From NCBI RefSeq assembly GCF_004526345.1, contig NZ_CP038213.1, positions 1,116,001 to 1,180,000 of the forward strand: 64,000 nucleotides of DNA, written 5' to 3'. This stretch comes from Ornithinimicrobium flavum (lineage in GTDB: Bacteria > Actinomycetota > Actinomycetes > Actinomycetales > Dermatophilaceae). Below are positions 1-64,000 of the stretch, piece by piece (the first letter of the stretch is position 1; each line of letters opens with the position of its first letter). The position numbers and the translations under genes are program-made. The notes under the pieces are model-generated. The model ran no database searches. It saw only the letters and a list, made by a program, of their open reading frames with translations, and was not told the origin of the DNA.

Positions 1-139
1 ATCCACCTCAGCGTGGCTCTCCGGCCGCCCGAGGTCGACATGGGGAACATATGCCCAGGAATTGCAGTCCCTGCTCGCAGGACACTGTCGCGGGCGCAAC
101 GTCGCCTCAGCGGGTCCACACATGGAGGAAGATTGCCAC

Positions 140-1053
140 ATGAGGTCTCAACCGTCCGGAGCCGATCTTGAGTTGATCTCCTTGGTCATGGACGAGACAG
201 GGGCCCACGTGACCCCGACCCAACTCGAACGCTGGCGGATGCGAGGACTCCTTCCTCGAGCCCACGTGGTCCGGGAGGGTTTTGGCGGGTCCCGGGTGCC
301 AACCCACGCCGACGACGTCGCTGGGGCGGTTGCCCTGCTTGCGCAGATTTCACGCCGCAGCCGCCCATGGCAGTACTCCGCCATCGAGCTCTTCGACGCC
401 GGGTTCAGCCTCTCGACCGAAGCGGTCCGGGAAACAGCGACGTTCGCCGTCAATCGCTCCGTGAGACCCATGACAAAGGCTTGGGCACGGGCAGAGCTCG
501 AGGCTGTCCCTGCGGAGGATCCTGACGAGGAGCTTGGGGAGATCGGCGAACGAGCTGCCGCCCTCCTCCCCCGAGCGGTTTGGAAGAGCGTGCAGCTCGA
601 AACCCAGCTCGCACATCCACACGCGACCGCCGGCCAACTGCGAGAGTACGTTGACCGCGCGATGACGTGGAGGCTCGTCGATCTAAACGTGCCTGGGAGG
701 ATGACCGACAAACAACGCAACCTGGCCCGGCACGGCTCCGTGGACCCCATGCCGGTACTTGGCGCCACGGGGGTGCTCCCCCTGCCTAGTGAACGCCTTC
801 AAGTCGCAAGGACGCTCAGCTGGGCCGAGGCAGAGACCTACCGCGAGACGGCTCGCTTAAGTCTGGAGGACAACCCCCATGCGGATCTGAGCACCTTCGT
901 GGTAATGACGTGGATCGTCACCGCGGCGAGACGCAACGAACGCCCGGACGCCCTTGACACCCCTTGCCGCAGGAGCACTTGGTTCAGGAGCTCAACGCGA
1001 TCTGGGAGGCGCAGCAGGGTGCGGATACCGGAGCCGACACCCACTCCGCGTAG
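140..1053 (+). pseudogene. MerR-like DNA-binding protein, one frameshift
   Basis: The ATG at 140 follows a GGAGGAAG ribosome site. Residues about 18 to 60 resemble a MerR-type winged helix (TPTQLERWRMRGLLP, then a GGSR wing), so the product is probably a DNA-binding regulator; the remaining 240 residues are helical and I do not recognise them. The frame that starts at 140 degrades after residue about 273. The frame one base back (CCC TTG CCG from 961) continues with QEHLVQELNAIWEAQQGAD and stops at TAG 1051. A single C lost from the C run at 960 to 963 explains this. It converges on the HEPN-TOPRIM gene, 90 bp away. Regulatory role is inferred from the N-terminus only. Confidence 0.5.
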
Positions 1054-1143
1054 CGACTGCTTGACGACCGCGCGGCGGGCGTCCCCCTTCGCAGCGGGGG
1101 TCCATGCGACCAGGCCAGTGTGTCTGGCAATTCCCTCACTCCG

Positions 1144-2507
1144 TCACGCATGGCCGCCGCGCCACGACGCGGTCAGGTCAGAAAACTCTGAAGCCGGAAT
1201 GTAGGGATCTGGACTTGCGGCGCTGAGCAGCATCTTTGACAGGCGTCGGCATCCGCGGAGCACCTGCTCTGATATGGCATGAGCACTGGGCTCCGCGAGG
1301 GCCCGATCGATGCGTCCTCCGACAATCGCCTTGTGGTCGCTGTCCAGACGGCCCTGGTATTCATTGGCAGTCTCCATGAGGGATAGCCAACGCACTGGGT
1401 ACAGCTCTCCATTCGTGTCGCGCAGGATTTCGTCGCCAAACATGAACTCGATGGAAGCTGCCCGGCCATTTACGACAGTCGTCGCGTAGCCCCCTGGTCC
1501 AAGCGTCGGGTAGCTGGCTGCGTACGGAACGTCGGGGAGATTGGTCACGGCGATACGGGAGGGAAGCCCCAACCTAACGAGCTGCTGTGCCGCGACTCGC
1601 CCCGCCGTGTCGTTGTCGAGAACAGCAACGATGCGGTTCATCACTTTCGCGGCCGCCATCCCCTTGGTGAGCGAGACCACTCGATCCGTCCCCCCAGGTG
1701 CCCGGTACTCGGCGAAATCGAGGAATTCGAATAGGTGTGCGGTAGCGGGCGCGGCTATCTCGAGGGCACGGCGTAGCCACCTCGCATCACTTTCGCCCTC
1801 GGTGATGACAATGACGGGTCCGCTCGCGGCGACGGCGGCGGCCATCCGGGTACGGGCGTCTGGTGGGGCTTGTCGTCCGCGTTCATCCACCCACCGAGGA
1901 CGAGGTCGGTGAGGTCAAGAGTTACCGTTGTGGCGGGGCGCGTGTTGACGAGGGAGAGGGCCAGAGCGAACCGTGGATCGTCGAAGCTCTCTCGCAATGA
2001 TTCCCATTGATGCTCGAGGAAACGGCGCTCGTGGTCGATTATGCGATCCCTCGGGACCTCGGCGATCACGGCCTGACCCCGGCGACTAGTCAAGGCCGCG
2101 GTGACAGCGGCACCGTCGGGGTAGGTTGTCTGTCCCTCGGGCCACGAGTCACGCAAGTCGATGCCGTCGTCCTCGGTGTCGCGAGCTAGCTCCTCGTCGA
2201 AGAAAGCGATGCAGAGTGACTGCACGCGCTCGGAAGAAAAGCCCTGAAGGTCGAGGCGGAAGCGGAGGGTCTCGGCCGGGGCGCTGTATCCCATCAGACG
2301 GGTGTGCCAAGACGGCGGCCGGTCGTCCGTCGCGACCTCCGCCCCGCCGTCGGCCAGTCTTTCGAACTCGGCTAGTTCGTTGCGCTTGACCTCGTCGACG
2401 AAGCGGTCAGCCTCCGTGAAGACCAGCATCAACTGGTCCGAGACGAAGTTCTTGCCGAAGACAGGGGCCACCCGCTTCCCTACCTCTATCTGCCACCAAG
2501 AGCCCAC
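1144..2507 (-). pseudogene. HEPN/TOPRIM two-domain protein, frameshifted
   Basis: Two overlapping reading frames together give one HEPN-Toprim protein of about 454 residues. The first part (GTG at 2507, protein begins GSWWQIEVG, then FTEADRF) matches the HEPN/Toprim N-terminal family, whose members commonly begin MGSW. The second part carries a TOPRIM core: ITEGESD (catalytic Glu), FEFLDF, and VLDNDTAG (the Asp pair). A -1 shift near 1870 to 1885 joins them, equivalent to one lost base. TOPRIM domains of this class occur in OLD-like nucleases and other defence proteins, and HEPN domains are often RNases, so a nucleic-acid-cleaving defence role is inferred. The gene lost its native upstream region to the insertion sequence ending at 2522. 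Confidence 0.7.
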
Positions 2508-2513
2508 TCCTGC

Positions 2514-2521
2514 ACCATAGT
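2514..2521. repeat. Target-site duplication, left copy
   Basis: ACCATAGT directly abuts the left inverted repeat of the insertion sequence and is repeated exactly at 3946 to 3953. Eight bases is the usual ISL3-family duplication length. Confidence 0.95.
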
Positions 2522-3945
2522 GGCTCTTCACAGTTGAGGGTGTAGAGGGCGCTGGCGCGTCGGTCACGGGGTAGACGTCGAGGTCTTCCGATGATGGAGG
2601 TTCCTACGCCGCCCATCCGAAAGACCTCGACATGTCCGACGCTACCTTCACGCGCCCCGACCTGACTACCTTCGCCGGCCTGGACGACCTGGGTCTGGTG
2701 GTCACCGGCCAGCTGCTCAAGCCTGACCGTGCGGTGCTGGCCTGCCGGGTCCTCGAGCCGGACGACTGGTGCAAGCGGTGCGGCTGCCATGGCGTTCCGC
2801 GGGACACCGTGACCCGACAGCTGGCGCACGAGCCGTTCGGGTGGCGTCCCACCACACTGTTGCTCACCATCCGACGCTACCGGTGCACCGAGTGCAGCCA
2901 CGTGTGGCGTCAGGACACCACGGCCGCGGCCGAGCCACGGGCGAAGATCTCCCGCGCCGGGCTGCGGTGGGGCCTGGTCGCGATCGTGGTCGGCCACCTG
3001 TCGATGTCCCGGGTCGCCGAGGGCCTGGCGGTGTCGTGGAACACCGCCAACGACGCGGTCCTGGCCGAAGGACAGCGGCTGCTCATCGCCGACCCGACCC
3101 GGCTGGATGGCGTCCGTGTCTTAGGCGTGGATGAGCACGTCTGGCGGCACACTCGGCGTGGTGACAAGTACGTCACCGTGATCATCGACCTCACCCCGGT
3201 CCGCGACGGCACCGGCCCCTCCCGCCTGCTGGACGTCGTCGAGGGGAGGTCCAAGGCAGCGTTCAAGGACTGGCTCGCGCAGCGGGACCAGGCCTGGCGC
3301 GACGGGATCGAGGCCGTGGCCATGGATGGGTTCGCCGGCTTCAAAACCGCCACCACCGAGGAGCTGCCCGAGGCTGTGACGGTCATGGATCCATTTCACG
3401 TCATCCGGTTGGCCGGTGACGCCCTCGATGAGTGCCGCCGTCGCGTGCAGCAGGAGCTGCACGGGCACCGCGGCCGCAAGGGCGACCCCCTCTACTCCGC
3501 CCGTCGGACTCTGCACACCGGCGCCGACCTGCTCACCGACCGTCAGCACGAGCGTCTCGACAGGCTCTTCGCCGGCGATGAGCACGTGCAGGTCGAGGTG
3601 ACCTGGGGCATCTACCAGCGGATGATCCACGCCTACCGCGACCCCGACCGCGCCGGCGGCCGGACCGAGATGAGGTCCGTGATCGACGCCCTGACCGAGG
3701 GCGTCCCGGGGCCGCTGGTCGAGCTGCGCAAGCTCGGCCGCACCCTGGCCCGACGAGCCAGCGACGTTCTGGCCTACTTCGACCGGCCCCGCACCAGCAA
3801 CGGCCCTACCGAAGCCGTAAATGGACGGCTCGAGCACCTGCGCGGACTGGCCCTCGGGTTCCGCAACATCACCCACTACATCGCCAGAGCTCTCCTGGAA
3901 GCCGGCGGCTTCAGACCCCAACTACACCCTGGATTGTGAAGAGCC
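2522..3945 (+). mobile_element. Complete ISL3-family insertion sequence, 1424 bp
   Basis: The element is bounded by 24-bp imperfect terminal inverted repeats at 2522 to 2545 and 3922 to 3945, which match at 21 of 24 positions. Both begin GGCTCTTCACA and end GGGTGTAG. It carries one intact transposase gene and is flanked by 8-bp direct repeats, so it is structurally complete and the insertion is probably recent. It sits in the island between the HEPN-TOPRIM gene and the zinc-knuckle gene. Confidence 0.97.
2632..3939 (+). CDS. tnpA: ISL3-family transposase
   Basis: A 435-residue DDE transposase that moves the surrounding element. The N-terminus holds an ISL3-type zinc-finger arrangement (CKRCGC near residue 46 and CTEC near residue 86). 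The DDE core is visible as LGVDEHVW, AMDGFAGFK and the NGPTEAVNGRLEHLR segment, giving Asp, Asp and Glu. Length is normal for ISL3 and the frame is unbroken. The ATG at 2632 has no strong ribosome site. Its stop lies inside the right terminal repeat, six bases from the element end, which is typical of compact insertion sequences. Confidence 0.97.
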   Translation: MSDATFTRPDLTTFAGLDDLGLVVTGQLLKPDRAVLACRVLEPDDWCKRCGCHGVPRDTVTRQLAHEPFGWRPTTLLLTIRRYRCTECSHVWRQDTTAAAEPRAKISRAGLRWGLVAIVVGHLSMSRVAEGLAVSWNTANDAVLAEGQRLLIADPTRLDGVRVLGVDEHVWRHTRRGDKYVTVIIDLTPVRDGTGPSRLLDVVEGRSKAAFKDWLAQRDQAWRDGIEAVAMDGFAGFKTATTEELPEAVTVMDPFHVIRLAGDALDECRRRVQQELHGHRGRKGDPLYSARRTLHTGADLLTDRQHERLDRLFAGDEHVQVEVTWGIYQRMIHAYRDPDRAGGRTEMRSVIDALTEGVPGPLVELRKLGRTLARRASDVLAYFDRPRTSNGPTEAVNGRLEHLRGLALGFRNITHYIARALLEAGGFRPQLHPGL

Positions 3946-3953
3946 ACCATAGT
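3946..3953. repeat. Target-site duplication, right copy
   Basis: ACCATAGT, identical to 2514 to 2521, immediately follows the right terminal inverted repeat. The next 240 bases up to the zinc-knuckle gene show no convincing gene. Confidence 0.95.
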
Positions 3954-4193
3954 TGGCTGCAGCGCGACATGGCTGTGCGCTTGGAGCGCAACTGACTCCT
4001 CATTTCCCGCTGTCGGCCGTCTCAAGGTGCGTCATACCGCCGCGTATAGCCCCCTGTGGGTGCCCCCTCGACGACCCTTGTTCACCGCACTGCAAGCCTC
4101 CCACCGTCCTGGGTGGTTGCCACGATGGCTGGAACCCGCCCACCGTTCACATGCCGTCGGCGTGACAAGCGCGGCCCTGGGCAGCGCCGATCG

Positions 4194-4463
4194 CTAGTTT
4201 GGGCAGGTGCGGATGTTGTGGCCGGAAAGGCCACAACCACTGCACGTATAGGACCGGGTGCTCACCTCCGAGGGGCCGATGGAGGCGGTGTCGACCCGAC
4301 GGCTGACTTCGAACGAGCGCTCGGGCCAGCTGACTCGAAAGGTGGTCTCGGTCTGCCTCAGATCGACCCGCCGGTCGATCCCATTGTTGGTCTGCGCGAT
4401 CGCCTCAAAAGCGCGACGCGCAGGGTCTCCTGCGCTGCTGTTCCGTGCCACCTCTCGCGACAT
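4194..4463 (-). CDS. Small CCHC zinc-knuckle protein
   Basis: An 89-residue protein whose last 16 residues form CSGCGLSGHNIRTC, a C-x2-C-x4-H-x4-C zinc knuckle of the kind that binds single-stranded nucleic acid in retroviral nucleocapsids and eukaryotic RNA-binding proteins. The rest is polar, without signal peptide or membrane segment. The start is secure: ATG at 4463 preceded by AAGGAG at five to six bases. It lies downstream of the coiled-coil gene on the same strand, but with 326 bp between, so it probably has its own promoter. I know no named bacterial family; nucleic-acid binding is inferred from the motif. Confidence 0.7.
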   Translation of the reverse strand: MSREVARNSSAGDPARRAFEAIAQTNNGIDRRVDLRQTETTFRVSWPERSFEVSRRVDTASIGPSEVSTRSYTCSGCGLSGHNIRTCPN

Positions 4464-4789
4464 CACGTCTCCTTCTGTGCCCCATCCGGAAGGCAGATGG
4501 TACAAGCGATGTCCCCTGCGGTGCAATGCCCGTAGCGTCTCTAACCAAGGGGGAGACGTGGTCGGCTGCCTACGCATCCACGGAACGCCAGCACGCGCAG
4601 GCGATCCTGGACTGCCAGGCCCCACCGATCTCTGGCTGAGGGTCCGGAGGCCGGTTGGCCGCGGTTAGCCGTGGAGGCGCGGCGAGCGACGCAAAGACTC
4701 TGCGTGACTGGAACGCCGTCACGATGGCTCTGACGCAAGAGTCGGACTGTGCGGCCTCAAGGGGCTTGGGTCGGCACGCTGCCGCCCAC
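4464..4789. other. Gene-less stretch between coiled-coil and zinc-knuckle genes
   Basis: No frame here has convincing coding character on either strand. It contains the ribosome site of the zinc-knuckle gene at its left end and a hairpin at 4696 to 4743 near the end of the coiled-coil gene. Confidence 0.6.
4696..4743 (-). terminator. Compound hairpin after the coiled-coil gene
   Basis: The outer stem pairs GACTCT (4696 to 4701) with AGAGTC (4738 to 4743) and can be extended by GCGT with ACGC across a one-base bulge. An alternative inner stem pairs CGTGAC (4703 to 4708) with GTCACG (4718 to 4723). The two partly compete for the same bases. It lies about 50 bp beyond the stop of the coiled-coil gene, so a terminator is the simplest reading, though there is no T tract. 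Confidence 0.4.
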
Positions 4790-6763
4790 TCAGGACATGG
4801 TATTGGTCAGGTGCCGCCCGATATACCCCACATAGACCATCCCTGAGCTGGCGACATCGTCGTGATAATACATTCGCGGAGAGATCGACTTTGCGGAGGC
4901 AACCTTCACATGCGCTCCCATAAAAATGGTCTCGGACGGGTCAACGCAGGAAGGCACTGGCAACTCGCGTTGCTTACGCATCTTCGGGTTCGCCTCTACG
5001 GTTGTGGACTCGCCTGCCGCGTGGTTATTGGCGGACCACCCCGGGTAACCTGGAGGCGTCGTCTGGCAGTACGAGTGGAAATTTCCAGTGTGGTCCCCCG
5101 AAACTCGGGCGCTGACGTACCCGCTGAGCGCACGCAATCCGTCCCATGCTCGAGACGCCCACGTACCCCAAGGGTCGTGAGGCTCTAGTTCCAATGCCAC
5201 TCCGCGATCACCGGTGAACACAATGCCGGGCAGCCTGCCCTCGTCCAACCATTCCAACATCTCTGAGAACGCACCTGGGGCTTCATCTGGCGTAGCCTCT
5301 TGCGCCCAGGCGACCTCTCCCATGTCGACCTTTGCGAGTTCGACCCGCAAGCGATCTCTTTCAGCTTCGAGCCGGCGGATTGAGTCCAAGGCGTCCGCAA
5401 TTTCGAACTGTGCCTCGTCGAGATTCTGCCTCAACAGCGCCGTCTCCTCCGTAACGTCGGCGCTCTCGGCCTCCAACCGCTCCAGGCGGCCCCGCAGGAC
5501 CCGTTGCGACAATTGGGAGGATCGACCAGCGAGCAGGACAGTACGAAGTGTCTCGACCAGAGTGGTCGGATCCTGCAGCTGCACCTTCCCGTCAGGTTCC
5601 TCCGAAAACTCGTTCACCAACTCAACGAGATGCCGTAGCAACAGGTCTGTCTCGACTGGCTCGACCTTGGGGAGATCCAGATCGCGTATCCGTGCCTGCT
5701 CCGCCGCGCCGGTGGCCTCGACGATGCCAGCCAGAGTCTTCTCAACTGATTCGCCCTCGGTGCCGCGCGCCTGATCTATCGGTATGTCCCTGGATCGTTC
5801 CACTGAACGGGACACGGATGTACGGGCAGCACGGGCTGCCCATTCAAAGACGAGCTCACTCTCCGACTTCGTCAAGAGGCGGTCCAGGCGCGTGAGTCTT
5901 GTAGGCAATGGCAAGGCCAAGCTGTGCCGACGTGTGGCTGAGGCTAACAACGCCCGAATGCGCCCGTCAGGAGTCTCGGCTAATGTGCGGGCGGATAGGA
6001 GCCGGTGTCTTCGAGCATCTACCGCGGAGGCAGGGTCGACCTCGGGAAGATAGGATCTTATGGAACCGGCTGGTACCGCGTGACTGCGGCCGACCTTCTG
6101 CTCCAGCGCGGCCGACGCTCGCTCGGTTAGGACATAAGTGGCGGCCATACCGACCGTCTCTTTAGTCCACAATGCGACTTGGTCAACCCAACGAATCTGG
6201 TCGGCTCCAGGCACGGGACCTGCAACCTGGAGGGGGACGGTCCGCTCCGGATCGCAGAAGGCGTCGATGAGTTCATCCACCTCGTCCTCGTCGATCACGA
6301 GTCGAGGTCGATCGTTAAGGCGTGCTGGACCGTTGTACGCCTCAACGGCACCAAGAATATTGCGCACTAGTCGCGGGGTCGCCGTGAATCGAGCCTGGCG
6401 GCTGCGCTGCTCCCCTTCGTCCTCTGAACGAGACGCCGCAGCGGGTGCCTCCACGGCAACCCACAGCCAGCCGGGCTCCCGTTCACCACTGGGCTGGTGG
6501 GCTGTGAGGGTCGTAACCCAGCGTCCAGCAGCGTTCTCTTCCTCCAGACGGTACCGGACAGCATGGGGAGCGTTCGGCGGGGTTAGCGCAACGGTCGTCA
6601 ACAAGTGCCCGTCTGCCAGCACATGCATGCCGGGATCGGCCGGTACATGGTCAAACTTCTTGTGCCGAAGCCAGGCATGGAACTCTGTCTCGGCAAGTTC
6701 GAGAACGCGATCCTGCACGTTCAACACTGATCGGTACCCGACTGGCAAAACACCACCCCACAT
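4790..6763 (-). CDS. Large coiled-coil protein of unknown function
   Basis: A 657-residue soluble protein that I do not recognise. It has a mixed alpha/beta N-terminal half, an acidic stretch near residue 150 (DEDEVDELIDAF), and a heptad-rich coiled coil at about residues 430 to 490 (RLERLEAESADVTEE, then RRLEAERDRLRVEL). The last 100 residues look like a compact separate domain, with MYYHDD and VYVGYIGRHL motifs near the end. No Walker A, nuclease or transmembrane motif is obvious. The ATG at 6763 lacks a ribosome site; a GTG a few codons in could be the true start. Island position suggests a defence or mobile-element role, but this is inference. Confidence 0.75.
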   Translation of the reverse strand: MWGGVLPVGYRSVLNVQDRVLELAETEFHAWLRHKKFDHVPADPGMHVLADGHLLTTVALTPPNAPHAVRYRLEEENAAGRWVTTLTAHQPSGEREPGWLWVAVEAPAAASRSEDEGEQRSRQARFTATPRLVRNILGAVEAYNGPARLNDRPRLVIDEDEVDELIDAFCDPERTVPLQVAGPVPGADQIRWVDQVALWTKETVGMAATYVLTERASAALEQKVGRSHAVPAGSIRSYLPEVDPASAVDARRHRLLSARTLAETPDGRIRALLASATRRHSLALPLPTRLTRLDRLLTKSESELVFEWAARAARTSVSRSVERSRDIPIDQARGTEGESVEKTLAGIVEATGAAEQARIRDLDLPKVEPVETDLLLRHLVELVNEFSEEPDGKVQLQDPTTLVETLRTVLLAGRSSQLSQRVLRGRLERLEAESADVTEETALLRQNLDEAQFEIADALDSIRRLEAERDRLRVELAKVDMGEVAWAQEATPDEAPGAFSEMLEWLDEGRLPGIVFTGDRGVALELEPHDPWGTWASRAWDGLRALSGYVSARVSGDHTGNFHSYCQTTPPGYPGWSANNHAAGESTTVEANPKMRKQRELPVPSCVDPSETIFMGAHVKVASAKSISPRMYYHDDVASSGMVYVGYIGRHLTNTMS

Positions 6764-7622
6764 CGAACGCTGGTTTCGTCGCCCAGACTACCCAACCGGA
6801 GCGCGTTGCCTGCAAGGTGGGTGCTACGACACAGCGCACGGCGCAGTGGAGACACCCGCGCGAATGTCACTGGATCGGGGTTCGTAGGTTGGGCGGGTAC
6901 GCGGTGGATGAGGTTCCGCGCCGGTCAGCCCGAGCTGACACCCGACGACCCTGGGCGTCAAGGCAGCAGGTTGGCTGGCGTATCGCTCGCCGGCGACTAC
7001 GTTCGCTATGTTGCGCGGTGGCAATAGACAACCCCCGCCCTGGGAACGCAACCTCCTCCAGCCATAAGCTTGAGAACAAGACAAGATCAGATCACCAAGC
7101 GTGCTCAATCACTCGCCGTCCAGCAGCGACTAACGATCACGTTGGAGCTGATACAGAAGCCGCCGAGGCTGTTCTATATTGTGGGTTTCCTCTTGTCATA
7201 CTTGCAGCTCCCGGCACAGGACAAGTTGAGCCCGGGGATGAAGCCGTTCAGCCTGCCCGCTATGTAAGCGGAGACACAGCTGTGATGCATGTCTCACGGC
7301 GCCGGTAGCATTATCTCGACGCTGTCTCGGCCTGACCAGGCGTCCTAGCCCGAGGCGGCTTTGAGCATGTGCGACTTATGACTGGCGTGGCGGAGGTCCT
7401 GTATTGGCGTGACCGAACGTCGCCGTGCAACCCGAGCGACCACAACGGGCCGCGCGTCATACCGCCGCTTTAGACGCACAAATCAAGACTGTCCGTCGGG
7501 GGCGGCTTCGACGCCTGGCATCCTGGTCGCCGCTGGTCGAGTGTGTCAGCGCGCACGGTTGACGACATTGGGTTTTCAGAGGGAGAGGTTCGAAGTCCGG
7601 TCACGTCCGGCAGGCTCTGACC
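6764..7622. other. Gene-poor 859-bp stretch
   Basis: This region has noticeably lower GC than most of the window, particularly from 7060 to 7320. No frame shows a ribosome site plus plausible codon use. A TTG-started 65-codon frame at 7070 to 7267 has one hydrophobic segment (LFYIVGFLLSYL) but nothing else to support it. I see no tRNA, array or clear inverted repeat. It presumably contains the promoter of the coiled-coil gene and decayed sequence. Confidence 0.5.
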
Positions 7623-8918
7623 TCAGCGTGCGTATTGCTTTCGCAGGGCAGAGAGCCGCTGTCGGAGCGGTGTCCGAGGGACCTTGGCGAGGTTCAACGG
7701 TGGGTCCAGCTCGCGGAGGATGTCCGTCTCAAGGGCATTCAGCGTGTGCGCGTTCGCCACAGGGATGAGCACGACGCGCAGGTGGGCATGCATCCAGAAG
7801 GTGAGTCGTGCTTCGTCGATGGTCGGCTGCCCGTAGGCGTGCGCCAGCACGGAGCCGATGCTCCGACGAAGGGTAGAGAACTCGTTGTTCTTGCCCAAGT
7901 GCATGGTGGAGATGCGGCCCCAGAGGGTGTTTGACGAGATCGCGCCGCTCTTGCGAGTCGCCCCGGCGAGTCCGGCGTAGATGAGGCCAGGAGCGATCTC
8001 GTGCTCAAGCCCCGCGGACAGGTCCTTTGCTCCGGCGTCGTCGACCCACCAGCTGTACATTCCAGGAGATCGCAGGCCACTTCCAGCCGTCTCCAGGACG
8101 TCGTCGAGCGCCCTCGCCCCTGAGCGGTCTGAGAGTTGCACGACGATCTCAGCCACGTTGTCGGTGGGGGCAATCTTCTTATGGAGGTACCACGAGAGGC
8201 GCTGGCCAATCGTCATCCCCTTGAGCTGGTCGACGATGACGGCGCCCTTTGGGCTGACAGCCGCGTCGACGGCCTTGACGTAGGTCGATCCGGCATGGAT
8301 ATCAAGGATGCGGCCCCGAAGCGGGCCGACGGCCTGCTCCAGCTGCTGCGCCACTTTCTGGCCCCAGCGCGCCTGGTAGGCGGGGCCCGTCTTAGCGAGG
8401 TAGCAATCGTACGGCTCGAGCCATTCGTCGGGAGCAACCAGGCCGTGTTCAGCAGAGAGGATGTACCACGGCTTACCAGTGCTCTCGGCGTAGGCGCGCA
8501 TCTTCGCGAAGTAGGGCGAAGTGTAGAGCTCTTTCGCCGGTCCCCCGCATGTTTGCTTGCTCTTCACGCAGCCGATCAGCACGACGTCGGCTGCCGAAGG
8601 TACCGCAGGCCGGCTCGGAGATGTGAAGGGTGTCCCTGCGGGCCGTGCCGGGCCAGCCGGTATGAGGGAGCCGGCTTCACCCTTGCCCACGCTGAAACCC
8701 AGCTTCACTAGCAAGTGTTGGGCGCTTTGCGACTGGAACTCACTCTTGGCCAGGCCGGTGGCCAGCGCCAACACCTGCTTGACGGGCCACCGTGTCCCGT
8801 CGATGTCGACCCAGTACTGGTAGATCTTGTCAGGATGATGGTTCGCGAGACGCTTTCGCACATCGGTGTCCGACAACTCGAACCGCCGACCCGTGAGGGT
8901 GAACGAGATCGTGCCCAC
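7623..8918 (-). CDS. DUF6884 plus GIY-YIG domain protein
   Basis: A 431-residue multidomain protein. The GTG at 8918 is chosen because GGGAGG lies five bases upstream, although the frame stays open further. Residues about 1 to 85 form a small domain with RWPVKQVLALATGL that I cannot name. Residues about 115 to 240 match DUF6884 (LIGCVKSK, ELYTSPYF, ILSAEHGLVAPDEW, EPYD). The C-terminal part (GMYSWWV, GLIYAGLAG, NTLWGRI) matches the GIY-YIG-like family often fused to DUF6884. A nuclease or nucleotide-modifying activity is plausible. It is divergent from the helicase gene with 172 bp between the starts, so the two likely share a control region and function. Confidence 0.75.
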   Translation of the reverse strand: MGTISFTLTGRRFELSDTDVRKRLANHHPDKIYQYWVDIDGTRWPVKQVLALATGLAKSEFQSQSAQHLLVKLGFSVGKGEAGSLIPAGPARPAGTPFTSPSRPAVPSAADVVLIGCVKSKQTCGGPAKELYTSPYFAKMRAYAESTGKPWYILSAEHGLVAPDEWLEPYDCYLAKTGPAYQARWGQKVAQQLEQAVGPLRGRILDIHAGSTYVKAVDAAVSPKGAVIVDQLKGMTIGQRLSWYLHKKIAPTDNVAEIVVQLSDRSGARALDDVLETAGSGLRSPGMYSWWVDDAGAKDLSAGLEHEIAPGLIYAGLAGATRKSGAISSNTLWGRISTMHLGKNNEFSTLRRSIGSVLAHAYGQPTIDEARLTFWMHAHLRVVLIPVANAHTLNALETDILRELDPPLNLAKVPRTPLRQRLSALRKQYAR

Positions 8919-9090
8919 GAGCGCCTCCCTTCCGCTCTTCGGAGCTGCGCCACACTCCACTCTACGTGCGCGTTCTTGCTCGCTCACTGCGTTGCGCCGC
9001 TGATCTCCAGGACCCGACCGGGCAACAGGATAGGACGACGGGGGCCGCTCCCGCGGAACTCCATGAGTCCTCGTCTGACAAGCTGTGCGC

Positions 9091-12000
9091 ATGGAACTGG
9101 GGGTCTACGAGAAGCTGATCACGGCCCAACTGCGTGCCACGCTGCAGTCTTTGGAGACTGAGCATGAGGCGGCGGTCGTGCCCGACGCTGAGGCCGCAAC
9201 AGTCCTCAGCCGGCACGTTGGGGAGGTCCTCTCGCGCCGGCTCAGCGGGATCAGGACTGATGAGCAACGGTTGGCCCTGGTGAACAAAATCCTGCAGCAG
9301 GTGGAGCACGAAAGCGACGAGGTGCTACCGCCGACCTCGCAACTTGTGGCGGTTGTCAACGCGCAGGGGCCGGGGACGCCTAGCTCGATCAGGACACGTC
9401 CGGCGACGCCTCTCAGCGATGCGGCGCTACTGACCAATGCCAGAGGGGAACCCAACCTCGGGGCCGAGGTGAAGGCAGAGATGGCCTCGGCCGACGAGGT
9501 GGACCTCTTGCTGGCCTTCGTCAAGTGGCATGGCCTCCGACTGCTCACGCCAGAACTGAAGAGCCTGCGGGACCGCGGGGTTCCACTCCGCGTCATCACG
9601 ACGACGTACATGGGGGCCACCGAACGCAAGGCGCTCGACCGCCTGGTGGCCGAGTTCGGCGCGGAGGTCAGGATTCAGTACGACGCTCAGCGCACGCGGC
9701 TTCACGCGAAGGCGTGGATGTTCCGTCGGAAGACGGGTTATGACACGGCATACGTCGGCTCGTCCAACCTGTCACGTGCGGCCCTGCTTGATGGCGTGGA
9801 GTGGAACGTCCGTCTGTCGAGAGTCGCAACCCCCGCCCTCCTCGAGAAGTTCAAGGCGACGTTCGACACCTACTGGAATGACCGCACGTACGAGCTGTAC
9901 GACCCCGAACGTGACGGGGACCGTCTCGACGACGCGCTCGCCGAGGGCGCAGGTCGTAAGCAGCACTCCGGTGTCACGGTGACGCTGTCGGGACTAGAGG
10001 TCCGTCCGTTTCCCTACCAGCAGGAGATGCTCGAAGCCCTCGACGCCGAACGCAACGTTCACGACCGACACCGCAACCTTGTTGTGGCTGCAACTGGGAC
10101 AGGGAAGACGGTCGTCGCCGCCCTGGACTACCGCGGTCTCTGCGAGGCGGCCGGAGAGAGGCCCTCGCTGCTGTTCATCGCGCATCGACGCGAGATCCTC
10201 GAGCAGTCCCTGCGCACCTATCGTGAGGTCCTCGCAGATGGAGACTTCGGGGAGTTGTACGTCGGTGGATCGCGCCCAGAACGCTGGCGCCACGTCTTCG
10301 CCAGCGTGCAGTCGCTGACTGCATACGGGGTCTCCAACCTCCCCCGCGATGCTTACGACGTCGTCGTCATCGACGAGTTCCACCACGCCCAGGCAGCGAC
10401 CTACCGACGGATCTTGAACCACCTTCAGCCGCGAGAGCTCCTTGGCCTGACAGCCACGCCCGAGCGGACCGACGGGCTCGACGTCCGAGCCTTCTTTGAA
10501 GGTCGTACGGCCGTGGAGCTACGGCTGTGGGATGCCCTGGGCGCCGACCTCCTCTGTCCCTTCCACTACTTCGCCGTCGCGGACAACACGGATCTGCGCA
10601 ACGTGTCGTGGACGCGGGGGCGCTATGACGAGCACGAGCTCGAAAACGTCTACACCGGCAACAACGCTCGCGCTCAGATTGTCGTGCAGCAGCTACGCGA
10701 CAAGGTCCTTGACGTGGGTGCGATGCGCGGCCTGGGGTTCTGCGTCGGCGTGGAGCACGCCCGCTTCATGGCAGAGTCCTTCAACCGGGCGGGAATCCCC
10801 GCCAAGGCCGTGAGCGGCGACACCGCGCCAGCTGAGCGAGAGCAAGCGCTGCGAGACCTGCGGAGCAGGAAAGTCAACATCCTATTCGCGGCTGACCTCT
10901 ACAACGAGGGGCTCGATCTGCCCGACGTCGACACCGTCCTTTTCCTTCGGCCCACCGAGAGCGCGACGGTCTTCCTGCAGCAACTGGGCCGCGGTCTGCG
11001 CCGGACTCAGGACAAGGCAGTGCTCACCGTCCTGGACTTCGTCGGATACCACCGCAGGGAGTTCAGGTTCGAGCCAAAGCTGCGAGCGCTCACCGGAAGC
11101 ACCCGACGCGGACTCGTCCACGACATCGAGAAGGGCTTCCCCTTCCTGCCAGCCGGGTGCCAGATCGTCATGGATAGGCAGTCGCAGGCGATCGTGCTGG
11201 AGAACATCCGCACGCAGCTCTCCAACCGGTGGAGTCAGATCGTGGCGGAGCTGCGGTCCTACGGAGACCATGAGCTGGGGTCCTTCTTGGAGGAGTCAGG
11301 CGTCGAGCTCTCAGACATCCTGCGCCGCGGTGCCCACTCCTGGACCAAGCTTCGCCGCGACGCTGGGATGCCAAACCGCGGCGGTTCACCTCTAGAGGAC
11401 AAGCTGCTCAAGCGGATTCGGGCTTTCGCTCACGTCGACGACAAGGACCGAGCCGAGTCCTACCGTCGGCTGCTCTCAGACGACGCTCCGCCCTTCCACG
11501 AGTTGTCCCCGGCGGAGCAGAGGATGGCACGCATGCTCTTCTTCTCGGTGTGGCCAGACGGGGGCGGTCATGCCTCCTACGCCGCCGGGATGGACGCGCT
11601 TCGAGCGGAGGAGGCGACAAGGGATGAGTTGCGCAGTGTCGTCGACCTGTCCTTCGATGCGGCCCGTCACCGGACCCCGGCGCTTGCAGGTGCTCTGAGC
11701 GGTATCCCATTGCGTGTGCACGCGAGGTATCAGCGCGAGGAGGTACTGGCGGCGCTGGGCTACGCCTCTTTGGAGAGGAAGCCGAACTCTTTCCGTGAGG
11801 GAGTGCTGTATGCCGCCGACGCGAACGTCGACGCCTTCTTCGTGACGCTCAAGAAGTCGGAGGCTGACTATTCGCCGACGACGATGTACCGCGACTACCC
11901 GATCAGTCCCACTCTGTTCCACTGGGAGTCGCAGTCCACCACCTCGGTCGACTCGAAGACCGGCCGGCGTTACATCGAGGGCGCCAGCAACGTCCTCATC

Positions 12001-12168
12001 TTTGCCCGCGAGGAGCAGAAGGACGAGTTTGGGACCAGCCCGTACCTGTTCCTCGGCCCAGCGCACTACCGCAGCCACACCGGCGATCGGCCCATTGCGA
12101 TCACCTGGGAGCTCGAGCACCCGCTGCCAGCTGACTTCTTCGCCGCCGCAACCGTCGTCGCCGGCTGA
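9091..12168 (+). CDS. PLD-type nuclease / SF2 helicase / DUF3427 protein
   Basis: About 1025 residues. Domain order: helical N-terminus; phospholipase-D-like HKD domain (HAKAWMF near residue 205 and YVGSSNLS near 222); SF2 helicase core with Walker A AATGTGKT (about 333), Walker B IDEFHHA (about 427), motif III GLTATPERTDG, and motif VI QLGRGLRR (about 630); then a C-terminal DUF3427 region. PLD-helicase-DUF3427 fusions are common in bacterial accessory islands and are thought to act on foreign DNA. Here one catalytic HKD half is visible. ATG 9091 is preferred; an in-frame GTG at 9085 is possible. No strong ribosome site is seen. It ends 20 bp before the convergent hydrolase gene, which marks the island edge. 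Confidence 0.85.
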   Translation: MELGVYEKLITAQLRATLQSLETEHEAAVVPDAEAATVLSRHVGEVLSRRLSGIRTDEQRLALVNKILQQVEHESDEVLPPTSQLVAVVNAQGPGTPSSIRTRPATPLSDAALLTNARGEPNLGAEVKAEMASADEVDLLLAFVKWHGLRLLTPELKSLRDRGVPLRVITTTYMGATERKALDRLVAEFGAEVRIQYDAQRTRLHAKAWMFRRKTGYDTAYVGSSNLSRAALLDGVEWNVRLSRVATPALLEKFKATFDTYWNDRTYELYDPERDGDRLDDALAEGAGRKQHSGVTVTLSGLEVRPFPYQQEMLEALDAERNVHDRHRNLVVAATGTGKTVVAALDYRGLCEAAGERPSLLFIAHRREILEQSLRTYREVLADGDFGELYVGGSRPERWRHVFASVQSLTAYGVSNLPRDAYDVVVIDEFHHAQAATYRRILNHLQPRELLGLTATPERTDGLDVRAFFEGRTAVELRLWDALGADLLCPFHYFAVADNTDLRNVSWTRGRYDEHELENVYTGNNARAQIVVQQLRDKVLDVGAMRGLGFCVGVEHARFMAESFNRAGIPAKAVSGDTAPAEREQALRDLRSRKVNILFAADLYNEGLDLPDVDTVLFLRPTESATVFLQQLGRGLRRTQDKAVLTVLDFVGYHRREFRFEPKLRALTGSTRRGLVHDIEKGFPFLPAGCQIVMDRQSQAIVLENIRTQLSNRWSQIVAELRSYGDHELGSFLEESGVELSDILRRGAHSWTKLRRDAGMPNRGGSPLEDKLLKRIRAFAHVDDKDRAESYRRLLSDDAPPFHELSPAEQRMARMLFFSVWPDGGGHASYAAGMDALRAEEATRDELRSVVDLSFDAARHRTPALAGALSGIPLRVHARYQREEVLAALGYASLERKPNSFREGVLYAADANVDAFFVTLKKSEADYSPTTMYRDYPISPTLFHWESQSTTSVDSKTGRRYIEGASNVLIFAREEQKDEFGTSPYLFLGPAHYRSHTGDRPIAITWELEHPLPADFFAAATVVAG

Positions 12169-12188
12169 CGCGGCCGCGGGCGCCCAAG

Positions 12189-13250
12189 CTACGACCGCAC
12201 GGCATACCTCTCCAGCCACCCCGCCAACCACGCCGTCCCGTCCGGCTCCCGCCCGAGCGGCGTCAGCATGACCGTCATCGCCAGGTCGGTGCCAAGGGCG
12301 TCGCACGCCCAGGCGAGCTCGCCGCGGGGGGCGCCGAGGGCGAGCAGGGGCGTGCTGCCGTTGAGGGCGCCGAGCAGGCCACCGGTCACGGCGGAGGTCG
12401 CGGTCCTGTCCGGCGCGAAGGACGCCAGCGCCATGGCGAGGGGGAACTCCTCCGGCGCGGGGTGGGAGAGCACGGTGTAGACCGCGGCGGCCAGCACGGA
12501 CAGCGCCGTCCGGTCGGGTGCGAGCTCGGCCACCCGGTCGGGGTTGTGCGGGTCGGTCGTGGCGGCCAGCACCGCCGCACCGAGGCGGGCGGCGACGACG
12601 CCTGCGCCCTCGGCCTCCAACCGTTCGACCTCCTCCAGCCACGCGGTGTCCAGACCTCCCGGGTTCCTCAGGGCCGCCGCGCCCAGGCGGGCGCCGGCCG
12701 CGACGAGCGGGCCGATGAGCTCGTGGGAGTGGGTGGCGCGGGCGGCCTCGACCGCCGGCCACACGCAGTCCGGCCCCTGCTGCGCCACGAGCGTGGCGAA
12801 GGGCAGGGTCCGCACCAGGGCATGCGGCCCCAGGCTTCTCGGGCCGACGGCCAGCACCTCCGGGCCGTGCCGCAGCACGCGGACGGTGGCGGGCGCGCTG
12901 CCCCGGCGCACGGCATACCCGGGCACGTGCGACAGCAGGCTCTGACTGGAGCCGCGCTCGGGGGCGACCCCGGGGATCCCCTGCCCGACCGCCCACCGCC
13001 TCAGCGCGGCCAGGCTCTCGTGGCCCCAGTCGTGGTCGAGCCGGCGACCGGCCCGCTCCATCGTGCGGATCATGCCCTCGACCGTCGCGAGGGCCAACTG
13101 TGTCGCGACGCCGGCCGGGCGCACCGCGGCCTGGCTCATCAGGTGGTCGGCGCCGTCCCCGAGGGCGATTCCGTGCAGGATCCCGCGGGAGAGCTCGATC
13201 AGCTTGGCCAACCGGGCGGCGGACTGGAGATCCATGGTGTCCTCGCTCAT
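12189..13250 (-). CDS. Degenerate ADP-ribosylglycohydrolase-like protein
   Basis: A 353-residue helical protein of the ADP-ribosylglycohydrolase (DraG/ARH) fold. The N-terminal RGILHGIALGDG and the late TGGLLGALNG segment are recognisable. However, the metal-binding WSDDT motif and the late DTD motif of active enzymes, both present in its neighbour, are missing here, so it is probably not a hydrolase. Its ATG overlaps the stop of the upstream gene by four bases (ATGA), so the two are translated together. It may be a regulatory or binding partner of the active paralog; that is inference. Confidence 0.75.
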   Translation of the reverse strand: MSEDTMDLQSAARLAKLIELSRGILHGIALGDGADHLMSQAAVRPAGVATQLALATVEGMIRTMERAGRRLDHDWGHESLAALRRWAVGQGIPGVAPERGSSQSLLSHVPGYAVRRGSAPATVRVLRHGPEVLAVGPRSLGPHALVRTLPFATLVAQQGPDCVWPAVEAARATHSHELIGPLVAAGARLGAAALRNPGGLDTAWLEEVERLEAEGAGVVAARLGAAVLAATTDPHNPDRVAELAPDRTALSVLAAAVYTVLSHPAPEEFPLAMALASFAPDRTATSAVTGGLLGALNGSTPLLALGAPRGELAWACDALGTDLAMTVMLTPLGREPDGTAWLAGWLERYAVRS

Positions 13251-14698
13251 CGCTGGGCCTCCGTCCAGAGCAGGCCGTCGATGTCGCGGCCGAGGGTGGT
13301 GGAGATCGCGGCGGCCGCGGCCGGGGCGTCGGCGCCGAGCAGCACCGAGTAGCGCAGGGCCACCGACGGGGTCCGGTGGTGCGCCGCCACGCAGTGCAGC
13401 AGCACCCGCCGCCCCTCCTCGCGCAGCTCCCTCACCGCCCGGGCCGCGTCGTCGAGCGCCCACCGCAGGTGCTGGTGGCTGCCGGGGTCGTCGTCGTCCA
13501 CGATCCACGCGAGCGCGTGGTCCTCCGGCCGCACCCGCCCGGGCGCGATCTCATCACGACCCAGGCGGCACAGGGACACAACCGCGTCGACGCCGAGCTC
13601 CTCGACGCGCCCCAGGTCGGCGGTCGTCCCCAGGAGCACGTCGGGGTCCACGGGGTGCGGCAGGGCGAGCGGGCGCTGCCCGGTGCCCAGGTATGCAGTG
13701 CTCGGCCAGCCGGCCGCGTCGTCCCGGCCACCCCGGGCCGTAAGGATCGCCAGCCGCACCAGGTCGGGCGCTCGCAGCCCCGGCCATCCGTGGAGCTGCC
13801 GGGTCCAGGTGAAGGGGAGGCCGGAGGCGCCGTACCGCGCACCGAGCAGCCCGCCGGCGATGGCCGCGACCGTGTCGGTGTCGTGGCCGATCGCGATGGC
13901 GGTGCGCAACGCCTCGCCGACGTGGTCGGGGCTGGGCTCGGCCGGCAGCGTGTGCCAGATCGAGGACCACGCGGCCTGCAGGGCGGTGACGGTGAACCCG
14001 TTGGGGGTGAAGTGCCCAGGCGGGAGGGTCTCCGCCTCGTCGAGCCAGGCGGCCCAGGTCGACCGTCGGTCGGCCGGCAGCAGGTCGAGCCCGCCGCGCA
14101 CGTCGAGGGCCCCGTCGAGGACGGCGCGGCGCACCGCCTCCGACCACAGGACGCAGGAGTCACCGGCCAGCGGGTCGGCGTGGGTGAGCTCGGCGACCGC
14201 ACGGGCCGCCGCGGCCGTGGCGTCCCGGTCCTGGAGCCGCGTGAGCCCCACGACCGCGGTGCGCATGAGGGCACCGTTGCCGGCGGTGCGGCCGGTCCGC
14301 TCGTGCAGGTCGCGGGACGCCGTCCGGAGCACGTCGTGGCGGGGGACGGCCGGGTCGGCCCGCCGGGCAGCACGCAGGACGGCGCTGGTCTGCATCCCGA
14401 TGTCGGCCGGGCCGTCGTCGAGCCACCGCTCGAAGGCGGCGGCCACCGCGATCAGGCCCAGGTCGCCCGTCAGGTCCGCGCCGGTGGCCGAGACCTCGGC
14501 GATCGCGATCGCCATCTGCGTGTCGTCGGACCACTCGCCGGGGGCGTAACCGCCCAGGCCGCCGCCGCTCATCCGCGGGCCGGCCGCCGGGTCGAGGGCT
14601 GCGGTGCCGAACTCGTACGGGACGCCCAGGGCGTCGCCGACGGCCTGGCCGAGGAGCACGCCGGCCGCGCGGTCGGACTGGACTGTCGTGAGTCTCAT
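13247..14698 (-). CDS. ADP-ribosylglycohydrolase fused to dual-specificity phosphatase
   Basis: A 483-residue fusion. Residues 1 to about 300 are an ADP-ribosylglycohydrolase: GDALGVPYEF, WSDDTQMAIA (magnesium ligands) and GHDTDTVAAIAGG are all intact, so it should remove ADP-ribose from proteins or small molecules. Residues about 330 to 480 are a tyrosine/dual-specificity phosphatase with the HC-x5-R signature HCVAAHHRT near residue 435. The start at ATG 14698 has GGAGG five bases upstream. The following degenerate paralog overlaps by four bases. A sigma-70-like promoter (TTGACA at 14758 to 14753, TCTACT at 14734 to 14729) overlaps the shared operator. Confidence 0.9.
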   Translation of the reverse strand: MRLTTVQSDRAAGVLLGQAVGDALGVPYEFGTAALDPAAGPRMSGGGLGGYAPGEWSDDTQMAIAIAEVSATGADLTGDLGLIAVAAAFERWLDDGPADIGMQTSAVLRAARRADPAVPRHDVLRTASRDLHERTGRTAGNGALMRTAVVGLTRLQDRDATAAAARAVAELTHADPLAGDSCVLWSEAVRRAVLDGALDVRGGLDLLPADRRSTWAAWLDEAETLPPGHFTPNGFTVTALQAAWSSIWHTLPAEPSPDHVGEALRTAIAIGHDTDTVAAIAGGLLGARYGASGLPFTWTRQLHGWPGLRAPDLVRLAILTARGGRDDAAGWPSTAYLGTGQRPLALPHPVDPDVLLGTTADLGRVEELGVDAVVSLCRLGRDEIAPGRVRPEDHALAWIVDDDDPGSHQHLRWALDDAARAVRELREEGRRVLLHCVAAHHRTPSVALRYSVLLGADAPAAAAAISTTLGRDIDGLLWTEAQR

Positions 14699-14716
14699 GG
14701 TGACCTCCTTCATTCG

Positions 14717-14729
14717 TGTCACCCTGACA
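14717..14729. promoter_or_regulatory. Dyad TGTCA-CCC-TGACA in the hydrolase leader
   Basis: A perfect 5-bp inverted repeat with a 3-bp spacer, located about where transcription of the hydrolase operon should begin. It shares TGTC/GACA half-sites with the larger element at 14747 to 14774, so it may be a second binding site for the same regulator. Confidence 0.45.
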
Positions 14730-14746
14730 GTAGAGCGCGCCACCGA

Positions 14747-14774
14747 CATACCTGTCAACTCGACACAAAACGGG
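14747..14774. promoter_or_regulatory. 28-bp operator-like element, copy 1
   Basis: The element begins CATACCTGTC and, after four variable bases, continues CGACAC. It contains the dyad TGTC-N5-GACA at 14753 to 14765. It matches the element in front of nrtR (15367 to 15394) at 23 of 28 bases. On the minus strand it covers the TTGACA -35 box of the hydrolase operon; on the plus strand it sits upstream of a TAGCGT -10 box (14779 to 14784) that is seven bases from the SOUL ATG. It is the likely control point for both directions. Confidence 0.6.
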
Positions 14775-14791
14775 GGCGTAGCGTGACCGGC

Positions 14792-15355
14792 ATGACGGAG
14801 AAGCAGGTCTACGAGCTGGTCCAGACCTATCGCGACTTCGAGCTGCGGCGCTACCCATCGCACGTCGTCGCCGAGGTGGTGGTCCGGGCGCCGTTCGCGG
14901 ACGCGGGCAACGCCGCCTTCCGCACCCTCGCCGGCTACATCGGCGGGCAGAACCGGTCGGCCGGCAAGATCGCCATGACCGCCCCGGTCGTGCAGCGGGA
15001 CGCCGAACCGATCGCCATGACCGCGCCCGTGCTGCAGACCCAGGGCGACGGCGAGGGTGAGTATGCCGTCTCCTTCGTGCTGCCCTCGACCTACACCCTG
15101 GAGACCGCGCCGGTCCCGACCAACCCCGCGGTGCGGCTGCACGAGCACCCGACCACGCTGGCCGCCGCCCGCCGCTACCGCGGCCGGTGGACCCAGGCGT
15201 CCTTCGAGCACCACCGGGCCCTGCTGGTCGACGCGGTCCGGGGCGCCGGGCTGACCCCGGTGGGTCCGCCGCGGTGGGCCCGCTTCGACCCGCCGATCGT
15301 CCCCGCGCCCCTGCGGCGCAACGAGGTCGTGCAGGACCTGGCGGAGGACGGGTAG
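14792..15355 (+). CDS. SOUL family heme-binding protein
   Basis: A 187-residue SOUL/HBP protein. The family hallmark is visible: YELRRYP-like start (FELRRYPSHVVAEV), AFRTLAGYIGGQN, and the doubled KIAMTAPV / PIAMTAPV motif. SOUL proteins bind heme or related tetrapyrroles; their bacterial role is unclear. The message appears leaderless, since the TAGCGT -10 box ends seven bases before ATG 14792; an in-frame GTG at 14783 is the alternative. It is divergent from the ADP-ribosylglycohydrolase pair and shares the operator region with it. Confidence 0.9.
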   Translation: MTEKQVYELVQTYRDFELRRYPSHVVAEVVVRAPFADAGNAAFRTLAGYIGGQNRSAGKIAMTAPVVQRDAEPIAMTAPVLQTQGDGEGEYAVSFVLPSTYTLETAPVPTNPAVRLHEHPTTLAAARRYRGRWTQASFEHHRALLVDAVRGAGLTPVGPPRWARFDPPIVPAPLRRNEVVQDLAEDG

Positions 15356-15366
15356 CCGGCCCGCCC

Positions 15367-15394
15367 CATACCTGTCCTCCCGACACGAAACCGG
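15367..15394 (+). promoter_or_regulatory. 28-bp operator-like element, copy 2, before nrtR
   Basis: Begins CATACCTGTC, then four variable bases and CGACAC, with TGTC-N5-GACA at 15373 to 15385. It is followed by TAGCCT (15396 to 15401), a -10 box placed six bases before the GTG at 15408, so the nrtR message is probably leaderless and the element overlaps the -35 zone. This is the expected layout for autoregulation. Confidence 0.6.
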
Positions 15395-15407
15395 TTAGCC
15401 TCCTGGG

Positions 15408-16098
15408 GTGCCGCACACCTCGGAGTACCCGCCGTTCTACGTCACCGTCGACCTCGTCATCCTCACCGTGCGCGAGGGGGCCCTCGGCGTCCTGCTCGTC
15501 GAGCGGGGGAGCGAGCCGTTCGCCGGTCGGTGGGCCCTGCCGGGCGGGTTCGTCCACCTCGACGAGGACCTGCCGGACGCGGCCTACCGCGAGCTGGAGG
15601 AGGAGACCGGGGTCGGTCGTAGCGCGGTCCACCTCGAGCAACTGGCGACCTACGGACGGCCCGACCGGGACCCGCGCCACCGGGTCGTGTCCACGGCATA
15701 CCTGGCCGTCGGCGCCGACCTGCCCGAGGTGCGCGGCGGGTCGGACGCCGCGGACGCCCGCTGGTGGCCGGTCGGCCAGGCGCTCGGCCTGGACCTGGCC
15801 TTCGACCACCGGGAGATCCTCGGCGACGGGGTGGAACGGGCCCGCGCCAAGCTGGAGTACAGCGACCTCGCGCTGAGGTTCGTCCCCTCCCGGTTCACGA
15901 TGCCCGAGCTGCAGGCGGTCTACGAGACGGTCTGGGGTATGCCGCTCGATCCGCGCAACTTCGCCCGGAAGGTCGTGCGGACCGAGGGCTTCGTGACGGA
16001 GACGAGGGGAGGAGCGACGCGGGGGCCGTGGGCGACCGGCGAAGCTGTATGCGGCCGCGGGTGCGACCGAGCTGCAGCCGCCGCTGCGGCGCGACTGA
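15408..16098 (+). pseudogene. NrtR-like Nudix transcriptional regulator, C-terminal frameshift
   Basis: About 230 residues. The N-terminal Nudix domain has the box RELEEETGV with preceding GGFVHLDEDLPDAA. It is followed by the winged-helix part typical of NrtR (FTMPELQAVYETVWG, DPRNFARKV). NrtR proteins sense ADP-ribose and repress NAD-metabolism genes. The frame shifts at about 16003 to 16008: the +1 frame continues GRGRPAKLYAAAGATELQPP and stops at TGA 16096, which is the normal NrtR tail. One inserted base explains it. GTG start and leaderless promoter. Its neighbours consume ADP-ribose, which supports the assignment. Confidence 0.8.
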
Positions 16099-16165
16099 AC
16101 GGGGTCGGTCCGGTGGCGTGCTGGACCAGGGATCAGCGCGATCGTGGTGCTGGCGCCGCACGCGG

Positions 16166-16600
16166 GTGAGTGCCACCCTGAGTCATGACCACCGACCGGA
16201 CCCGGCGTCCCCGCGAGCCGCGCGGATCGTCACCCTCTCGCTCGAGGGTCTGACGATGGTGGGGGCCGCGGCGGGGGTGCAGGGGTTCCTGGCCGGCGCG
16301 TTCGACCCGCTCGTGGACCAGCTGCACGAGGCGTGGCCGCTGGTGGACGGGCGGGTGCTGCCGGCCGTGGCGCTCGGGGGCCTGGTCGCGGTGCCCCAGG
16401 GCGTCGCCCTGTTCCTCGGCCTGAGGCGCCACCCCCGGGCCGCGGACGCCGGCCTGGTCGTCGGGGTCGGCCTGGCGGCCTGGGTGCTGCTGCAGCTGCC
16501 GCTCATCGGGTGGGGCTCGCCGGTCCAGTGGCTCTTTGCCGGGGTCGGGGTCGCCCAGGCGGTCGGGGCGGCGGTGTGGCGCGCTGCAGCCCGACGTTGA
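16166..16600 (+). CDS. Small integral membrane protein
   Basis: A protein of about 144 residues with four predicted membrane segments (LTMVGAAAGVQGFLAG, VALGGLVAVPQGVALFLGL, GLVVGVGLAAWVLLQLPL, WLFAGVGVAQAVGAAVW). I do not recognise a family. The start is uncertain: GTG 16166 keeps the whole frame, and ATG 16256 would begin inside the first membrane segment. No strong ribosome site is visible. Confidence 0.6.
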   Translation: MSATLSHDHRPDPASPRAARIVTLSLEGLTMVGAAAGVQGFLAGAFDPLVDQLHEAWPLVDGRVLPAVALGGLVAVPQGVALFLGLRRHPRAADAGLVVGVGLAAWVLLQLPLIGWGSPVQWLFAGVGVAQAVGAAVWRAAARR

Positions 16601-16659
16601 GCGGGATCGGGGCCCCTCCCGGTGCGATACTGGGCCGCCAGCCCTGAGGAAGAGACCCC

Positions 16660-17283
16660 ATGTTCGAGGCGCTCAACGCCTTCATCGAGACGCACGCCGA
16701 CTCGCCCTGGCTGCTGCCCGTCGTGCTGCTGGTGGCATCATCGACGGCATCCTCCCCCCGGCCCCGGCCGAGAGCACCCTCGTCGCCCTGGCGGCCGTCG
16801 CCGCGGCCGAGGGCGAGCCGAGCATCGTCGCCCTCATCGTGGTGGCCGCCCTCGGTGGGTTCCTGGGGACAACCTGACCTACACGATCGGCAGGTACACC
16901 GGCTGGGTCGTTTTCAGGGCAGCGAGCGCCCGCGGGTGCGGGCCTTCTTCCTGTGGGTCGCGCGGATGCTGCTGCGGCACGGGGCCATGATCATCATCGT
17001 CTGCCGCTTCATCCCCGGCGGCCGACAGATGGTCAACCTCACCGCAGGAGCCATGGAGTTCCCGCGGCGACGCTTCATGCTCTTCGACAGCATCGCGGTG
17101 ACCGCCTGGGCGGGCTACAACGTCGGCATCGGCGCGGTGGCCGGCGCCTGGCTGGAGGACCAGCCGCTCCTGGGGATGGTGGCCGCCCTCGTGCTCGCGC
17201 TCGCGCTGGGCTGGCTGGCCGAGCGTGCGGCCGCCCTCTGGCGGGCGCGGACCGAGAAGGAGATGGTGGCGGAGGCGACGTAA
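16660..17283 (+). pseudogene. DedA family membrane protein, three frameshifts
   Basis: The pieces from three frames join into a normal 208-residue DedA/SNARE-associated protein, a family linked to undecaprenyl-phosphate and phospholipid flipping. Start MFEALNAFIETHADSPWLL and the C-terminal half (CRFIPGGRQMVNLTAGAMEF, the DedA RF-x-PG-R signature) are in the same frame. The middle requires -1 shifts near 16733 (to GIIDGILPPAPAEST), 16866 (to DNLTYTIGRYTGW, a lost G in a G run) and 16908. The three lost bases cancel out, which is unusual for natural decay. ATG follows GAGGAAG. Confidence 0.85.
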
Positions 17284-17404
17284 CCGCCCGTATGCGCGAA
17301 GGGTGCTCCACTGAGCCTGGGGGCCAACAGCGTGTCTCGTGGTGCAGGTGAGACGCGTGTGACAGCCTCGGCATACCTGTCCCCCAGTCTGAAAGCTGGC
17401 CACC

Positions 17405-18871
17405 ATGGCGTACGTCGTCGAACCTCCTTCCGTCGTGCGCACCGGACCCGGTGGCGCCACGACCTACGTCAAGCGAAATCCGTTGCTGGCCGTCTTCATC
17501 TTCACCGCCTGCCTGAGCCTTGTGGCCGGCTTCTGGGGTGGCCACGGTGCGGCCAGCTGGTACGGATGGGCCGTCTTCGCCATCCTCGGCACCAAGCTGG
17601 CTCTTTCTCTCATCCCTCCTCGCCGCTGGGCCGCGGCGCCTGGGGACCTGCGGGTCGGCGTCATCATCACGTCTTACAACGAGGACCCCCGTTATCTCGC
17701 CGCGTGCCTGGACTCCCTCCTGGCGCAGACCCGGCCGGCCGAAAGCATCGTCGTCGTCGACGACTGCTCGACGGACGAGGGCGGGCACCGACTGGCCCAG
17801 CGCTACGCCAGCCGACATCCCTCTGTCGTGGCACTGAGGCACCAGCACAATGCGGGGAAGCGGCAGGCACTCGCCACCGGTTTCCGTGAGCTCGAGGACA
17901 GGGCGGACGTCTTCCTGTGCGTGGACTCCGACACCATCCTCGAGGTCAACGCCGTCGAGGAAGGTCTGGCTCCCTTCTCCGATCCGCGGGTCACGGCGAG
18001 CACCGGTGTCGTCGTCGTCGCCAACCACGAGCGCAACCTCCTCACCCGGTTGGTGGACGTCCGCTACATCAACGCCTTCGTGGGCGAGCGCGCCGCATAC
18101 TCGCGTCTCGGCTCCGTGCTGTGCGTGTGCGGGTCACTTGCGTTCTACCGTGCCGACGTCGTCCTGCGACACCTCGACGCCTTCCTGAACCAGACGTTCC
18201 TGGGTCAGGTGGCGACCGTGGGTGACGACCGGCACCTGACCAACTGGTGCCTGACCGAGGGGAAGGTCGTACTGGCCGAGAACGCCATCGCGCACACCGC
18301 GGCTCCGGAGCGGTGGAGCCACTACTTCCGTCAGCAGACCCGCTGGGGTCGCTCCTTCTTCCGCGAGTCGCTGTGGGTGTTGCGGCACCGCAGTCCCCGC
18401 ATCCTGGCCTGGTGGCTCACACTGGTAGAGCTCACGCAGTGGCTGGTCTTCTCCTCGATCCTCGTCTACATCATCGTCATCCACCCGATGGTGACCGGTG
18501 ACCTTCTCCTGGCTGAGTACCTCCTCTTCGTCGCCGTCATGGCCATGGCGCGCTCCGTCCGGTACTTCGACGTGAAGAGGCTGCACCAGACCCCCGGCTC
18601 CCGGCTCCACTCCTTCCTGGTGACACCGGTCTACGGCTATCTCACGGTCTTCGTGATGGCCCCGTTGCGTATGTGGTCCCTGCTGACCCTCAGGAAGAGC
18701 ATCTGGGGGACCCGTGAGAACGGAGTCGAGGTGCGGGCGTCTGGTCTGGCATCCCTGCGCGCCCGCAACGCGGACCTCGTCGAACCGGCCCTGGCTGACG
18801 TGAGTGACGTCCGCGCCCAGGCAGGGGACGTCCGTCCAGAGGTGCCGACGTCGCGTGCGGTGGCCGTGTGA
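17405..18871 (+). CDS. Processive family-2 glycosyltransferase (hyaluronan/chitin synthase-like)
   Basis: A 488-residue membrane glycosyltransferase. Two N-terminal membrane helices precede a GT2 domain with ITSYNEDP, VVDDCSTDEG, CVDSDT (DXD), GDDRHLT and QQTRW (the QxxRW product-channel motif). C-terminal helices follow (WLVFSSILVYIIVI, LLFVAVMAMARSV, LVTPVYGYLTVFVM). This layout is that of class-I hyaluronan synthase, NodC and related enzymes that polymerise and extrude a polysaccharide. Substrate cannot be told from sequence. It stands alone, with no export or modification partners beside it. ATG 17405 has only a weak ribosome site. Confidence 0.88.
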   Translation: MAYVVEPPSVVRTGPGGATTYVKRNPLLAVFIFTACLSLVAGFWGGHGAASWYGWAVFAILGTKLALSLIPPRRWAAAPGDLRVGVIITSYNEDPRYLAACLDSLLAQTRPAESIVVVDDCSTDEGGHRLAQRYASRHPSVVALRHQHNAGKRQALATGFRELEDRADVFLCVDSDTILEVNAVEEGLAPFSDPRVTASTGVVVVANHERNLLTRLVDVRYINAFVGERAAYSRLGSVLCVCGSLAFYRADVVLRHLDAFLNQTFLGQVATVGDDRHLTNWCLTEGKVVLAENAIAHTAAPERWSHYFRQQTRWGRSFFRESLWVLRHRSPRILAWWLTLVELTQWLVFSSILVYIIVIHPMVTGDLLLAEYLLFVAVMAMARSVRYFDVKRLHQTPGSRLHSFLVTPVYGYLTVFVMAPLRMWSLLTLRKSIWGTRENGVEVRASGLASLRARNADLVEPALADVSDVRAQAGDVRPEVPTSRAVAV

Positions 18872-18971
18872 GCCGCGAGGGCACGCTGCGCGACGCACTG
18901 TCCCGGATCGGCGCCTGGGACTAGGACGTCGTCACAGCGCGCTTGGCTGGCGGCGTCCTTGTGACAACCCC

Positions 18972-19970
18972 TTACCCGGCCGCGGACCTCAACCTCTCCA
19001 GCAGGGGCTCGGCGCACTCCCGGAGGAACTGGTCCTGGCTCTCGCCACCGATCTGCACCAGAGCGATGTCGGTGAAGCCGGCCTCCCAGTAGGGCCGGAC
19101 CGCCTCGACGATCCCGTCGAGGTCCGGCCCGCAGGGGATCTGCGCGGCCACGTCCTCCGGACGGACGAACTGGGTGGCCCCCGCGAAGCCGGCCGTCGTC
19201 GGCAGGTCCGCGTTGACCGACCAACCCCCGGCGAACCAGCGGAACTGGTCGTGCGCCCGCTCCACCGCCCGCTGCTCGTCCGGGTCCCAGCAGATCGGGA
19301 TCTGGCCGACCGCCCGCGCCGGGCCACCGTCCCCGATGCGCGGGGCGCCGTCGGTGCCGTTCCACTGCTCGATGAGATCGCTCGAGGGCTCGGTCGCGAC
19401 GAGGTGGTCGGCCAGCGGGGCGAACCGGGCGACGGCCTCCTCCCCGCCGACCGCGAGGGCGATGTCGACACCGTCCTCGGGGAGGTCCCACACCCGGGCC
19501 GACGGCACGTCGAAGTACTCACCCCGGTGTTCCACGAGCTCACCGGTGTGCAGGGCGCGGATGATCTCGACCGCCTCGGCCAGCATCTCCTGGCGGGTGC
19601 CCACGGTCGGCCACCCCTGCCCCACGACGTGCTCGTTGAGGTTCTCCCCGCTGCCCAGGCCGAGCGTGAAGCGGCCGTCGGCGAGGATCTGCAGCGTCGC
19701 GGCCTTCTGCGCCACGACGGCCGGGTGGTAGCGCATCGTCGGGCAGGTGACGTAGGTCATCAGCCCGACCCGCTCGGTCGCGTGGGCGACGGCGCCCAGG
19801 ACGCTCCACGCGTAGGGGGAGTGACCCTGGGCCGACAGCCACGGGAAGTAGTGGTCGCTGCTCACCTCGAAGTCGAAGCCGCGCTCCTCGGCGGCGATCG
19901 CGAAGCGGACGAGGTCCTTGGGTCCGGCCTGCTCGGTCATCAGGGTGTAGCCGAAACGGATGTCGCTCAT
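18972..19970 (-). CDS. F420-dependent LLM-class oxidoreductase
   Basis: A 332-residue TIM-barrel enzyme of the luciferase-like (LLM) family. Visible family features: FEVSSDHYFPW, SVLGAVAHATERVGLMTYVTCP, RYHPAVVAQKAATL, GLGSGENLNEHV, and the C-terminal PYWEAGFTDIALVQIGG. The GENLNEHV version is the subgroup generally predicted to use coenzyme F420 rather than FMN. Substrate unknown. It is convergent with the glycosyltransferase and about 80 bp from the next reductase gene. Confidence 0.88.
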   Translation of the reverse strand: MSDIRFGYTLMTEQAGPKDLVRFAIAAEERGFDFEVSSDHYFPWLSAQGHSPYAWSVLGAVAHATERVGLMTYVTCPTMRYHPAVVAQKAATLQILADGRFTLGLGSGENLNEHVVGQGWPTVGTRQEMLAEAVEIIRALHTGELVEHRGEYFDVPSARVWDLPEDGVDIALAVGGEEAVARFAPLADHLVATEPSSDLIEQWNGTDGAPRIGDGGPARAVGQIPICWDPDEQRAVERAHDQFRWFAGGWSVNADLPTTAGFAGATQFVRPEDVAAQIPCGPDLDGIVEAVRPYWEAGFTDIALVQIGGESQDQFLRECAEPLLERLRSAAG

Positions 19971-20050
19971 GACGCCATGCTCGCGGCCCGGCCGGGGTCG
20001 CGCCCGCCGAAGATGTCCCGCCTGCCGTCTGTCCGGCCCCCGTCACCCCG

Positions 20051-20655
20051 TCAGGACCGCCGGACCCCGTAGCGCACGTGCGTCGCGTAGCTCGAGCTCC
20101 ACACGCCCAGCACCTCGAGGTCGAGGTCCAGGTCGAGGCCCTCGAAAAGCCGCTTGCCCCGGCCGAGCACCACCGGGGCGGTGGAGATCGCCAGCTCGTC
20201 CACCACCCCCGCCCTCAGCCCCTGACGGATCAGATCGGCCCCACCGCCCAGCGAAAGGTGACCGTCCCCGGCCAGCTCGCGCGCCTTCCCCACGGCGGCC
20301 TCGAAGCCGTTGACGAAGACGAAGCCCGAGCTCGGGTCCGGCTGGTCCTCGGTGCGGTGCGTGAGGACGACCACCGGTCCGGGGAACGGGTTGGTCCCGC
20401 CCCAGGCGCCCGCGGCGTCATACATGCCGCGGCCGATGACCCCGCTGCCGAGGCCGTCGGTCACCGCCTCGAAGAACTCCCGGTCCGCGCCGTGCATGCC
20501 GTCGGTGTCGTGACCGGCCTGGTAGGTCCACGGACCACCCATGACCCAGTGGTGGAGCCGCTCCCCGCCGACGCCGAGGCCCTGACCGGCACGGTCGTCC
20601 GGCCGGTCACGAAGCCGTCGACCGAGGTGGTGATGGACGCGACGACCCTGCCCAT
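20051..20655 (-). pseudogene. RibD/dihydrofolate-reductase-like protein, frameshifted
   Basis: Two frames join into a 201-residue RibD C-terminal-type reductase: RVVASITTSVDGFVTG, a linker, then GMHGADREFFEAV, VIGRGMYDAAGAW, VFVNGFEAAV, LSLGGGADLIRQGL and PVVLGRGKRLFEGL. The family reduces pyrimidine or folate-like substrates with NADPH. The break is near 20600; one lost C after ACCGGCC restores TGPDDRAGQGLGVGG. It begins 7 bp after the AIM24 gene ends, so the two form an operon. Confidence 0.85.
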
Positions 20656-20662
20656 GGCGACC

Positions 20663-21388
20663 TCACCCTCCGAGCAGGTCGCCCAGACCTCCGCTGCGGC
20701 CGGTGCGCTCGCCGCTGCCGGCGGTCTGGGCGTTCTCGGCCGGCTGCACGAGCACGTGCCCGTTGCCGCTGAAGGCCATCTGGATCGTCTCGCCGGTGCC
20801 GCCGCGGATCATCGAGCCGAGCCCGCCGGTGTCCACCCGCACGTCCATCCGCACGCCCGCGGTCCAGAGCACGACCGCGTGCGCGTCGGCGAAGGTCGGC
20901 GCCTGAGCGACGTCCAGGGCGACGGGCTCGCCCTTGCTGGTCACCGCGACATACCCCGAGCCCTTGAGCACCACGTTGAACAGACCGCCGGCCATCATCC
21001 CGCCACGGACGGCGACCCGGTGGATGTCCCAGTCGATCGAGGAGCTGAAGGCGAGCACGTTGGCGCCGTTGACCGAGATCATGTCGTTGTCGAGGTAGAG
21101 GATCTGCACGTCGGCGGCGCTGTCGGCCAGGAAGAGCTCACCCTGGCCCGTGCACTCCATGATCGGCACGCCCTCGCCGGTCATCGCCTTCTTCAGCATC
21201 CGGTCCAGCCCGCCGGAGCCCCGGTTGGCGAAGCGGATGTCGCCCTGGTAGGCCACCATCGAGCCCATCCGCGCGCTCACCGGCCCGTAGTCCATCCGGA
21301 CCTTGAGCAACTTGGAGTTCTGCCGCACGAACTGGTCGCGGGACTCGGTCTCCTTGAACTCCTCGAAGAGGGAGCCGTGGATCGCCAT
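20663..21388 (-). CDS. AIM24 family protein
   Basis: A 241-residue AIM24/TIGR00266-like beta-rich protein. The start ATG 21388 has GGAGAAG at six bases, and upstream in-frame codons are not needed. Characteristic features: YGPVSARMGSMVAYQGDI, the glycine-rich GSGGLDRMLKKAM, and repeated glycine-rich strands ending AFSGNGHVLVQP. The family is widespread but its biochemical role is not established. It is followed by the reductase gene seven bases away. Confidence 0.85.
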   Translation of the reverse strand: MAIHGSLFEEFKETESRDQFVRQNSKLLKVRMDYGPVSARMGSMVAYQGDIRFANRGSGGLDRMLKKAMTGEGVPIMECTGQGELFLADSAADVQILYLDNDMISVNGANVLAFSSSIDWDIHRVAVRGGMMAGGLFNVVLKGSGYVAVTSKGEPVALDVAQAPTFADAHAVVLWTAGVRMDVRVDTGGLGSMIRGGTGETIQMAFSGNGHVLVQPAENAQTAGSGERTGRSGGLGDLLGG

Positions 21389-21522
21389 GGGTGCTTCTCC
21401 TTGCCTGGTCGGGTCGAGAACGAGGTATGCGGTCGCGCCGGCGGGCGAGGAGGCCCCCGGACCGTCCACGACCCGAGTATGGTCGGTGGCGAAGGCACTT
21501 GTCAGCAAAGGAGCAGGCAACG

Positions 21523-21987
21523 ATGGGACTTTTCGACAAGGCGATGAAGACCGCGAACGAGCTGGCCGGCAAGGCCGAGACGATGCTCTCGCAGAGTGGC
21601 CTCAACGTGCCGGGCGCCACCGGCGGCGAGGCGGCGCGGCTCTACCAGGAGCTGGGCCGGCTCGTGCACGAGGAGCACCGGGGCGCTCCCGCCGACGGCG
21701 CGCGTCGCTCCTAGCTGCTCCGCCAGCTGGACACGCTCGCCGAGCAGGCGGCCTCGGCACCCCCGCCGCCCGGGGCGCCACCCCCGCCCGGGGGAGGGCC
21801 AGCGTCCTACGGTGGCGCGCCGACCTCCTACGGTGGGACGCAGCCTCCCCAGGGCGGGGCCGCCACGTCCTACGGGCAGCAGGCTGACGGCCCGTCCAGC
21901 CCGCCGGCACCGCCAACCGCCCCGACTTCTCCCGAGGCACCCTCGACGCCTCCACCCCCGCCCCCACCTCCGCCGCCGTCCACCTGA
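21523..21987 (+). pseudogene. Short coiled, proline-rich-tailed protein with in-frame TAG
   Basis: ATG 21523 has AAAGGAG upstream. The first 63 residues (GLFDKAMKTANELAGKAET) form an amphipathic helix region and then meet TAG at 21712. The same frame continues without break as LLRQLDTLAEQAAS followed by about 65 residues rich in Pro, Gly and ASYGG-like repeats, stopping at TGA 21985. The helix LYQELGRLVHEE before the stop and LLRQLDTLAEQ after it read as one helix. A GAG to TAG change would explain the stop. The family resembles small actinobacterial proteins with a proline-rich tail; function unknown. Confidence 0.6.
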
Positions 21988-22018
21988 GGCCTCCCGCGAC
22001 ATCGTGGTGCGGGGCTCC

Positions 22019-22056
22019 TGTGACACATTGATCGTCGGGACGATCAATGTGTCACA
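22019..22056. repeat. 38-bp palindromic element, copy 1
   Basis: A perfect inverted repeat with 18-bp arms around GG. The left arm starts TGTGACACATTGATCG. It lies between the convergent ends of the proline-rich gene and the small gene at 22144, so it could end transcription from both sides. A second copy, 30 of 38 bases identical and also fully palindromic in its 13-bp arms, lies at 46386 to 46423. Confidence 0.8.
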
Positions 22057-22143
22057 ACGCCGGACCTGGGTCGCCACTCACCGGCCAGCGCAGGCCGGGG
22101 CCGTCGTCGGTCGGTCCCGCCGCGCTGACCTGGCCGCGCCGAC

Positions 22144-22374
22144 CTACTCGTCGCGGGCCACGACCTTCGCCTCGCCGATGGTCACGCCGGGGACCGACAG
22201 GCCCTTGAGGGCCTTGGAGACCCCGGCCACCAGCGACGAGGGCGCCCGGTCCTCCTCGCGGATGTCGTCGGGGGACAGCGAGCCCTCGGGGGTGTCGGAC
22301 TCGACGGCCTCGACGAGGGCGGCCTCGTCGGTGATCTCGGCGTCCAGGGTGATGGTCAGCGTGTGCTTGCTCAT
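22144..22374 (-). CDS. Small acidic protein of unknown function
   Basis: A 76-residue soluble acidic protein beginning SKHTLTITLDAEITDEAALVEAV. It looks like a complete small alpha/beta domain. The start is taken at ATG 22374 because the longer frame adds only weak sequence; there is no clear ribosome site. No family recognised. It is divergent from the lipoprotein gene. Confidence 0.6.
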   Translation of the reverse strand: MSKHTLTITLDAEITDEAALVEAVESDTPEGSLSPDDIREEDRAPSSLVAGVSKALKGLSVPGVTIGEAKVVARDE

Positions 22375-22513
22375 CGTCCGAGCCTGACGGATCCACCCCG
22401 CCTCGGCCATCTGGGTGGCCACGTCACGGCACCTCACCCCACGCCTGGCCCTTGCCGCATCCCCTGGTGAGCCGCTTTACTGGTCGGACGCTCACCGCCG
22501 AGAGAGGTCGCCC

Positions 22514-23167
22514 ATGCGCCCAGCCCCAGCAGCTCCCCGGCGGTTCCTGGCCGTCACGGCCCCCCTCCTCGCCGTGCTCCTCCTCACGGCCTGCGGTGGG
22601 GGCGACGACGAGGCCACGGAGGATCCGGTCGCCGCGGCCGAGGCGGATCCTGCGGCCGAGGACTCCGACGACGCGGGGGACGCCGGTGGGGACGACTCCG
22701 GCGAGGAGGGCGCCGCGATGGACGAGACCGAGGACGTGGTCGCCGAGGAGGCGGACGGGTCGGTCGAGGCCAACCGGGTCTGCGACGCGCTGACCGCGGC
22801 GGACCCCGACACCGCCTTCGCGGACCTGACCTTCGACACCCCCCAGCCCGGCACAAACGTCGCCGCCTGCCGCATGGCGCTGACCAACGCCGAGGGCGAG
22901 GGGCTGTCCGCCGCCCTGGACCAGAACGACCTGTTCTCGGTCTACCAGGAGCAGTACGCCGAGGACGAGGACGTCTACCGCGAGATTGCCGGGCTGGGTG
23001 AGGAGGCCTTTATCCTCAACGACGCCCAGCTGCACGTCCGGCAGGGGGACGAGCGGTGGATGATCAGCCTCCAGGCGTTCGTCTTCGGCGACGACCCGGC
23101 CATGCCGGAGCCGTCGGCCACCGAGGCCGGGCTGACGGAGATCGCGCGCACCCTCCTCGACCGGTAG
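22514..23167 (+). CDS. Secreted lipoprotein, DUF3558-like
   Basis: A 217-residue lipoprotein. The signal peptide ends in the lipobox LLLTAC (Cys near residue 25), so it is anchored on the outer face of the membrane. An acidic, Asp/Glu/Gly-rich linker follows, up to residue about 80, then a globular domain with VCDALTAADP and a paired Cys (CRMALTN) as in DUF3558-type actinobacterial lipoproteins. Function unknown. GAGAGG precedes the ATG by six bases. Confidence 0.8.
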   Translation: MRPAPAAPRRFLAVTAPLLAVLLLTACGGGDDEATEDPVAAAEADPAAEDSDDAGDAGGDDSGEEGAAMDETEDVVAEEADGSVEANRVCDALTAADPDTAFADLTFDTPQPGTNVAACRMALTNAEGEGLSAALDQNDLFSVYQEQYAEDEDVYREIAGLGEEAFILNDAQLHVRQGDERWMISLQAFVFGDDPAMPEPSATEAGLTEIARTLLDR

Positions 23168-23192
23168 CCGTCCCGGCTGGTTCTATGCACCC

Positions 23193-24395
23193 GTGACTCA
23201 CCCCGAGCCCGGGCACGCCCGCGGCACCTCCGCATACCGCCGCCTCCTGGCCGCGCTCCTGTGCGCGGGCGTCGCGACCTTCGCCCAGCTCTACTCCCCG
23301 CAGGGGGTGCTGCCGCAGATCGCCGCGGACCTCGGCACCAGCGCCGACCGGGCCGCCCTGACCGTCTCGGCCGCGACGCTGGGGCTGGCGCTCGCCGTCG
23401 TGCCGTGGTCCTTCGTCGGCGACCGGTTCGGGCGGCTGCGGTCGATGATCGTCGCCGTCGTGAGCGCCACGGTGCTCGGTCTCCTTTCGGCCTGGGCCCC
23501 GACCTTCGAGCTCGTGCTCGCGCTGCGGCTGCTGGAGGGTGCGGCCCTCGGTGGCGTCCCCGCGCTGGCGATGGCCTACCTCAACGAGGAGGTCGACGCC
23601 CGCGCGGCCTCGATCGCGGCCGGCTGGTTCGTCGGCGGCACCACCGTCGGTGGGCTGCTCGGGCGGGTGGTCGCCACCCCGGTCGCGGACGTGACCTCGT
23701 GGCGGGTGGGGATGACGACAGTGTCGGTGATGGCGGCGCTCGCGGCCGTGGCCTTCGTCGTGCTCGCCCCGCGGGAGCGCCGCTTCGTCGCGGTGCGGGT
23801 CGGCAGCCTCCTCGACCAGACCCGGCGGGTGCTCATCAACCTGCAGGACCGCGCGCTCGTGGGTCTCTACCTCTCCGCCTTCCTGCTCATGGGCGGCTTC
23901 GTCGCCGTATACAACTACCTGGGCTTCCGGCTGAGCGCCGAGCCGTACCTGCTGCCCGGCTGGGCGGTCGGGCTCGTCTTCCTCGCCTACCTGGCCGGCA
24001 CCGTCTCCGCGCCGCGGGCGGGGGAGCTGGCCGCACGGCACGGCAGGTATGCGGTGCTCGTCGCCAGCGTCCTGGTGATGCTCGCCGGCCTGCTCCTCAC
24101 CCTGACCGGCCCGTTGTGGCTGGTGCTCACGGGCCTGGTCGTGCTCACGGCGGGCTTCTTCGGTGCGCACTCCGTCGCGTCCGGGTGGGCCGGGGCCCGG
24201 GCGGTGACGGCCCGTGGGCAGTCGACCGGGCTCTACAACCTGGCCTACTACGGCGGCTCCAGCGTGCTCGGCTGGGCCGGGGGGCTGGCCTTCGAGGCGG
24301 TCGGCTGGGGAGGGGTCGTGGCCTTCGTCACGGCGGCCGCTCTCACGACACTCCTCGTCCAGCGGCTCCTGGTGAGTGAACAATCGGTAGCGTGA
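23193..24395 (+). CDS. MFS transporter, YnfM-like
   Basis: A 400-residue major-facilitator protein with twelve predicted helices. It begins with the FAQLYSPQGVLPQIAADLG segment typical of the YnfM/YgaY group, carries the loop 2-3 motif GDRFGRLRSM, and has LRLLEGAALGGVPALAMAYL in helix 4. Such proteins export drugs or metabolites; the substrate is unknown. GTG start at 23193, 25 bp after the lipoprotein stop, so the two may be cotranscribed. Confidence 0.88.
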   Translation: MTHPEPGHARGTSAYRRLLAALLCAGVATFAQLYSPQGVLPQIAADLGTSADRAALTVSAATLGLALAVVPWSFVGDRFGRLRSMIVAVVSATVLGLLSAWAPTFELVLALRLLEGAALGGVPALAMAYLNEEVDARAASIAAGWFVGGTTVGGLLGRVVATPVADVTSWRVGMTTVSVMAALAAVAFVVLAPRERRFVAVRVGSLLDQTRRVLINLQDRALVGLYLSAFLLMGGFVAVYNYLGFRLSAEPYLLPGWAVGLVFLAYLAGTVSAPRAGELAARHGRYAVLVASVLVMLAGLLLTLTGPLWLVLTGLVVLTAGFFGAHSVASGWAGARAVTARGQSTGLYNLAYYGGSSVLGWAGGLAFEAVGWGGVVAFVTAAALTTLLVQRLLVSEQSVA

Positions 24396-24424
24396 GGGCG
24401 CCGACCAACGACGGAGGAGCCCCC

Positions 24425-26055
24425 ATGTCCGACCCACGCACCGTTCCAGGTGACCACCTGCGCGACTACGGACCCGATCCGGACCGTGGGGCGGAGATCG
24501 CCCAGCAGTCGCCGGGGGAGCGCGACCCGGGCCTGGAGGAGCGTCCCAACCGCATCCGGTGGATCGGCCTGGCGGCCGGCCTCCTGGCTGCGCTGCTCGT
24601 CTACGTCGTCATGCCCGGGGACGTGGCGCACGCGGCCCGGCTGACCGCCGCCGTCGCCGTCCTCATGGGCGTCTGGTGGATGACCGAGGCGCTGCCGATC
24701 CCCGTCACCGCCCTCGTCCCGCTCGTCGTCTTCCCCGTCCTCGGTGACGCCAGCGTCAACGAGGTGGGGGCGTCATACGGCAACAACATCATCTTCCTGT
24801 TCATGGGCGGCTTCATGCTGGCGCTGGCCATGCAGCGGTGGAACCTGCACCGGCGCATCGCGCTGGTCACCGTGCGCGCCATGGGGACGAACCCCGCCAT
24901 GGTCGTCGCCGGCTTCATGATCGCCACCGGCTTCCTGTCGATGTGGGTGTCCAACACCGCCACGGCCGTGATGATGCTGCCCATCGGTGTGTCCGTCCTG
25001 CTGCTGGTGGCGCGCCTGGGCACCGAGACCGGCTCGGGCGGCGCCGAGGACGCCTTCGACGGGGTCGACGTCGACGCCGACCCCACCTCCCAGCAGGTCA
25101 AGGACGCGGTCATCGAGTCCAACTTCGGCACCGCCCTGATGCTCGGCATCGCGTACGCCGCCTCGATCGGCTCGCTCGGCACCATCATCGGCACGCCGCC
25201 GAACACCCTGCTCGTGGGCTACCTGGCGGAGAACCACGACATCACCATCGGCTTCGGGCAGTGGATGATGGTCGGCGTCCCGCTGTCGATCGTCTTCCTC
25301 GTCATCTGCTGGTTCCTGCTGACCAAGGTCTTCTTCAAGCCCGAGATCGACGAGATCCCCGGCGGGCGCGAGATGATGACCCGGGAGATCGACAAGCTCG
25401 GCGGCATGTCCCAGGGCGAGATCCGCGTGCTGGCGATCTTCGTCCTGGCCGCCGCCTCCTGGGTGGGCATCCCGCTGCTCTTCGACGAGCCCCCCATCGA
25501 CGACGCCGGCATCGCCGTGACGATCGCGCTGCTGCTCTTCCTCCTGCCGGCCGGCGCCGCCCGCGGCGTGCGCCTGCTCGACTGGAACAGCGCGGTCGCG
25601 CTGCCCTGGGGCGTCCTGCTCCTCTTCGGTGGCGGGCTCGCGCTCTCCGCGCAGTTCGGCTCCTCGGGGCTGACCGAGTGGATCGGCACCCAGGCCGAGG
25701 GCCTCGGCGGGCTGCCGGTGGTCCTGCTGGTCGTCGTCTTCACCGCCGGGATCATCTTCCTCACCGAGCTGACCTCCAACACCGCGACGGCCGCGACCTT
25801 CCTCCCCGTCGCCGCGGTGTCGCCCTCGGCCTCGGCGTCGACCCGATGCTGCTGGCCATCCCGGTCGCGCTGGCCGCCACCTGCGCCTTCATGCTCCCGG
25901 TGGCGACCCCGCCCAACGCGATCGCCTTCGGCTCGGGCTACGTCACCATCCCGCAGATGGTCAAGGCCGGCCTGTGGCTCAACCTCATCGGGATCGTGCT
26001 CGTCACCCTCACGGTCATGACGCTGGCGGTGTGGGTCTTCAGCATCGTCTACTGA
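24425..26055 (+). pseudogene. DASS (SLC13) anion symporter, frameshifted
   Basis: About 543 residues and roughly twelve membrane segments. Family signatures include NNIIFLFMGGFMLALAMQRW, WVSNTATAVMMLPIG (first substrate SNT motif), GTIIGTPPNTLLVGY, and TELTSNTATAATFLPV (second SNT motif). DASS proteins import dicarboxylates or citrate with sodium. The frame breaks near 25818; adding one G gives VAAGVALGLGVDPMLLAIPV and runs to TGA at 26055. GGAGG precedes ATG 24425. Confidence 0.88.
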
Positions 26056-26104
26056 GGTTCGAACCCCTGTGGGCCTTCAAGGTTATCGATCGGAAGGGTG
26101 CGAT

Positions 26105-26881
26105 TCATTTTGCCTCGTCGGGTCGTGCTGACGAGTCGACGGTGAGGACAAGAGTGTTCCAGTAGTCCCACTCCCTCACGTAGCCCATGAACTCCCCACG
26201 CTCGTTCTGGACGGCGATGGGCATCTGGCTATCGGAGCCGCCAGCGTCGGCGGAGTCGACTAGGGCTTCCCGAAGGTCTTCCACCGACATCACTGTTTCA
26301 CCGGGCAAGATGCGCTCTGCCCACGCGCCGCTCTCGAAGACGCTGCCGACGAAGACCCCACACATTTCGCCAGCGTCGTCGAGGAGCGCGATGATGGCCT
26401 CACCCCCGTCACCGGTGCCGTTGCCGATGCGCACCGACTCGCTCACGGAGCCAGGAAGGATCCAAGGACGTCCCTCCGCGTGGGACAACCGGCCATCCTT
26501 CTTAACCTGCTCCACGGTCGTGATGCAGATGGTGCCACTCTCTACATTCAACTCACCGCCTGGAATAGCATGGACGGGCTGCGTTCCCCGCCGACAAACG
26601 CCGACCCCGGTGGTGCCGTCACCCTTCACCGCGGCGATCACGAGATCCCATTCCTCACTGTCGGCGCGCAGCCCCAGAGGCACGGTCACGCCGTCATAGG
26701 CTGCGAGCTCGCCACTAAGCCTGATAGTGGCTCGCTCAAAGACCTCGACGGTCATGTCATAACCAGGAACCGCGATCTTGACCTTGTCCGCACCGTTGAA
26801 GAGCTCCACGACGTACGGCATCGAGTGGCGGAGCGAGGGGGTGGGGCGGTCGAAGTAGTTAAGTCTGCGCTGGTCTGCCAT
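26105..26881 (-). CDS. Orphan protein, low GC
   Basis: A 258-residue soluble protein with no family I recognise. It is rich in beta-strand-like stretches (VVELFNGADKVKIAVPG, TVEVFERATIRLSG) and ends DYWNTLVLTVDSSARPDEAK. Its base composition is clearly less GC-rich than its neighbours, with frequent A/T third positions, which suggests horizontal arrival. The start is uncertain: ATG 26881 has no ribosome site; ATG 26821 is possible. It sits alone between the DASS gene and the exporter operon. Confidence 0.6.
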   Translation of the reverse strand: MADQRRLNYFDRPTPSLRHSMPYVVELFNGADKVKIAVPGYDMTVEVFERATIRLSGELAAYDGVTVPLGLRADSEEWDLVIAAVKGDGTTGVGVCRRGTQPVHAIPGGELNVESGTICITTVEQVKKDGRLSHAEGRPWILPGSVSESVRIGNGTGDGGEAIIALLDDAGEMCGVFVGSVFESGAWAERILPGETVMSVEDLREALVDSADAGGSDSQMPIAVQNERGEFMGYVREWDYWNTLVLTVDSSARPDEAK

Positions 26882-27149
26882 AGAGAGAGTGAAGCACAGC
26901 ACCGACACGCCCGGAGAGCGGAGCCAAGCCATGACGCGCAGGCGCGGGCACCGAGGCAGATCTCGCTACAAGGCGAGTGGTCGACTGGGCCGTGCTCACC
27001 TGACAATTCGTGGGGTCCCCGCTGAACTGGTGACGCCGACGTCCGTTGTGCTGCGGAGAAAGGTGCGTGGTTGCGGACCGCGGTCCTGCGGCTGCCTGCC
27101 GTCCCGGCGGTAGCGCAAGGCAGCACTTCGCGCCGCAGGACGCCTGGGG

Positions 27150-28817
27150 TCAGGACCGTCCGGCGACCTGACGCCGACGCAGCCCCAGGAGGCCGAGGGC
27201 GACCGCGACGACCGTCAGTGCTGCCAGCACCACCAGCGGGACGAGCGCCACGTCCTCGACCGGGACCTGGGCCGGGTGGCTCAACGGGGACAGGTCCACG
27301 ACCGCCTGCGGCACGTCCAGCAGCGTGGCGAAGGTGCCCGCGAAGACGATCAGGCCCACCATCGCCCAGCCGACCGGTGCCAGCAGGCCCGGGAGCCAGC
27401 CGTGCAGGAGGGCGGCCAGACCGAGCACGGCGAGCACCGCCGGGACGAGGTTGAGGTGCGCCACGGTGCTGTCGCCCGTGAGCGACGGGTCCCCGGTGAC
27501 GGCGGTCGCGGCCACCCCGGTGAGCACCCCGGTCACCACCATGATCAGCGTCGCCTCCACGGCAACCACCGCCAGGTGGGACCCGGCCCAGGCGGCCCTG
27601 CTGGTGGGCGTGGCCAGCACCAGCTCAGCACGACCGGCCGCCTCCTCCGCGCGCAGCGACTGCACCGCATACACGACGTAGGCGCAGGTCAGCATCGCGC
27701 TGAAGACCGACAGGAAGGCGACGTAGCCCAGCGTCATCTGCTCCGCCCCGAACATGGCCTGCATCTCGGGCGGAAGGGCGTCGGCGGAGTCGAGCATGAC
27801 CTGGGTGAAGGCGCCGTCGATCACCCCCAGGAAGAGGATGGCCGCGCCCCAGGCCAGCACCGGTCCCCGCTGGAGACGCAGCGCCAGGCCCCACGGAGAG
27901 CCCAGAGCGGCGCCACCACGTTCGTGGCCACGCCGGGTCGGCAGCAGCCCGGCCCCGAGGTCCCGACGACCCTGGAGCACGTAGGCGAGGGCGACCGTGG
28001 CGCCCGCGAGGGCGAGCAGGAGGAGCAGCGGCCACCACCGGTCGAGCACGTACGGCGCCGCCTGGGCACCCCAGCCCAGCGGCGACGCCCAGGACAGCGC
28101 GCTGCCGCCGGTGGCGACCATGTCGCCCAGGGCCCGCAGCGCGAAGGCGGCCCCGAGCACCAGACCTGCCAGACCGGCGGCGCCCCGCGAGTGGGCGCTC
28201 AGCTGGGCCGTGACGGCGGTGATCCCGGCGAAGGCGAGGCCGACCAGGCCGACGGACGCAGCGACGACCGCCGAGCCGGGGGCCGGATAGCCGTTGACGA
28301 GAGCGAGCATCCCGACCACCACGGCGGCCAGGACGTTCGTGACCACGGCCACGACGAGGGCCGCGGTGAGCGGCGCCTGCCGGCCGACCACGTCGGCCCG
28401 CACCAGCTCCGAGCGTCCGCTCTGCTCCTCCAGGCGGGTGTGCCGGGTGATGAGCATGATGTTCATCAGCGCGGCCAGCAGCAGCAGGTAGAGGAGGTAG
28501 CCGGCGGCGAAGAAGCTGGCGTGGGTGGGGTCCTCCATCCCGTAGGCGGGGCCGGTGAAGAGGCGGCCGACGGGCTGCTGCACCATCGGCGTCACCGCGG
28601 CCAGGTCGGCCTCGGTGGGGGCGAGCTGGGGCAGCGCGGCCCCGAGGTAGAGCATGAACAGACCCAGGCCGCCGACCCAGGCGGGCAGCTTGATGCGGTC
28701 CCGCCGCAGCATCAGGCGGACCAGGGTGGCGGTGCCTGTCGTGGGCCTGACGGACCGGTGCTCGGGGGCCGGGTCGATGACGTCCGGGCGGCGCGGGTGC
28801 GTGGTCGTCGTCCCCAT
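27150..28817 (-). CDS. ABC-2 type exporter permease (polyketide-antibiotic type)
   Basis: A 555-residue integral membrane protein with about twelve helices in two related halves, each a six-helix ABC-2 permease unit. The opening LMLRRDRIKLPAWVGGLGLF and the repeated ELVRADVVGRQAPL / ELVLATPTSRAAW loops are typical of permeases paired with drug-efflux ATPases in actinobacteria. Its ATG lies one base after the ATPase stop, so the two are coupled. It should form the membrane channel that exports an antibiotic or lipid-like compound. Confidence 0.85.
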   Translation of the reverse strand: MGTTTTHPRRPDVIDPAPEHRSVRPTTGTATLVRLMLRRDRIKLPAWVGGLGLFMLYLGAALPQLAPTEADLAAVTPMVQQPVGRLFTGPAYGMEDPTHASFFAAGYLLYLLLLAALMNIMLITRHTRLEEQSGRSELVRADVVGRQAPLTAALVVAVVTNVLAAVVVGMLALVNGYPAPGSAVVAASVGLVGLAFAGITAVTAQLSAHSRGAAGLAGLVLGAAFALRALGDMVATGGSALSWASPLGWGAQAAPYVLDRWWPLLLLLALAGATVALAYVLQGRRDLGAGLLPTRRGHERGGAALGSPWGLALRLQRGPVLAWGAAILFLGVIDGAFTQVMLDSADALPPEMQAMFGAEQMTLGYVAFLSVFSAMLTCAYVVYAVQSLRAEEAAGRAELVLATPTSRAAWAGSHLAVVAVEATLIMVVTGVLTGVAATAVTGDPSLTGDSTVAHLNLVPAVLAVLGLAALLHGWLPGLLAPVGWAMVGLIVFAGTFATLLDVPQAVVDLSPLSHPAQVPVEDVALVPLVVLAALTVVAVALGLLGLRRRQVAGRS

Positions 28818-28818
28818 C

Positions 28819-29738
28819 TCAGGCGACCTCCGCGTCCTGGCGCGAGGGCAGCTCGTCACCGTAGTGACGCATGAGCAGCTGCTCCAGCGTGGGCGGGTGT
28901 GCCACGATCGAGGTGACGCCCAGCCCGGCGAGCACCTGCAGGACCGGTTCGACCCGGTCGCCGTCGACGTCGAGCCGGACCTGGTCGCCGGAGCGCTCGA
29001 GCGCGTGCACACCGGGCAGGTCGGCGAGCCCGTCGGCGGGCCGCCGCAGGGAGGCCACGACGGTGGTGCGGGACATGTGCCGCAGGTCCTGCAGCGTCCC
29101 GCTCTCGGCGACCCGACCGGCCCGGATGATGGAGACCCGGTCGGCGAGGACCTCTACCTGGGCCAGGATGTGGCTCGAGAGCAGGACGGTGGGCCCTGCG
29201 GCGCGGCCTCGCGGATGCACTCCTGGAAGACGACCTCCATCAGCGGGTCCAGCCCGGCGGTGGGCTCGTCGAGGAGCAGCAGGTCCACGGGGGAGGCGAG
29301 CGCGGCCACGAGGGCCACCTTCTGCCGGTTGCCCTTGGAGTAGGTGCGCGCCTTCTTGCCGGGGTCGAGATCGAAACGCTCGACCAGATCGTCGCGGCGG
29401 GCCCGGTCGAGGGTGCCGCGCAAGCGGGCGAAGAGGTCGATGGCCTCGCCACCGGTCAGGTTGGGCCACAGCTCGACGTCGCCGGGCACGTAGGCCAGCC
29501 GGCGGTGCAGCCGGACCGCCTCGTCCCAGGGGTCCTGGCCGAAGAGCCGGGCGGTGCCCCCGTCGGCCTTGAGCAGACCGAGGAGCACCCGGATCGTCGT
29601 GGACTTCCCGGCCCCGTTGGGCCCGAGGAACCCGTGCACCTCGCCCGGTTCGACGCTCAGGTCGAGCCCGTCGAGGGCGCGGGTGGCGCCGAAGGTCTTG
29701 ACCAGTCCCTCGGTGAGGATGACGGGTGTGGTGCTCAT
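28819..29738 (-). pseudogene. ABC exporter ATPase, frameshifted
   Basis: About 306 residues: Walker [10 protein letters not shown] near residue 41, signature region [16 protein letters not shown], Walker [14 protein letters not shown]. The frame breaks near 29190; adding one G restores [21 protein letters not shown] (the His-switch segment). The tail is the DUF4162-like region of drug-exporter ATPases. The start ATG 29738 overlaps the TetR stop by four bases, so regulator, ATPase and permease form one operon. Confidence 0.88.
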
Positions 29739-30445
29739 GTTGCGTCCTTCTGGTCGGGGTGGTCGGGGTTCTCGGTCTGGTCGGGGTCCCCGGGAGGTCC
29801 GTCCGACGCTCCTGCGTGCAGGTCCGGGCCACCGTCGCCACGGGCGGCGATCGCCTCCTCGGTCAGCACCCCCGAGGTGAGGATCTCCGAGGCCGGGAGG
29901 ATGTAGGGCAGCACGTCGCCACCCTCCCCGAGCACGTCGGCGCCGAGCATCCGGTGCAGCTGCTCGTGCAGGATGAGGACGCCCATCGACCAGAGGGTGA
30001 GGACGACCATCCGGGCGCGGGGGTCCGCGGTGGGGCGGACCATGCCGGCGCGCTCGGCCTCGGCGGTGTACTGCAGAGCACTGTCCACCAGGTCGTCCAT
30101 CAGCGCGTCCAGGTGCGGGCTGCCCTCGACGAGGACCCGGGCCAGGTAGCGCAGGACGGAGCGTCCCTCGTCCATCCGCGAAACCATCGACACCAGGTCG
30201 GCGCCCGGGCCCTCCGCCATGGCCCGGCTCTTGGTCTCCCGGATGGTCCGCACGACCTGCTCGTCGCAGGCCTCCCGCAGGCCCTCCTTGGTGCCGTAGT
30301 GGTGGATGACCAGCGCCGGGGACACCCCGGCCTGTGCGGCGATCGCCTTCAGGCTGGTGCCCCGCACGCCCTGCGCGCCGAAGAGCTCGACGGCCACGGT
30401 GAGGATGCGGTCGCGGGCCGTGGGGGATTCATCCTGACTGAACAC
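29735..30445 (-). CDS. TetR family regulator of the ABC exporter
   Basis: A 236-residue TetR repressor. The helix-turn-helix is at residues about 12 to 55 ([43 protein letters not shown], cited by its flanking motifs RDRIL and HHYGTK). The C-terminal ligand domain is helical and ends in a Pro/Asp-rich tail. GTG start 30445. It is the first gene of the exporter operon and two inverted repeats lie at and just before its start, so it very likely represses its own operon until the exported drug binds. Confidence 0.9.
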
Positions 30446-30475
30446 ACAGTCAGCCTAGACTGAACGAGCGTTCAG
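30435..30475 (-). promoter_or_regulatory. Operator region of the TetR-exporter operon
   Basis: Two inverted repeats: CTGAACG-AG-CGTTCAG at 30460 to 30475 (perfect 7-bp arms) and TGACTG-N6-CAGTCA at 30435 to 30452, the latter spanning the GTG start at 30445. Both share a CTGA core. Perfect dyads next to a tetR gene are usual autoregulatory operators. Confidence 0.7.
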
Positions 30476-30621
30476 CCGCAAGGGGTGGAGCAGACGAGGG
30501 AGGGCCTGGGCGGCGCTCCCGCCAGGTCGAGACCAGGGTCCGGAGCCGCGAGGGAAGCACCAGGGCCTCGCCGTGCTTGTCACTGGAGCGTGTCCCGCGC
30601 ACCCCGACACGAAGGACCCCC

Positions 30622-31440
30622 ATGACCGACCAGCAGACGATCGTTCTCACCGGCGCCAGCGACGGCATCGGCGCCGCAGCTGCCCGCCAGCTCGCCGAGC
30701 ATGGGCACCGGGTGGTGGTCGTCGGGCGCTCGCCGGAGAAGACCGCGGCTGTCGCCGAGGAGATCGGCGCGCCCTTCCACGTCGCGGACTTCGCCGACCT
30801 CGCCCAGGTGCGGGCCCTCGCCGAGGAGCTCACGGCATACCCGCGGATCGACGTGCTCGCCAACAACGCCGGCGGCATCTTCACCCGGGAGACGACCGTC
30901 GACGGTGTCGAGAAGACGTTCCAGGTCAACCACCTGGCACCGTTCCTGCTGACCCACCTGCTGATGGACCGGCTCGTCGAGGCGGACGCGAAGGTCATCC
31001 AGACCTCGAGCATCGGGCATCGCGCCTTCGGGAGGATCGACCTGGACGACCTGGACAACAGCCGGGCGTGGAACGCCAACAAGGCCTACGGCGACGCCAA
31101 GCTGGCCAACGTGCTGTTCACCAAGGAGCTGCACCGCCGGTACGCCGACCAGGGCGTCAGCGCGGCGGCCTTCCACCCCGGCGGCATCGCGACCAACTTC
31201 GCCAACGACACCAGCAGCGTGATGCGGTTCGCCTACCACACCCCGATCCGCCACCTCATGACGAGCGTCGAGACGGGGGGCCGGCGGCTGGTGTGGCTCG
31301 CCGAGGGCACCCCCGGGGTGACGTGGCGGTCGGGGGAGTACTACGAGAGGAACAAGCCCGGCAAGGTCAACCCGCAGGTCCACGACGAGGACCTGGCGCG
31401 AGGGCTGTGGAAGCGCAGCGAGGCGATGCTCGGCCTGTGA
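30622..31440 (+). CDS. Short-chain dehydrogenase/reductase
   Basis: A 272-residue Rossmann-fold oxidoreductase of the retinol-dehydrogenase-like SDR group. The coenzyme loop GASDGIGAA (residues about 10 to 18), NNAGG, the catalytic Ser region VIQTSSIGH and Y-x3-K (AYGDAKLAN) are present. Arg after VVVGR suggests NADP use. Substrate unknown. GAAGGA lies six bases before ATG 30622. It is divergent from the TetR operon. Confidence 0.88.
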   Translation: MTDQQTIVLTGASDGIGAAAARQLAEHGHRVVVVGRSPEKTAAVAEEIGAPFHVADFADLAQVRALAEELTAYPRIDVLANNAGGIFTRETTVDGVEKTFQVNHLAPFLLTHLLMDRLVEADAKVIQTSSIGHRAFGRIDLDDLDNSRAWNANKAYGDAKLANVLFTKELHRRYADQGVSAAAFHPGGIATNFANDTSSVMRFAYHTPIRHLMTSVETGGRRLVWLAEGTPGVTWRSGEYYERNKPGKVNPQVHDEDLARGLWKRSEAMLGL

Positions 31441-31513
31441 GGCCGGCCGCTGTCGGACCTCGCCCGTAGGCTCCGGTCATGAGCAAGGGTGCTTGGACAG
31501 GCAGAGGTATGAC

Positions 31514-33181
31514 GTGGGCGCGCGACTGATCCCGGCGGAGCCGGTCTTCGTCAACAACGCGGAGGGGGAGGTGTGCGAGCGGCTCGTGCGCAACCTGGGT
31601 GACGACGACGTCGTCCTGGCGAACCTCCGGCTGACCGATCACCACCAGGACCACGAGGCCGATCTCGTCGTCCTCATGCCGGGGGCGGGCCTCGTCGTGG
31701 TGGAGGTCAAGGGCGGCAGCGTGGAGGTCGACGGCGACGGCCGGTGGTCGCAGCACGGCGGGGGCCGGTCACGCAGGATCGACCCGGTCGGGCAGGCCCG
31801 GCGCTCCAAGCACGCCCTGCGGGAGTACGTCCAGGCCGACCCCCGCTGGCGCGACTCCTCCCGCACCCGGGTGCGGTGGGCGCACACGGTCGTGACGCCG
31901 TACAGCAGCGTCCCCGACGACTTCTCCCTGCCCGACTGCGGCCGCGACATGATCCACGGCCGGGAGGACCAGCCGCACCTGGCCCAACGGGTGCGGGCGG
32001 TCGCCCGGTCGCAGGAGACCAACTGGCGCGAGCCGACCCGCGACGACGTGGACCTGGTCGTGGAGATCCTCAGCGGCCGGAGCCTCATGGTGCGCGACGT
32101 GGTTGCCGAGTCCGACGACCGGGAGGCGCGCGCGGACCGGCTCACCCAGGAGCAGGCGATGATCCTGTCGGTCACCCGCCTGCTCCACCGGGTCGAGGTG
32201 CGGGGCGGCGCGGGCAGCGGCAAGACCGTGCTGGCGATGGCGCAGGCCAAGCAGCTCACGCGTGGTTTCGCTGGGCAGAAACCGCAACGGGTCGCGCTGC
32301 TGTGCTACTCGATCGGGCTGGGGGAGTGGTTCAACCGGGCCTTCGAGGGTGAGCTGCGCAAGTCCCGGCCGGCCTTCATCGGCCGGTTCGAGGAGCTCGC
32401 GCGGGCGTGGGGGGCGCAGATCCACGCCGACCGCAACGACTCCGACTTCTGGGAGAAGGAGCTGCCGGCGCGGATGGCGGAGCTGGCCGACGAGCTGCCG
32501 GAGGGGAAGAAGTTCGACGCGATCATCGTCGACGAGGCGCAGGACTTCGCGGAGGACTGGTGGGTGCCGCTGCTCGCGGCGCTCAAGGACCCCGACGAGG
32601 GCGGGCTCTACGTCTACTCCGACGAGAACCAGAAGGTCTTCGAGCGCTTCGGTCGTCCCCCGGTCGCCCTCGTGCCGCTGGTCCTGGACCACAACCTGCG
32701 CAACACCCGGCAGATCGCCGAGAGCTTCGGCCCGTTGGCCCCCATGCGGATGCGCCCGCTGGGCGGCGAGGGGCCGCAGGTGCGCTTCGTGCAGGCCTCG
32801 GCGCACGACGCGCTGGGCGTGGCCGACGACGAGGTCGAGGCGCTGCTCGACGACGGCTGGCCGACGCAGCACGTCGCGCTCATCACCACCGGCAGCCGGC
32901 ACCCGGAGCAGACCTCGCGCCAGGAGCAGCTGGAGCAGGAGGGTTACTGGCGCACCTTCTGGGAGTCCGACGACGTCTTCTACGGTCACGTGCTGGGCTG
33001 CAAGGGGCTGGAGCGCCGTGCGGTCGTGCTCTGCGTCAACGAGGACGGCACCCGCGACCGGTCCCGCGAGCGGCTCTACGTCGGCCTCTCGCGCGCCACG
33101 GACCAGCTGGTCGTCGTCGGGGACGCCGCCGCGATCCGCTCGATGGGTGGCGAGGAGACCCTGCGCCGCCTCGGCGTGTGA
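31514..33181 (+). CDS. NERD-domain / UvrD-like helicase protein
   Basis: About 555 residues. Residues 1 to about 130 are a NERD (nuclease-related) domain with DHEADLVVLMPGAGLVVVEVKGG, which gives the restriction-like D-x-n-E-x-K core. Residues about 210 to the end are an SF1/UvrD-type ATPase: Walker A GGAGSGKT, Walker B VDEAQDF, RNTRQIAESF, and GLSRATDQLVVVGD. It may process damaged or foreign DNA. GTG 31514 has AGAGG six bases ahead. However, a leaderless promoter (TAGGCT at 31467) points to ATG 31479, and one lost base near 31492 would join that start in frame. Confidence 0.82.
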   Translation: MGARLIPAEPVFVNNAEGEVCERLVRNLGDDDVVLANLRLTDHHQDHEADLVVLMPGAGLVVVEVKGGSVEVDGDGRWSQHGGGRSRRIDPVGQARRSKHALREYVQADPRWRDSSRTRVRWAHTVVTPYSSVPDDFSLPDCGRDMIHGREDQPHLAQRVRAVARSQETNWREPTRDDVDLVVEILSGRSLMVRDVVAESDDREARADRLTQEQAMILSVTRLLHRVEVRGGAGSGKTVLAMAQAKQLTRGFAGQKPQRVALLCYSIGLGEWFNRAFEGELRKSRPAFIGRFEELARAWGAQIHADRNDSDFWEKELPARMAELADELPEGKKFDAIIVDEAQDFAEDWWVPLLAALKDPDEGGLYVYSDENQKVFERFGRPPVALVPLVLDHNLRNTRQIAESFGPLAPMRMRPLGGEGPQVRFVQASAHDALGVADDEVEALLDDGWPTQHVALITTGSRHPEQTSRQEQLEQEGYWRTFWESDDVFYGHVLGCKGLERRAVVLCVNEDGTRDRSRERLYVGLSRATDQLVVVGDAAAIRSMGGEETLRRLGV

Positions 33182-33202
33182 GGACGGCGCAGGGTATGCC
33201 GC

Positions 33203-33639
33203 TCACCGCCCCGGCAGCTGGGCCAGCACGTCGCCGTAGAAGGTGACCTGGGTCCCCGCCGGCAGGCCCGTCTCAGGGTCGTCGGAGGGGAGGATGAAGA
33301 AGGTCTCGTAGGAGCAGATCGTCTGTGGGCGGGGGTTGCGACCGGCGACCGCGCCGTTGCCCTTGTAGTCCGCCTCGCCGAACTGGATCTCGACGATGTC
33401 GCCCTCCGGTGTCACGGCGACGGCGCCACCGCCGAGGAAGGCGAGAGGCAGCAGCACGCCGGGCTCACCCACGAGGTGACCGGGGGTGAAGGGGCCGTTG
33501 CCGCTCGTCCAGATCGTGTAGGACTGGCCGTTGTCGCAGTCGAGGTCGAGGTACTCCGCGTTCGGCGGGGCGGCGGTGGCGGCACCCGCGCCTCTAGCAG
33601 GAGAAGGGTGGCGGCGGCGGTGGCGATCGTGGTGCGCAT
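33203..33639 (-). pseudogene. Secreted protein, frameshifted in the signal-peptide region
   Basis: ATG 33639 with GGAGA at five bases begins RTTIATAAATLLLL, a signal peptide. One lost base near 33595 must be restored to read GAATAAPPNAEYLDLDCDNG and then PFTPGHLVGEPGVLLPLAFLGGG to the stop at 33203. The mature protein is about 120 residues, has two Cys (LDCDNG, ICSYETF) that may form a disulfide, and is of unknown function. The frame loss would remove secretion if real. Confidence 0.7.
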
Positions 33640-33715
33640 GGAAGTCTCCGTGAGGTCGGAGGGGCCCCGATGGTCCCTACCCGGTCGACCGTAGGACCGG
33701 CGCCGACGGAGGCAC

Positions 33716-33735
33716 CATACGCAGTGGTGCGTATG
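33716..33735 (-). terminator. Hairpin after the methyltransferase gene
   Basis: CATACGCA and TGCGTATG pair perfectly around GTGG. The hairpin begins 22 bases beyond the methyltransferase stop and lies before the secreted-protein gene on the same strand. No T tract follows. Confidence 0.45.
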
Positions 33736-33757
33736 TGCGGTCTCGTGCGCGCCCCGC

Positions 33758-34474
33758 TCAGACGGCCTCGAGCGCGAAGAAGAGGAAGCCGATGAAGGCC
33801 CGCCCGCGCAGGGGCGGCAGCAGCTCCGGAGGGGTGTCCGGCGCCGGCGACGGCTCGGTGATCGCGGTGATGCGGAAGCGGCGGAGGCGAAGGCCGCAGC
33901 CATGTCGTGCAGCGGCCGGTGCCAGAAGGTCAGCACCGCCGCCCGCCCGTCGAAGGTGTAGTCCTCGGTGTACTGCGTGACGGAGAAGTAGTCGGCCTGG
34001 GGGTAGACGATGGTGTAGGCGCCGGGGTGGTTCACCGACACCAGCAGCCGACCCCCCGGCCTCAGCACCCGCCGCAGCTCGGTGAGCGGCCCGGACCAGT
34101 CCTGCAGGTAGTGCAGCACGAGCGAGGCGACCACCAGGTCGAACTCGGCGTCGCCGAAGGGCAGCGGTTCACCGAGATCGGCCTCGTGCAGGTCGGCCTC
34201 CTCGCCCAGCCTGCGGCGGGCCAGGTCGACCATCGCCGCGCTCGCCGTCGACGCCGCTCACGGCCGCGCCCCGGTCGAGCGGGCCGCCGACAGCGGCCCG
34301 GAGCCGCATCCCGCGTCGAGGACCCGCAGACCGGAGACGTCCCCCGGCCAGACGCAGCATCTCGGGCCGCTCTAGTAGGCGTTGAAGAGGCTCGACTCGT
34401 TCTCAGCGGCGTAGGCGGCCGCGAAGCTGTCGTAGGCGGGCCGTGCCGGTCGTCTCGTTCTCGGCGGAGGACAT
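33758..34474 (-). pseudogene. Class I SAM-dependent methyltransferase, several frameshifts
   Basis: Fragments in all three minus frames reconstruct one methyltransferase: PAYDSFAAAYAAENESSLFN, then RVLDAGCGSGPLSAA (motif I), VSGVD, MVDLARRRLGEEADLHEADL, FDLVVASLVLHYLQDW, LRPGGRLLVSVNHP, and a tail GFRITAITEPSPAPDTPPEL ending EAV at 33758. At least five indels are needed, at about 34440, 34378, 34340, 34285 and 33885. The substrate is unknown. Indel density here is the highest in the window together with the next gene. Confidence 0.75.
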
Positions 34475-34641
34475 CTGCCATGTCTAACCGCTCGGCTGGC
34501 GCTGGCGGGGACGGCGCGCTGAGCGCTCGTCCCGGTCTCGGGCGCGCGAGCAAGGTCGCGACACGCCGGGCCGGACGACCTCCCAGGGTGCATGTGAACC
34601 CATCAGGTCGGTCTGGGCGGGCGAGTCTCGACCCGCAGGCG

Positions 34642-35996
34642 TCAGGTGGCTGGGTCGTCGGGCTGAGACGGGCGGGACAGCCCGGGCAGCAGCGCCTGGC
34701 CCTCCCGCAGCGCCTGCATGGCCCCGGGGGTGCTGGCCGATCAACGCGTGCCCCTTGCGGCGGTAGCGGACGAGCTGCAGGGCTCCGAGGGCCCAGAACG
34801 GGAACTGCACCGCCATCGCGACCCGGAAGTCGGCCAGCTCGTAGGTCGCGGGACCGCCGGGGACCGGTGGTCCAGGATCAGCCCGATGAGCCCGATCGTC
34901 ATCAGGGAGGCGACGAACCCGCCGACGTTGATCATCCCGCTCGCCGGCCGTAGCGCTCGGAGGGGTGGAAGGTGCGGGCCAGGTCGAAGCTGACCATCGA
35001 CCCCGGCCCACCCACGGCCGTGACCATCACCATGACCACGAGCAGCACAGGGGTGCGGGGCCCGGCCAGAGCAGCACCACGGCCCACGTGGGGCGATGGC
35101 GGCCACCAGGAGCAGGACCAGCGACGAGCGGTGGTAGGGGACCCGGCTGGTCAGCACCCCGATGAGAGGGCCCGCCACCATCGCGGTCACGGTCATCAGG
35201 ATGAGCATCCCGCTGGCCACCGTCGACTCCAGACCCTGCGCGATGAGGAACGGATAGCCCCACAGCATGGTGAAGACCGTCGGCCCGAACTGCGAGGAGA
35301 AGTGGACCCACAGGCCCAGCCGGGTCCCGGGGTTGCCCCATACCTCGGCCATGGTCCGGGCCAGCGCGCGGATCTTGATGCGCTCGACGACCTCACCGGT
35401 GTAGGGGGAGTCGCGCACGAGCAGCAGCAGCGCGATGCCCAGCACGACCCCGGCCCCGGCGGCGATGCCGTAGGACCAGGTCCAGCCGAAGCGAGCCAGC
35501 GCCGCGCCAGCGGGGTCGCGGCGGCGACCGCCCCGAGCTGACCGACCATGCTGGTCAGCTGGGTGACCATCGGAGCCTGCTTGACGCGGAACCACAGGGC
35601 GATGAGCCGCAGGAGGCTGGTGAAGACCATGGCGTCCCCGCAGCCCAGCAGGACACGGGCCGCGACGCCCGCCTCGAAGGTGCCGGCGAAGGCGAACCAG
35701 AACTGGCCGGCGGTCATCAGCGTGAGACCGACCAGCATGAGCAGCTTCGACCCGTAGCGGTCGATGAGCACGCCGACGGGGATCTGCATGGCCGCGTACA
35801 CGGCCAGCTGCAGGACCGTGAAGGTGGACAGCTGGGCGGCGGTGATGTCGAACCGCTCGGCGGCCACGATCCCCGCCACGGACAACGAGGTGCGGTGGAA
35901 GACGGCCAGGGTGTAGACGCTCAGGCCCACCAGCCAGATCACCCAGGCGCGACGCCGCCCGATGTTGTGCACCTGTCGCCGGAGCTGAGCAGCCAT
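34642..35996 (-). pseudogene. MFS transporter, many frameshifts
   Basis: Fragments reconstruct a twelve-helix major-facilitator protein of about 450 residues: RRAWVIWLVGLSVYTLAVFH, then PVGVLIDRYGSKLLM (loop 2-3 motif), FGWTWSYGIAAGAGVVLG, WVHFSSQFGPTVFTMLWGYP, ASGMINVGGFVASLMTIGL, and PFWALGALQLVRYRRKGHAL. Frame changes are needed near 35515, 35087, 35055, 34949, 34863 and 34727. The stop is taken at 34642 (LPGLSRPSQPDDPAT). Substrate unknown. ATG 35996 is divergent from the VOC genes. Confidence 0.78.
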
Positions 35997-36052
35997 CGTG
36001 CGTCCCGTCCCTCCTCTCCGGTGGCGGTGCCCGCGGCACCAGGCTCAGTATG

Positions 36053-36079
36053 GGGTCGTGCCCCTCCGGGGCACGACCC
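36053..36079. promoter_or_regulatory. Perfect 12-bp-arm palindrome between divergent genes
   Basis: GGGTCGTGCCCC and GGGGCACGACCC are exact inverted copies separated by TCC. It lies in the 110-bp gap between the MFS start (35996) and the VOC start (36107). It could be an operator for both or an RNA hairpin in the VOC leader. Confidence 0.6.
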
Positions 36080-36106
36080 GTCCTGCCGACCATCGGAGGA
36101 GGCGTG

Positions 36107-36536
36107 GTGCACCCTCGCATCAACGTGATCACCCTGGCCGTGACCGACCTCGACCGGTCGCTCGGCTTCTACCGGGCTGGAGTCGCCGGGGGTGGTCGGC
36201 ACCGAGTTCCCCGGGGACGCGAGCAGCCCGGCGGGGGACGTCGCGATGTTCGAGCTCGAGGGCGGTCTGGTGCTGGCCCTCTACCCCCGCACCGAGCTGG
36301 CCAAGGACGCCAACGTCGCGGTCGGCCCGCCGAGCAGCGGAGAGTTCAGCATCGGGCAGATCGTCGGGACGGTGTCGGAGGTCGACGCGGCGCTGGCCGA
36401 GGCCCTGGCGGCGGGGGCCACCTGGACCGAGGAGCCGTACGAACGCCCCTGGGGCATGTACTCCGGCTACTTCCGCGACCCCGACGGCCACCTGTGGGAG
36501 ATCGTCTGCGACACCAGCGCGAAGGCGGACCTCTAG
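36107..36536 (+). pseudogene. VOC (glyoxalase-like) protein, frameshifted
   Basis: About 143 residues of the vicinal-oxygen-chelate fold: INVITLAVTDLDRSLGFYR at the N-terminus, then FPGDASSPAGDVAMFELEGG, and the C-terminal WGMYSGYFRDPDGHLWEIV with the metal-ligand Glu. The frame shifts by +1 near 36178, just after GFYR, joining to GLESPGVVGTEFPGD. GTG 36107 has GGAGGA upstream; GTG 36104 is also possible. Metalloenzyme or drug-binding role cannot be told apart. Confidence 0.8.
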
Positions 36537-36545
36537 GCTGCCCGG

Positions 36546-36962
36546 ATGACCGCACTGGCGCCCTACCTCTTCCTGCCCGGCACCGCCCGCGAGGCGCTGA
36601 CCTTCTGGGCCGACGTCTTCGGCGGAACGGCGCAGGTGCACTCCCTGGCCGACTTCGGCAGGTCGGACGGTCCGCCGGAGGCCGTCGCCCACGGTGAGCT
36701 GACGGGGGGACCGGTCACGCTGTTCGCCGCCGACGCGACCGGGGACCAGGCGCCGTTCCGCTGCGAGGGCCTGCTGCTCTCCCTCCTGGGCGCCGCGCCC
36801 CCCGCGACGCTGCACGAGTGGTTCGCGAGGCTCGCCGAGGGCGGTCAGGTCGTGGACGACCTGCAGACCCGCCCCTGGGGGGCCACGGACGGCCAGGTCG
36901 TCGACCGCTACGGCCTGTCCTGGCTCATCGGCTACGAGGAGCAGGAGCCGGACTCCCGCTGA
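36546..36962 (+). CDS. VOC family protein, PhnB-like
   Basis: A 138-residue VOC protein of the PhnB / 3-demethylubiquinone-methyltransferase-like group: APYLFLPGTAREALTFWADVFGG at the start, TLFAADA in the middle, and WGATDGQVVDRYGLSWLIGY at the end. Probably a small metal- or ligand-binding protein. A TAGGCT -10 box sits six bases before ATG 36546, so it may have its own leaderless promoter although it follows the previous VOC gene by nine bases. Its end overlaps the convergent DUF5655 gene by 31 bases. Confidence 0.85.
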   Translation: MTALAPYLFLPGTAREALTFWADVFGGTAQVHSLADFGRSDGPPEAVAHGELTGGPVTLFAADATGDQAPFRCEGLLLSLLGAAPPATLHEWFARLAEGGQVVDDLQTRPWGATDGQVVDRYGLSWLIGYEEQEPDSR

Positions 36963-37351
36963 CGACCCGGCCCGGAGCCGGCCGCCCAGGCCTCCGTGAG
37001 CCAGCCGACGACCTCGTCGTCCACCTCCGCTGGAGCGCTGAGCTCGACGTGGTGCACCCACACCCCGGGCGAGGGATGGGCGACCTCCTTGACGCGGGCG
37101 GAGACCAGCTCGCGCGGCAGGGCGAGGGAGAGCACTGCGGGCACGTCGCTGCGGACGTACTGTCCCGGGCGCCAGACGTAGGCGAACCCGCGGCGGCGCC
37201 GGAAGGCGACCTGGCTCTTGGTGACCCGCACGCCCGCCTCGCCGATCGCGGCCACGGCGTCCTGCACCGCGCGGCACACCGCCAGTCCCTGCGGGAACCC
37301 TCGGAAGAGGTCCTCCGGCACGAGGTCGCGATCCTCGGGCCCCTCAGGCAT
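36932..37351 (-). CDS. DUF5655-like protein
   Basis: A 139-residue protein resembling the DUF5655 domain: VRVTKSQVAFRRRRGFAYVW, VLSLALPRELVSARVKEV, WVHHVEL and DEVVGWLTEAW. The function of this family is unknown. ATG 37351 lies inside the last codons of the DksA-like gene (8-bp overlap), so the two are translationally coupled. Confidence 0.75.
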   Translation of the reverse strand: MPEGPEDRDLVPEDLFRGFPQGLAVCRAVQDAVAAIGEAGVRVTKSQVAFRRRRGFAYVWRPGQYVRSDVPAVLSLALPRELVSARVKEVAHPSPGVWVHHVELSAPAEVDDEVVGWLTEAWAAGSGPGRQRESGSCSS

Positions 37352-37721
37352 GACGGACGCACGTCCGCGCGGTTGGTCGGGCCTCGAGACGTCCGGGGGC
37401 GATCGGCTCGCCGCATTGCTCGCAGAGGCCGTACGTCCCCTCCTCCACCCGGGCGATCGCGGCCTCCACCTCCGCCAGGTGCCGCCGCGCCTGGGCGGTC
37501 ACGGCCGCCAGCTGGGCCCGCTCGAAGGCGATCGTCTGCCCCTCGGGGTCGTGCTCGTCGTCGGCGTTGGAGTCGCGGGACGCCTCGAAGAAGCCCCGCA
37601 TGTCCACCTCCAGCTGCACCAGACGCTGCTGCACGGCGGTGCGCTCCGCGGCGAGCCGCGCAGCCGGGTCCTCGGCGGCGGGAGGGCCGGGGGAGTCGGG
37701 GGAGTCAGGGGTCGGGGGCAT
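37344..37721 (-). CDS. DksA/TraR-like zinc-finger protein
   Basis: A 125-residue protein with a Pro/Ser N-terminus, a long coiled hairpin (RLAAERTAVQQRLVQLEVDM) and a C-terminal zinc finger CEQCGEPIAPGRLEARPTARTC. DksA-type proteins enter the RNA polymerase secondary channel and tune transcription. Here the fourth zinc ligand appears to be His (C-V-R-H) rather than Cys, and the coil tip has DDEHDPEGQ rather than a plain DxxDxA. Conservative call: transcription modulator of the TraR/DksA family. Confidence 0.82.
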   Translation of the reverse strand: MPPTPDSPDSPGPPAAEDPAARLAAERTAVQQRLVQLEVDMRGFFEASRDSNADDEHDPEGQTIAFERAQLAAVTAQARRHLAEVEAAIARVEEGTYGLCEQCGEPIAPGRLEARPTARTCVRHA

Positions 37722-37735
37722 GGCCGCGCGTCCCC

Positions 37736-38779
37736 TCACCGCACCGGCTCGGGCCGGCCACCGCGCCTGGCCAGCTCGGCCTCCGCCCGCGCCAGCCCTC
37801 CGTGCTCCAGGCCGGCCAGGTATGACGTGCCCCGCCAGACCGGTCGTCCGCGCCGGGCCACGCGTACCTCGAGCGTCCCGGCGAGGTGCTCCAGGGCGCC
37901 CGGGGTGTTGCGCGCCTGCGAGGGGAGGGGTACGGGCAGCACGTGCGCCTCCGGCAGGGGAGAGGCCGCGTCGACCTCGACCTGCCAGCCGTTGACGCGG
38001 TCCACCCCGCGCAGCCGCCAGGAGTCGTCGGCGACCTCGGCCTGCACCGGAGTGACCACCGGGTCCCCGAGGCGCAGCACCCGACCCGTGGGGAGGCGGA
38101 CGACCAGCGCGGTCACCTCGGTGCGCAACGGCATACCCAGCGGTCGGGCGTGGACCTGACCCCCGGCGAAGGCGACGCACGCCTCAGCCTCGGCGAAGGC
38201 GTGCGCCTGCCCCCACCACCAGGCGTCGGGGAAGCCCTCCGCCCCCCAGTTCTTCTCGCCGTAGACCTGGGCGCCCCGGAGGGTCCACGTCCGCCCGCCG
38301 ACGACCGCGGTGCCACTCGCCCGGCCGCCGAGCAGCCAGGGGTGCCAGTACTGGTTGAGCCGGGGCACCGCGTGGAAGACGCTGGACCCGCCGAGGAGCC
38401 GTGGCCACCGGTGCAGGGGCTCGATCCGCAGGTCGACCCGGGCGTCCACCCCGAGGTCGACCCGCAGGTGGTGCGCGGTCCCCTCGATCGCCCAGCCGTC
38501 GGCCCCGCGACCTCCACGGGCGCCGAGGCCACCGGGCGCCGCCTCCGCACCGGGCAGGGCCTCCGTCCGCAGGAAGCCGTCGGAGCTGGCCATCCCGACC
38601 GTGGCCCAGGGGCCGTCCGGCCCCTGGTTGACGCCGACCAGCGCGATGAGCGAGCGGCCGGCGGCACCGTCGGTCACCCGCCAGAAGTAGCCCTCCATCG
38701 CGACGCCCGGATGCGAGCGGCGAGGGTCCTGCCACGGCAGGTCGGCGCCGCTGCCGCGGTAGCGCCCGAGCAGGTCCAC
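37736..38779 (-). CDS. Tocopherol-cyclase-like protein
   Basis: A 347-residue beta-rich protein resembling plant and cyanobacterial tocopherol cyclase. Matching features: MEGYFWRVTD near residue 28, SVFHAVPRLNQYWHPWLLGG, and YGEKNWGAEGFPDAWWWGQAH. Actinobacteria do not normally make tocopherol, so the actual substrate is unknown; a lipocalin-like hydrophobic-ligand role is equally possible. GTG start at 38779; its stop is 14 bases before the DksA-like gene, likely one operon. Confidence 0.8.
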   Translation of the reverse strand: MDLLGRYRGSGADLPWQDPRRSHPGVAMEGYFWRVTDGAAGRSLIALVGVNQGPDGPWATVGMASSDGFLRTEALPGAEAAPGGLGARGGRGADGWAIEGTAHHLRVDLGVDARVDLRIEPLHRWPRLLGGSSVFHAVPRLNQYWHPWLLGGRASGTAVVGGRTWTLRGAQVYGEKNWGAEGFPDAWWWGQAHAFAEAEACVAFAGGQVHARPLGMPLRTEVTALVVRLPTGRVLRLGDPVVTPVQAEVADDSWRLRGVDRVNGWQVEVDAASPLPEAHVLPVPLPSQARNTPGALEHLAGTLEVRVARRGRPVWRGTSYLAGLEHGGLARAEAELARRGGRPEPVR

Positions 38780-38795
38780 AGGCCCACCCTAGTGA

Positions 38796-38876
38796 CGTGA
38801 GAACGCGGACGCGGTCGTCCTGGACGTCCGCCCCCACAGCGAGTACGCCGCCGGTCACGTGCCCGGTGCTCCCTGA
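38796..38876 (+). pseudogene. Rhodanese-domain remnant
   Basis: In one frame the sequence reads VVLDVRPHSEYAAGHVPGAP and then stops at 38874. This is the opening motif of a rhodanese (sulfurtransferase) domain, D-R-x-x-x-E-Y-x-x-G-H-x-P-G-A. The active-site Cys loop and the rest of the domain are missing, and there is no start codon. It is a short relic in the gap between the cyclase-like gene and the CNNM pair. Confidence 0.6.
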
Positions 38877-38963
38877 GCCTGGGTATTCTTGCCCGGTGAC
38901 GACGCGCTCGGCCCCTGCTGACGACCGCCCCCGACATACCCCGCGCCGACGGTGGGTGACGGC

Positions 38964-40394
38964 ATGACCGAGGCCGTCCTGCTCCTGCTGGCGGGGATCG
39001 TGGTGATCCTGCTGATCATCGCGGCGAACGGTTACTTCGTGGCCCAGGAGTTCGCCTACATGTCGGTCGACCGCAACCGGCTGGCCTCCCGCGCCCGCGG
39101 CGGGGACGCGGCGGCCGAAAGGGCCCTGAAGGTCACGCGGCGGACCTCCTTCATGCTGTCCGGCGCCCAGCTGGGCATCACCGTGACCGGCCTGATGGTC
39201 GGGTATGTCGCGGAGCCCATGGTCGGGTCCGCGCTGGGCGTCCTGCTGGGCGGGGCGGGGGTGCCCGAGTCCGTGAGCATCCTGGTCGGCACCGTCGGGG
39301 TGCTGGCCGTCGCGACCGTCGTGCAGATGCTCTTCGGTGAGCTCTACCCCAAGAACCTGGCGATCGCCAATGCCGAGCCGATGGCCCGGTGGATGGCCCG
39401 GTCCACGCTGATCTACCTGGCTGTCTTCGGCTGGTTGATCGCCTTCTTCGACAGGTCGGCCAACCTGCTGCTGCGGCTGGTCCGCATCGAGCCGATCCAC
39501 GACCTCGACACCAGCGCGACCGCCGAGGACCTCGAGCGCATCGTCGCCGACTCCCGCGACAGCGGCGACCTGCCGCTGGAGATGTCGATGCTGCTGGACC
39601 GCATCCTGGACTTCCCCGACCAGGACGTGGAGCACGCGATGGTGCCCCGGGGCCGGGTGGACACGGTGACCCCCGGCATGACGGTGGCCGAGCTGCGGAC
39701 CCTCATGGCGCACGCCCACACCCGCTACCCGGTCGTCGACGGTGAGGGGCAGGCCGTGGGGGTGGTGCAGCTCGGGGACATCCTGCGCCTGCCCGCGGAC
39801 TCCGGCACCGCGGTGGGTGAGGTCATGCGCCCACCGGTCATCGTCCCCACCCTCATGCCCCTGCCGGCGGCGGTGGCCGAGCTGGACGAGGCCGGCGAGC
39901 AGCTGGCCTGCGTCGTGGACGAGTACGGCGGGTTCGCGGGCGTGCTGACCATGGAGGACCTGGCCGAGGAGCTCGTGGGGGAGATCACCGACGAGCACGA
40001 CGCCGAGATGCCGGAGCAGATCCTGGGCGGCGAGGACGACGAGTGGCGGATGGACGGTGACGTGCACGTGGACGAGGTCGAGCGTGCCGTCGGGCACCGG
40101 CTGCCCGAGGGTGACTTCGAGACCGTCGCGGGGCTGCTGATCGCGCAGACCGGTGACCTGCCCGACGTCGGGGAGGTGGTGACCGTCGAGCTGCCGCAGG
40201 ACCCCTCCGAGCTCGTCTCGGACGAGCCGGTGCTGCGCAGCCTCGCGGTCGAGGTCCTCGAGGTGGAGCGGCACGTGCCCAGCGAGGTCCGGGTCCGCCT
40301 GCTCACCCGGCCGGCCGACGAGGTGGTCCCCGAGCCTGCGGAGCCGCAGGACGAGGACCAGGACGAGGACCAGGACGAGGAGGAGCGGCGATGA
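38964..40394 (+). CDS. CNNM/CorC family transporter with CBS pair (hemolysin-like)
   Basis: A 476-residue membrane protein. The N-terminal CNNM (DUF21) domain has about four helices and motifs NGYFVAQEFAYMSVDRNRL, GAQLGITVTGLMVGY and FGELYPKNLAIANAE. Two CBS domains follow (VPRGRVDTV to LGDILRL, and VVDEYGGFAGVLTMEDLAEELVGEI), then a CorC/HlyC tail (WRMDGDVHVDEV). The family exports or senses magnesium. ATG 38964 is preferred over GTG 38952. The C-terminus ends in a repetitive EDQDEDQDEEE tract. It is coupled to the next gene by an ATGA overlap. Confidence 0.88.
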   Translation: MTEAVLLLLAGIVVILLIIAANGYFVAQEFAYMSVDRNRLASRARGGDAAAERALKVTRRTSFMLSGAQLGITVTGLMVGYVAEPMVGSALGVLLGGAGVPESVSILVGTVGVLAVATVVQMLFGELYPKNLAIANAEPMARWMARSTLIYLAVFGWLIAFFDRSANLLLRLVRIEPIHDLDTSATAEDLERIVADSRDSGDLPLEMSMLLDRILDFPDQDVEHAMVPRGRVDTVTPGMTVAELRTLMAHAHTRYPVVDGEGQAVGVVQLGDILRLPADSGTAVGEVMRPPVIVPTLMPLPAAVAELDEAGEQLACVVDEYGGFAGVLTMEDLAEELVGEITDEHDAEMPEQILGGEDDEWRMDGDVHVDEVERAVGHRLPEGDFETVAGLLIAQTGDLPDVGEVVTVELPQDPSELVSDEPVLRSLAVEVLEVERHVPSEVRVRLLTRPADEVVPEPAEPQDEDQDEDQDEEERR

Positions 40395-41437
40395 CCGACC
40401 CCCTCGTCGTGGTGCTGGTGACGGTCGCGCTCATCGTCGCGAGCGCCTTCTTCGTCATCATCGAGTTCGCTTTGCTGGGCGCGCGCCGCCACCGCCTGGA
40501 GCTGGAGGCGCCCACGTCGCGCTCGGCCCGGTCCGCCCTGCGCGGGATGAACGAGCTCACGCTCATGCTGGCCGGGGCGCAGCTGGGCATCACCGCAGCC
40601 ACCTTCGCCCTCGGTGCGATCACCAAGCCGGCGGTGGACGCCTGGCTGGGCCCGCTCCTCACCGGGGTCGGGGTGCCCGAGTGGGTGGCCGGTGGCACCT
40701 CCTTCGCGCTGTCGCTGCTGTTCGTGACCTTCCTGCACCTGGTCGTGGGGGAGATGGCCCCCAAGTCCTGGGCGATCGCCCACCCCGAGCGGGCGGCCAA
40801 GCTCGTCTCGCCCCCCGGACGGGCCTTCGTGTGGATCGTCCGGCCGCTGCTGCTGGGCATCAACAACCTCGCCAACCGGCTCGTGGCCGCCAGCGGTGTC
40901 ACCCCGGTGGAGCGGGCTGCGGTGGGAGGTCAGGACGCCGACACGATCCGGTCCCTCGTCGAGCACTCCGCGCAGAAGGGGACCCTGGAGGGCGCCTTCC
41001 AGCGGCAGATCGACCGGGTGATCGACCTCGAGCAGCTGACCCTGGGCGACCTGGTGCCGGAGGACCAGCACCCGACGGCCGTCGGGGTGGAGGCCACCGT
41101 CGCGGAGGTGCAGGAGGCTGCCGCCGGCAGCGGGCACCTGCGGATCCTGCTGGCGGCGCACGACGGGAGCGCGGCGGGAGTGGTGCACGTGCGCGACACG
41201 CTGCTGCACGACGCCCACCACCAGGTCCGCCTGCTGGCGCGCCCCGCCTTCGTCCTCGATCCCGGCACCCCGGTCTACGAGGCGCTCGCGCGGATGCGTG
41301 AGCGGGGCGAGCAGCTGACGGTCGTGGCCGGACCTGACCGCACCCACGGGGTGGTGAGCGTCTCGGACATCATGCACCGCGTGCTGCCCAGCAGGGTGCT
41401 CGTGGACCCCGCGCTCGGCCCGCCCGAGGCTCGCTGA
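40391..41437 (+). CDS. CNNM family protein, second member
   Basis: A 348-residue paralog of the upstream protein: FFVIIEFALLGARRHRLE, GAQLGITAATFALGAITKP, LVVGEMAPKSWAIAHPER, then one shortened CBS region (LTLGDLVPEDQ, THGVVSVSDIMHRVLPS). It lacks the CorC tail. ATG overlaps the previous stop by four bases. The long-plus-short pair is a common actinobacterial layout and the two probably form a heteromer. Confidence 0.87.
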   Translation: MTDPLVVVLVTVALIVASAFFVIIEFALLGARRHRLELEAPTSRSARSALRGMNELTLMLAGAQLGITAATFALGAITKPAVDAWLGPLLTGVGVPEWVAGGTSFALSLLFVTFLHLVVGEMAPKSWAIAHPERAAKLVSPPGRAFVWIVRPLLLGINNLANRLVAASGVTPVERAAVGGQDADTIRSLVEHSAQKGTLEGAFQRQIDRVIDLEQLTLGDLVPEDQHPTAVGVEATVAEVQEAAAGSGHLRILLAAHDGSAAGVVHVRDTLLHDAHHQVRLLARPAFVLDPGTPVYEALARMRERGEQLTVVAGPDRTHGVVSVSDIMHRVLPSRVLVDPALGPPEAR

Positions 41438-41552
41438 CCACCCAGTTCCCGCCGGGGACCGGGGCGCTCCGAGGCCATTCCCGTCACCTGTCCCGCGCGC
41501 TCGCGGCCCCGCGGGAGCGTCGCTACCGTGGGGGTGTGGGGATGCCACGCCC

Positions 41553-42656
41553 GTGATCGAGCTCTCGGCCCGCGACGCGCGCCGGCTGGCGGTGAGCGCC
41601 CAGCTGCTGGCGCGGCCGCGACCGCACGACCTGATCGGCACCGCCGCCGGCCTGGGGGCCGTCCAGGTCGACCACACGGCCCACGTCGCCCCCAGTGCCG
41701 AGCTGGTCCTGTGGAGCCGCCTCGGGAGCCGGGTGAGCCGGGCGGCGATCGAGGACGCGATCGGGTCGGGCCGGCTCGTGGAGATCCGCGGATTCCTCCG
41801 CCCGGCCCGGGACGTCGCGCTCTTCACCGCCGAGATGGCCGCGTGGCCGGGGCCCGACCCGCCGGCCTACCGGGTGGCCGAGGAGCGCTGGGTGCACGCC
41901 AACCGGCACGCACGCGACGAGATCCTGGAGCAGCTGCGGGCCGACGGTCCCCTGCCCGCGCGGGAGCTGTCCGCCGACTTCGCCGTCGACTGGCGCTCGT
42001 CCGGGTGGAACGACACCAAGAACGTCCCGATGATGCTGGAGCGTCTGGAGGAGCGCGGTGAGGTCGCCGTCTCCCACCGCCTGGGGCGCGAGCGCGTCTG
42101 GGACCTGGCGGCCCGCATCCACCCCGACGAGCCGCCCGTGCCGCTGGAGCAGGCGCTGGCCGAGCGGTCCCGGCGACGGTTGCGCGCCCTCGGCCTCGCC
42201 CGCGTCAAGGGCCCTGCATGCCCGGTCGAGCCGCTGGACGTGGGCGAGGTCGGGGAGCCGGCCCGGGTGGCGGGCGTCCGCGGCGAGTGGCGGGTGGACC
42301 CGGCGCTGCTGCATACCCCCTTCTCGGGGCGGACCGCCCTGCTCTCCCCCCTGGACCGGCTCGTCCTCGACCGGCGGCGGATGGAGGAGATCTTCGGCTT
42401 CGACTACGCGCTGGAGATGTACAAGCCCGCCGCGCAACGGATCTGGGGCTACTACGCGCTGCCCGTGCTGCACCTGGACCGGCTCGTCGGCAAGGTCGAC
42501 GCGCGGGCCGACCGCGAGGATGGCGTGCTGCGGGTCGATAGGCTGCACGAGGACGCGCCGTGGTCCGGCAGCGTCCGCTCGGCGGTCGAGGTGGAGCTGC
42601 GGTCGCTGGCCCGGTTCCTCGACCTCGGGCTGGTGCTCCCCGGCAGGAAGGGCTGA
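41553..42656 (+). CDS. AlkZ/YcaQ-like DNA glycosylase (winged-helix domain)
   Basis: A 367-residue member of the HTH_42 / AlkZ-YcaQ family, which unhooks DNA interstrand crosslinks and other alkyl lesions. Features: LSARDARRLAVSAQ at the N-terminus, GAVQVDHTAHV (the catalytic QxD-type loop: Q-V-D), RPARDVALF, winged-helix tandem in the middle, and the C-terminal LSPLDRLVLDRRRMEEIFGFDY...LPVLHLDRLVGKVD (cited by ends). GTG 41553 is the start. Reductase and GntR genes follow closely. Confidence 0.85.
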   Translation: MIELSARDARRLAVSAQLLARPRPHDLIGTAAGLGAVQVDHTAHVAPSAELVLWSRLGSRVSRAAIEDAIGSGRLVEIRGFLRPARDVALFTAEMAAWPGPDPPAYRVAEERWVHANRHARDEILEQLRADGPLPARELSADFAVDWRSSGWNDTKNVPMMLERLEERGEVAVSHRLGRERVWDLAARIHPDEPPVPLEQALAERSRRRLRALGLARVKGPACPVEPLDVGEVGEPARVAGVRGEWRVDPALLHTPFSGRTALLSPLDRLVLDRRRMEEIFGFDYALEMYKPAAQRIWGYYALPVLHLDRLVGKVDARADREDGVLRVDRLHEDAPWSGSVRSAVEVELRSLARFLDLGLVLPGRKG

Positions 42657-42660
42657 GGGT

Positions 42661-43242
42661 ATGGGGCAGCTCGTCTACGTCTCGATCGGCTCCCTCGACG
42701 GGTTCGTGGCCGACACCGACGGCAACTTCGACTGGAGCGCCCCCGACGAGGAGGTGCACGCCTACCTCAACGAGCGCGACGCTCAGGTGAGCGTGGAGCT
42801 CTACGGGCGCCGGCTCTACGAGGTGATGCAGGTGTGGGAGACCTACGGCACCGGGCCGGACGCCACGGAGGTGGAGAGGGTCTACGGCGAGCAGTGGCGG
42901 GGCCGGCCCAAGGTGGTCTACTCGAGCACCCTGGCCTCGGTCGGCACCGCGCGGACCCGTCTGGAGAGGCGCTTCGATCCTCGCGCGGTCCGACGCCTCG
43001 TCGAGGAGGCCGAGGGCCAGGTCAGCATCGGCGGCCCCGAGCTCGCGGGCCACGCCCTCCGTGCCGGCCTCGTCGCCCGCGTCGAGTGCTACGTCGCCCC
43101 CGTCGTCGTGGGAGGCGGCACGCCGTGGCTGCCCGCCGGCCTGCACCTCGACCTCAGGCTGGAGGAGGAGTACCGGTTCTCCTCCGGCGTGGTCCACCTG
43201 GCCTACGAGGTGCTCCCCGGTGGACCGGCGGGGGAGGCGTGA
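42661..43242 (+). CDS. Dihydrofolate-reductase-family protein (RibD C-terminal type)
   Basis: A 193-residue NADPH-dependent reductase-like protein: LVYVSIGSLDGFVADTDGNF at the start, ELYGRRLYEVMQVWE, VYSSTLASV, SIGGPELAGHALRAGLV and APVVVGGGTPWLPAGL. The family includes bacterial YwjB/YyaP-like proteins of unknown substrate. It starts 4 bases after the glycosylase stop and its TGA overlaps the GntR start by one base. Confidence 0.85.
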   Translation: MGQLVYVSIGSLDGFVADTDGNFDWSAPDEEVHAYLNERDAQVSVELYGRRLYEVMQVWETYGTGPDATEVERVYGEQWRGRPKVVYSSTLASVGTARTRLERRFDPRAVRRLVEEAEGQVSIGGPELAGHALRAGLVARVECYVAPVVVGGGTPWLPAGLHLDLRLEEEYRFSSGVVHLAYEVLPGGPAGEA

Positions 43243-43610
43243 TGCTGCGGATCGACCCGGAGTCCCCGGACCCACCCTTCGCCCAGCTGCGGGCGCAGAT
43301 CCTGGCCGGCGTCGGCGACGGCAGCCTCGCTCCGGGGGACCGGCTGCCGACGGTGCGCGCCCTGGCCGGGGAGCTCGGCCTCGCCGCCAACACGGTCGCC
43401 CGGGCCTACCGCGAGCTGGAGGCCGACGGCGTGCTGGAGGGTCGGGGCCGGTCAGGGACGTTCGTGCGCTCCACCGTCACCGCGGGGAGGGCGGCCTCCG
43501 CCGCCGCCTCGGGACGGGCGGCGGCGGAGCGGTATGCCGAGACCGTGCGGTCGCTCGGTCTGGACCCGCAGGAGGCCCTGGCGCTGGTGCGGCGGGCGCT
43601 GGACGCCTGA
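43242..43610 (+). CDS. GntR family regulator, YtrA type
   Basis: A 122-residue regulator: winged helix with PPFAQLRAQILAGVGDGSL, GDRLPTVRALAGELGLAANTV and RAYRELEADGVLEGRGRSGTFV, then a short C-terminal helix. The small size and absence of a ligand domain place it in the YtrA subgroup, which usually controls neighbouring genes. It is translated together with the preceding reductase (TGATG overlap). Confidence 0.87.
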   Translation: MLRIDPESPDPPFAQLRAQILAGVGDGSLAPGDRLPTVRALAGELGLAANTVARAYRELEADGVLEGRGRSGTFVRSTVTAGRAASAAASGRAAAERYAETVRSLGLDPQEALALVRRALDA

Positions 43611-43644
43611 GCCGGGTGCTTCGGCCTGCCAGGGGCAGGGCGGC

Positions 43645-44298
43645 TCAGGCCGCCTTGATGGCGGAGACGTCGAAGACGAGCTTGACCTTCTCGCTGACCA
43701 GCACGCCACCGGTCTCCAGCGCCGCGTTCCACTCCAGGCCCCAGTCCTTGCGGTTGACCGAGGTCTCGCCCTCGAAGCCGGCGCGCAGGTTGCCGAAGGG
43801 GTCGCGGGCCACACCGGTGAAGGCGAGGTCGACGGTGACCGGACGGGTGACGTCCTTGATGGTGAGGTCGCCGGTGACGGTGAAGGTGTCGGCGTCGCCG
43901 CGCACGACGGAGGTCGAGACGAAGCGGACCTCGGGGTAGGTCTCCACGTCGAAGAAGTCGGCCGAGCGCAGGTGGCCGTCGCGGTCGGCGTTGCCGGTGT
44001 TGATGCTGGCGGCCTTCATCGTCACCGTGACCGAGGAGGTGGACGGGTCGGCGGCGTCGAGCACACCGACACCCTCGACCTCGTCGAAGCTGCCGCGGAC
44101 GTTGGTCACCATGGCGTGTCGGGCCACGAAACCGATGCTCGTGTGGCTCGGGTCGATGGTCCAGGTGCCGGTGAGCTCGTCGGCGGCCGGGACCTCGGCG
44201 ACGAGGGTGCCGGTGGCGGCCGGGGCGGCGGTGTCGGCGCCCGAGGTCGACGGGGTGGTGGCGGGGGTGGACTTCTTGAACCAGTCGAGCAGGCCCAT
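43645..44298 (-). CDS. YceI family protein
   Basis: A 217-residue YceI-like lipocalin-fold protein. After a short N-terminal helix and Thr/Ala-rich linker, the domain shows TWTIDPSHTSIGFVARHAMVTNVRG, FDVETYPEVRFVS, GDLTIKDVTRPVTVDLAF and GLEWNAAL. The family binds isoprenoid or other amphipathic ligands. No signal peptide is present, so it is probably cytosolic. AAGGAG precedes ATG 44298. The promoter carries two operator boxes. Confidence 0.9.
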   Translation of the reverse strand: MGLLDWFKKSTPATTPSTSGADTAAPAATGTLVAEVPAADELTGTWTIDPSHTSIGFVARHAMVTNVRGSFDEVEGVGVLDAADPSTSSVTVTMKAASINTGNADRDGHLRSADFFDVETYPEVRFVSTSVVRGDADTFTVTGDLTIKDVTRPVTVDLAFTGVARDPFGNLRAGFEGETSVNRKDWGLEWNAALETGGVLVSEKVKLVFDVSAIKAA

Positions 44299-44313
44299 GA
44301 TGACTCCTTAAGT

Positions 44314-44365
44314 TGACGTGTCACGTTCAAGATCCAGCGTAGGGGAGGCGTGTGTGACATGTCAA
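44314..44365 (-). promoter_or_regulatory. YceI promoter with two TGAC(A/G)TGTCA boxes
   Basis: On the minus strand TTGACA (44365 to 44360) and TACGCT (44341 to 44336) are 18 bases apart, a good sigma-70-type promoter. TGACATGTCA at 44355 to 44364 overlaps the -35 box and TGACGTGTCA at 44314 to 44323 lies between the start point and the ribosome site. The paired boxes suggest repression by a dimeric regulator; its gene is not evident here. Confidence 0.65.
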
Positions 44366-44461
44366 CTAGTCGCCCGGACGGCGCGCCGCGCACGGCACGC
44401 GCGTGGCAGCGCGCCTGAGGGGAGCTCCGCCAGACGTCGGTGCCCGTCGGTGCCCGTCGGC

Positions 44462-45512
44462 TCAGCGCTGCAGCCGCTCCACCGCGTCCCGGGCGACGTC
44501 GACGGCCTTGGCCAGGACCGGCCGGTCCTCACCGCCGGAGGCCCAGGACGGATCCTGCGGCATCGGGCCCATCGGGTCCGCCACGTCCGGGTCCGCGTGG
44601 CCTGCGGCGCTCTGGTCGGCCAGCGAGCGCCGGATCGCCTCGTCCAGCCCGAGCAGCTGATGCCCCTCGGGCAGCAGGTCGCGCAGGAAGTCGTCCTCGC
44701 CGCAGACCATGTCGTGGTGGAGGCTCTCGACGAGCGCCTCCACGGTCGGGGTCGGCACGTCGGTGAGGGAGCCCACGAGGGTGCCGACCAGGTCCGTGGG
44801 CAGGAACGGCACCTCGACCTGCGGTCGTTCCAGCCCGGCGAGGTCGGCGTAACGGTCGAGCAGCTCGGCGTAGGGCAGCCGCTCCGGCCCACCGATGTCG
44901 TAGCTGCGCGAGGGGACGTCGGCCGTCAGCGACCCGACGAGCGCGGCCAGGGCGTCGACGACCGCGATGGGCTGCACGTCGGAGTTCATCACACGTGGGC
45001 ACGGTCTGCACGGGCATCCGCTCGCTCACCTGGCGGATGATCTCGAAGGATGTCGACCCGCTGCCCAGCAGCACCGCCGCCCGCAGGGACAGCACCATGG
45101 CCGGTGAGTCGGCGAGCACCTGCTCGACCTCGAGCCGGGAGCGGATGTGGTCGCTCAGCTCGTCCTCCTCCACGGGGGGCACGATCCCGGAGAGGTAGAC
45201 CACCCGCGAGGTGCCGTGCCGGGCGACGGCGTCCGCGACGTTGCGGGCGGCCGCACGGTCCTTGCCCGCGAAGTCGCTGCCGCCCCCCATGCCGTGGATG
45301 AGGTAGTAGACCGCGTCGACCCCTTCGACCGCCGCGTCCACCTGCCCGGCGTCGGCGACGTCCATCTCGACGGTGGTGACCCGCTCGGACCACCACGGCC
45401 CCTCCCGGGAGGGGTCGCTCGTGGTCGTCCTCACCTCGTGTCCCTCGGCGAGCAGGAGAGGGACGAGCCGACCACCGACATAACCGGTCGCACCGGTGAC
45501 GAGAACCTTCAT
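44462..45512 (-). pseudogene. NAD(P)-binding epimerase-like protein, frameshifted
   Basis: About 350 residues of an atypical SDR: nucleotide loop GATGYVGGRL at the N-terminus, DVADAGQVDAAVEGVDAVYYLIHGMG, RVVYLSGIVPP, then a second part SRSYDIGGPERLPYAELLDRYADLAG. The two halves are in different frames; one extra base near 44993 (ACGTGTGATG) must be removed to read VPTWMNSDVQPIAVVDALAAL. The LIHGMGG motif is found in actinobacterial NmrA-like proteins of unknown substrate. Confidence 0.82.
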
Positions 45513-45585
45513 CGGGCAAGGACACCAGTCACCGGGCCGGACCGCAACGCAGGGCACGGCGGGTGGGGGCGCAGCGGCGGGGACC

Positions 45586-46323
45586 TCAGGCTGCGGGCAC
45601 CGTCCCCACGGCGGCGCGGGCCACGGCGCGCAGCGTGAAGGACCCCTGCGGCGAACCGAGGCGGTCGAGGTATGCCGCGCGCAGCGTGGCGCGCCGGTCC
45701 TCCGGCTGGGCGACCAGGTAGGCACCGGCCGGCCCGACGCCCAGCAGGAACGTGGACCAGAGCTCGTCGGTGTCCGCATACCCCGAGGTGACGGTGAGGT
45801 GCTCCTCGGCGACGTGCGTGAGGCCGGCCCCGGACAGCAGGGCCGTGAGCTGTCCCGGGCGGCCGAAGCGCATGGTCCCCAGCTCGCCGGGGGCGTCCGG
45901 GTCCACCGACTCGGCGGCGTCCCAGAAGGCACGCAGCATCTCCATCCCGCCCTCGTAGTCCCAGACGCAGGCCGCCACCCGCCCGCCGGGCACGACCACC
46001 CGCGACATCTCGCGGACCGCCCGCTCGGCGTCGGAGACGAAGTGCAGCACCAGCTGGGCCAGGGCGAGGTCGACGGTGTCGTCGTCCCACGGCAGCGTCT
46101 CGGCGGGCGCCTCGCGCAGGTCCACGTCGGGCAGCGCGGCCCGGCAGGCGGCGAGCTGGGCGGGGGAGGGGTCGCACCCGGCCACCCGGTCGGTGCCCAG
46201 CCGCGCCACCAGCTCCCTCGTCAGTGCCCCGGTGCCACAGCCCACGTCCAGCGCCCGCTGCCCGGCCGACACCCCGGCCAGGTCGGCGAGCAGGGGGGCC
46301 AGGGCGACGGAGTACCGGCCCAT
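45586..46323 (-). CDS. Class I SAM-dependent methyltransferase
   Basis: A 245-residue methyltransferase: RALDVGCGTGALTREL (motif I), GCDPSPAQLAACR, VDLALAQLVLHFVSDAE, and VPGGRVAACVWDYEGG. Substrate unknown. Homologs usually begin about 16 residues earlier with a TFTSGGDAYDAFMGRYS-like segment; that coding sequence is present upstream here but no start codon is, so either an upstream start was lost or translation begins at ATG 46323. Confidence 0.82.
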   Translation of the reverse strand: MGRYSVALAPLLADLAGVSAGQRALDVGCGTGALTRELVARLGTDRVAGCDPSPAQLAACRAALPDVDLREAPAETLPWDDDTVDLALAQLVLHFVSDAERAVREMSRVVVPGGRVAACVWDYEGGMEMLRAFWDAAESVDPDAPGELGTMRFGRPGQLTALLSGAGLTHVAEEHLTVTSGYADTDELWSTFLLGVGPAGAYLVAQPEDRRATLRAAYLDRLGSPQGSFTLRAVARAAVGTVPAA

Positions 46324-46385
46324 GAAGGCGTCGTAGGCGTCTCCGCCGCTGGTGAAGGTGCGGACGGATCGCTGTGCACGGCTCT

Positions 46386-46423
46386 TGTGTCACATTCATC
46401 GCCCGAACGTTGAATGTGACACA
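46386..46423. repeat. 38-bp palindromic element, copy 2
   Basis: TGTGTCACATTCA and TGAATGTGACACA are exact inverted 13-mers around a 12-base centre. It matches the 22019 element at 30 of 38 positions. It lies between the TPM-like gene (ends 46507, minus strand) and the methyltransferase gene, so it could end the former's transcript. Confidence 0.8.
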
Positions 46424-46506
46424 TGTGCCGGCCGGGGGGTGGGGCGGGATGTGGACGGGGCGGGGTGGTGCGGGCTCCGCGACGTGCGGGCCTCGCACCG
46501 GCGGGG

Positions 46507-47979
46507 TCAGAAGCGGGAGGAGCTGCCCGCGCCGCTGAAGCTGCCGCCGCCGCTGTAGCCGGAGGTGGACCCGGAGGTGGCGGACCGGGCCTGCTCGACC
46601 TCGCTGGTCCCGGTGGAGTAGCCGCTGCGGAAGGAGCTGACGGCGTACCATGTCCAGGCCGGGTGGGCCGTGCTGACGATCGTCGGCTCGGCGGGGTGGC
46701 CGGAGCGGCCCGTGCGCATGGCCTCGGCGAGGGTGCGCTGCTCGTCCTCGTCCTCGCTGAACGTGCGGGCGACGACCCCGGCGAGGTCGTCGAGCAGGCT
46801 GCTCAGCTGGTCGCGGGTGGCGCGCAGGTGGTCCAGGGCGTCGTCGGGGGTGACCTCCCCAGCCTCCAGCTCGGCCCGCATCCGGTCCAGCCTCACCAGC
46901 TCGCGGCTGGCGAAGCTGCGCAGCGCCCGTGACTCCGCCGTCCCCCGGGCCGCGTCCGGCAGCTCCTCGCCGAGCAGCGGCTCCACCGCCTCGAGGTCGC
47001 GCCGCAGCGGCGCGGTCTCGCGCTCCCAGACCTCGGGCCAGGCGGAGTCCAGGTTGAGGAGGGTCGCGGTGCCGGCGATGACGTCGTCCAGCTCGTCCAG
47101 GGCCCGGGCCTTGTCACGGTATGCGGTGAGCCTGGCCACGGACTCCTTGGTGTCGTAGTCCCGCTCCGGGATCGACCGGGCCTCGTTGCTGAGCTCGGTC
47201 AGCTCCCGCACCCCGCGGGCGTAGTCGTCGTAGCGCCGCAGCATCGCCCCGCCGTAGCGCGTGCCGTCCGGGATGAGGCGGGCGTGCAGCTCGGTCACCT
47301 CGGCGTCCCGCACGACGGCAGCCATCCGCCGGTCACCCTCGGCGCGGGCCTCCCGGCTGCGGCCCGCCCGGCGCAGGCCGACCCCGAGGTAGGCCCCGGA
47401 GGCGACCAGGGTCGCGAGCGAGGCGGCCCCGGCGGCGACACCGCCGCCCGTCGTGCGCAGGAAGGGTGCGTTCATCCGGGCGGCCGCGGCCTCCACCCCG
47501 ACGACCGCCCCCTCGGTCCACCGGCCGGCGCGCAGGTCGTCCTTGGTCGCGTCCTGGATCTCCAGCTGGCTGTCCTGCCCGACCTTGCGGTTCTCCCCGA
47601 AGTAGGTGCCGACCAGGCGCCCCTCCGGGTCGACGGCGTAGATGTAGAGGTCGTCGGCCCACGTCTGCCCGTCGGCGCTGAGCCACTCCGTGCGCGACTC
47701 CCGCGCGTGCGCCAGGACCGCGTCGTTGAGGGCGCGGTCGTCGGTCGCGGCGGCCGCCCCGCCGCGGGAGGTGAAGAGCGCCACCGTGGTCGGCTCGTGG
47801 AAGCGCACGTCCTCCACCGCGGCCCGCAGCGTCGGCTCGTGCAGGATCTCGGCGGTGTCGTCCACGACCACCTCGGACGCGGCGTGCTCCGGTGCCTGGG
47901 CGAGGAACAGCCCGACGCTCGTGCCCACCACGGCGAGCGACGCGAGCCCCCCGACCAGTCCCCTGCGCAGGTTCGACAT
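46507..47979 (-). CDS. TPM-like (DUF5129) membrane protein
   Basis: A 490-residue protein with a signal-anchor helix (GLVGGLASLAVVGTSVGLFL), an extracytoplasmic TPM-type domain (VVDDTAEILHEPTLRAAVEDV, TVALFTSRGG), one membrane helix near residue 195 (AAGAASLATLVASGAYLGVGL), a long helical cytoplasmic region and a Ser/Gly tail (GYSGGGSFSGAGSSSRF) like that of many TPM proteins. Matches DUF5129 as I know it. Function unknown. ATG 47979. Confidence 0.8.
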   Translation of the reverse strand: MSNLRRGLVGGLASLAVVGTSVGLFLAQAPEHAASEVVVDDTAEILHEPTLRAAVEDVRFHEPTTVALFTSRGGAAAATDDRALNDAVLAHARESRTEWLSADGQTWADDLYIYAVDPEGRLVGTYFGENRKVGQDSQLEIQDATKDDLRAGRWTEGAVVGVEAAAARMNAPFLRTTGGGVAAGAASLATLVASGAYLGVGLRRAGRSREARAEGDRRMAAVVRDAEVTELHARLIPDGTRYGGAMLRRYDDYARGVRELTELSNEARSIPERDYDTKESVARLTAYRDKARALDELDDVIAGTATLLNLDSAWPEVWERETAPLRRDLEAVEPLLGEELPDAARGTAESRALRSFASRELVRLDRMRAELEAGEVTPDDALDHLRATRDQLSSLLDDLAGVVARTFSEDEDEQRTLAEAMRTGRSGHPAEPTIVSTAHPAWTWYAVSSFRSGYSTGTSEVEQARSATSGSTSGYSGGGSFSGAGSSSRF

Positions 47980-48050
47980 ACCTCTCCTCCGGTCCCCGAC
48001 CCCCTGGTGAGCCGTCCCTGCCCACCCTACCGATGAGGCAGGCTGTCCCC

Positions 48051-49046
48051 ATGGCGTCCTCCGACCCGCCCCGGATCCGACGGGCAGCGCAGCGTTACGC
48101 GACCGACCACGAGCAGTACCGTGCGGCGACCGACGCCTACCTCACCCTCGTGACCCAGCTGCTGGACGACGCCGGCATCAACTACCTCGACGTCAGCGGC
48201 CGCACCAAGACGGTCGAGTCCTACGCCGGGAAGCTCGCGCGGCGCGTCGACGGCCGGCTGGTCTACCCCGACCCGGGGCGGGACGTGACCGACCAGATCG
48301 GCATCCGGATCATCACCTACGTCCTGGCCGACGTGCAGGCCGTCGCTGAGCTCCTCGCCGACCAGCTCGTCGTCCTCGACGACCGCGACATGGGGCGGGA
48401 GACGGCGGCCGAGGGTCGGTGGGGCTACTCGAGCCGCCACCTGCTCATCGGTCTGGACCCGGTGCGGGAGAAGGCGAGGGGACCCATGAAGGGCCGGCGC
48501 GCCTCGGTCCAGATCAGGACGGTGCTGCAGCACGCGTGGGCCGAGTTCGAGCACGACATCCGCTACAAGGGCTCGGTCCCGGAGGCGCACGCCCCCGACT
48601 TCGACCGCCGCTTCACCCTTGCCGCCGGGCTGCTGGAGCTGGCGGACCAGCAGTTCACCTCCATCCGCGACCGCCTCCGCGAGGAGTCGACGCCCCCGGT
48701 CGAGGAAGCGGACGACGACCCCCGCATCGGCACGCAGGAGCTGTCCGCCTTCCTGGCCGGTCAGTTCGCCGACGCCGGCTGGTCACGGACCGACCACTAC
48801 GCGTGGGTGTCCGGGCTGCTGCTCGAGCTCGGGATCACCTCGCTCGCCGAGCTCCGTGAGCTGCTCCGCACCGTCGACCTCGCCGCGATCGAGACCCGGA
48901 TGGGCTACCGCTACCCGCCCGGCGCGGTCCGCCGCCTCGACGACGTGCTGCTGTCCGTCTTCACCGACCGGTATGTCGCGCTGCACGGCAACGCGCACCG
49001 GCGCGGCCTGCTCCGCTCGCGTCTGGAGAAGCTGGCGGGAGACTGA
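48051..49046 (+). CDS. RelA/SpoT-type nucleotide synthetase
   Basis: A 331-residue protein with a single (p)ppGpp-synthetase-like domain: SGRTKTVESYAGKLARR, DVTDQIGIRIITYVLADVQ, WGYSSRHLLIG and VQIRTVLQHAWAEFEHDIRYK. There is no HD hydrolase domain and no TGS/ACT domain, so it is a small alarmone synthetase-like enzyme. Residues about 230 to 330 form an extra helical domain (FLAGQFADAGWSRTDHYAWV) which I do not recognise. ATG 48051; ATG 48033 is an alternative. Some small synthetases serve in toxin-antitoxin defence; no antitoxin is seen beside it. Confidence 0.85.
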   Translation: MASSDPPRIRRAAQRYATDHEQYRAATDAYLTLVTQLLDDAGINYLDVSGRTKTVESYAGKLARRVDGRLVYPDPGRDVTDQIGIRIITYVLADVQAVAELLADQLVVLDDRDMGRETAAEGRWGYSSRHLLIGLDPVREKARGPMKGRRASVQIRTVLQHAWAEFEHDIRYKGSVPEAHAPDFDRRFTLAAGLLELADQQFTSIRDRLREESTPPVEEADDDPRIGTQELSAFLAGQFADAGWSRTDHYAWVSGLLLELGITSLAELRELLRTVDLAAIETRMGYRYPPGAVRRLDDVLLSVFTDRYVALHGNAHRRGLLRSRLEKLAGD

Positions 49047-49157
49047 GCAGGCCCGCGCCGGCCACGCAGAACGGCGACCGGGAAGGTTGCGCGTCCGGAG
49101 CTCACCACCTGGGCGAGCTGAGACCATGCCGACACCGACATCGCAGGAGTGCACGCC

Positions 49158-49688
49158 ATGACCTACCGCTACGGCCTGAAGTGGAACGTCCGCCGGGGCC
49201 ACCCGGTCGAGGAGATCGACGAGGCGACCGCGCGAGAACGCTTCCGGGAGGGCCCCCAGTTCTCGGTGAGCAGGATCACGCACGGTCGGACCGTGCCGGA
49301 CTACACCCTGAGCATGCAGCCCGGAGGCACCCATCTCCGGGTCCTGAAGTACGACGAGTTCGGCTCGACCGTCGAGATCTTCGACTTCTCGGAGCGGGAG
49401 GGCGATGACCGTCTCTTCATGAACGGCTACGCGGTCTACGTCTACCCCGACGACGCGACCCGGCCGCGGACGTTCTCCCAGGCGGTGGCGCACAAGTCCT
49501 GGGTCTTCCGGGAGGACGGCACCGCCACCTGCCGGGAGGTCGTCAAGCCGCAGCCCGACGCCCGGATCTCCGAGTACCGCGACCTTGACGTCTCCGGCCA
49601 CTGGCGCGCCCGGCCCGCCTTCGGCGACTGGGACCGCTTCGGCGAGCACCCCGAGCCCGCCGGCGGGACCGCGGGCGGCCCCGCCTGA
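49158..49688 (+). CDS. Conserved-looking protein of unknown function
   Basis: A 176-residue soluble protein with a likely beta-sandwich pattern (YRYGLKWNVRRGHPVEEID, DYTLSMQPGGTHLRVLKYDE, RLFMNGYAVYVYPDD). No family recognised, no signal peptide, Pro/Gly tail. ATG 49158 is chosen because AGGAG lies eight bases upstream; the GTG at 49149 overlaps that site. It converges with the flavin reductase gene. Confidence 0.7.
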   Translation: MTYRYGLKWNVRRGHPVEEIDEATARERFREGPQFSVSRITHGRTVPDYTLSMQPGGTHLRVLKYDEFGSTVEIFDFSEREGDDRLFMNGYAVYVYPDDATRPRTFSQAVAHKSWVFREDGTATCREVVKPQPDARISEYRDLDVSGHWRARPAFGDWDRFGEHPEPAGGTAGGPA

Positions 49689-49698
49689 CGACGAACGG

Positions 49699-50268
49699 TC
49701 AGGTGTCGCGCGGCAGGACCGTCAGCACCCGCTCGACGTGGTCGCGGAACTCCTGCATGTAGTCGGTGAGGACCTTCCGCAGCGACTCGTCGCTGACCTC
49801 GCCGTCCTCGCCGTAGACGTCCGCGTCGAAGGCGATGTACGCCTCGGGGGAGGTCATCTGCCGGGCGTTGCAGTAGCTCAGGACACCGCGCAGGCTCTGC
49901 TGGGCCAGCGCGGTCCCGAGCCCGCTGGGCGACGCGCCGATGACCCCGGCCGGCACGTGGTCGAAGGAGTTCTCTCCGTAGGGGCGGGAGGCCCAGTCCA
50001 GGGCGTTCTTCAGGGCGCCCGGGATGGAGCGGTTGTACTCCGGCGTGATGAACAGGACCGCGTCCGAGGCCGCGATCGCCTCCTTGAGGGCACGGCCCTC
50101 TGGCGGGTAGTCCTTGTCGTACTCCGGCGCGTAGAGGGGCAGGTCCTTGATCGAGATCTCCGTGAACTCCAGGTCGTCCGGGGCGTACCGGATCAGCGCC
50201 TTGCTCAGCGTCCGGTTGATCGACGTCGACGACAGGCTCCCGATGAAGTATCCGACCTGGTAGACCAT
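49699..50268 (-). CDS. NADPH-dependent FMN reductase
   Basis: A 189-residue flavodoxin-fold enzyme: GSLSSTSINRTLSKAL (FMN phosphate loop), LPLYAPEYD, FITPEYNRSIPGALKNALDW (the signature segment) and ASPSGLGTALAQQSLR. It reduces FMN or quinone-like substrates with NADPH. Start ATG 50268 has a perfect AGGAGG at six bases, suggesting strong translation. Confidence 0.92.
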   Translation of the reverse strand: MVYQVGYFIGSLSSTSINRTLSKALIRYAPDDLEFTEISIKDLPLYAPEYDKDYPPEGRALKEAIAASDAVLFITPEYNRSIPGALKNALDWASRPYGENSFDHVPAGVIGASPSGLGTALAQQSLRGVLSYCNARQMTSPEAYIAFDADVYGEDGEVSDESLRKVLTDYMQEFRDHVERVLTVLPRDT

Positions 50269-50403
50269 GGTGTCCTCCTGTGCTCGGCGGTGCGGCCCGG
50301 GGTCGGGCGCGCACCCCAGGTTGGCAGACATCGCCCCGGCCCACACCTGGAGCGACGGTCACCGGCGGGGAGGCAGGCGGACGGACGGGCAGGCCGGGTG
50401 GGG

Positions 50404-51441
50404 TCAGGTCAGACGTCGCGCCAGCTCGACGATCGTGCGCTCCCGGTGCAGGTCACGGTCGACCGGGTCGGCGTCATACGCCCCCGCGACCGGCTGGACC
50501 ATCACCTCGGCGACGTCGAAGCGGTCCGCGAGCTCGCGGACCCCGGCGGCGACCTCCTCGGCCGTGCCGACCAGCCAGGAGGCGGTCACCGCCTCGAAGG
50601 TCGGCCTGGGCAGCGGCAGGGGCGTGGCCTCCGCCTCCTCCACGGTCATGAGCGGTCGGCGCTGCATCGGCCCGGGGACCTGCAGGCTCGCCATCATGTG
50701 CTGGAAGGGGAGCGCGAGGCGGCGGGCCTCCTCGGTCGTGCCGGCGACGACGGCGTTCACGGTCAGGAAGGTCTGCGGCTCACCCTCGCCGGCGTAGGCG
50801 GAGCGGTAGAGTTCCAGCGCCTGCTCCGTGCCCCGGCCCGAGAAGTGGTGCGCGAAGACGTAGGGCAGTCCGAGCTGGGCGGCCAGGCGTGCGGAGTAGT
50901 CCGAGGACCCGAGCAGCCACACCGGCGGAGCCGCACCGGCCCGCGGCGTCGCGACCACCTCGTGCTGGTGGGTGCCGATCTGCACCGCGGCCCCCTCGGG
51001 GGACATGAAGGCCATCACCTGCTGGACGTACTCCGGGAAGCGCTGCACCTGGTCCTGCTCGGACAGGCCCGAGCGCAGGGCCCAGCTGGTCACCGGGTCG
51101 GTGCCGGGGGCCCGCCCGAGCCCCAGGTCGATCCGGCCCGGGTATGCGGCCTCGAGCAGGGCGAACTGCTCGGCCACCGCGAGCGGGGCGTGGTTGGGGA
51201 GCATGACGCCGCCGGAGCCGAACCGGATCCGGCGGGTGACCGCCGCGAGCATCCCGATCGTCACCGGCGGGCTCGTCGAGGCCACGGACAGGGTGTTGTG
51301 GTGCTCAGCCAGCCAGTACCGGTGCGCACCCGCCTCGTCCGCGGCCCGGGCCAGGCTGCGTGCCGCGTCCAGCGCCTGGGCGGTGGTCTGGCCGGAGCGG
51401 ACGGGGAGCAGGTCGAGGACGGAGACGCGGATGGGTGACAT
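50404..51441 (-). CDS. LLM-class flavin-dependent oxidoreductase
   Basis: A 345-residue luciferase-like monooxygenase: SVLDLLPVRSGQTTAQAL at the start, YWLAEHHNTLSVASTSPPV, RFGSGGVMLPNHAPLAVAEQ, GRIDLGLGRAPGTDP and VWLLGSSDYSARLAAQLGLP. This is the bacterial-luciferase-like group usually using FMN. The preceding flavin reductase gene may supply reduced flavin. ATG 51441 is preferred over the GTG three codons upstream because of better spacing from GGTGAGGG. Confidence 0.9.
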   Translation of the reverse strand: MSPIRVSVLDLLPVRSGQTTAQALDAARSLARAADEAGAHRYWLAEHHNTLSVASTSPPVTIGMLAAVTRRIRFGSGGVMLPNHAPLAVAEQFALLEAAYPGRIDLGLGRAPGTDPVTSWALRSGLSEQDQVQRFPEYVQQVMAFMSPEGAAVQIGTHQHEVVATPRAGAAPPVWLLGSSDYSARLAAQLGLPYVFAHHFSGRGTEQALELYRSAYAGEGEPQTFLTVNAVVAGTTEEARRLALPFQHMMASLQVPGPMQRRPLMTVEEAEATPLPLPRPTFEAVTASWLVGTAEEVAAGVRELADRFDVAEVMVQPVAGAYDADPVDRDLHRERTIVELARRLT

Positions 51442-51502
51442 GTCCCTCACCTTACGCCCGGGGCCGCACCGGCGGCTGACGGGGACGGCCCGGCCGACGC
51501 CG

Positions 51503-52558
51503 CTACCGGTCCGCCCCCGGGCGGATCACCGTCACACCCGGTGCCGCAGCCCCGCTCATCGCAGCGAGGGCCTGCGGCGCCTCGGACAGGCCGATGGTCC
51601 GGGTGAGGAAGCGCTCGGGCTCCAACCGACCGGCCGCGATGTCGGCCAGCAGCCGGGGGTAGTCGTGCGCCGGCATGCCGTGGCTGCCGAGCACCTGCAG
51701 CTCCTGGGCGATGACGACGTGCATCGGCACCGTCGCCCGGTCCTGCACCACCACCGGCGGCAGCAGCCCGATCTGCACGTGCCGGCCGCGCACCCGCAGG
51801 CTCAGCACCGCCGAGCGGACCGTCTCGACCAGACCGAGGGCGTCCACGGTGAGGTGCGCCCCGCCGCCGGTCGCGTCGCGGACCCGGTCGACCAGCGACG
51901 GGGACGACCCGTCCAGGGTGACGGCGGCCCCGACCTCGGCGGCCAGCGCCAGAGCATCCTGGCTGACGTCGACCGCCACGACCCGCGCACCGCGGGACGC
52001 GGCCACCATGACCGCGGCCAGCCCCACCCCGCCGCACCCGATCACGGCCACCTGCTCACCCTCGGCCACCTGGCCCACGTCGACGATGCCGCGGTACGCG
52101 GTGGCGAACCGGCAACCCAGCCCCGCGGCCACGTCGAAACCGACCCCGTCGGGCAGGGTGACGACGTTGGCGTCGGCCCACGGGATCGCGACCCGCTCGG
52201 CGAACGACCCCGGCCCGCTGAAGCCCGGCTGCCACTGCCGGGGGCAGACGTGGGAGTGGCCGGCACGGCATACCTCGCAGGTGCCGCAGCCGCAGACGAA
52301 GGGCACCACGACGCGCTCGCCGACCCGCACCCGCTCGACCCCGGCGCCGACCTGCTCGACGACGCCGGCGAACTCGTGCCCGGGCACGTGGGGGAGCGTG
52401 GCGATGTCGGGATCGTGCCCCTGCCAGCCGTGCCAGTCGGAGCGGCACAGGCCGGTCGCCTCGACCCGGATGACGACGCCGCCCGGCTCGGCGACCGGCT
52501 CCGGCACGTCGGTGAGGTAGGGGGTGGCCCCGAAGGAGTCGAACCGGACCGCGCGCAT
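51503..52558 (-). CDS. Zinc-dependent alcohol dehydrogenase
   Basis: A 351-residue medium-chain dehydrogenase. Catalytic zinc ligands are in TGLCRSDWHGW and PGHEFAGVV; structural zinc Cys are in CGCGTCEVCRAGHSHVC; the Rossmann loop is VIGCGGVGLAAV. It oxidises an alcohol or reduces an aldehyde with NAD(P); substrate unknown. ATG 52558 or the GTG two codons before it; no ribosome site, so possibly leaderless. Confidence 0.92.
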   Translation of the reverse strand: MRAVRFDSFGATPYLTDVPEPVAEPGGVVIRVEATGLCRSDWHGWQGHDPDIATLPHVPGHEFAGVVEQVGAGVERVRVGERVVVPFVCGCGTCEVCRAGHSHVCPRQWQPGFSGPGSFAERVAIPWADANVVTLPDGVGFDVAAGLGCRFATAYRGIVDVGQVAEGEQVAVIGCGGVGLAAVMVAASRGARVVAVDVSQDALALAAEVGAAVTLDGSSPSLVDRVRDATGGGAHLTVDALGLVETVRSAVLSLRVRGRHVQIGLLPPVVVQDRATVPMHVVIAQELQVLGSHGMPAHDYPRLLADIAAGRLEPERFLTRTIGLSEAPQALAAMSGAAAPGVTVIRPGADR

Positions 52559-52567
52559 GCTCACACG

Positions 52568-53413
52568 CTAGTCCGCGCGCCGCACCATCAGCCGGGTCCA
52601 CCCGCCGAGCAGCACCCGGTCGTCCTCGTCGATCCGCACCCGGACGCCCTGCTCCAGCGGACGCTCGGGCGCGGGCAGCCCGACCGTGGTGACGTAGGTG
52701 CCGTTGGAGGTGTCGAGGTCCTCGACCCACCACTGGCGCCCGTCGGTGGTCAGCTGGGCGTGCCGCACCGAGACCCCCGCGTCGGTGCCGGCGTCCAGAT
52801 CGGGGCGCAGCCCCTGCTCGAGGTTGGTCCGGCCCAGGACGAAGGTCCGCCCACCGACGAGGGGCACCACGGTGGGCGCACCGGCGTCGGGCACGGGCTG
52901 GTCGCTCTCGCGCGTGGCGGCCCAGGCGTGGTCGACCCAGATCTCGGCGACCCACTCCCCGTCCCACCGGCGGGAGGGCGGCAGTGTCTGCGGCTGCTCG
53001 TGGGCGACCCACTCCTGCTCCGGGGCGGGAGGCGCCGGCGGCGGGACGTCCGGACGGTGCTGGAGGTCCGCGGGGTCCAGCCCGATCTCCTCCGCGGTGG
53101 TCGGCAGCTCGACGTCGTCGGCCCCGCGGCGCGGCGTGATGTAGGCCTGGTGCGGCTCGGCCGCCTGCAGGTGGGTGGCGGGGGAGGGGTACTCGCCGTC
53201 GCCGTTCTCGACGGCCTCCTCGTCGACGACCGGAGGTGCGGACACCCCCGTGACGAAGTCGTAGCCGCACGACCCGCAGAAGGGCACGTCCCCGACGCTC
53301 GTCGCGTGACACTCGGGGCACTCGCGGGAGTCCTGCGGGTCGTCGCCGACGGGCTTGGCGGGGGCGGTGCGTGCCGTCTCCTCCGAGGGCTGCCGGGTCT
53401 CGTCCGCGGTCAC
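52568..53413 (-). CDS. Zinc-ribbon FHA-domain protein
   Basis: A 281-residue protein. Residues about 30 to 52 are a zinc ribbon (ECPECHATS, FCGSCGYDF). A long acidic/proline linker follows. The C-terminal FHA domain shows FVLGRTNLEQG, VSVRHAQLTT and DTSNGTYV, carrying the Arg, Ser, His and Asn that bind phosphothreonine. GTG start overlaps the previous stop (GTGA). In other actinobacteria this kind of protein sits with Ser/Thr kinase and PP2C genes; none are beside it here. Confidence 0.88.
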   Translation of the reverse strand: MTADETRQPSEETARTAPAKPVGDDPQDSRECPECHATSVGDVPFCGSCGYDFVTGVSAPPVVDEEAVENGDGEYPSPATHLQAAEPHQAYITPRRGADDVELPTTAEEIGLDPADLQHRPDVPPPAPPAPEQEWVAHEQPQTLPPSRRWDGEWVAEIWVDHAWAATRESDQPVPDAGAPTVVPLVGGRTFVLGRTNLEQGLRPDLDAGTDAGVSVRHAQLTTDGRQWWVEDLDTSNGTYVTTVGLPAPERPLEQGVRVRIDEDDRVLLGGWTRLMVRRAD

Positions 53414-54552
53414 GACCCGGTCCTCAGCTCGCCGAGGTAGGCCTCCTGCGCCGCGACGAGCGCGGCCGCACGGCGGACGTCGGCGGGCCGGGTGTGCAGG
53501 CACTCCTTGGCCGCGGTGAGCATGCCGGCCAGGTCCACGCTCGTCGGCGCCCCGCAGCCGGCGAGGGTGCTCGCCAGCCGCTCCGCACGGTCGGCCAGGT
53601 CGGCGTACTCCGCCAGCGCCGCCGCATACGTCGAGTGCGCCTGCTCGAGCGCCCGGGCGACCCGCTCCAGGTTGCTCACGTAGGCGTCCAGGTCCGGACC
53701 CTCCTCCTGCGGCACCTCACCCAGGGCCTCCACGTCGGGGATGCCGAGCCGGGGCGCCGGGTTGACCGCGTTGAGCACCTTCTCGGCCAGGGCACGCACA
53801 GCCTCCCCGCGCGCCAGCAGGTGGTCACGCTCGGCCACCGCCTGCTCGCGGTCAGCCCGGTCGTGGGCCGAGGAGGCCCGGCTGACGATGACCTCACGGT
53901 CCATGGCGGCCAGCGCCCCGATGACCCCCGCGAGGTCCGGGAGCGCGCTGTCGTCGTCCCGCTCGCGCAACGCGTCCAGCCCTTCCTGCAGCGCCCCCAG
54001 CCGCTGCTGCAGGTCCTCGTCCGGCTCGCCCTCGCGCTCCTCGACCCGCTCCCGCACCCCGTCGAGGTAGGCCTGCGCGTCCTGGACGCGCTCGGCCATG
54101 GGGATGTCGTCCTCGTCGGCGCCGATCCGCCCGCGCAGCGACGCCGCGAGGGCGTCGGACAGGCGCAGCGCGTCCGGCAGCGGCAGGGCGAGCGCCTGGG
54201 CGTCACCGTCGGGCATCTCCAGCACCCCCCACACCAGCTGGCCGACCCAGCCGCGCTGGTCCTCGTCGAGCTGCGGGTCGCCGGCCTCACCGGTGTGGCC
54301 GGACTCCCAGGTGGCCAGCAGCAGGTCGTGCCGCTGCGCGATCGCGTGGTAGAGCGTCATCGAGTGGGTGAGGTCGTGCTCGAGCGCGTCCCGGTCGTCG
54401 TGGGCGCGGGTCAGCTCGTCCAGCGCCCGCAGCTCGTGCTCGCGTCGCAGCCGCCACCGGGCCAGCTCCGAGACGTAGCGGTTGACCGCCCCGGTCGGGG
54501 GGTGGTCCCCCGGCTCGGAGGGCGGGGGCGGGGCGACGGCATACCTGGTCAC
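53410..54552 (-). CDS. Alpha-helical coiled-coil protein in the FHA operon
   Basis: A 380-residue Glu/Arg/Ala-rich, mostly helical protein (RWRLRREHELRALDELTRAH, AYLDGVRERVEEREGEPDED, YAAALAEYADLADRAERLAS). No catalytic motif recognised, no membrane helix. GTG start overlaps the stop of the preceding gene (GTGA), and its own stop overlaps the FHA gene, so three proteins are made in step and probably act together, perhaps as a scaffold for phosphorylated targets. Confidence 0.78.
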   Translation of the reverse strand: MTRYAVAPPPPSEPGDHPPTGAVNRYVSELARWRLRREHELRALDELTRAHDDRDALEHDLTHSMTLYHAIAQRHDLLLATWESGHTGEAGDPQLDEDQRGWVGQLVWGVLEMPDGDAQALALPLPDALRLSDALAASLRGRIGADEDDIPMAERVQDAQAYLDGVRERVEEREGEPDEDLQQRLGALQEGLDALRERDDDSALPDLAGVIGALAAMDREVIVSRASSAHDRADREQAVAERDHLLARGEAVRALAEKVLNAVNPAPRLGIPDVEALGEVPQEEGPDLDAYVSNLERVARALEQAHSTYAAALAEYADLADRAERLASTLAGCGAPTSVDLAGMLTAAKECLHTRPADVRRAAALVAAQEAYLGELRTGS

Positions 54553-55115
54553 TGGTCCTCCGGGACGTGCGTGGGGTCGGGCTGCTCGGGCACGGGCATG
54601 CGAGGTATGCCGTCCGCCCCGACCTCGGCGCCCGCGCGGGCGGCGGTCTGCTCGTCGGTGGCGGGGCCGGTGGCCAGGATGAGGTGGGCGACGTCGGTCG
54701 CCGACGGGAAGGTGTCGGTCACCACGGACAGCTGCCGGGCCAGGTCGTCCCCGGCGCCGCGGGAGGCGGCGTCGAAGGCGTGGTCCAGCGTGAGCCCGAG
54801 CAGGTCGAGGTCGTCGACGAGGCCGAGCAGGGCGGAGCGCTCACCCTCGAGGATCCGGCCCTCGGCGTACGGCCCGGGGAGCCGGTTGTAGGCCTCCACC
54901 CGCTCCGCGGTCCACATCAGGGTCCTGGCCACGACCTCGCGGGCGGCGGGGTCGTCCTCGCGCTCGCGGGCCAGGTCGAGCAGGTCACCGGCGCTGGCCA
55001 GGACCCGCTGCACGCGGACGGCGAGCACGGGAGGCGTCGGGGCGTCGGTCAGCAGCGGGGTCTGCTCGGCCAGGGCGGCGCGCAGCTCGTCACTGTCCGG
55101 GACGTCGTCGGTCAC
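54549..55115 (-). CDS. First gene of the FHA operon, unknown function
   Basis: A 188-residue acidic helical protein (DELRAALAEQTPLL, VLASAGDLLDLAREREDDP, LVDDLDLLGLTLDHAFDA). I do not recognise it. GTG 55115 has GAGGAG six bases upstream, which is the only strong ribosome site in the operon and sets the expression of all three genes. Confidence 0.78.
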   Translation of the reverse strand: MTDDVPDSDELRAALAEQTPLLTDAPTPPVLAVRVQRVLASAGDLLDLAREREDDPAAREVVARTLMWTAERVEAYNRLPGPYAEGRILEGERSALLGLVDDLDLLGLTLDHAFDAASRGAGDDLARQLSVVTDTFPSATDVAHLILATGPATDEQTAARAGAEVGADGIPRMPVPEQPDPTHVPEDQ

Positions 55116-55238
55116 GAGTGCTCCTCACGGGTCGGACGCCCCATTGTGCCCCCAGGGGACGGCCGGGAGGGAACGGGCTACGGTGCGGAGGACGGCGTCG
55201 CACCCGCGGCGCCCACCCGAGGACAAGGAGCATCCACC

Positions 55239-55670
55239 ATGCCCGCACCTGTGACCAGCAAGGCCAGCACCACCTGGCGCGGAGACCTCTTCACCGGCGA
55301 CGGCACCACGAGCCTCGACAGCTCCGGCGCCGGCACCTTCCCCGTGGAGTGGAACGCCCGCGCCGAGGGCTCGGACTCCACGACCACCCCGGAGGAGCTG
55401 CTCGCCGCCGCCCACGCCACCTGTTTCTCGATGGCCTTCTCCAACGAGCTGAAGAAGAACGGCACGCCGCCTACCGAGCTGCGCACCACCGCCGAGGTCA
55501 CCTTCGTCGCCGGCACCGGCATCACCGGGATCGCGCTGACGGTGGACGCCCGGGTGGAGGACGTCGACGGGGAGACCTTCCAGACGATCGCGCAGGGTGC
55601 GAAGGAGAACTGCCCGGTCAGCCAGGCGCTCAAGGCCGTGGACATCACCCTGGAGGCCACCCTCGCCTGA
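55239..55670 (+). CDS. OsmC family peroxiredoxin
   Basis: A 143-residue OsmC-type organic hydroperoxide reductase. Both redox Cys are visible: HATCFSMAFSNEL near residue 61 and KENCPVSQAL near residue 126. GTFPVEWNARAEGSDSTTTP is the OsmC N-terminal region. It detoxifies organic peroxides with thiols. AAGGAG lies eight bases before ATG 55239. Confidence 0.92.
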   Translation: MPAPVTSKASTTWRGDLFTGDGTTSLDSSGAGTFPVEWNARAEGSDSTTTPEELLAAAHATCFSMAFSNELKKNGTPPTELRTTAEVTFVAGTGITGIALTVDARVEDVDGETFQTIAQGAKENCPVSQALKAVDITLEATLA

Positions 55671-55719
55671 CGGGCGACCGCGTGGCTAGGCTGCCCGGAC
55701 CCACCCAGGAGGAGAGCAG

Positions 55720-56469
55720 ATGTCGCGCACGGCCGTCGTCACCGGAGCAGCACGAGGGATCGGGGCGGCGGTCGCCGCCCGGCTGGCCACCGACGGGTAT
55801 GCCGTGGCGCTCGTCGACCTCGACGCCGGGGCCGCGCAGGCCGCGGCGGAGCAGATCGTCGCGGCCGGCGGTCGGGCGCGGGGGTTCGGCGCCGACGTGG
55901 CCGACGAGCAGGCGGTGGCCCGGGTCGTCGAGGAGATCACCGCCGAGCTCGGCGCGCCGACGGTGCTGGTGAACAACGCCGGGATCATCCGCGACAACCT
56001 GCTCTTCCGGATGTCGGTGGAGGACTGGGACGCGGTGATGGGGGTGCACCTGCGCGGGGCGTTCCTCATGTCCCGGGCCTGCCAGGGGGCGATGCGCGAG
56101 GCGGGCTGGGGCCGGATCGTCAACCTGTCCTCCACCTCCGCGCTGGGCAACCGCGGCCAGGCCAACTACTCGGCCGCCAAGGCCGGCCTGCAGGGGCTGA
56201 CCAAGACCCTGGCGATCGAGCTGGGCCGCTTCGGCGTCACGGTCAACGCCATCGCGCCGGGCTTCATCGCCACCGACATGGTCCGGGCGACGGCCGAGCG
56301 GATGGGGGTCGGCTTCGAGGAGTTCTGCGCGGGCGCCGCCGAGCAGATCCCCGTGGGCCGGGTGGGCCAGCCGGAGGACGTCGCGGCGGTCGCGTCGTTC
56401 CTGGCGGGGGAGGGCTCCGGCTACGTCTCCGGGCAGGTCATCTACGTCGCGGGCGGCCCGAAGGCCTGA
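55720..56469 (+). CDS. fabG: Beta-ketoacyl-ACP reductase-like SDR
   Basis: A 249-residue classical SDR close to FabG: GAARGIGAAVAARL, VNNAGIIRDNLLFRMS, VNLSSTSALGNRGQANY-SAAKAGL (catalytic Ser, Tyr, Lys) and VNAIAPGFIATDM. It reduces 3-ketoacyl groups with NADPH, although isolated copies like this may serve other ketones. AGGAGGAG precedes ATG 55720. A TAGGCT -10 box lies at 55686. The exact substrate is not certain, so the symbol is tentative. Confidence 0.85.
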   Translation: MSRTAVVTGAARGIGAAVAARLATDGYAVALVDLDAGAAQAAAEQIVAAGGRARGFGADVADEQAVARVVEEITAELGAPTVLVNNAGIIRDNLLFRMSVEDWDAVMGVHLRGAFLMSRACQGAMREAGWGRIVNLSSTSALGNRGQANYSAAKAGLQGLTKTLAIELGRFGVTVNAIAPGFIATDMVRATAERMGVGFEEFCAGAAEQIPVGRVGQPEDVAAVASFLAGEGSGYVSGQVIYVAGGPKA

Positions 56470-56623
56470 GCAGCCGCTCGGTTCGTGCGGTGCCGGAATG
56501 ACGGAGATCACAGGAACGAGCTCTCCCCGTCGACCCGCCGTGCGGATAGCCTGTGCCTGCCCCAGGCATCGGCTCAGCGCAGACGTTTGTGGTCACCGTC
56601 TCCTGCCCCGGAAGGCCCTGCCG

Positions 56624-57853
56624 ATGTCCGTCCCGCGCGCTCTCGCGACTCTCGTCTCTGCGGCTCTCCTTGCTGCCGCCGTCTCGGCCCCGGCGACCGG
56701 TGCCGACGCCCGCGCATCGACAGCTGGACCCCCGCTCGACGGGACGTCCAACGGGCTGCCGGCACTCAGCCCGGCTGAGGCCGACGCCATCCGGGATCAC
56801 GCCGTCCGCGCCCTCGAGGGGCGGCCGGGCGCCGTGGCCGCGGCCGTCGCGGACGACACGTTCCCCGTGAACCCCATCGTCACGCGGCACTCCGGCATCG
56901 ACCGGTACGCCACGGCAGCATCGCTGGCGACCGACATCTGGGGTGACATCCTGTGGGCCGATGTCGATGGCACCCCCTACCCCTTCGACAAGGTCGTCTT
57001 CGTCGCGAGCGGCCACGACTTCGCCGACGCCCTGTCCGGCGGGCCGCTGGCCGCCCTCCACGGAGGGCCGATCCTCCTGACCCGCAAGGACGGCCTACCG
57101 GGTGCCGCCCGGAATGCTCTCGCAGCCCTGGAGCCGGACCACATCGTCGTGCTCGGTGGGTCGGGTGCCGTGAGTGACAGCGTCGTCTGGGAGCTGGCGC
57201 AGTTCGTCCCCGAGCTGCAGCGTGTCAAGCGGATCGGCGGGAAGGACCGGTACGACATGTCGGCCAACCTCTCTCGTGACATCTTCATCAACGGCTTCGG
57301 CGAGCGGGCCTACGTGGCGCTCGGCACGAACTGGCCCGACGGGCTGGCCGGTGGTGCTGCTGCCGGGTGGGAAGGGGTCCCGCTGCTGCTCACCAGGAAG
57401 GACAACGTGCCCGGGGTGGTGCTCGAGACGCTGGCCCTCTTCCAGCCCGCGGAGATCGTCCTGCTCGGCGGCACGGCGGCGGTGAGCGACGCGGTGCAGG
57501 AGGAGCTGGAGATGATCGCCCCCGTCGTGCGCGTGGGGGGCGCGGACCGGTATGCCGTGGCCGCGAACGCGGCGTACCTGCACGACACGCAGCACGGAGC
57601 GACGGTCGCCAGCGGCCAGAACTGGCCGGACGCCCTGGCCGGCAGCGCCTACGCGGGCCTGGTCGGGGACAAGGTCCTCCTGTTGCGGTCGAGCGGTGTG
57701 CCGACCGCGACCCGGCAGGCGGTGCTGGACCAGGCGGCCGTCTTCGTCGAGGCCCTCGGCGGCACCAACGTCCTGCCGGAAGCGGTGCTGGACGAGCTGC
57801 GCGCTATGACGGTGCAGGTGCCTGCGGGGGCGCAGGCGAGGCTCACCGGGTAG
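56624..57853 (+). CDS. Secreted protein with three cell-wall-binding repeats 2
   Basis: A 409-residue exported protein. The signal peptide (LATLVSAALLAAAVSAPATG) ends near residue 29. Three tandem CWB2 repeats follow, each opening with an R-Y motif: GIDRYATAASLATD, GGKDRYDMSANLSRD and GGADRYAVAANAAYL, with WPDGLAG / WPDALAG and VVLGGSGAVSD / VLLGGTAAVSD segments. CWB2 repeats bind anionic wall polymers. There is no separate enzyme domain, so it may be a pure wall-binding protein. GGAAGG precedes ATG 56624. Its end overlaps the convergent gene by 11 bp. Confidence 0.9.
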   Translation: MSVPRALATLVSAALLAAAVSAPATGADARASTAGPPLDGTSNGLPALSPAEADAIRDHAVRALEGRPGAVAAAVADDTFPVNPIVTRHSGIDRYATAASLATDIWGDILWADVDGTPYPFDKVVFVASGHDFADALSGGPLAALHGGPILLTRKDGLPGAARNALAALEPDHIVVLGGSGAVSDSVVWELAQFVPELQRVKRIGGKDRYDMSANLSRDIFINGFGERAYVALGTNWPDGLAGGAAAGWEGVPLLLTRKDNVPGVVLETLALFQPAEIVLLGGTAAVSDAVQEELEMIAPVVRVGGADRYAVAANAAYLHDTQHGATVASGQNWPDALAGSAYAGLVGDKVLLLRSSGVPTATRQAVLDQAAVFVEALGGTNVLPEAVLDELRAMTVQVPAGAQARLTG

Positions 57854-58306
57854 TCGGCCCGGCTCGTCCGGTGGACGCCCGTCCGCGGCGGGTGCGCCAG
57901 GACCTTCCCGGGAACGGCTGGTCGGAGAGGACGGGCAGCTCGACGAAGTCCTCCACGAAACCGGTCCGGGCGAAGACGGCCCGGACCGGCTGCGGCATCC
58001 GGGCGATCCCCTCCGTCTGCGCGAGGTCGCGCGGTGGGCCCAGCTCCAGCAGTCGCCCGCGCAGGTGCACGCGGCACCGGCCCGCGGGCCCGGATGTTCC
58101 GCAACCACTGCACCCGAGGGCCGTAGGTGAGGGCGACCGTCACCAGGTCGCCGTCGCGGAAGGCCAGGAGCGGGGTGTGGCGCACCGTCCCCGTCCTCCT
58201 CCCGACGTGCTCGAGGTCGGCGAAACGGGCCCAGCCCGGCCAGGTGGATGAGGACCGGGTTGGCGTAGTCCCGGACGAACGGGGTGAGCGACAGCGGTGC
58301 CGGCAC
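57843..58306 (-). pseudogene. Deazaflavin-dependent (Ddn-type) nitroreductase family, frameshifted
   Basis: Pieces from three frames join into a 154-residue protein of the DUF385/Ddn family: PFVRDYANPVLIHLAG, then FADLEHVGRRTGTVRHTPLL and VTVALTYGPRVQWLRNIRA, then VHLRGRLLELGPPRDLAQTE. The family uses F420 or related cofactors. Frame changes are needed near 58240 and 58090; each looks like one extra base. The reductase role is from family knowledge. Confidence 0.75.
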
Positions 58307-58319
58307 GAGGACGGTCGGC

Positions 58320-60073
58320 TCACTGGTAGCTGATGAAGTCCGGCGTAGGCTCCACCAGGCGCATGGTCTCCTCGGCCGAGAGCATCGGGACGTCCTCGTC
58401 GTAGAAGTTCTTCCAGCCCCAGTGCTCGATCGACGGCGCGTGCTGACGCAGGGTGCGCCAGGTCGTCTGCTTGTCCGGCTGCACGCCCTGCCCGTCGACG
58501 TGGATGAGCACGGCGAGCTCCTCGCGGGAGCGGTCGACCTCCTCCACGTCGGGGATCATGCGGTTCTGGAACATGTGGAGGACGAGGACCTTCTGCGGCA
58601 GGTCGTTCTCCCGCGTGAGGTCGGCCAGGTAGTCCACGACCTCGTTGACCTCGCTCGCCTCGACGTGGCCGATCCGCGCCAGGTGGACCTCGTCCGGCCC
58701 GATGCGCCACTCGGGGTCGAGCGCCAGGCCGACGTGCGGGCGCAGGAGCAGCTCCTCGTAGAGCTCGGCCTGGGTGCGGAAGTCGGTGCGGCCGGGCTGC
58801 AGGTCGAGGACGACGTAGTGGCCGTTCTCCTCCGCGAGGTCGACCAGCGGTTCGAGGTCGACGACCGGGATCTCCTCGGAGTAGTTGCCGTCCCCACCGG
58901 GTCCGGCGCTCGCGACGGTCACGATGATCTCGTGCGTCGGGATGACCGGCTCGTCGGTCAGGTCGGCGTACCACCCGGCGTGCTCCTCGGCCCTGGCGAT
59001 GGTCTCCTCGACCGGCTGCTCGCCGAGGACGCCCAGGGCGCCGGTGCTGGGGGTGCCGTAGAGGGCGACGTAGGTCTTGCCGGGGAGCACCAGCTGGCCG
59101 CCACCGGGGAGCTCCACCCCGGTCCTGGCGGTGTCGACCTTCCACGCCAGGTCCTCCGACCCGCCGAAGCCGTCGCCCAGGCCCAGGACGGCGCCGCCGT
59201 CGGTGCCCGCCAGGGCCTGGACGGTCCCGCTGTCGGCCCGAGGATCGGTATGCGGCCCCACCAGGACCCGTGCCCCCGCCGCCCGGGCGGTGCCCAGGGC
59301 CGCCAGCGCCGCCGGGTCGCCGTCGGTGAGCACCGTGACCTCGCCCGTCGGCTGGGGGGCCAGGGTCGGCGGCAGCTCGTCCCGGTCGGAGCTGAGGGCG
59401 GGGGAGCGGTGGACGCTGCGCCGTCCCCGGGCGCCGTGGTCGCGGCCCCGTCGGGTGGGGCAGCGGCGGCGGTGCTGCCCGCCGGCACGAGGAGCTGGGG
59501 GGTGGTCGGGTCGAGGTCGAGCACCCGCTGGGCGGCCTCCTCCTCGGCGACCGGCACGGGCCCTCCGTCGAGGCCCAGGAGGTCCGCCAGCTCCTCGTCC
59601 GAGCCCGGCACCACGACATCGATCCCGGGGTCGGCCACCGGCCCCAGCGCCAGCGCCACCTCGGCACCGAGACGCTGCAGCTCCTCGGCGGCCCCTGGCC
59701 CGTCGACGACGACCGGCACCCCGAGCGCGACGGCGGCGGAGGCGGCCCGGAGACCCTCGTCCGCCGCGGCCAGGACCACGACCGGCGCGCTGCCCACGAG
59801 GGCCCCGGTCATCCCCGTCGCGAGCGCCTCGGGCGAGGAGCCGGGCAGGACCGTGGTCTCCGCGGCCGGCTCCAGCAGCGAGGCCACCAGGGGGTCGGGG
59901 TCACCACCCAGGCCCAGGAAGCCGCCACCGCCCCCGTCGCCCCCGCCCTCGGCGCCGGCTCCGCCGTCGGTGCGGCTCGCGCCGTCACCCCCGCCGCCGA
60001 GGTCGCACCCCGCGAGCGTCAGCGCACCCACGCACGCGACCGCCACCCACACGCGATGTCGCCGAGAGCTCAC
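58320..60073 (-). pseudogene. Large lipoprotein, frameshifted
   Basis: About 584 residues. The signal ends in the lipobox LTLAGC; a Gly/Asp linker follows. Residues about 60 to 200 resemble the CWB2-like alpha/beta fold (EALATGMTGALVGSAPVVVL, GVPVVVDGPGAAEELQRLG). The C-terminal 300 residues (VDLEPLVDLAEENGHYVVLD, HVGLALDPEWRIGPDEVHL, VLHMFQNRMIPDVEEV, HWGWKNFYDED) look like a TIM-barrel-type domain I cannot name. One lost base near 59390 separates the halves; restoring it gives ALSSDRDELPPTLAPQPTGE. The neighbouring CWB2 gene hints at a shared cell-surface role. Confidence 0.75.
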
Positions 60074-60163
60074 GACTGACCTTCCCTGACCGGTTCTGGC
60101 ACTGGGTCGACGGTACCGGCCCCGCCGCGCCCGTCCGGGAACGGCGCGCGGCGCCTCCCGACG

Positions 60164-61039
60164 TCAGGTGCGGTCGCGGCCGTCCGGGTCCCGGTCGTCG
60201 CCCGCGGGACGGTCGGTCCCGCTCGGCGGGCTGGCGTAGGGGTCGCTGCTGGAGGGTCCACCCGGCGCCGGCCAGGACTGACCGGAGGACGGGGGAGGAG
60301 GCGCACCCTGCCCGTACCCCTGCTGCCCGTACCCCTGCTGGCCCTGTCCGTACCCCTGCTGGCCCTGCCCGTACCCTTGCTGGCCCTGCCACCCGGGGGT
60401 GTCCTGCGTCTGCCCGTAGGCCGAGCTGTCACCGCCGTAGCCGGAGCCGTGGCCGCCATACCCGCCGGGGCCGACGGGCTGCTGGAGCGCGCGGCGGTCC
60501 CGGCCGCGCCCGACGAGCCACAGGATGAGGCCGATGAGGGTGAGCAGGCCGAGCGGCAGCAGGGCGAGGAAGCCCAGGCCGGCGGCGATGATGCCGCCGA
60601 GCTGGTCGGCGCTGAACCCGGGGGTGAGCATGGCGTCGCCGCCCTCGCACTCGAAGCTGTGCTCGCCCGCGCTGGTCGCCGTGAAGGTGCCGACCAGCCC
60701 GAACTCGGTGTCCTGCAGCGCCGAGTCGGCCATCTCGTCCCCGCCGTCCAGGGACGTCGTGGAGCCGTCGGGCAGGGTCACCGTGCAGGAGATCCCGGCC
60801 GCGCCGGACTCCGTCACGACCATGCGCGTGGCGCCCTCCTCCATCGTCACCGACTGGGCTCCGCCGGCCAGGGAGACCGACTCCGACTCCATCTGCTGGG
60901 CCATGTCCACCGTCCGGCTCACCCCCCACGCGGCGAGGATCCCGGCCAGGACCGTGAGGATCAGGCCGATGAGGAACATCCACTTGCCGGCCGTCGTCAT
61001 CCCGCTCCGGCGGGGTGCTGGCTGATACCCGTAGCTCAT
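60164..61039 (-). CDS. Membrane protein with Gly/Gln/Tyr-repeat tail
   Basis: A 291-residue protein. Two membrane helices (WMFLIGLILTVLAGILAAWG and GLGFLALLPLGLLTLIGLIL) flank an extracytoplasmic domain of about 115 residues with a Cys pair (ISCTVTLPDG, SFECEGG). The cytoplasmic tail is low-complexity, with four GYGQGQQ-like repeats followed by a Pro/Ser end. Such tails are often phase-separating or wall-interacting; that is inference. Start ATG 61039 is divergent from metN. Confidence 0.75.
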   Translation of the reverse strand: MSYGYQPAPRRSGMTTAGKWMFLIGLILTVLAGILAAWGVSRTVDMAQQMESESVSLAGGAQSVTMEEGATRMVVTESGAAGISCTVTLPDGSTTSLDGGDEMADSALQDTEFGLVGTFTATSAGEHSFECEGGDAMLTPGFSADQLGGIIAAGLGFLALLPLGLLTLIGLILWLVGRGRDRRALQQPVGPGGYGGHGSGYGGDSSAYGQTQDTPGWQGQQGYGQGQQGYGQGQQGYGQQGYGQGAPPPPSSGQSWPAPGGPSSSDPYASPPSGTDRPAGDDRDPDGRDRT

Positions 61040-61244
61040 GCCCCGACCTTACGGCCCCGTCCCACCCCTGGGGTGCTGCGCCGACTCCCGAGTGTGTGAT
61101 GCGCCACACCGTGAAAGGGTGCGGTCTTCACGGGGTGCGACTAAGAGACGAAGGTTCTGCGGCAACTTGTCGTGACGCAGCGGCTGTCCTCGGTATGGCG
61201 TGGGCAAGATCCGCCTTGGGCCCAGCGATCTTCGGTGTCAGGGT

Positions 61245-61274
61245 TTGGTCGGACCGGCACGACCGACCTAGCGT
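61245..61274 (+). promoter_or_regulatory. Probable leaderless promoter of metN
   Basis: TTGGTC (61245 to 61250) and TAGCGT (61269 to 61274) are 18 bases apart, and the -10 box ends seven bases before the GTG at 61282. Transcription would begin at the start codon, which leaves no room for a riboswitch in this transcript. Confidence 0.5.
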
Positions 61275-61281
61275 CGTCCCC

Positions 61282-62271
61282 GTGATCAGCCTCGACCAGG
61301 TCAGCAAGACCTTCCCCGCCACCCGCCGCACCCCGCAGGTCGACGCCCTCGTCGACGTGTCGATGCTGGTGGAGACCGGGCAGGTCATGGGCGTGGTCGG
61401 GCCGTCCGGGTCGGGCAAGTCGACGCTGGCCCGGTGCATCAACCTGCTGGAGCGGCCGACGTCCGGGACGGTCACCGTCGACGGCACCGAGCTCACCGCC
61501 CTGCGGCGCGCGGACCTCAACCAGGCCCGACGCTCGATCGGCATGATCTTCCAGCAGTTCAACCTGCTCGACTCCCGCACGGCCCTGGCCAACGTCGAGC
61601 TGCCGCTCGAGCTCGCCGGTCTGCCCGCGGCCGAGCGCCGCACCCGGGCCTTCGAGCTGCTCGACCGCGTGGGGCTCGCCGACAAGGCGCACACCCACCC
61701 CGCCCAGCTCTCCGGCGGGCAGCGGCAGCGCGTGGCCATCGCCCGGGCGCTCGCGCCCCGGCCGAAGGTGCTCCTCTGCGACGAGGCGACCTCGGCCCTG
61801 GACCCGCAGTCCACGGCCTCCGTGCTCGGGCTGGTCCGCGACCTCACGGCGGAGCTCGGCCTGACGACCGTGCTCATCACGCACGAGATGGACGTCGTCA
61901 AGGCCGTCTGCGACAGCGTGACCCTCCTCGAGGACGGCGTGGTCGTCGACGCCGGCGCCCTCACCGACCTGGCCTCCCGATCCGACAGCCCGCTCGCGAC
62001 CCGCCTGCTGCCCCCGCTCTCGCACGAGGACCGGCACGGCGTCGTCGAGCTCACCCTCGCCGGCGACGGCGTCGACGCCGTCCTCACCGACCTGGCCCGC
62101 CGCTTCCCCGTCGAGGTCCACGTGCTGGAGGCGGCCGTGCAGCGCTTCGGCGGCCAGCGCTTCGGTCGCGTGCTGCTCCGGCTCGGTGGCCCCGACGCCG
62201 CCGTCACCGCGGCCACGGCATACCTCACCTCCCACCGCACCCCCGTCCTCCAGGCAGGAGACGCCGCATGA
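61282..62271 (+). CDS. metN: Methionine ABC transporter ATP-binding protein
   Basis: A 329-residue MetN. ATPase motifs: GPSGSGKST (Walker A), LSGGQRQRVAIARAL (signature), LLCDEATSALDP (Walker B). Residues about 255 to 325 are the NIL domain (VVELTLAGDGVDAVLTDLA) that binds methionine and inhibits transport. GTG start, probably leaderless. Stop overlaps the metI ATG by four bases. It powers uptake of methionine together with the next two genes. Confidence 0.93.
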   Translation: MISLDQVSKTFPATRRTPQVDALVDVSMLVETGQVMGVVGPSGSGKSTLARCINLLERPTSGTVTVDGTELTALRRADLNQARRSIGMIFQQFNLLDSRTALANVELPLELAGLPAAERRTRAFELLDRVGLADKAHTHPAQLSGGQRQRVAIARALAPRPKVLLCDEATSALDPQSTASVLGLVRDLTAELGLTTVLITHEMDVVKAVCDSVTLLEDGVVVDAGALTDLASRSDSPLATRLLPPLSHEDRHGVVELTLAGDGVDAVLTDLARRFPVEVHVLEAAVQRFGGQRFGRVLLRLGGPDAAVTAATAYLTSHRTPVLQAGDAA

Positions 62272-62927
62272 CCAACTGGGACCGCACCGGCCCGGCCCTC
62301 GTCGACGCCACCTGGGAGACCCTCTACATGGTGGGCGCGTCGATGGGGCTGTCCCTCCTGCTCGGCATCCCGCTCGGGGTGCTGCTGGTGCTCACCGCGC
62401 CCGGCGGGCTGGACCCGCGTCCCGGGCTCAACAGCGTCCTGGGCGGTGCCGTCAACATCGGCCGGTCCGTCCCCTTCATCGTGCTGCTCGTGCTCGTCGC
62501 GCCCCTCACCCGGCTCGTCACCGGCACGACCATCGGCTCCACCGCGACGATCGTGCCGCTGACGATCGCGGCCGTCCCCTTCTTCGCCCGCCTCGTCGAG
62601 GCCTCGCTGCGCGAGGTGCACCCCGGCAAGGTCGAGGCCGCCCAGGCGATGGGTGCCCGCCGTCGCGACGTCGTCCGCCGCGTGCTGCTCCCGGAGGCCC
62701 GACCCGGTCTGGTCGCGGCCGCGACCGTCACCCTCATCGCGCTCATCTCCTACTCCGCCATGGCCGGTGCCATCGGCGGCGGCGGCCTGGGCGACTTCGC
62801 CATCCGTTACGGCTACCAGCGCTTCAACACCGAGGTGACCCTCGCCTGCGTCGCCGTGCTGCTCGTGATGGTGCAGGGCGTCCAGTGGTACGGCGACCGC
62901 CTCGCGCGCCGCCTCGCCCACCGCTGA
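62268..62927 (+). CDS. metI: Methionine ABC transporter permease
   Basis: A 219-residue MetI with five or six membrane segments. It has the MetI permease features MGLSLLLGIPLGVLLVLTAP, NIGRSVPFIVLLVLVAPLTR, the cytoplasmic coupling loop EAAQAMGARRRDVVRRVLLP and SYSAMAGAIGGGGLGDFAIRYGY. It overlaps metN by ATGA, so the two are co-translated. Confidence 0.94.
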   Translation: MTNWDRTGPALVDATWETLYMVGASMGLSLLLGIPLGVLLVLTAPGGLDPRPGLNSVLGGAVNIGRSVPFIVLLVLVAPLTRLVTGTTIGSTATIVPLTIAAVPFFARLVEASLREVHPGKVEAAQAMGARRRDVVRRVLLPEARPGLVAAATVTLIALISYSAMAGAIGGGGLGDFAIRYGYQRFNTEVTLACVAVLLVMVQGVQWYGDRLARRLAHR

Positions 62928-62949
62928 CCGGACCGCCCCCCCACCCCCA

Positions 62950-63011
62950 ACCGGACGCGCGTTCCTGCCAGACCGGACGCGCGTTCCTGCCAGACCGGAC
63001 GCGCGTTCCTG
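62950..63011. repeat. Three tandem 22-bp repeats between metI and metQ
   Basis: The unit starts ACCGGACGCGCGTTCCTG. Copies begin at 62950, 62972 and 62994; the first two are identical over 22 bases and the third matches for 18. Each holds the palindrome ACGCGCGT. They fill most of the 161-bp gap between the two transporter genes. Confidence 0.85.
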
Positions 63012-63088
63012 ACGCTTTTCCACAGGCCCCGGCTCGACCGGGCGCAGCCGCACCGCCGACCCACCCCATACCCCTGCTGAGGAGAGCC

Positions 63089-63937
63089 ATGCCCCGCACC
63101 GCCCTGCCCCTGCTCGCACTGACGTCCACCCTCACCCTGGCCGCCTGCGGCGGCGCGAGCCCCGACCCCGCAGGCACCCCGGAAGCAGCCGGCACCGCAG
63201 CGGCCGGCCCGGACCGGGTCACCGTCGCGGTGACGCCGGTGCCGCACGCCGACATCCTGCAGTTCGTCGCCGACGAGCTGGCCCCGGAGGCCGGCCTGCA
63301 GGTCGAGATCGTCGAGTTCACCGACTACGTCCAGCCCAACGTCGCCCTCGACGACGGCTCGGTGGACGCCAACTACTTCCAGCACCGTGTCTTCCTCGCC
63401 GACCAGATGGGCCAGGGCGGCTACGACTTCGTCTCGCTCGGCAGCGTCAGCTTCCAGCCGATGGGGCTCTACTCGGAGAGCCTCACCGACCTCGCCGACC
63501 TGGCCGAGGGCGCGACCGTCGCGATCCCGAACGACCCCGTCAACGGCTCGCGCGGCATCGACCTCCTCGTGCAGGAGGGGCTGGTCACCCTGGCCGCCGA
63601 CGCGCCCGAGATCCCGACCGTGCTCGACATCGAGGACAACCCGAGGGGTCTGCAGTTCGAGGAGGTCGAGGCCGCCCAGCTGCCGCGCTCGCTCTCCGAC
63701 GTGGACCTCGCGGCCATCCCCGGCAACTACGCCATCGGCGCCGACCTCAACCCCGGCCGGGACGCGCTGGTGACCGAGGCCGTCGACGGCACCCCCTACG
63801 CCAACCAGTTCGTCGTCCGCGCCGGTCGGGAGGACGACGAGGCGCTGCGCACCCTCTACTCCCTGCTCACCGGCCCCGAGGTCCGCGACCACATCGAGCA
63901 GACCTACGACGGCGCGGTCGTCCAGGCCACCCACTGA
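63089..63937 (+). CDS. metQ: Methionine-binding lipoprotein
   Basis: A 282-residue NLPA-type substrate-binding protein. The signal ends in the lipobox LTLAAC. The mature part has VTVAVTPVPHADILQFVADE, FTDYVQPNVALDDGSVDANYFQH, GLYSESLTDLADL, AIPNDPVNGSRGIDLL and AAIPGNYAIGADL, which are MetQ hallmarks. It delivers methionine to MetNI on the cell surface. GAGGAGAG precedes ATG 63089. Confidence 0.93.
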   Translation: MPRTALPLLALTSTLTLAACGGASPDPAGTPEAAGTAAAGPDRVTVAVTPVPHADILQFVADELAPEAGLQVEIVEFTDYVQPNVALDDGSVDANYFQHRVFLADQMGQGGYDFVSLGSVSFQPMGLYSESLTDLADLAEGATVAIPNDPVNGSRGIDLLVQEGLVTLAADAPEIPTVLDIEDNPRGLQFEEVEAAQLPRSLSDVDLAAIPGNYAIGADLNPGRDALVTEAVDGTPYANQFVVRAGREDDEALRTLYSLLTGPEVRDHIEQTYDGAVVQATH

Positions 63938-63986
63938 CCGCCCTGCCCGCAGAACCCCACCACCCCATACCCAGGAGATGACCCGT

Positions 63987-64000
63987 ATGTCGCACCACCG
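63987..64000 (+). CDS. Start of the next gene, truncated by the window
   Basis: AGGAG lies a suitable distance before ATG 63987, and only five codons are visible. The 13 bases CCACCCCATACCC occur both here and in front of metQ, which hints that a second, duplicated binding-protein gene may follow; five codons cannot prove it. An in-frame ATG at 63978 is the alternative start. Confidence 0.45.

Follow-up and report, generated by a model that had tools for sequence, protein, structure and literature searches.

A putative NrtR-controlled ADP-ribose removal locus with paired operator-like palindromes in Ornithinimicrobium flavum

An ADP-ribosylglycohydrolase-phosphatase gene and the gene for the Nudix-type regulator NrtR lie close together in Ornithinimicrobium flavum, within a 64,000-nucleotide stretch of DNA (the window), and we consider with good confidence that this locus is best explained as an NrtR-controlled module for ADP-ribose removal. 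The cluster probably removes ADP-ribose tags from proteins, and the conserved DNA switches that would wire it to a ligand-sensing repressor of its own look real at the level of sequence. The features concerned are listed in Table 1.

Table 1. Features of the locus, with positions in the window.
Feature	Position	Strand	Evidence or remark
Helicase, PLD domain and DUF3427, PADLOC mREase_IV (1202 bits)	9085..12168	+	context only; regulon membership not implied
Second ADP-ribosylglycohydrolase-like protein	12189..13250	-	PF03747 3.3e-12
ADP-ribosylglycohydrolase (residues ~3-327) and dual-specificity-phosphatase-like domain (~342-483)	13247..14698	-	
Operator 1 (TGTC-N5-GACA, putative)	14717..14729	.	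18 bp 5' of hydrolase start codon; counterparts in relatives' intergenic regions
Operator 2 (putative)	14753..14765	.	overlaps TTGACA of hydrolase strand; now just 5' of SOUL
SOUL-domain protein, probably bystander	14792..15355	+	PF04832 9e-41; synteny; ortholog promoters
Operator 2' (putative)	15373..15385	.	closely similar to operator 2; 5' of nrtR
NrtR (Nudix and winged helix)	15408..16169	+	PF00293 1.7e-20; PF21906 1.8e-10

Operator-like elements and proteins of the locus

The first-pass annotation had described two 28-bp elements matching at 23 of 28 bases, each containing TGTC-N5-GACA, one of which overlapped a TTGACA on the hydrolase strand. These claims were borne out: ungapped comparison of 14747-14774 with 15367-15394 gave 23/28 identities, a level never approached more closely than 20 (mean 15.0) when both regions were Markov-shuffled 300 times, the palindrome is found in each 28-mer, and the hexamer is present at 14758-14753. 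A third palindrome, TGTCACCCTGACA, 36 bp from the element at 14753-14765, had been overlooked, so the total is three. The genome contains 16 TGTC-N5-GACA palindromes (six for the reversed-pattern control), three of which fall inside 669 bp at this locus (Poisson P for at least three in 700 bp, about 5e-9). The extended motif TACCTGTCN5GACACNAAA matches exactly, in 3.71 Mb, only at the two 28-bp elements; three further matches appear when three mismatches are allowed, and two for the reversed control. A promoter scan of 14600-15450 returned no sigma-70-type promoter.

Occurrence at many unrelated genes had been named as grounds for abandoning the element, and this could be judged in part from the other 13 exact palindromes, eight of which lie inside frames passing the codon filter, two outside such frames and three where no frame passes. 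One of the two outside coding frames adjoins what we take to be a LysR-like gene. A wider regulon in this genome was considered, and none of the 13 was taken as an NrtR operator. NrtR proteins are known as regulators of NAD metabolism, and in one relative (G029, L041) nrtR lies directly 3' of a reading frame that we take, by eye, to be nicotinamidase-like; both points would suit an NrtR that mainly regulates NAD synthesis or salvage here, with the hydrolase as one target of a wider regulon. This seems decidedly improbable: the genome has no match to NadA, the NAPRTase gene has no GTC-N5-GAC in the 250 bp that precede its start, and no NAD gene was recognised, from flanks and reading frames, at the other 13 palindromes (three of them lacking a frame that passes the codon filter).

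The 13247..14698 product is predicted to combine, in one chain, an ARH/DraG fold and a fold of the dual-specificity-phosphatase type. The fused Cys-based phosphatase domain (rhodanese-phosphatase superfamily) has its HC-X5-R at residues 435-442, and both domains look intact. The predicted fold and metal-ligand motifs are shared with DraG/Tri1-type ADP-ribosylglycohydrolases, but this hydrolase, unlike them, carries a phosphatase domain and scores far under the equivalog cut-offs (94.5 against 337.05 for DraG, TIGR02662; 87.3 against 490 bits). The genome has two ADP_ribosyl_GH matches, both at this locus, and in the hydrolase pair described in the first-pass annotation only this member looks intact. 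The 12189..13250 protein has no SDD, has lost the second Asp of the HDTDT motif and is predicted to be degenerate and catalytically dead; its G013 ortholog lacks the same catalytic residues in the alignment. No credible PDB sequence match was obtained for this protein, no PADLOC model matches either hydrolase-type protein, and the PADLOC matches to NrtR and SOUL are weak (about 20 bits) and were discounted.

The single PF21906 (NrtR_WHD) match in the genome is that of the NrtR encoded here, spanning profile positions 4-44 of 61; the protein scores 137.3 bits against the NCBIfam equivalog NF050029, under the cut-off of 400. In a three-frame comparison, the nrtR frame departs from that of its orthologs after about 15996-16020, within the winged-helix region; a C-terminus like that of the orthologs is encoded in a different frame, which ends at 16098. 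The end at 16098 given previously lies in that other frame, the printed nrtR extending to 16169. The difference from the orthologs is a one-base slip within a G-rich run, a type of sequence in which assemblies can err. If the slip is real and not an assembly error, the switch may no longer work in this genome. The module could be decaying in this lineage, with the winged-helix end of nrtR lost and the hydrolase constitutively on, as is also suggested by G001, where pieces of nrtR lie next to the helicase, by nrtR without hydrolase in G026, and by several family genomes, including G030, in which the hydrolase match is interrupted by a stop or covers only part of the query. We see decay as a possibility, albeit a rather unlikely one, given the error-prone position of the slip and the intact appearance of the operators and both hydrolase domains.

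Conservation of the motif at nrtR and hydrolase loci

The core GTC-N5-GAC is best read, from its distribution, as the putative NrtR operator. It occurs within 120 bp upstream of nrtR at 70 of 80 named loci, a sample drawn by Nudix-box peptide patterns among the matches listed (shuffle expectation 2.9), against 485 of 7518 background windows. By our labelling, the sample comprises 53 Streptomyces loci and a few non-Actinomycetes (one Dormiibacter, two Acidimicrobiia). The 5-bp spacer is preferred, at 70 loci against one to nine for each of seven other spacers. Complementary outer bases are seen in 78 of the 88 sites but in 211 of 486 occurrences at other places within these loci. The tie between element and nrtR proposed in the first-pass annotation is upheld by these loci and by the paired sites described below, and the 70 loci contradict a lack of conservation upstream of nrtR orthologs, the outcome which it had set against itself. 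Of the 23 genus groups represented among the named loci, 18 have the motif at the nrtR promoter, and so it could aid the mapping of NrtR targets in actinobacteria; the actinobacterial motif may have appeared in print with Rodionov et al. of 2008, and we make no claim of novelty for it. The Nudix box is intact in 77 of the 80 loci, a figure not used as evidence because the loci were drawn by Nudix-box patterns. A spacer of 8 is also frequent, at 36 of the 80 loci.

Hydrolase matches (64 in 61 genomes, 30 of them examined; synteny by tblastn at 1e-15) have a divergent nrtR at 10 of 30 loci, and a fused hydrolase is divergent from nrtR at one of the 80 named loci (L125, with a single exact site), so that only a minority of NrtR loci are laid out in this way. 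GTC-N5-GAC was present in all ten divergent regions examined in the family, in eight as a pair 34-39 bp apart, with 18 sites in all (shuffle mean 0.29). Among 20 control hydrolase genes without an adjacent nrtR, it lies within 120 bp in two and within about 310 bp in seven. G026 has an operator pair, 36 bp apart, before an nrtR with no hydrolase beside it, the core being retained in the first operator, and the element at 14753-14765 resembles operator 2 preceding nrtR in both G026 and G030. That the 28-bp repeat arose by chance or is purely structural, with no relation to NrtR, has nothing found in its favour and is hardly credible in view of the conservation at nrtR and the pairing in divergent regions, the spacer preference, the ceiling of 20 in the 28-mer shuffles and the confinement of exact extended motifs to this locus.

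The SOUL gene

Twelve family genomes hold both SOUL and the module genes, and the two adjoin in O. flavum alone; in nine of the other 11 they are on different contigs (drafts, which cannot fully exclude a link) and in two they are more than 0.9 Mb apart. For 23 of the 25 SOUL orthologs the 250 bp upstream are free of the element, and the two exceptions have it elsewhere than at the equivalent place, about 84 bp upstream in L076 and over the start codon in L082 (second pieces L098 and L099, in G075 and G148, were dropped, and L095-L097 are partial, with uncertain starts). In G017, SOUL is flanked by helicase and VTT genes, with no module at that place. No relatives of SOUL were found in the PDB by sequence at 1e-3, and the literature library searched gave nothing linking bacterial heme-binding SOUL proteins with ADP-ribose. 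On this comparative evidence, SOUL is probably a bystander that adjoins the module by chance, the 28-bp repeat probably marking a rearrangement that placed it between two operator copies, and its earlier description as a functional member of the regulon is not supported. A TAGCGT hexamer at 14779-14784, 13 bp past the end of operator 2, resembles by eye the hexamer of many SOUL orthologs, and all eight palindrome bases are retained in both operator copies of the repeat, as might be expected if SOUL were a selected NrtR regulon member that couples the handling of heme or tetrapyrroles to the release of ADP-ribose. By simple arithmetic, however, five mismatches would spare these eight bases with an unremarkable chance of about 0.16, and the synteny, the ortholog promoters and the G017 arrangement all make such membership improbable.

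Proposed mechanism and relation to known systems

NrtR dimers would bind the paired GTC-N5-GAC sites that separate nrtR from the divergently transcribed hydrolase-phosphatase gene, and both genes would be repressed, with one operator lying near the expected hydrolase transcription start and the other over a -35-like hexamer, upstream of nrtR. A rise in ADP-ribose or a relative of it, for example as the hydrolase strips ADP-ribosylated proteins, would release NrtR and turn the module on, and the signal would then be consumed by the fused phosphatase domain and possibly also by NrtR's own Nudix site. SOUL would have been set between two copies of operator 2 by rearrangement in this lineage and may be repressed in passing, without belonging to the conserved module. 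Sequence analysis directly shows the operators, their arrangement in pairs and their association with nrtR, together with the predicted domain folds; we infer binding, repression, ligand and substrates, and possibly phage defence. The Nudix box looks intact in O. flavum, and NrtR may cleave ADP-ribose, because the Nudix signature is strictly matched in nine of ten hydrolase-linked orthologs. That NrtR both cleaves and senses ADP-ribose, thereby removing its own inducer in a self-resetting switch whose signal the hydrolase makes and the phosphatase domain and Nudix repressor use up, with SOUL captured between operator copies, is a tentative and, in our view, unlikely elaboration. Because the 13-bp palindrome is conserved in the hydrolase-nrtR interval and occurs there in pairs 34-39 bp apart, the proposed ADP-ribose switch is open to direct testing.

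The locus fits the predicted ARG, phosphatase and Nudix-HTH systems (Iyer et al., 2022; PMC9503650, section 3.8), for which feedback by ADP-ribose was included; the loop of hydrolase, phosphatase and Nudix-HTH regulator regarded as new in the first-pass annotation had thus already been proposed. In those systems, a Cys-based phosphatase is fused or adjacent in a little over 55% of ARG neighbourhoods, a one-component Nudix-HTH or WYL regulator is present in over 42%, no ADP-ribosyltransferase or sirtuin is coupled, and the variable accessory genes are restriction/helicase, chaperone or ARPP (PMC9503650). An ADP-ribosylglycohydrolase domain, a Cys-based phosphatase and a Nudix-HTH regulator are all found here, the likeness extending to the fusion of the first two, the adjacency of the third and perhaps the helicase/restriction-type neighbour; the 13 window proteins scanned with Pfam included no ADP-ribosyltransferase or sirtuin and no recognised chaperone. 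The additions made here are the explicit operator pair, the intact-looking Nudix box, the degenerate second hydrolase and the one-base slip in nrtR; the text of section 3.8, which predicts such anti-ADP-ribosylation systems, names neither an operator sequence nor a SOUL gene nor a degenerate second hydrolase. In the library searched, PMC9503650 alone was found for ADP-ribosylglycohydrolase with NrtR, and nothing for NrtR with ADPRH.

A Nudix domain with a winged helix, an autoregulatory position and a palindromic operator are shared with MsNrtR of M. smegmatis and NrtR of S. oneidensis. According to published work (PMC6800001, PMC4666351, PMC5045206), the MsNrtR motif is GTTTTCGA-N7-TCGAAAAC, unlike the GTC-N5-GAC found here, NdnR of C. 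glutamicum reportedly responds to NAD rather than ADP-ribose, and NAD-type NrtRs have a Nudix signature reported as impaired, unlike that of the hydrolase-linked orthologs. A further difference from the regulators of NAD metabolism is that no NAD-gene target was found here among those tested (NadA, NAPRTase).

A general helicase-hydrolase linkage was considered and set aside: 22 family genomes have both genes, and in the lists of match positions compared they are adjacent only in O. flavum, although many of these genomes are drafts in which separate contigs carry the helicase and the hydrolase. The helicase also lies beside nrtR in G026 and beside hydrolase/nrtR in a Propionibacteriaceae MAG.

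Predicted NrtR operators at hydrolase and nrtR genes

The GTC-N5-GAC element is best read as a predicted NrtR operator, because it is tied both to hydrolase/nrtR intergenic regions and to the regions upstream of nrtR. A family-level search of 186 genomes gave 64 hydrolase matches, 30 of which were fetched, and nrtR is divergent from the hydrolase in 10 of these 30 loci, the window included. All 10 intergenic regions contain the element, eight of them twice at a distance of 34–39 bp, and the resulting 18 sites compare with a mean of 0.29 and a maximum of 5 in 2000 shuffles. Among hydrolase genes without an adjacent nrtR, it was found within 120 bp in 2/20 and within about 310 bp in 7/20. By eye, the nrtR-proximal operator contains GTCAA, which reads as a TTGAC half on the strand of the hydrolase, in 8/10 regions, and the overlap with a -35-like hexamer is thus largely conserved.

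Conservation before nrtR orthologs, on which the first-pass annotation had made its shared element depend, was borne out in 80 named nrtR loci listed, nearly all actinobacterial: in 70 of them the 120 bp upstream contain GTC-N5-GAC, where shuffles would give 2.9, for comparison with 485 of 7518 background windows. A spacer of 5 gives these 70 loci, a spacer of 8 gives 36, and seven other spacers give 1–9. The outer bases are complementary at 78/88 proximal sites versus 211/486 elsewhere in the same loci, and the motif is present in 18 of 23 genus groups. It differs from the mycobacterial NrtR motif; NrtR motifs vary widely between groups, according to PMC4666351.

In the window, the two 28-bp elements first described are real (23/28 identical; at most 20 in 300 shuffles), but the set was incomplete, a third TGTC-N5-GACA (operator 1), 36 bp away from operator 2, having been overlooked. 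Three of the 16 such palindromes genome-wide lie at this locus. The nrtR end originally placed at 16098 is the stop of the ortholog-like end, but in a frame other than that of nrtR in this assembly, which departs from the orthologs at about 15996–16020; either this is an assembly error in a G-rich run, or the NrtR winged helix is damaged here.

Coordinates of features in the window and at compared nrtR loci (L numbers)
Feature	Position	Strand	Remark
ISL3 transposase	2632-3939		
DUF6884 + GIY-YIG gene	7623-9092		beyond and overlapping the helicase
Type IV restriction-like helicase	9085-12168		PADLOC mREase_IV match, 1202 bits
Degenerate ADP-ribosylglycohydrolase-like gene	12189-13250	-	leftmost in 12189-16169
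Hydrolase-phosphatase gene	13247-14698	-	second from left
Operator 1	14717-14729		
Operator 2	14753-14765		before SOUL
SOUL gene		+	third from left
Operator 2'	15373-15385		before nrtR
nrtR		+	rightmost
SPFH/Band 7 genes	L118:4853-5893, L126:4868-5896, L155:4992-5939		divergent from nrtR
Sir2-family gene, Jiangella	L117:6819-7682		downstream of nrtR
Co-directional hydrolase-like frame	L131, L132, L135, L136, L140, L147, L157, L166, L170, L173		L131 confirmed with Pfam

A previously proposed circuit in a probable defence setting

The layout fits a circuit in which NrtR at the paired operators would repress both divergent genes, and ADP-ribose or a related nucleotide would relieve this repression, as the NrtR family suggests. 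The same circuit was already proposed for a hydrolase-phosphatase and a Nudix-HTH factor: the hydrolase frees ADP-ribose, which acts through the factor to de-repress the hydrolase-phosphatase operon, and the proposed role is to counter phage ADP-ribosylation (Iyer et al., 2022; PMC9503650, in section 3.8). Judged from sequence, the locus is a conserved, predicted NrtR operator system on the hydrolase-phosphatase gene, and it belongs to a kind of system already predicted in print.

The surroundings agree with a defence role, given the mREase_IV neighbour and the DUF6884/GIY-YIG gene beyond it; with the ISL3 transposase, these two genes probably form a defence island. The order helicase, hydrolase, nrtR recurs in a Propionibacteriaceae MAG, with one exact operator site. 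A helicase link as a general family trait was rejected, the genes being adjacent in 1 of 22 genomes with both helicase and hydrolase.

The SOUL gene

Conservation lends no support to the functional link first suggested for SOUL, whose place beside these genes is probably a matter of chance. SOUL matches occur in 26 and hydrolase matches in 61 of the 186 family genomes; 12 have both, together only in the window's genome. Outside this genome 25 SOUL loci were compared, and 23 of them lack GTC-N5-GAC in the 250 bp upstream. G017 has helicase, SOUL and VTT in that order, without an intervening match to hydrolase or nrtR, and G013 groups the degenerate hydrolase, a gene with 91% identity to window frame 30442-31440, SOUL and VTT on one contig, with hydrolase and nrtR on another. 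The window's helicase is adjoined in G026 by nrtR with an operator pair (CGTCCTACTGACA and TGTCAAACGGACA, 36 bp apart), hydrolase and SOUL being absent there, and in G001 by nrtR fragments. By eye, G030's single operator 2 region looks like the sequence to the left of operator 2 in the window and also like that to the right of operator 2'; a rearrangement that duplicated about 28 bp around SOUL would give this pattern. SOUL may be repressed owing to its present position between the two operator copies.

Other nrtR neighbourhoods and NAD synthesis

No NadA match was found in the whole genome of the window (99.73% complete), which suggests possible reliance on salvage for NAD; NAPRTase gave a weak match. 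In some other actinobacteria an SPFH/Band 7 gene is divergent from nrtR (3/3 tested with Pfam); of these three, L126 alone has two GTC-N5-GAC operators, at a distance of 34 bp. Eight further named nrtR loci have sites 33–34 bp apart, several with a divergent frame of similar appearance. A different ADP-ribosylglycohydrolase-like frame (26–28% identity) lies downstream of, and co-directional with, nrtR in 10 of the 80 named loci listed, in Streptomyces; NrtR and a hydrolase may thus have become paired in more than one arrangement. Jiangella has a Sir2-family gene on the downstream side of nrtR. In G030 (L035:3835-7404) the hydrolase match is cut short at residue 331, and a hydrolase fragment (4300-4563) abuts an ISL3-like transposase piece (3835-4329), yet nrtR and both operators are kept.
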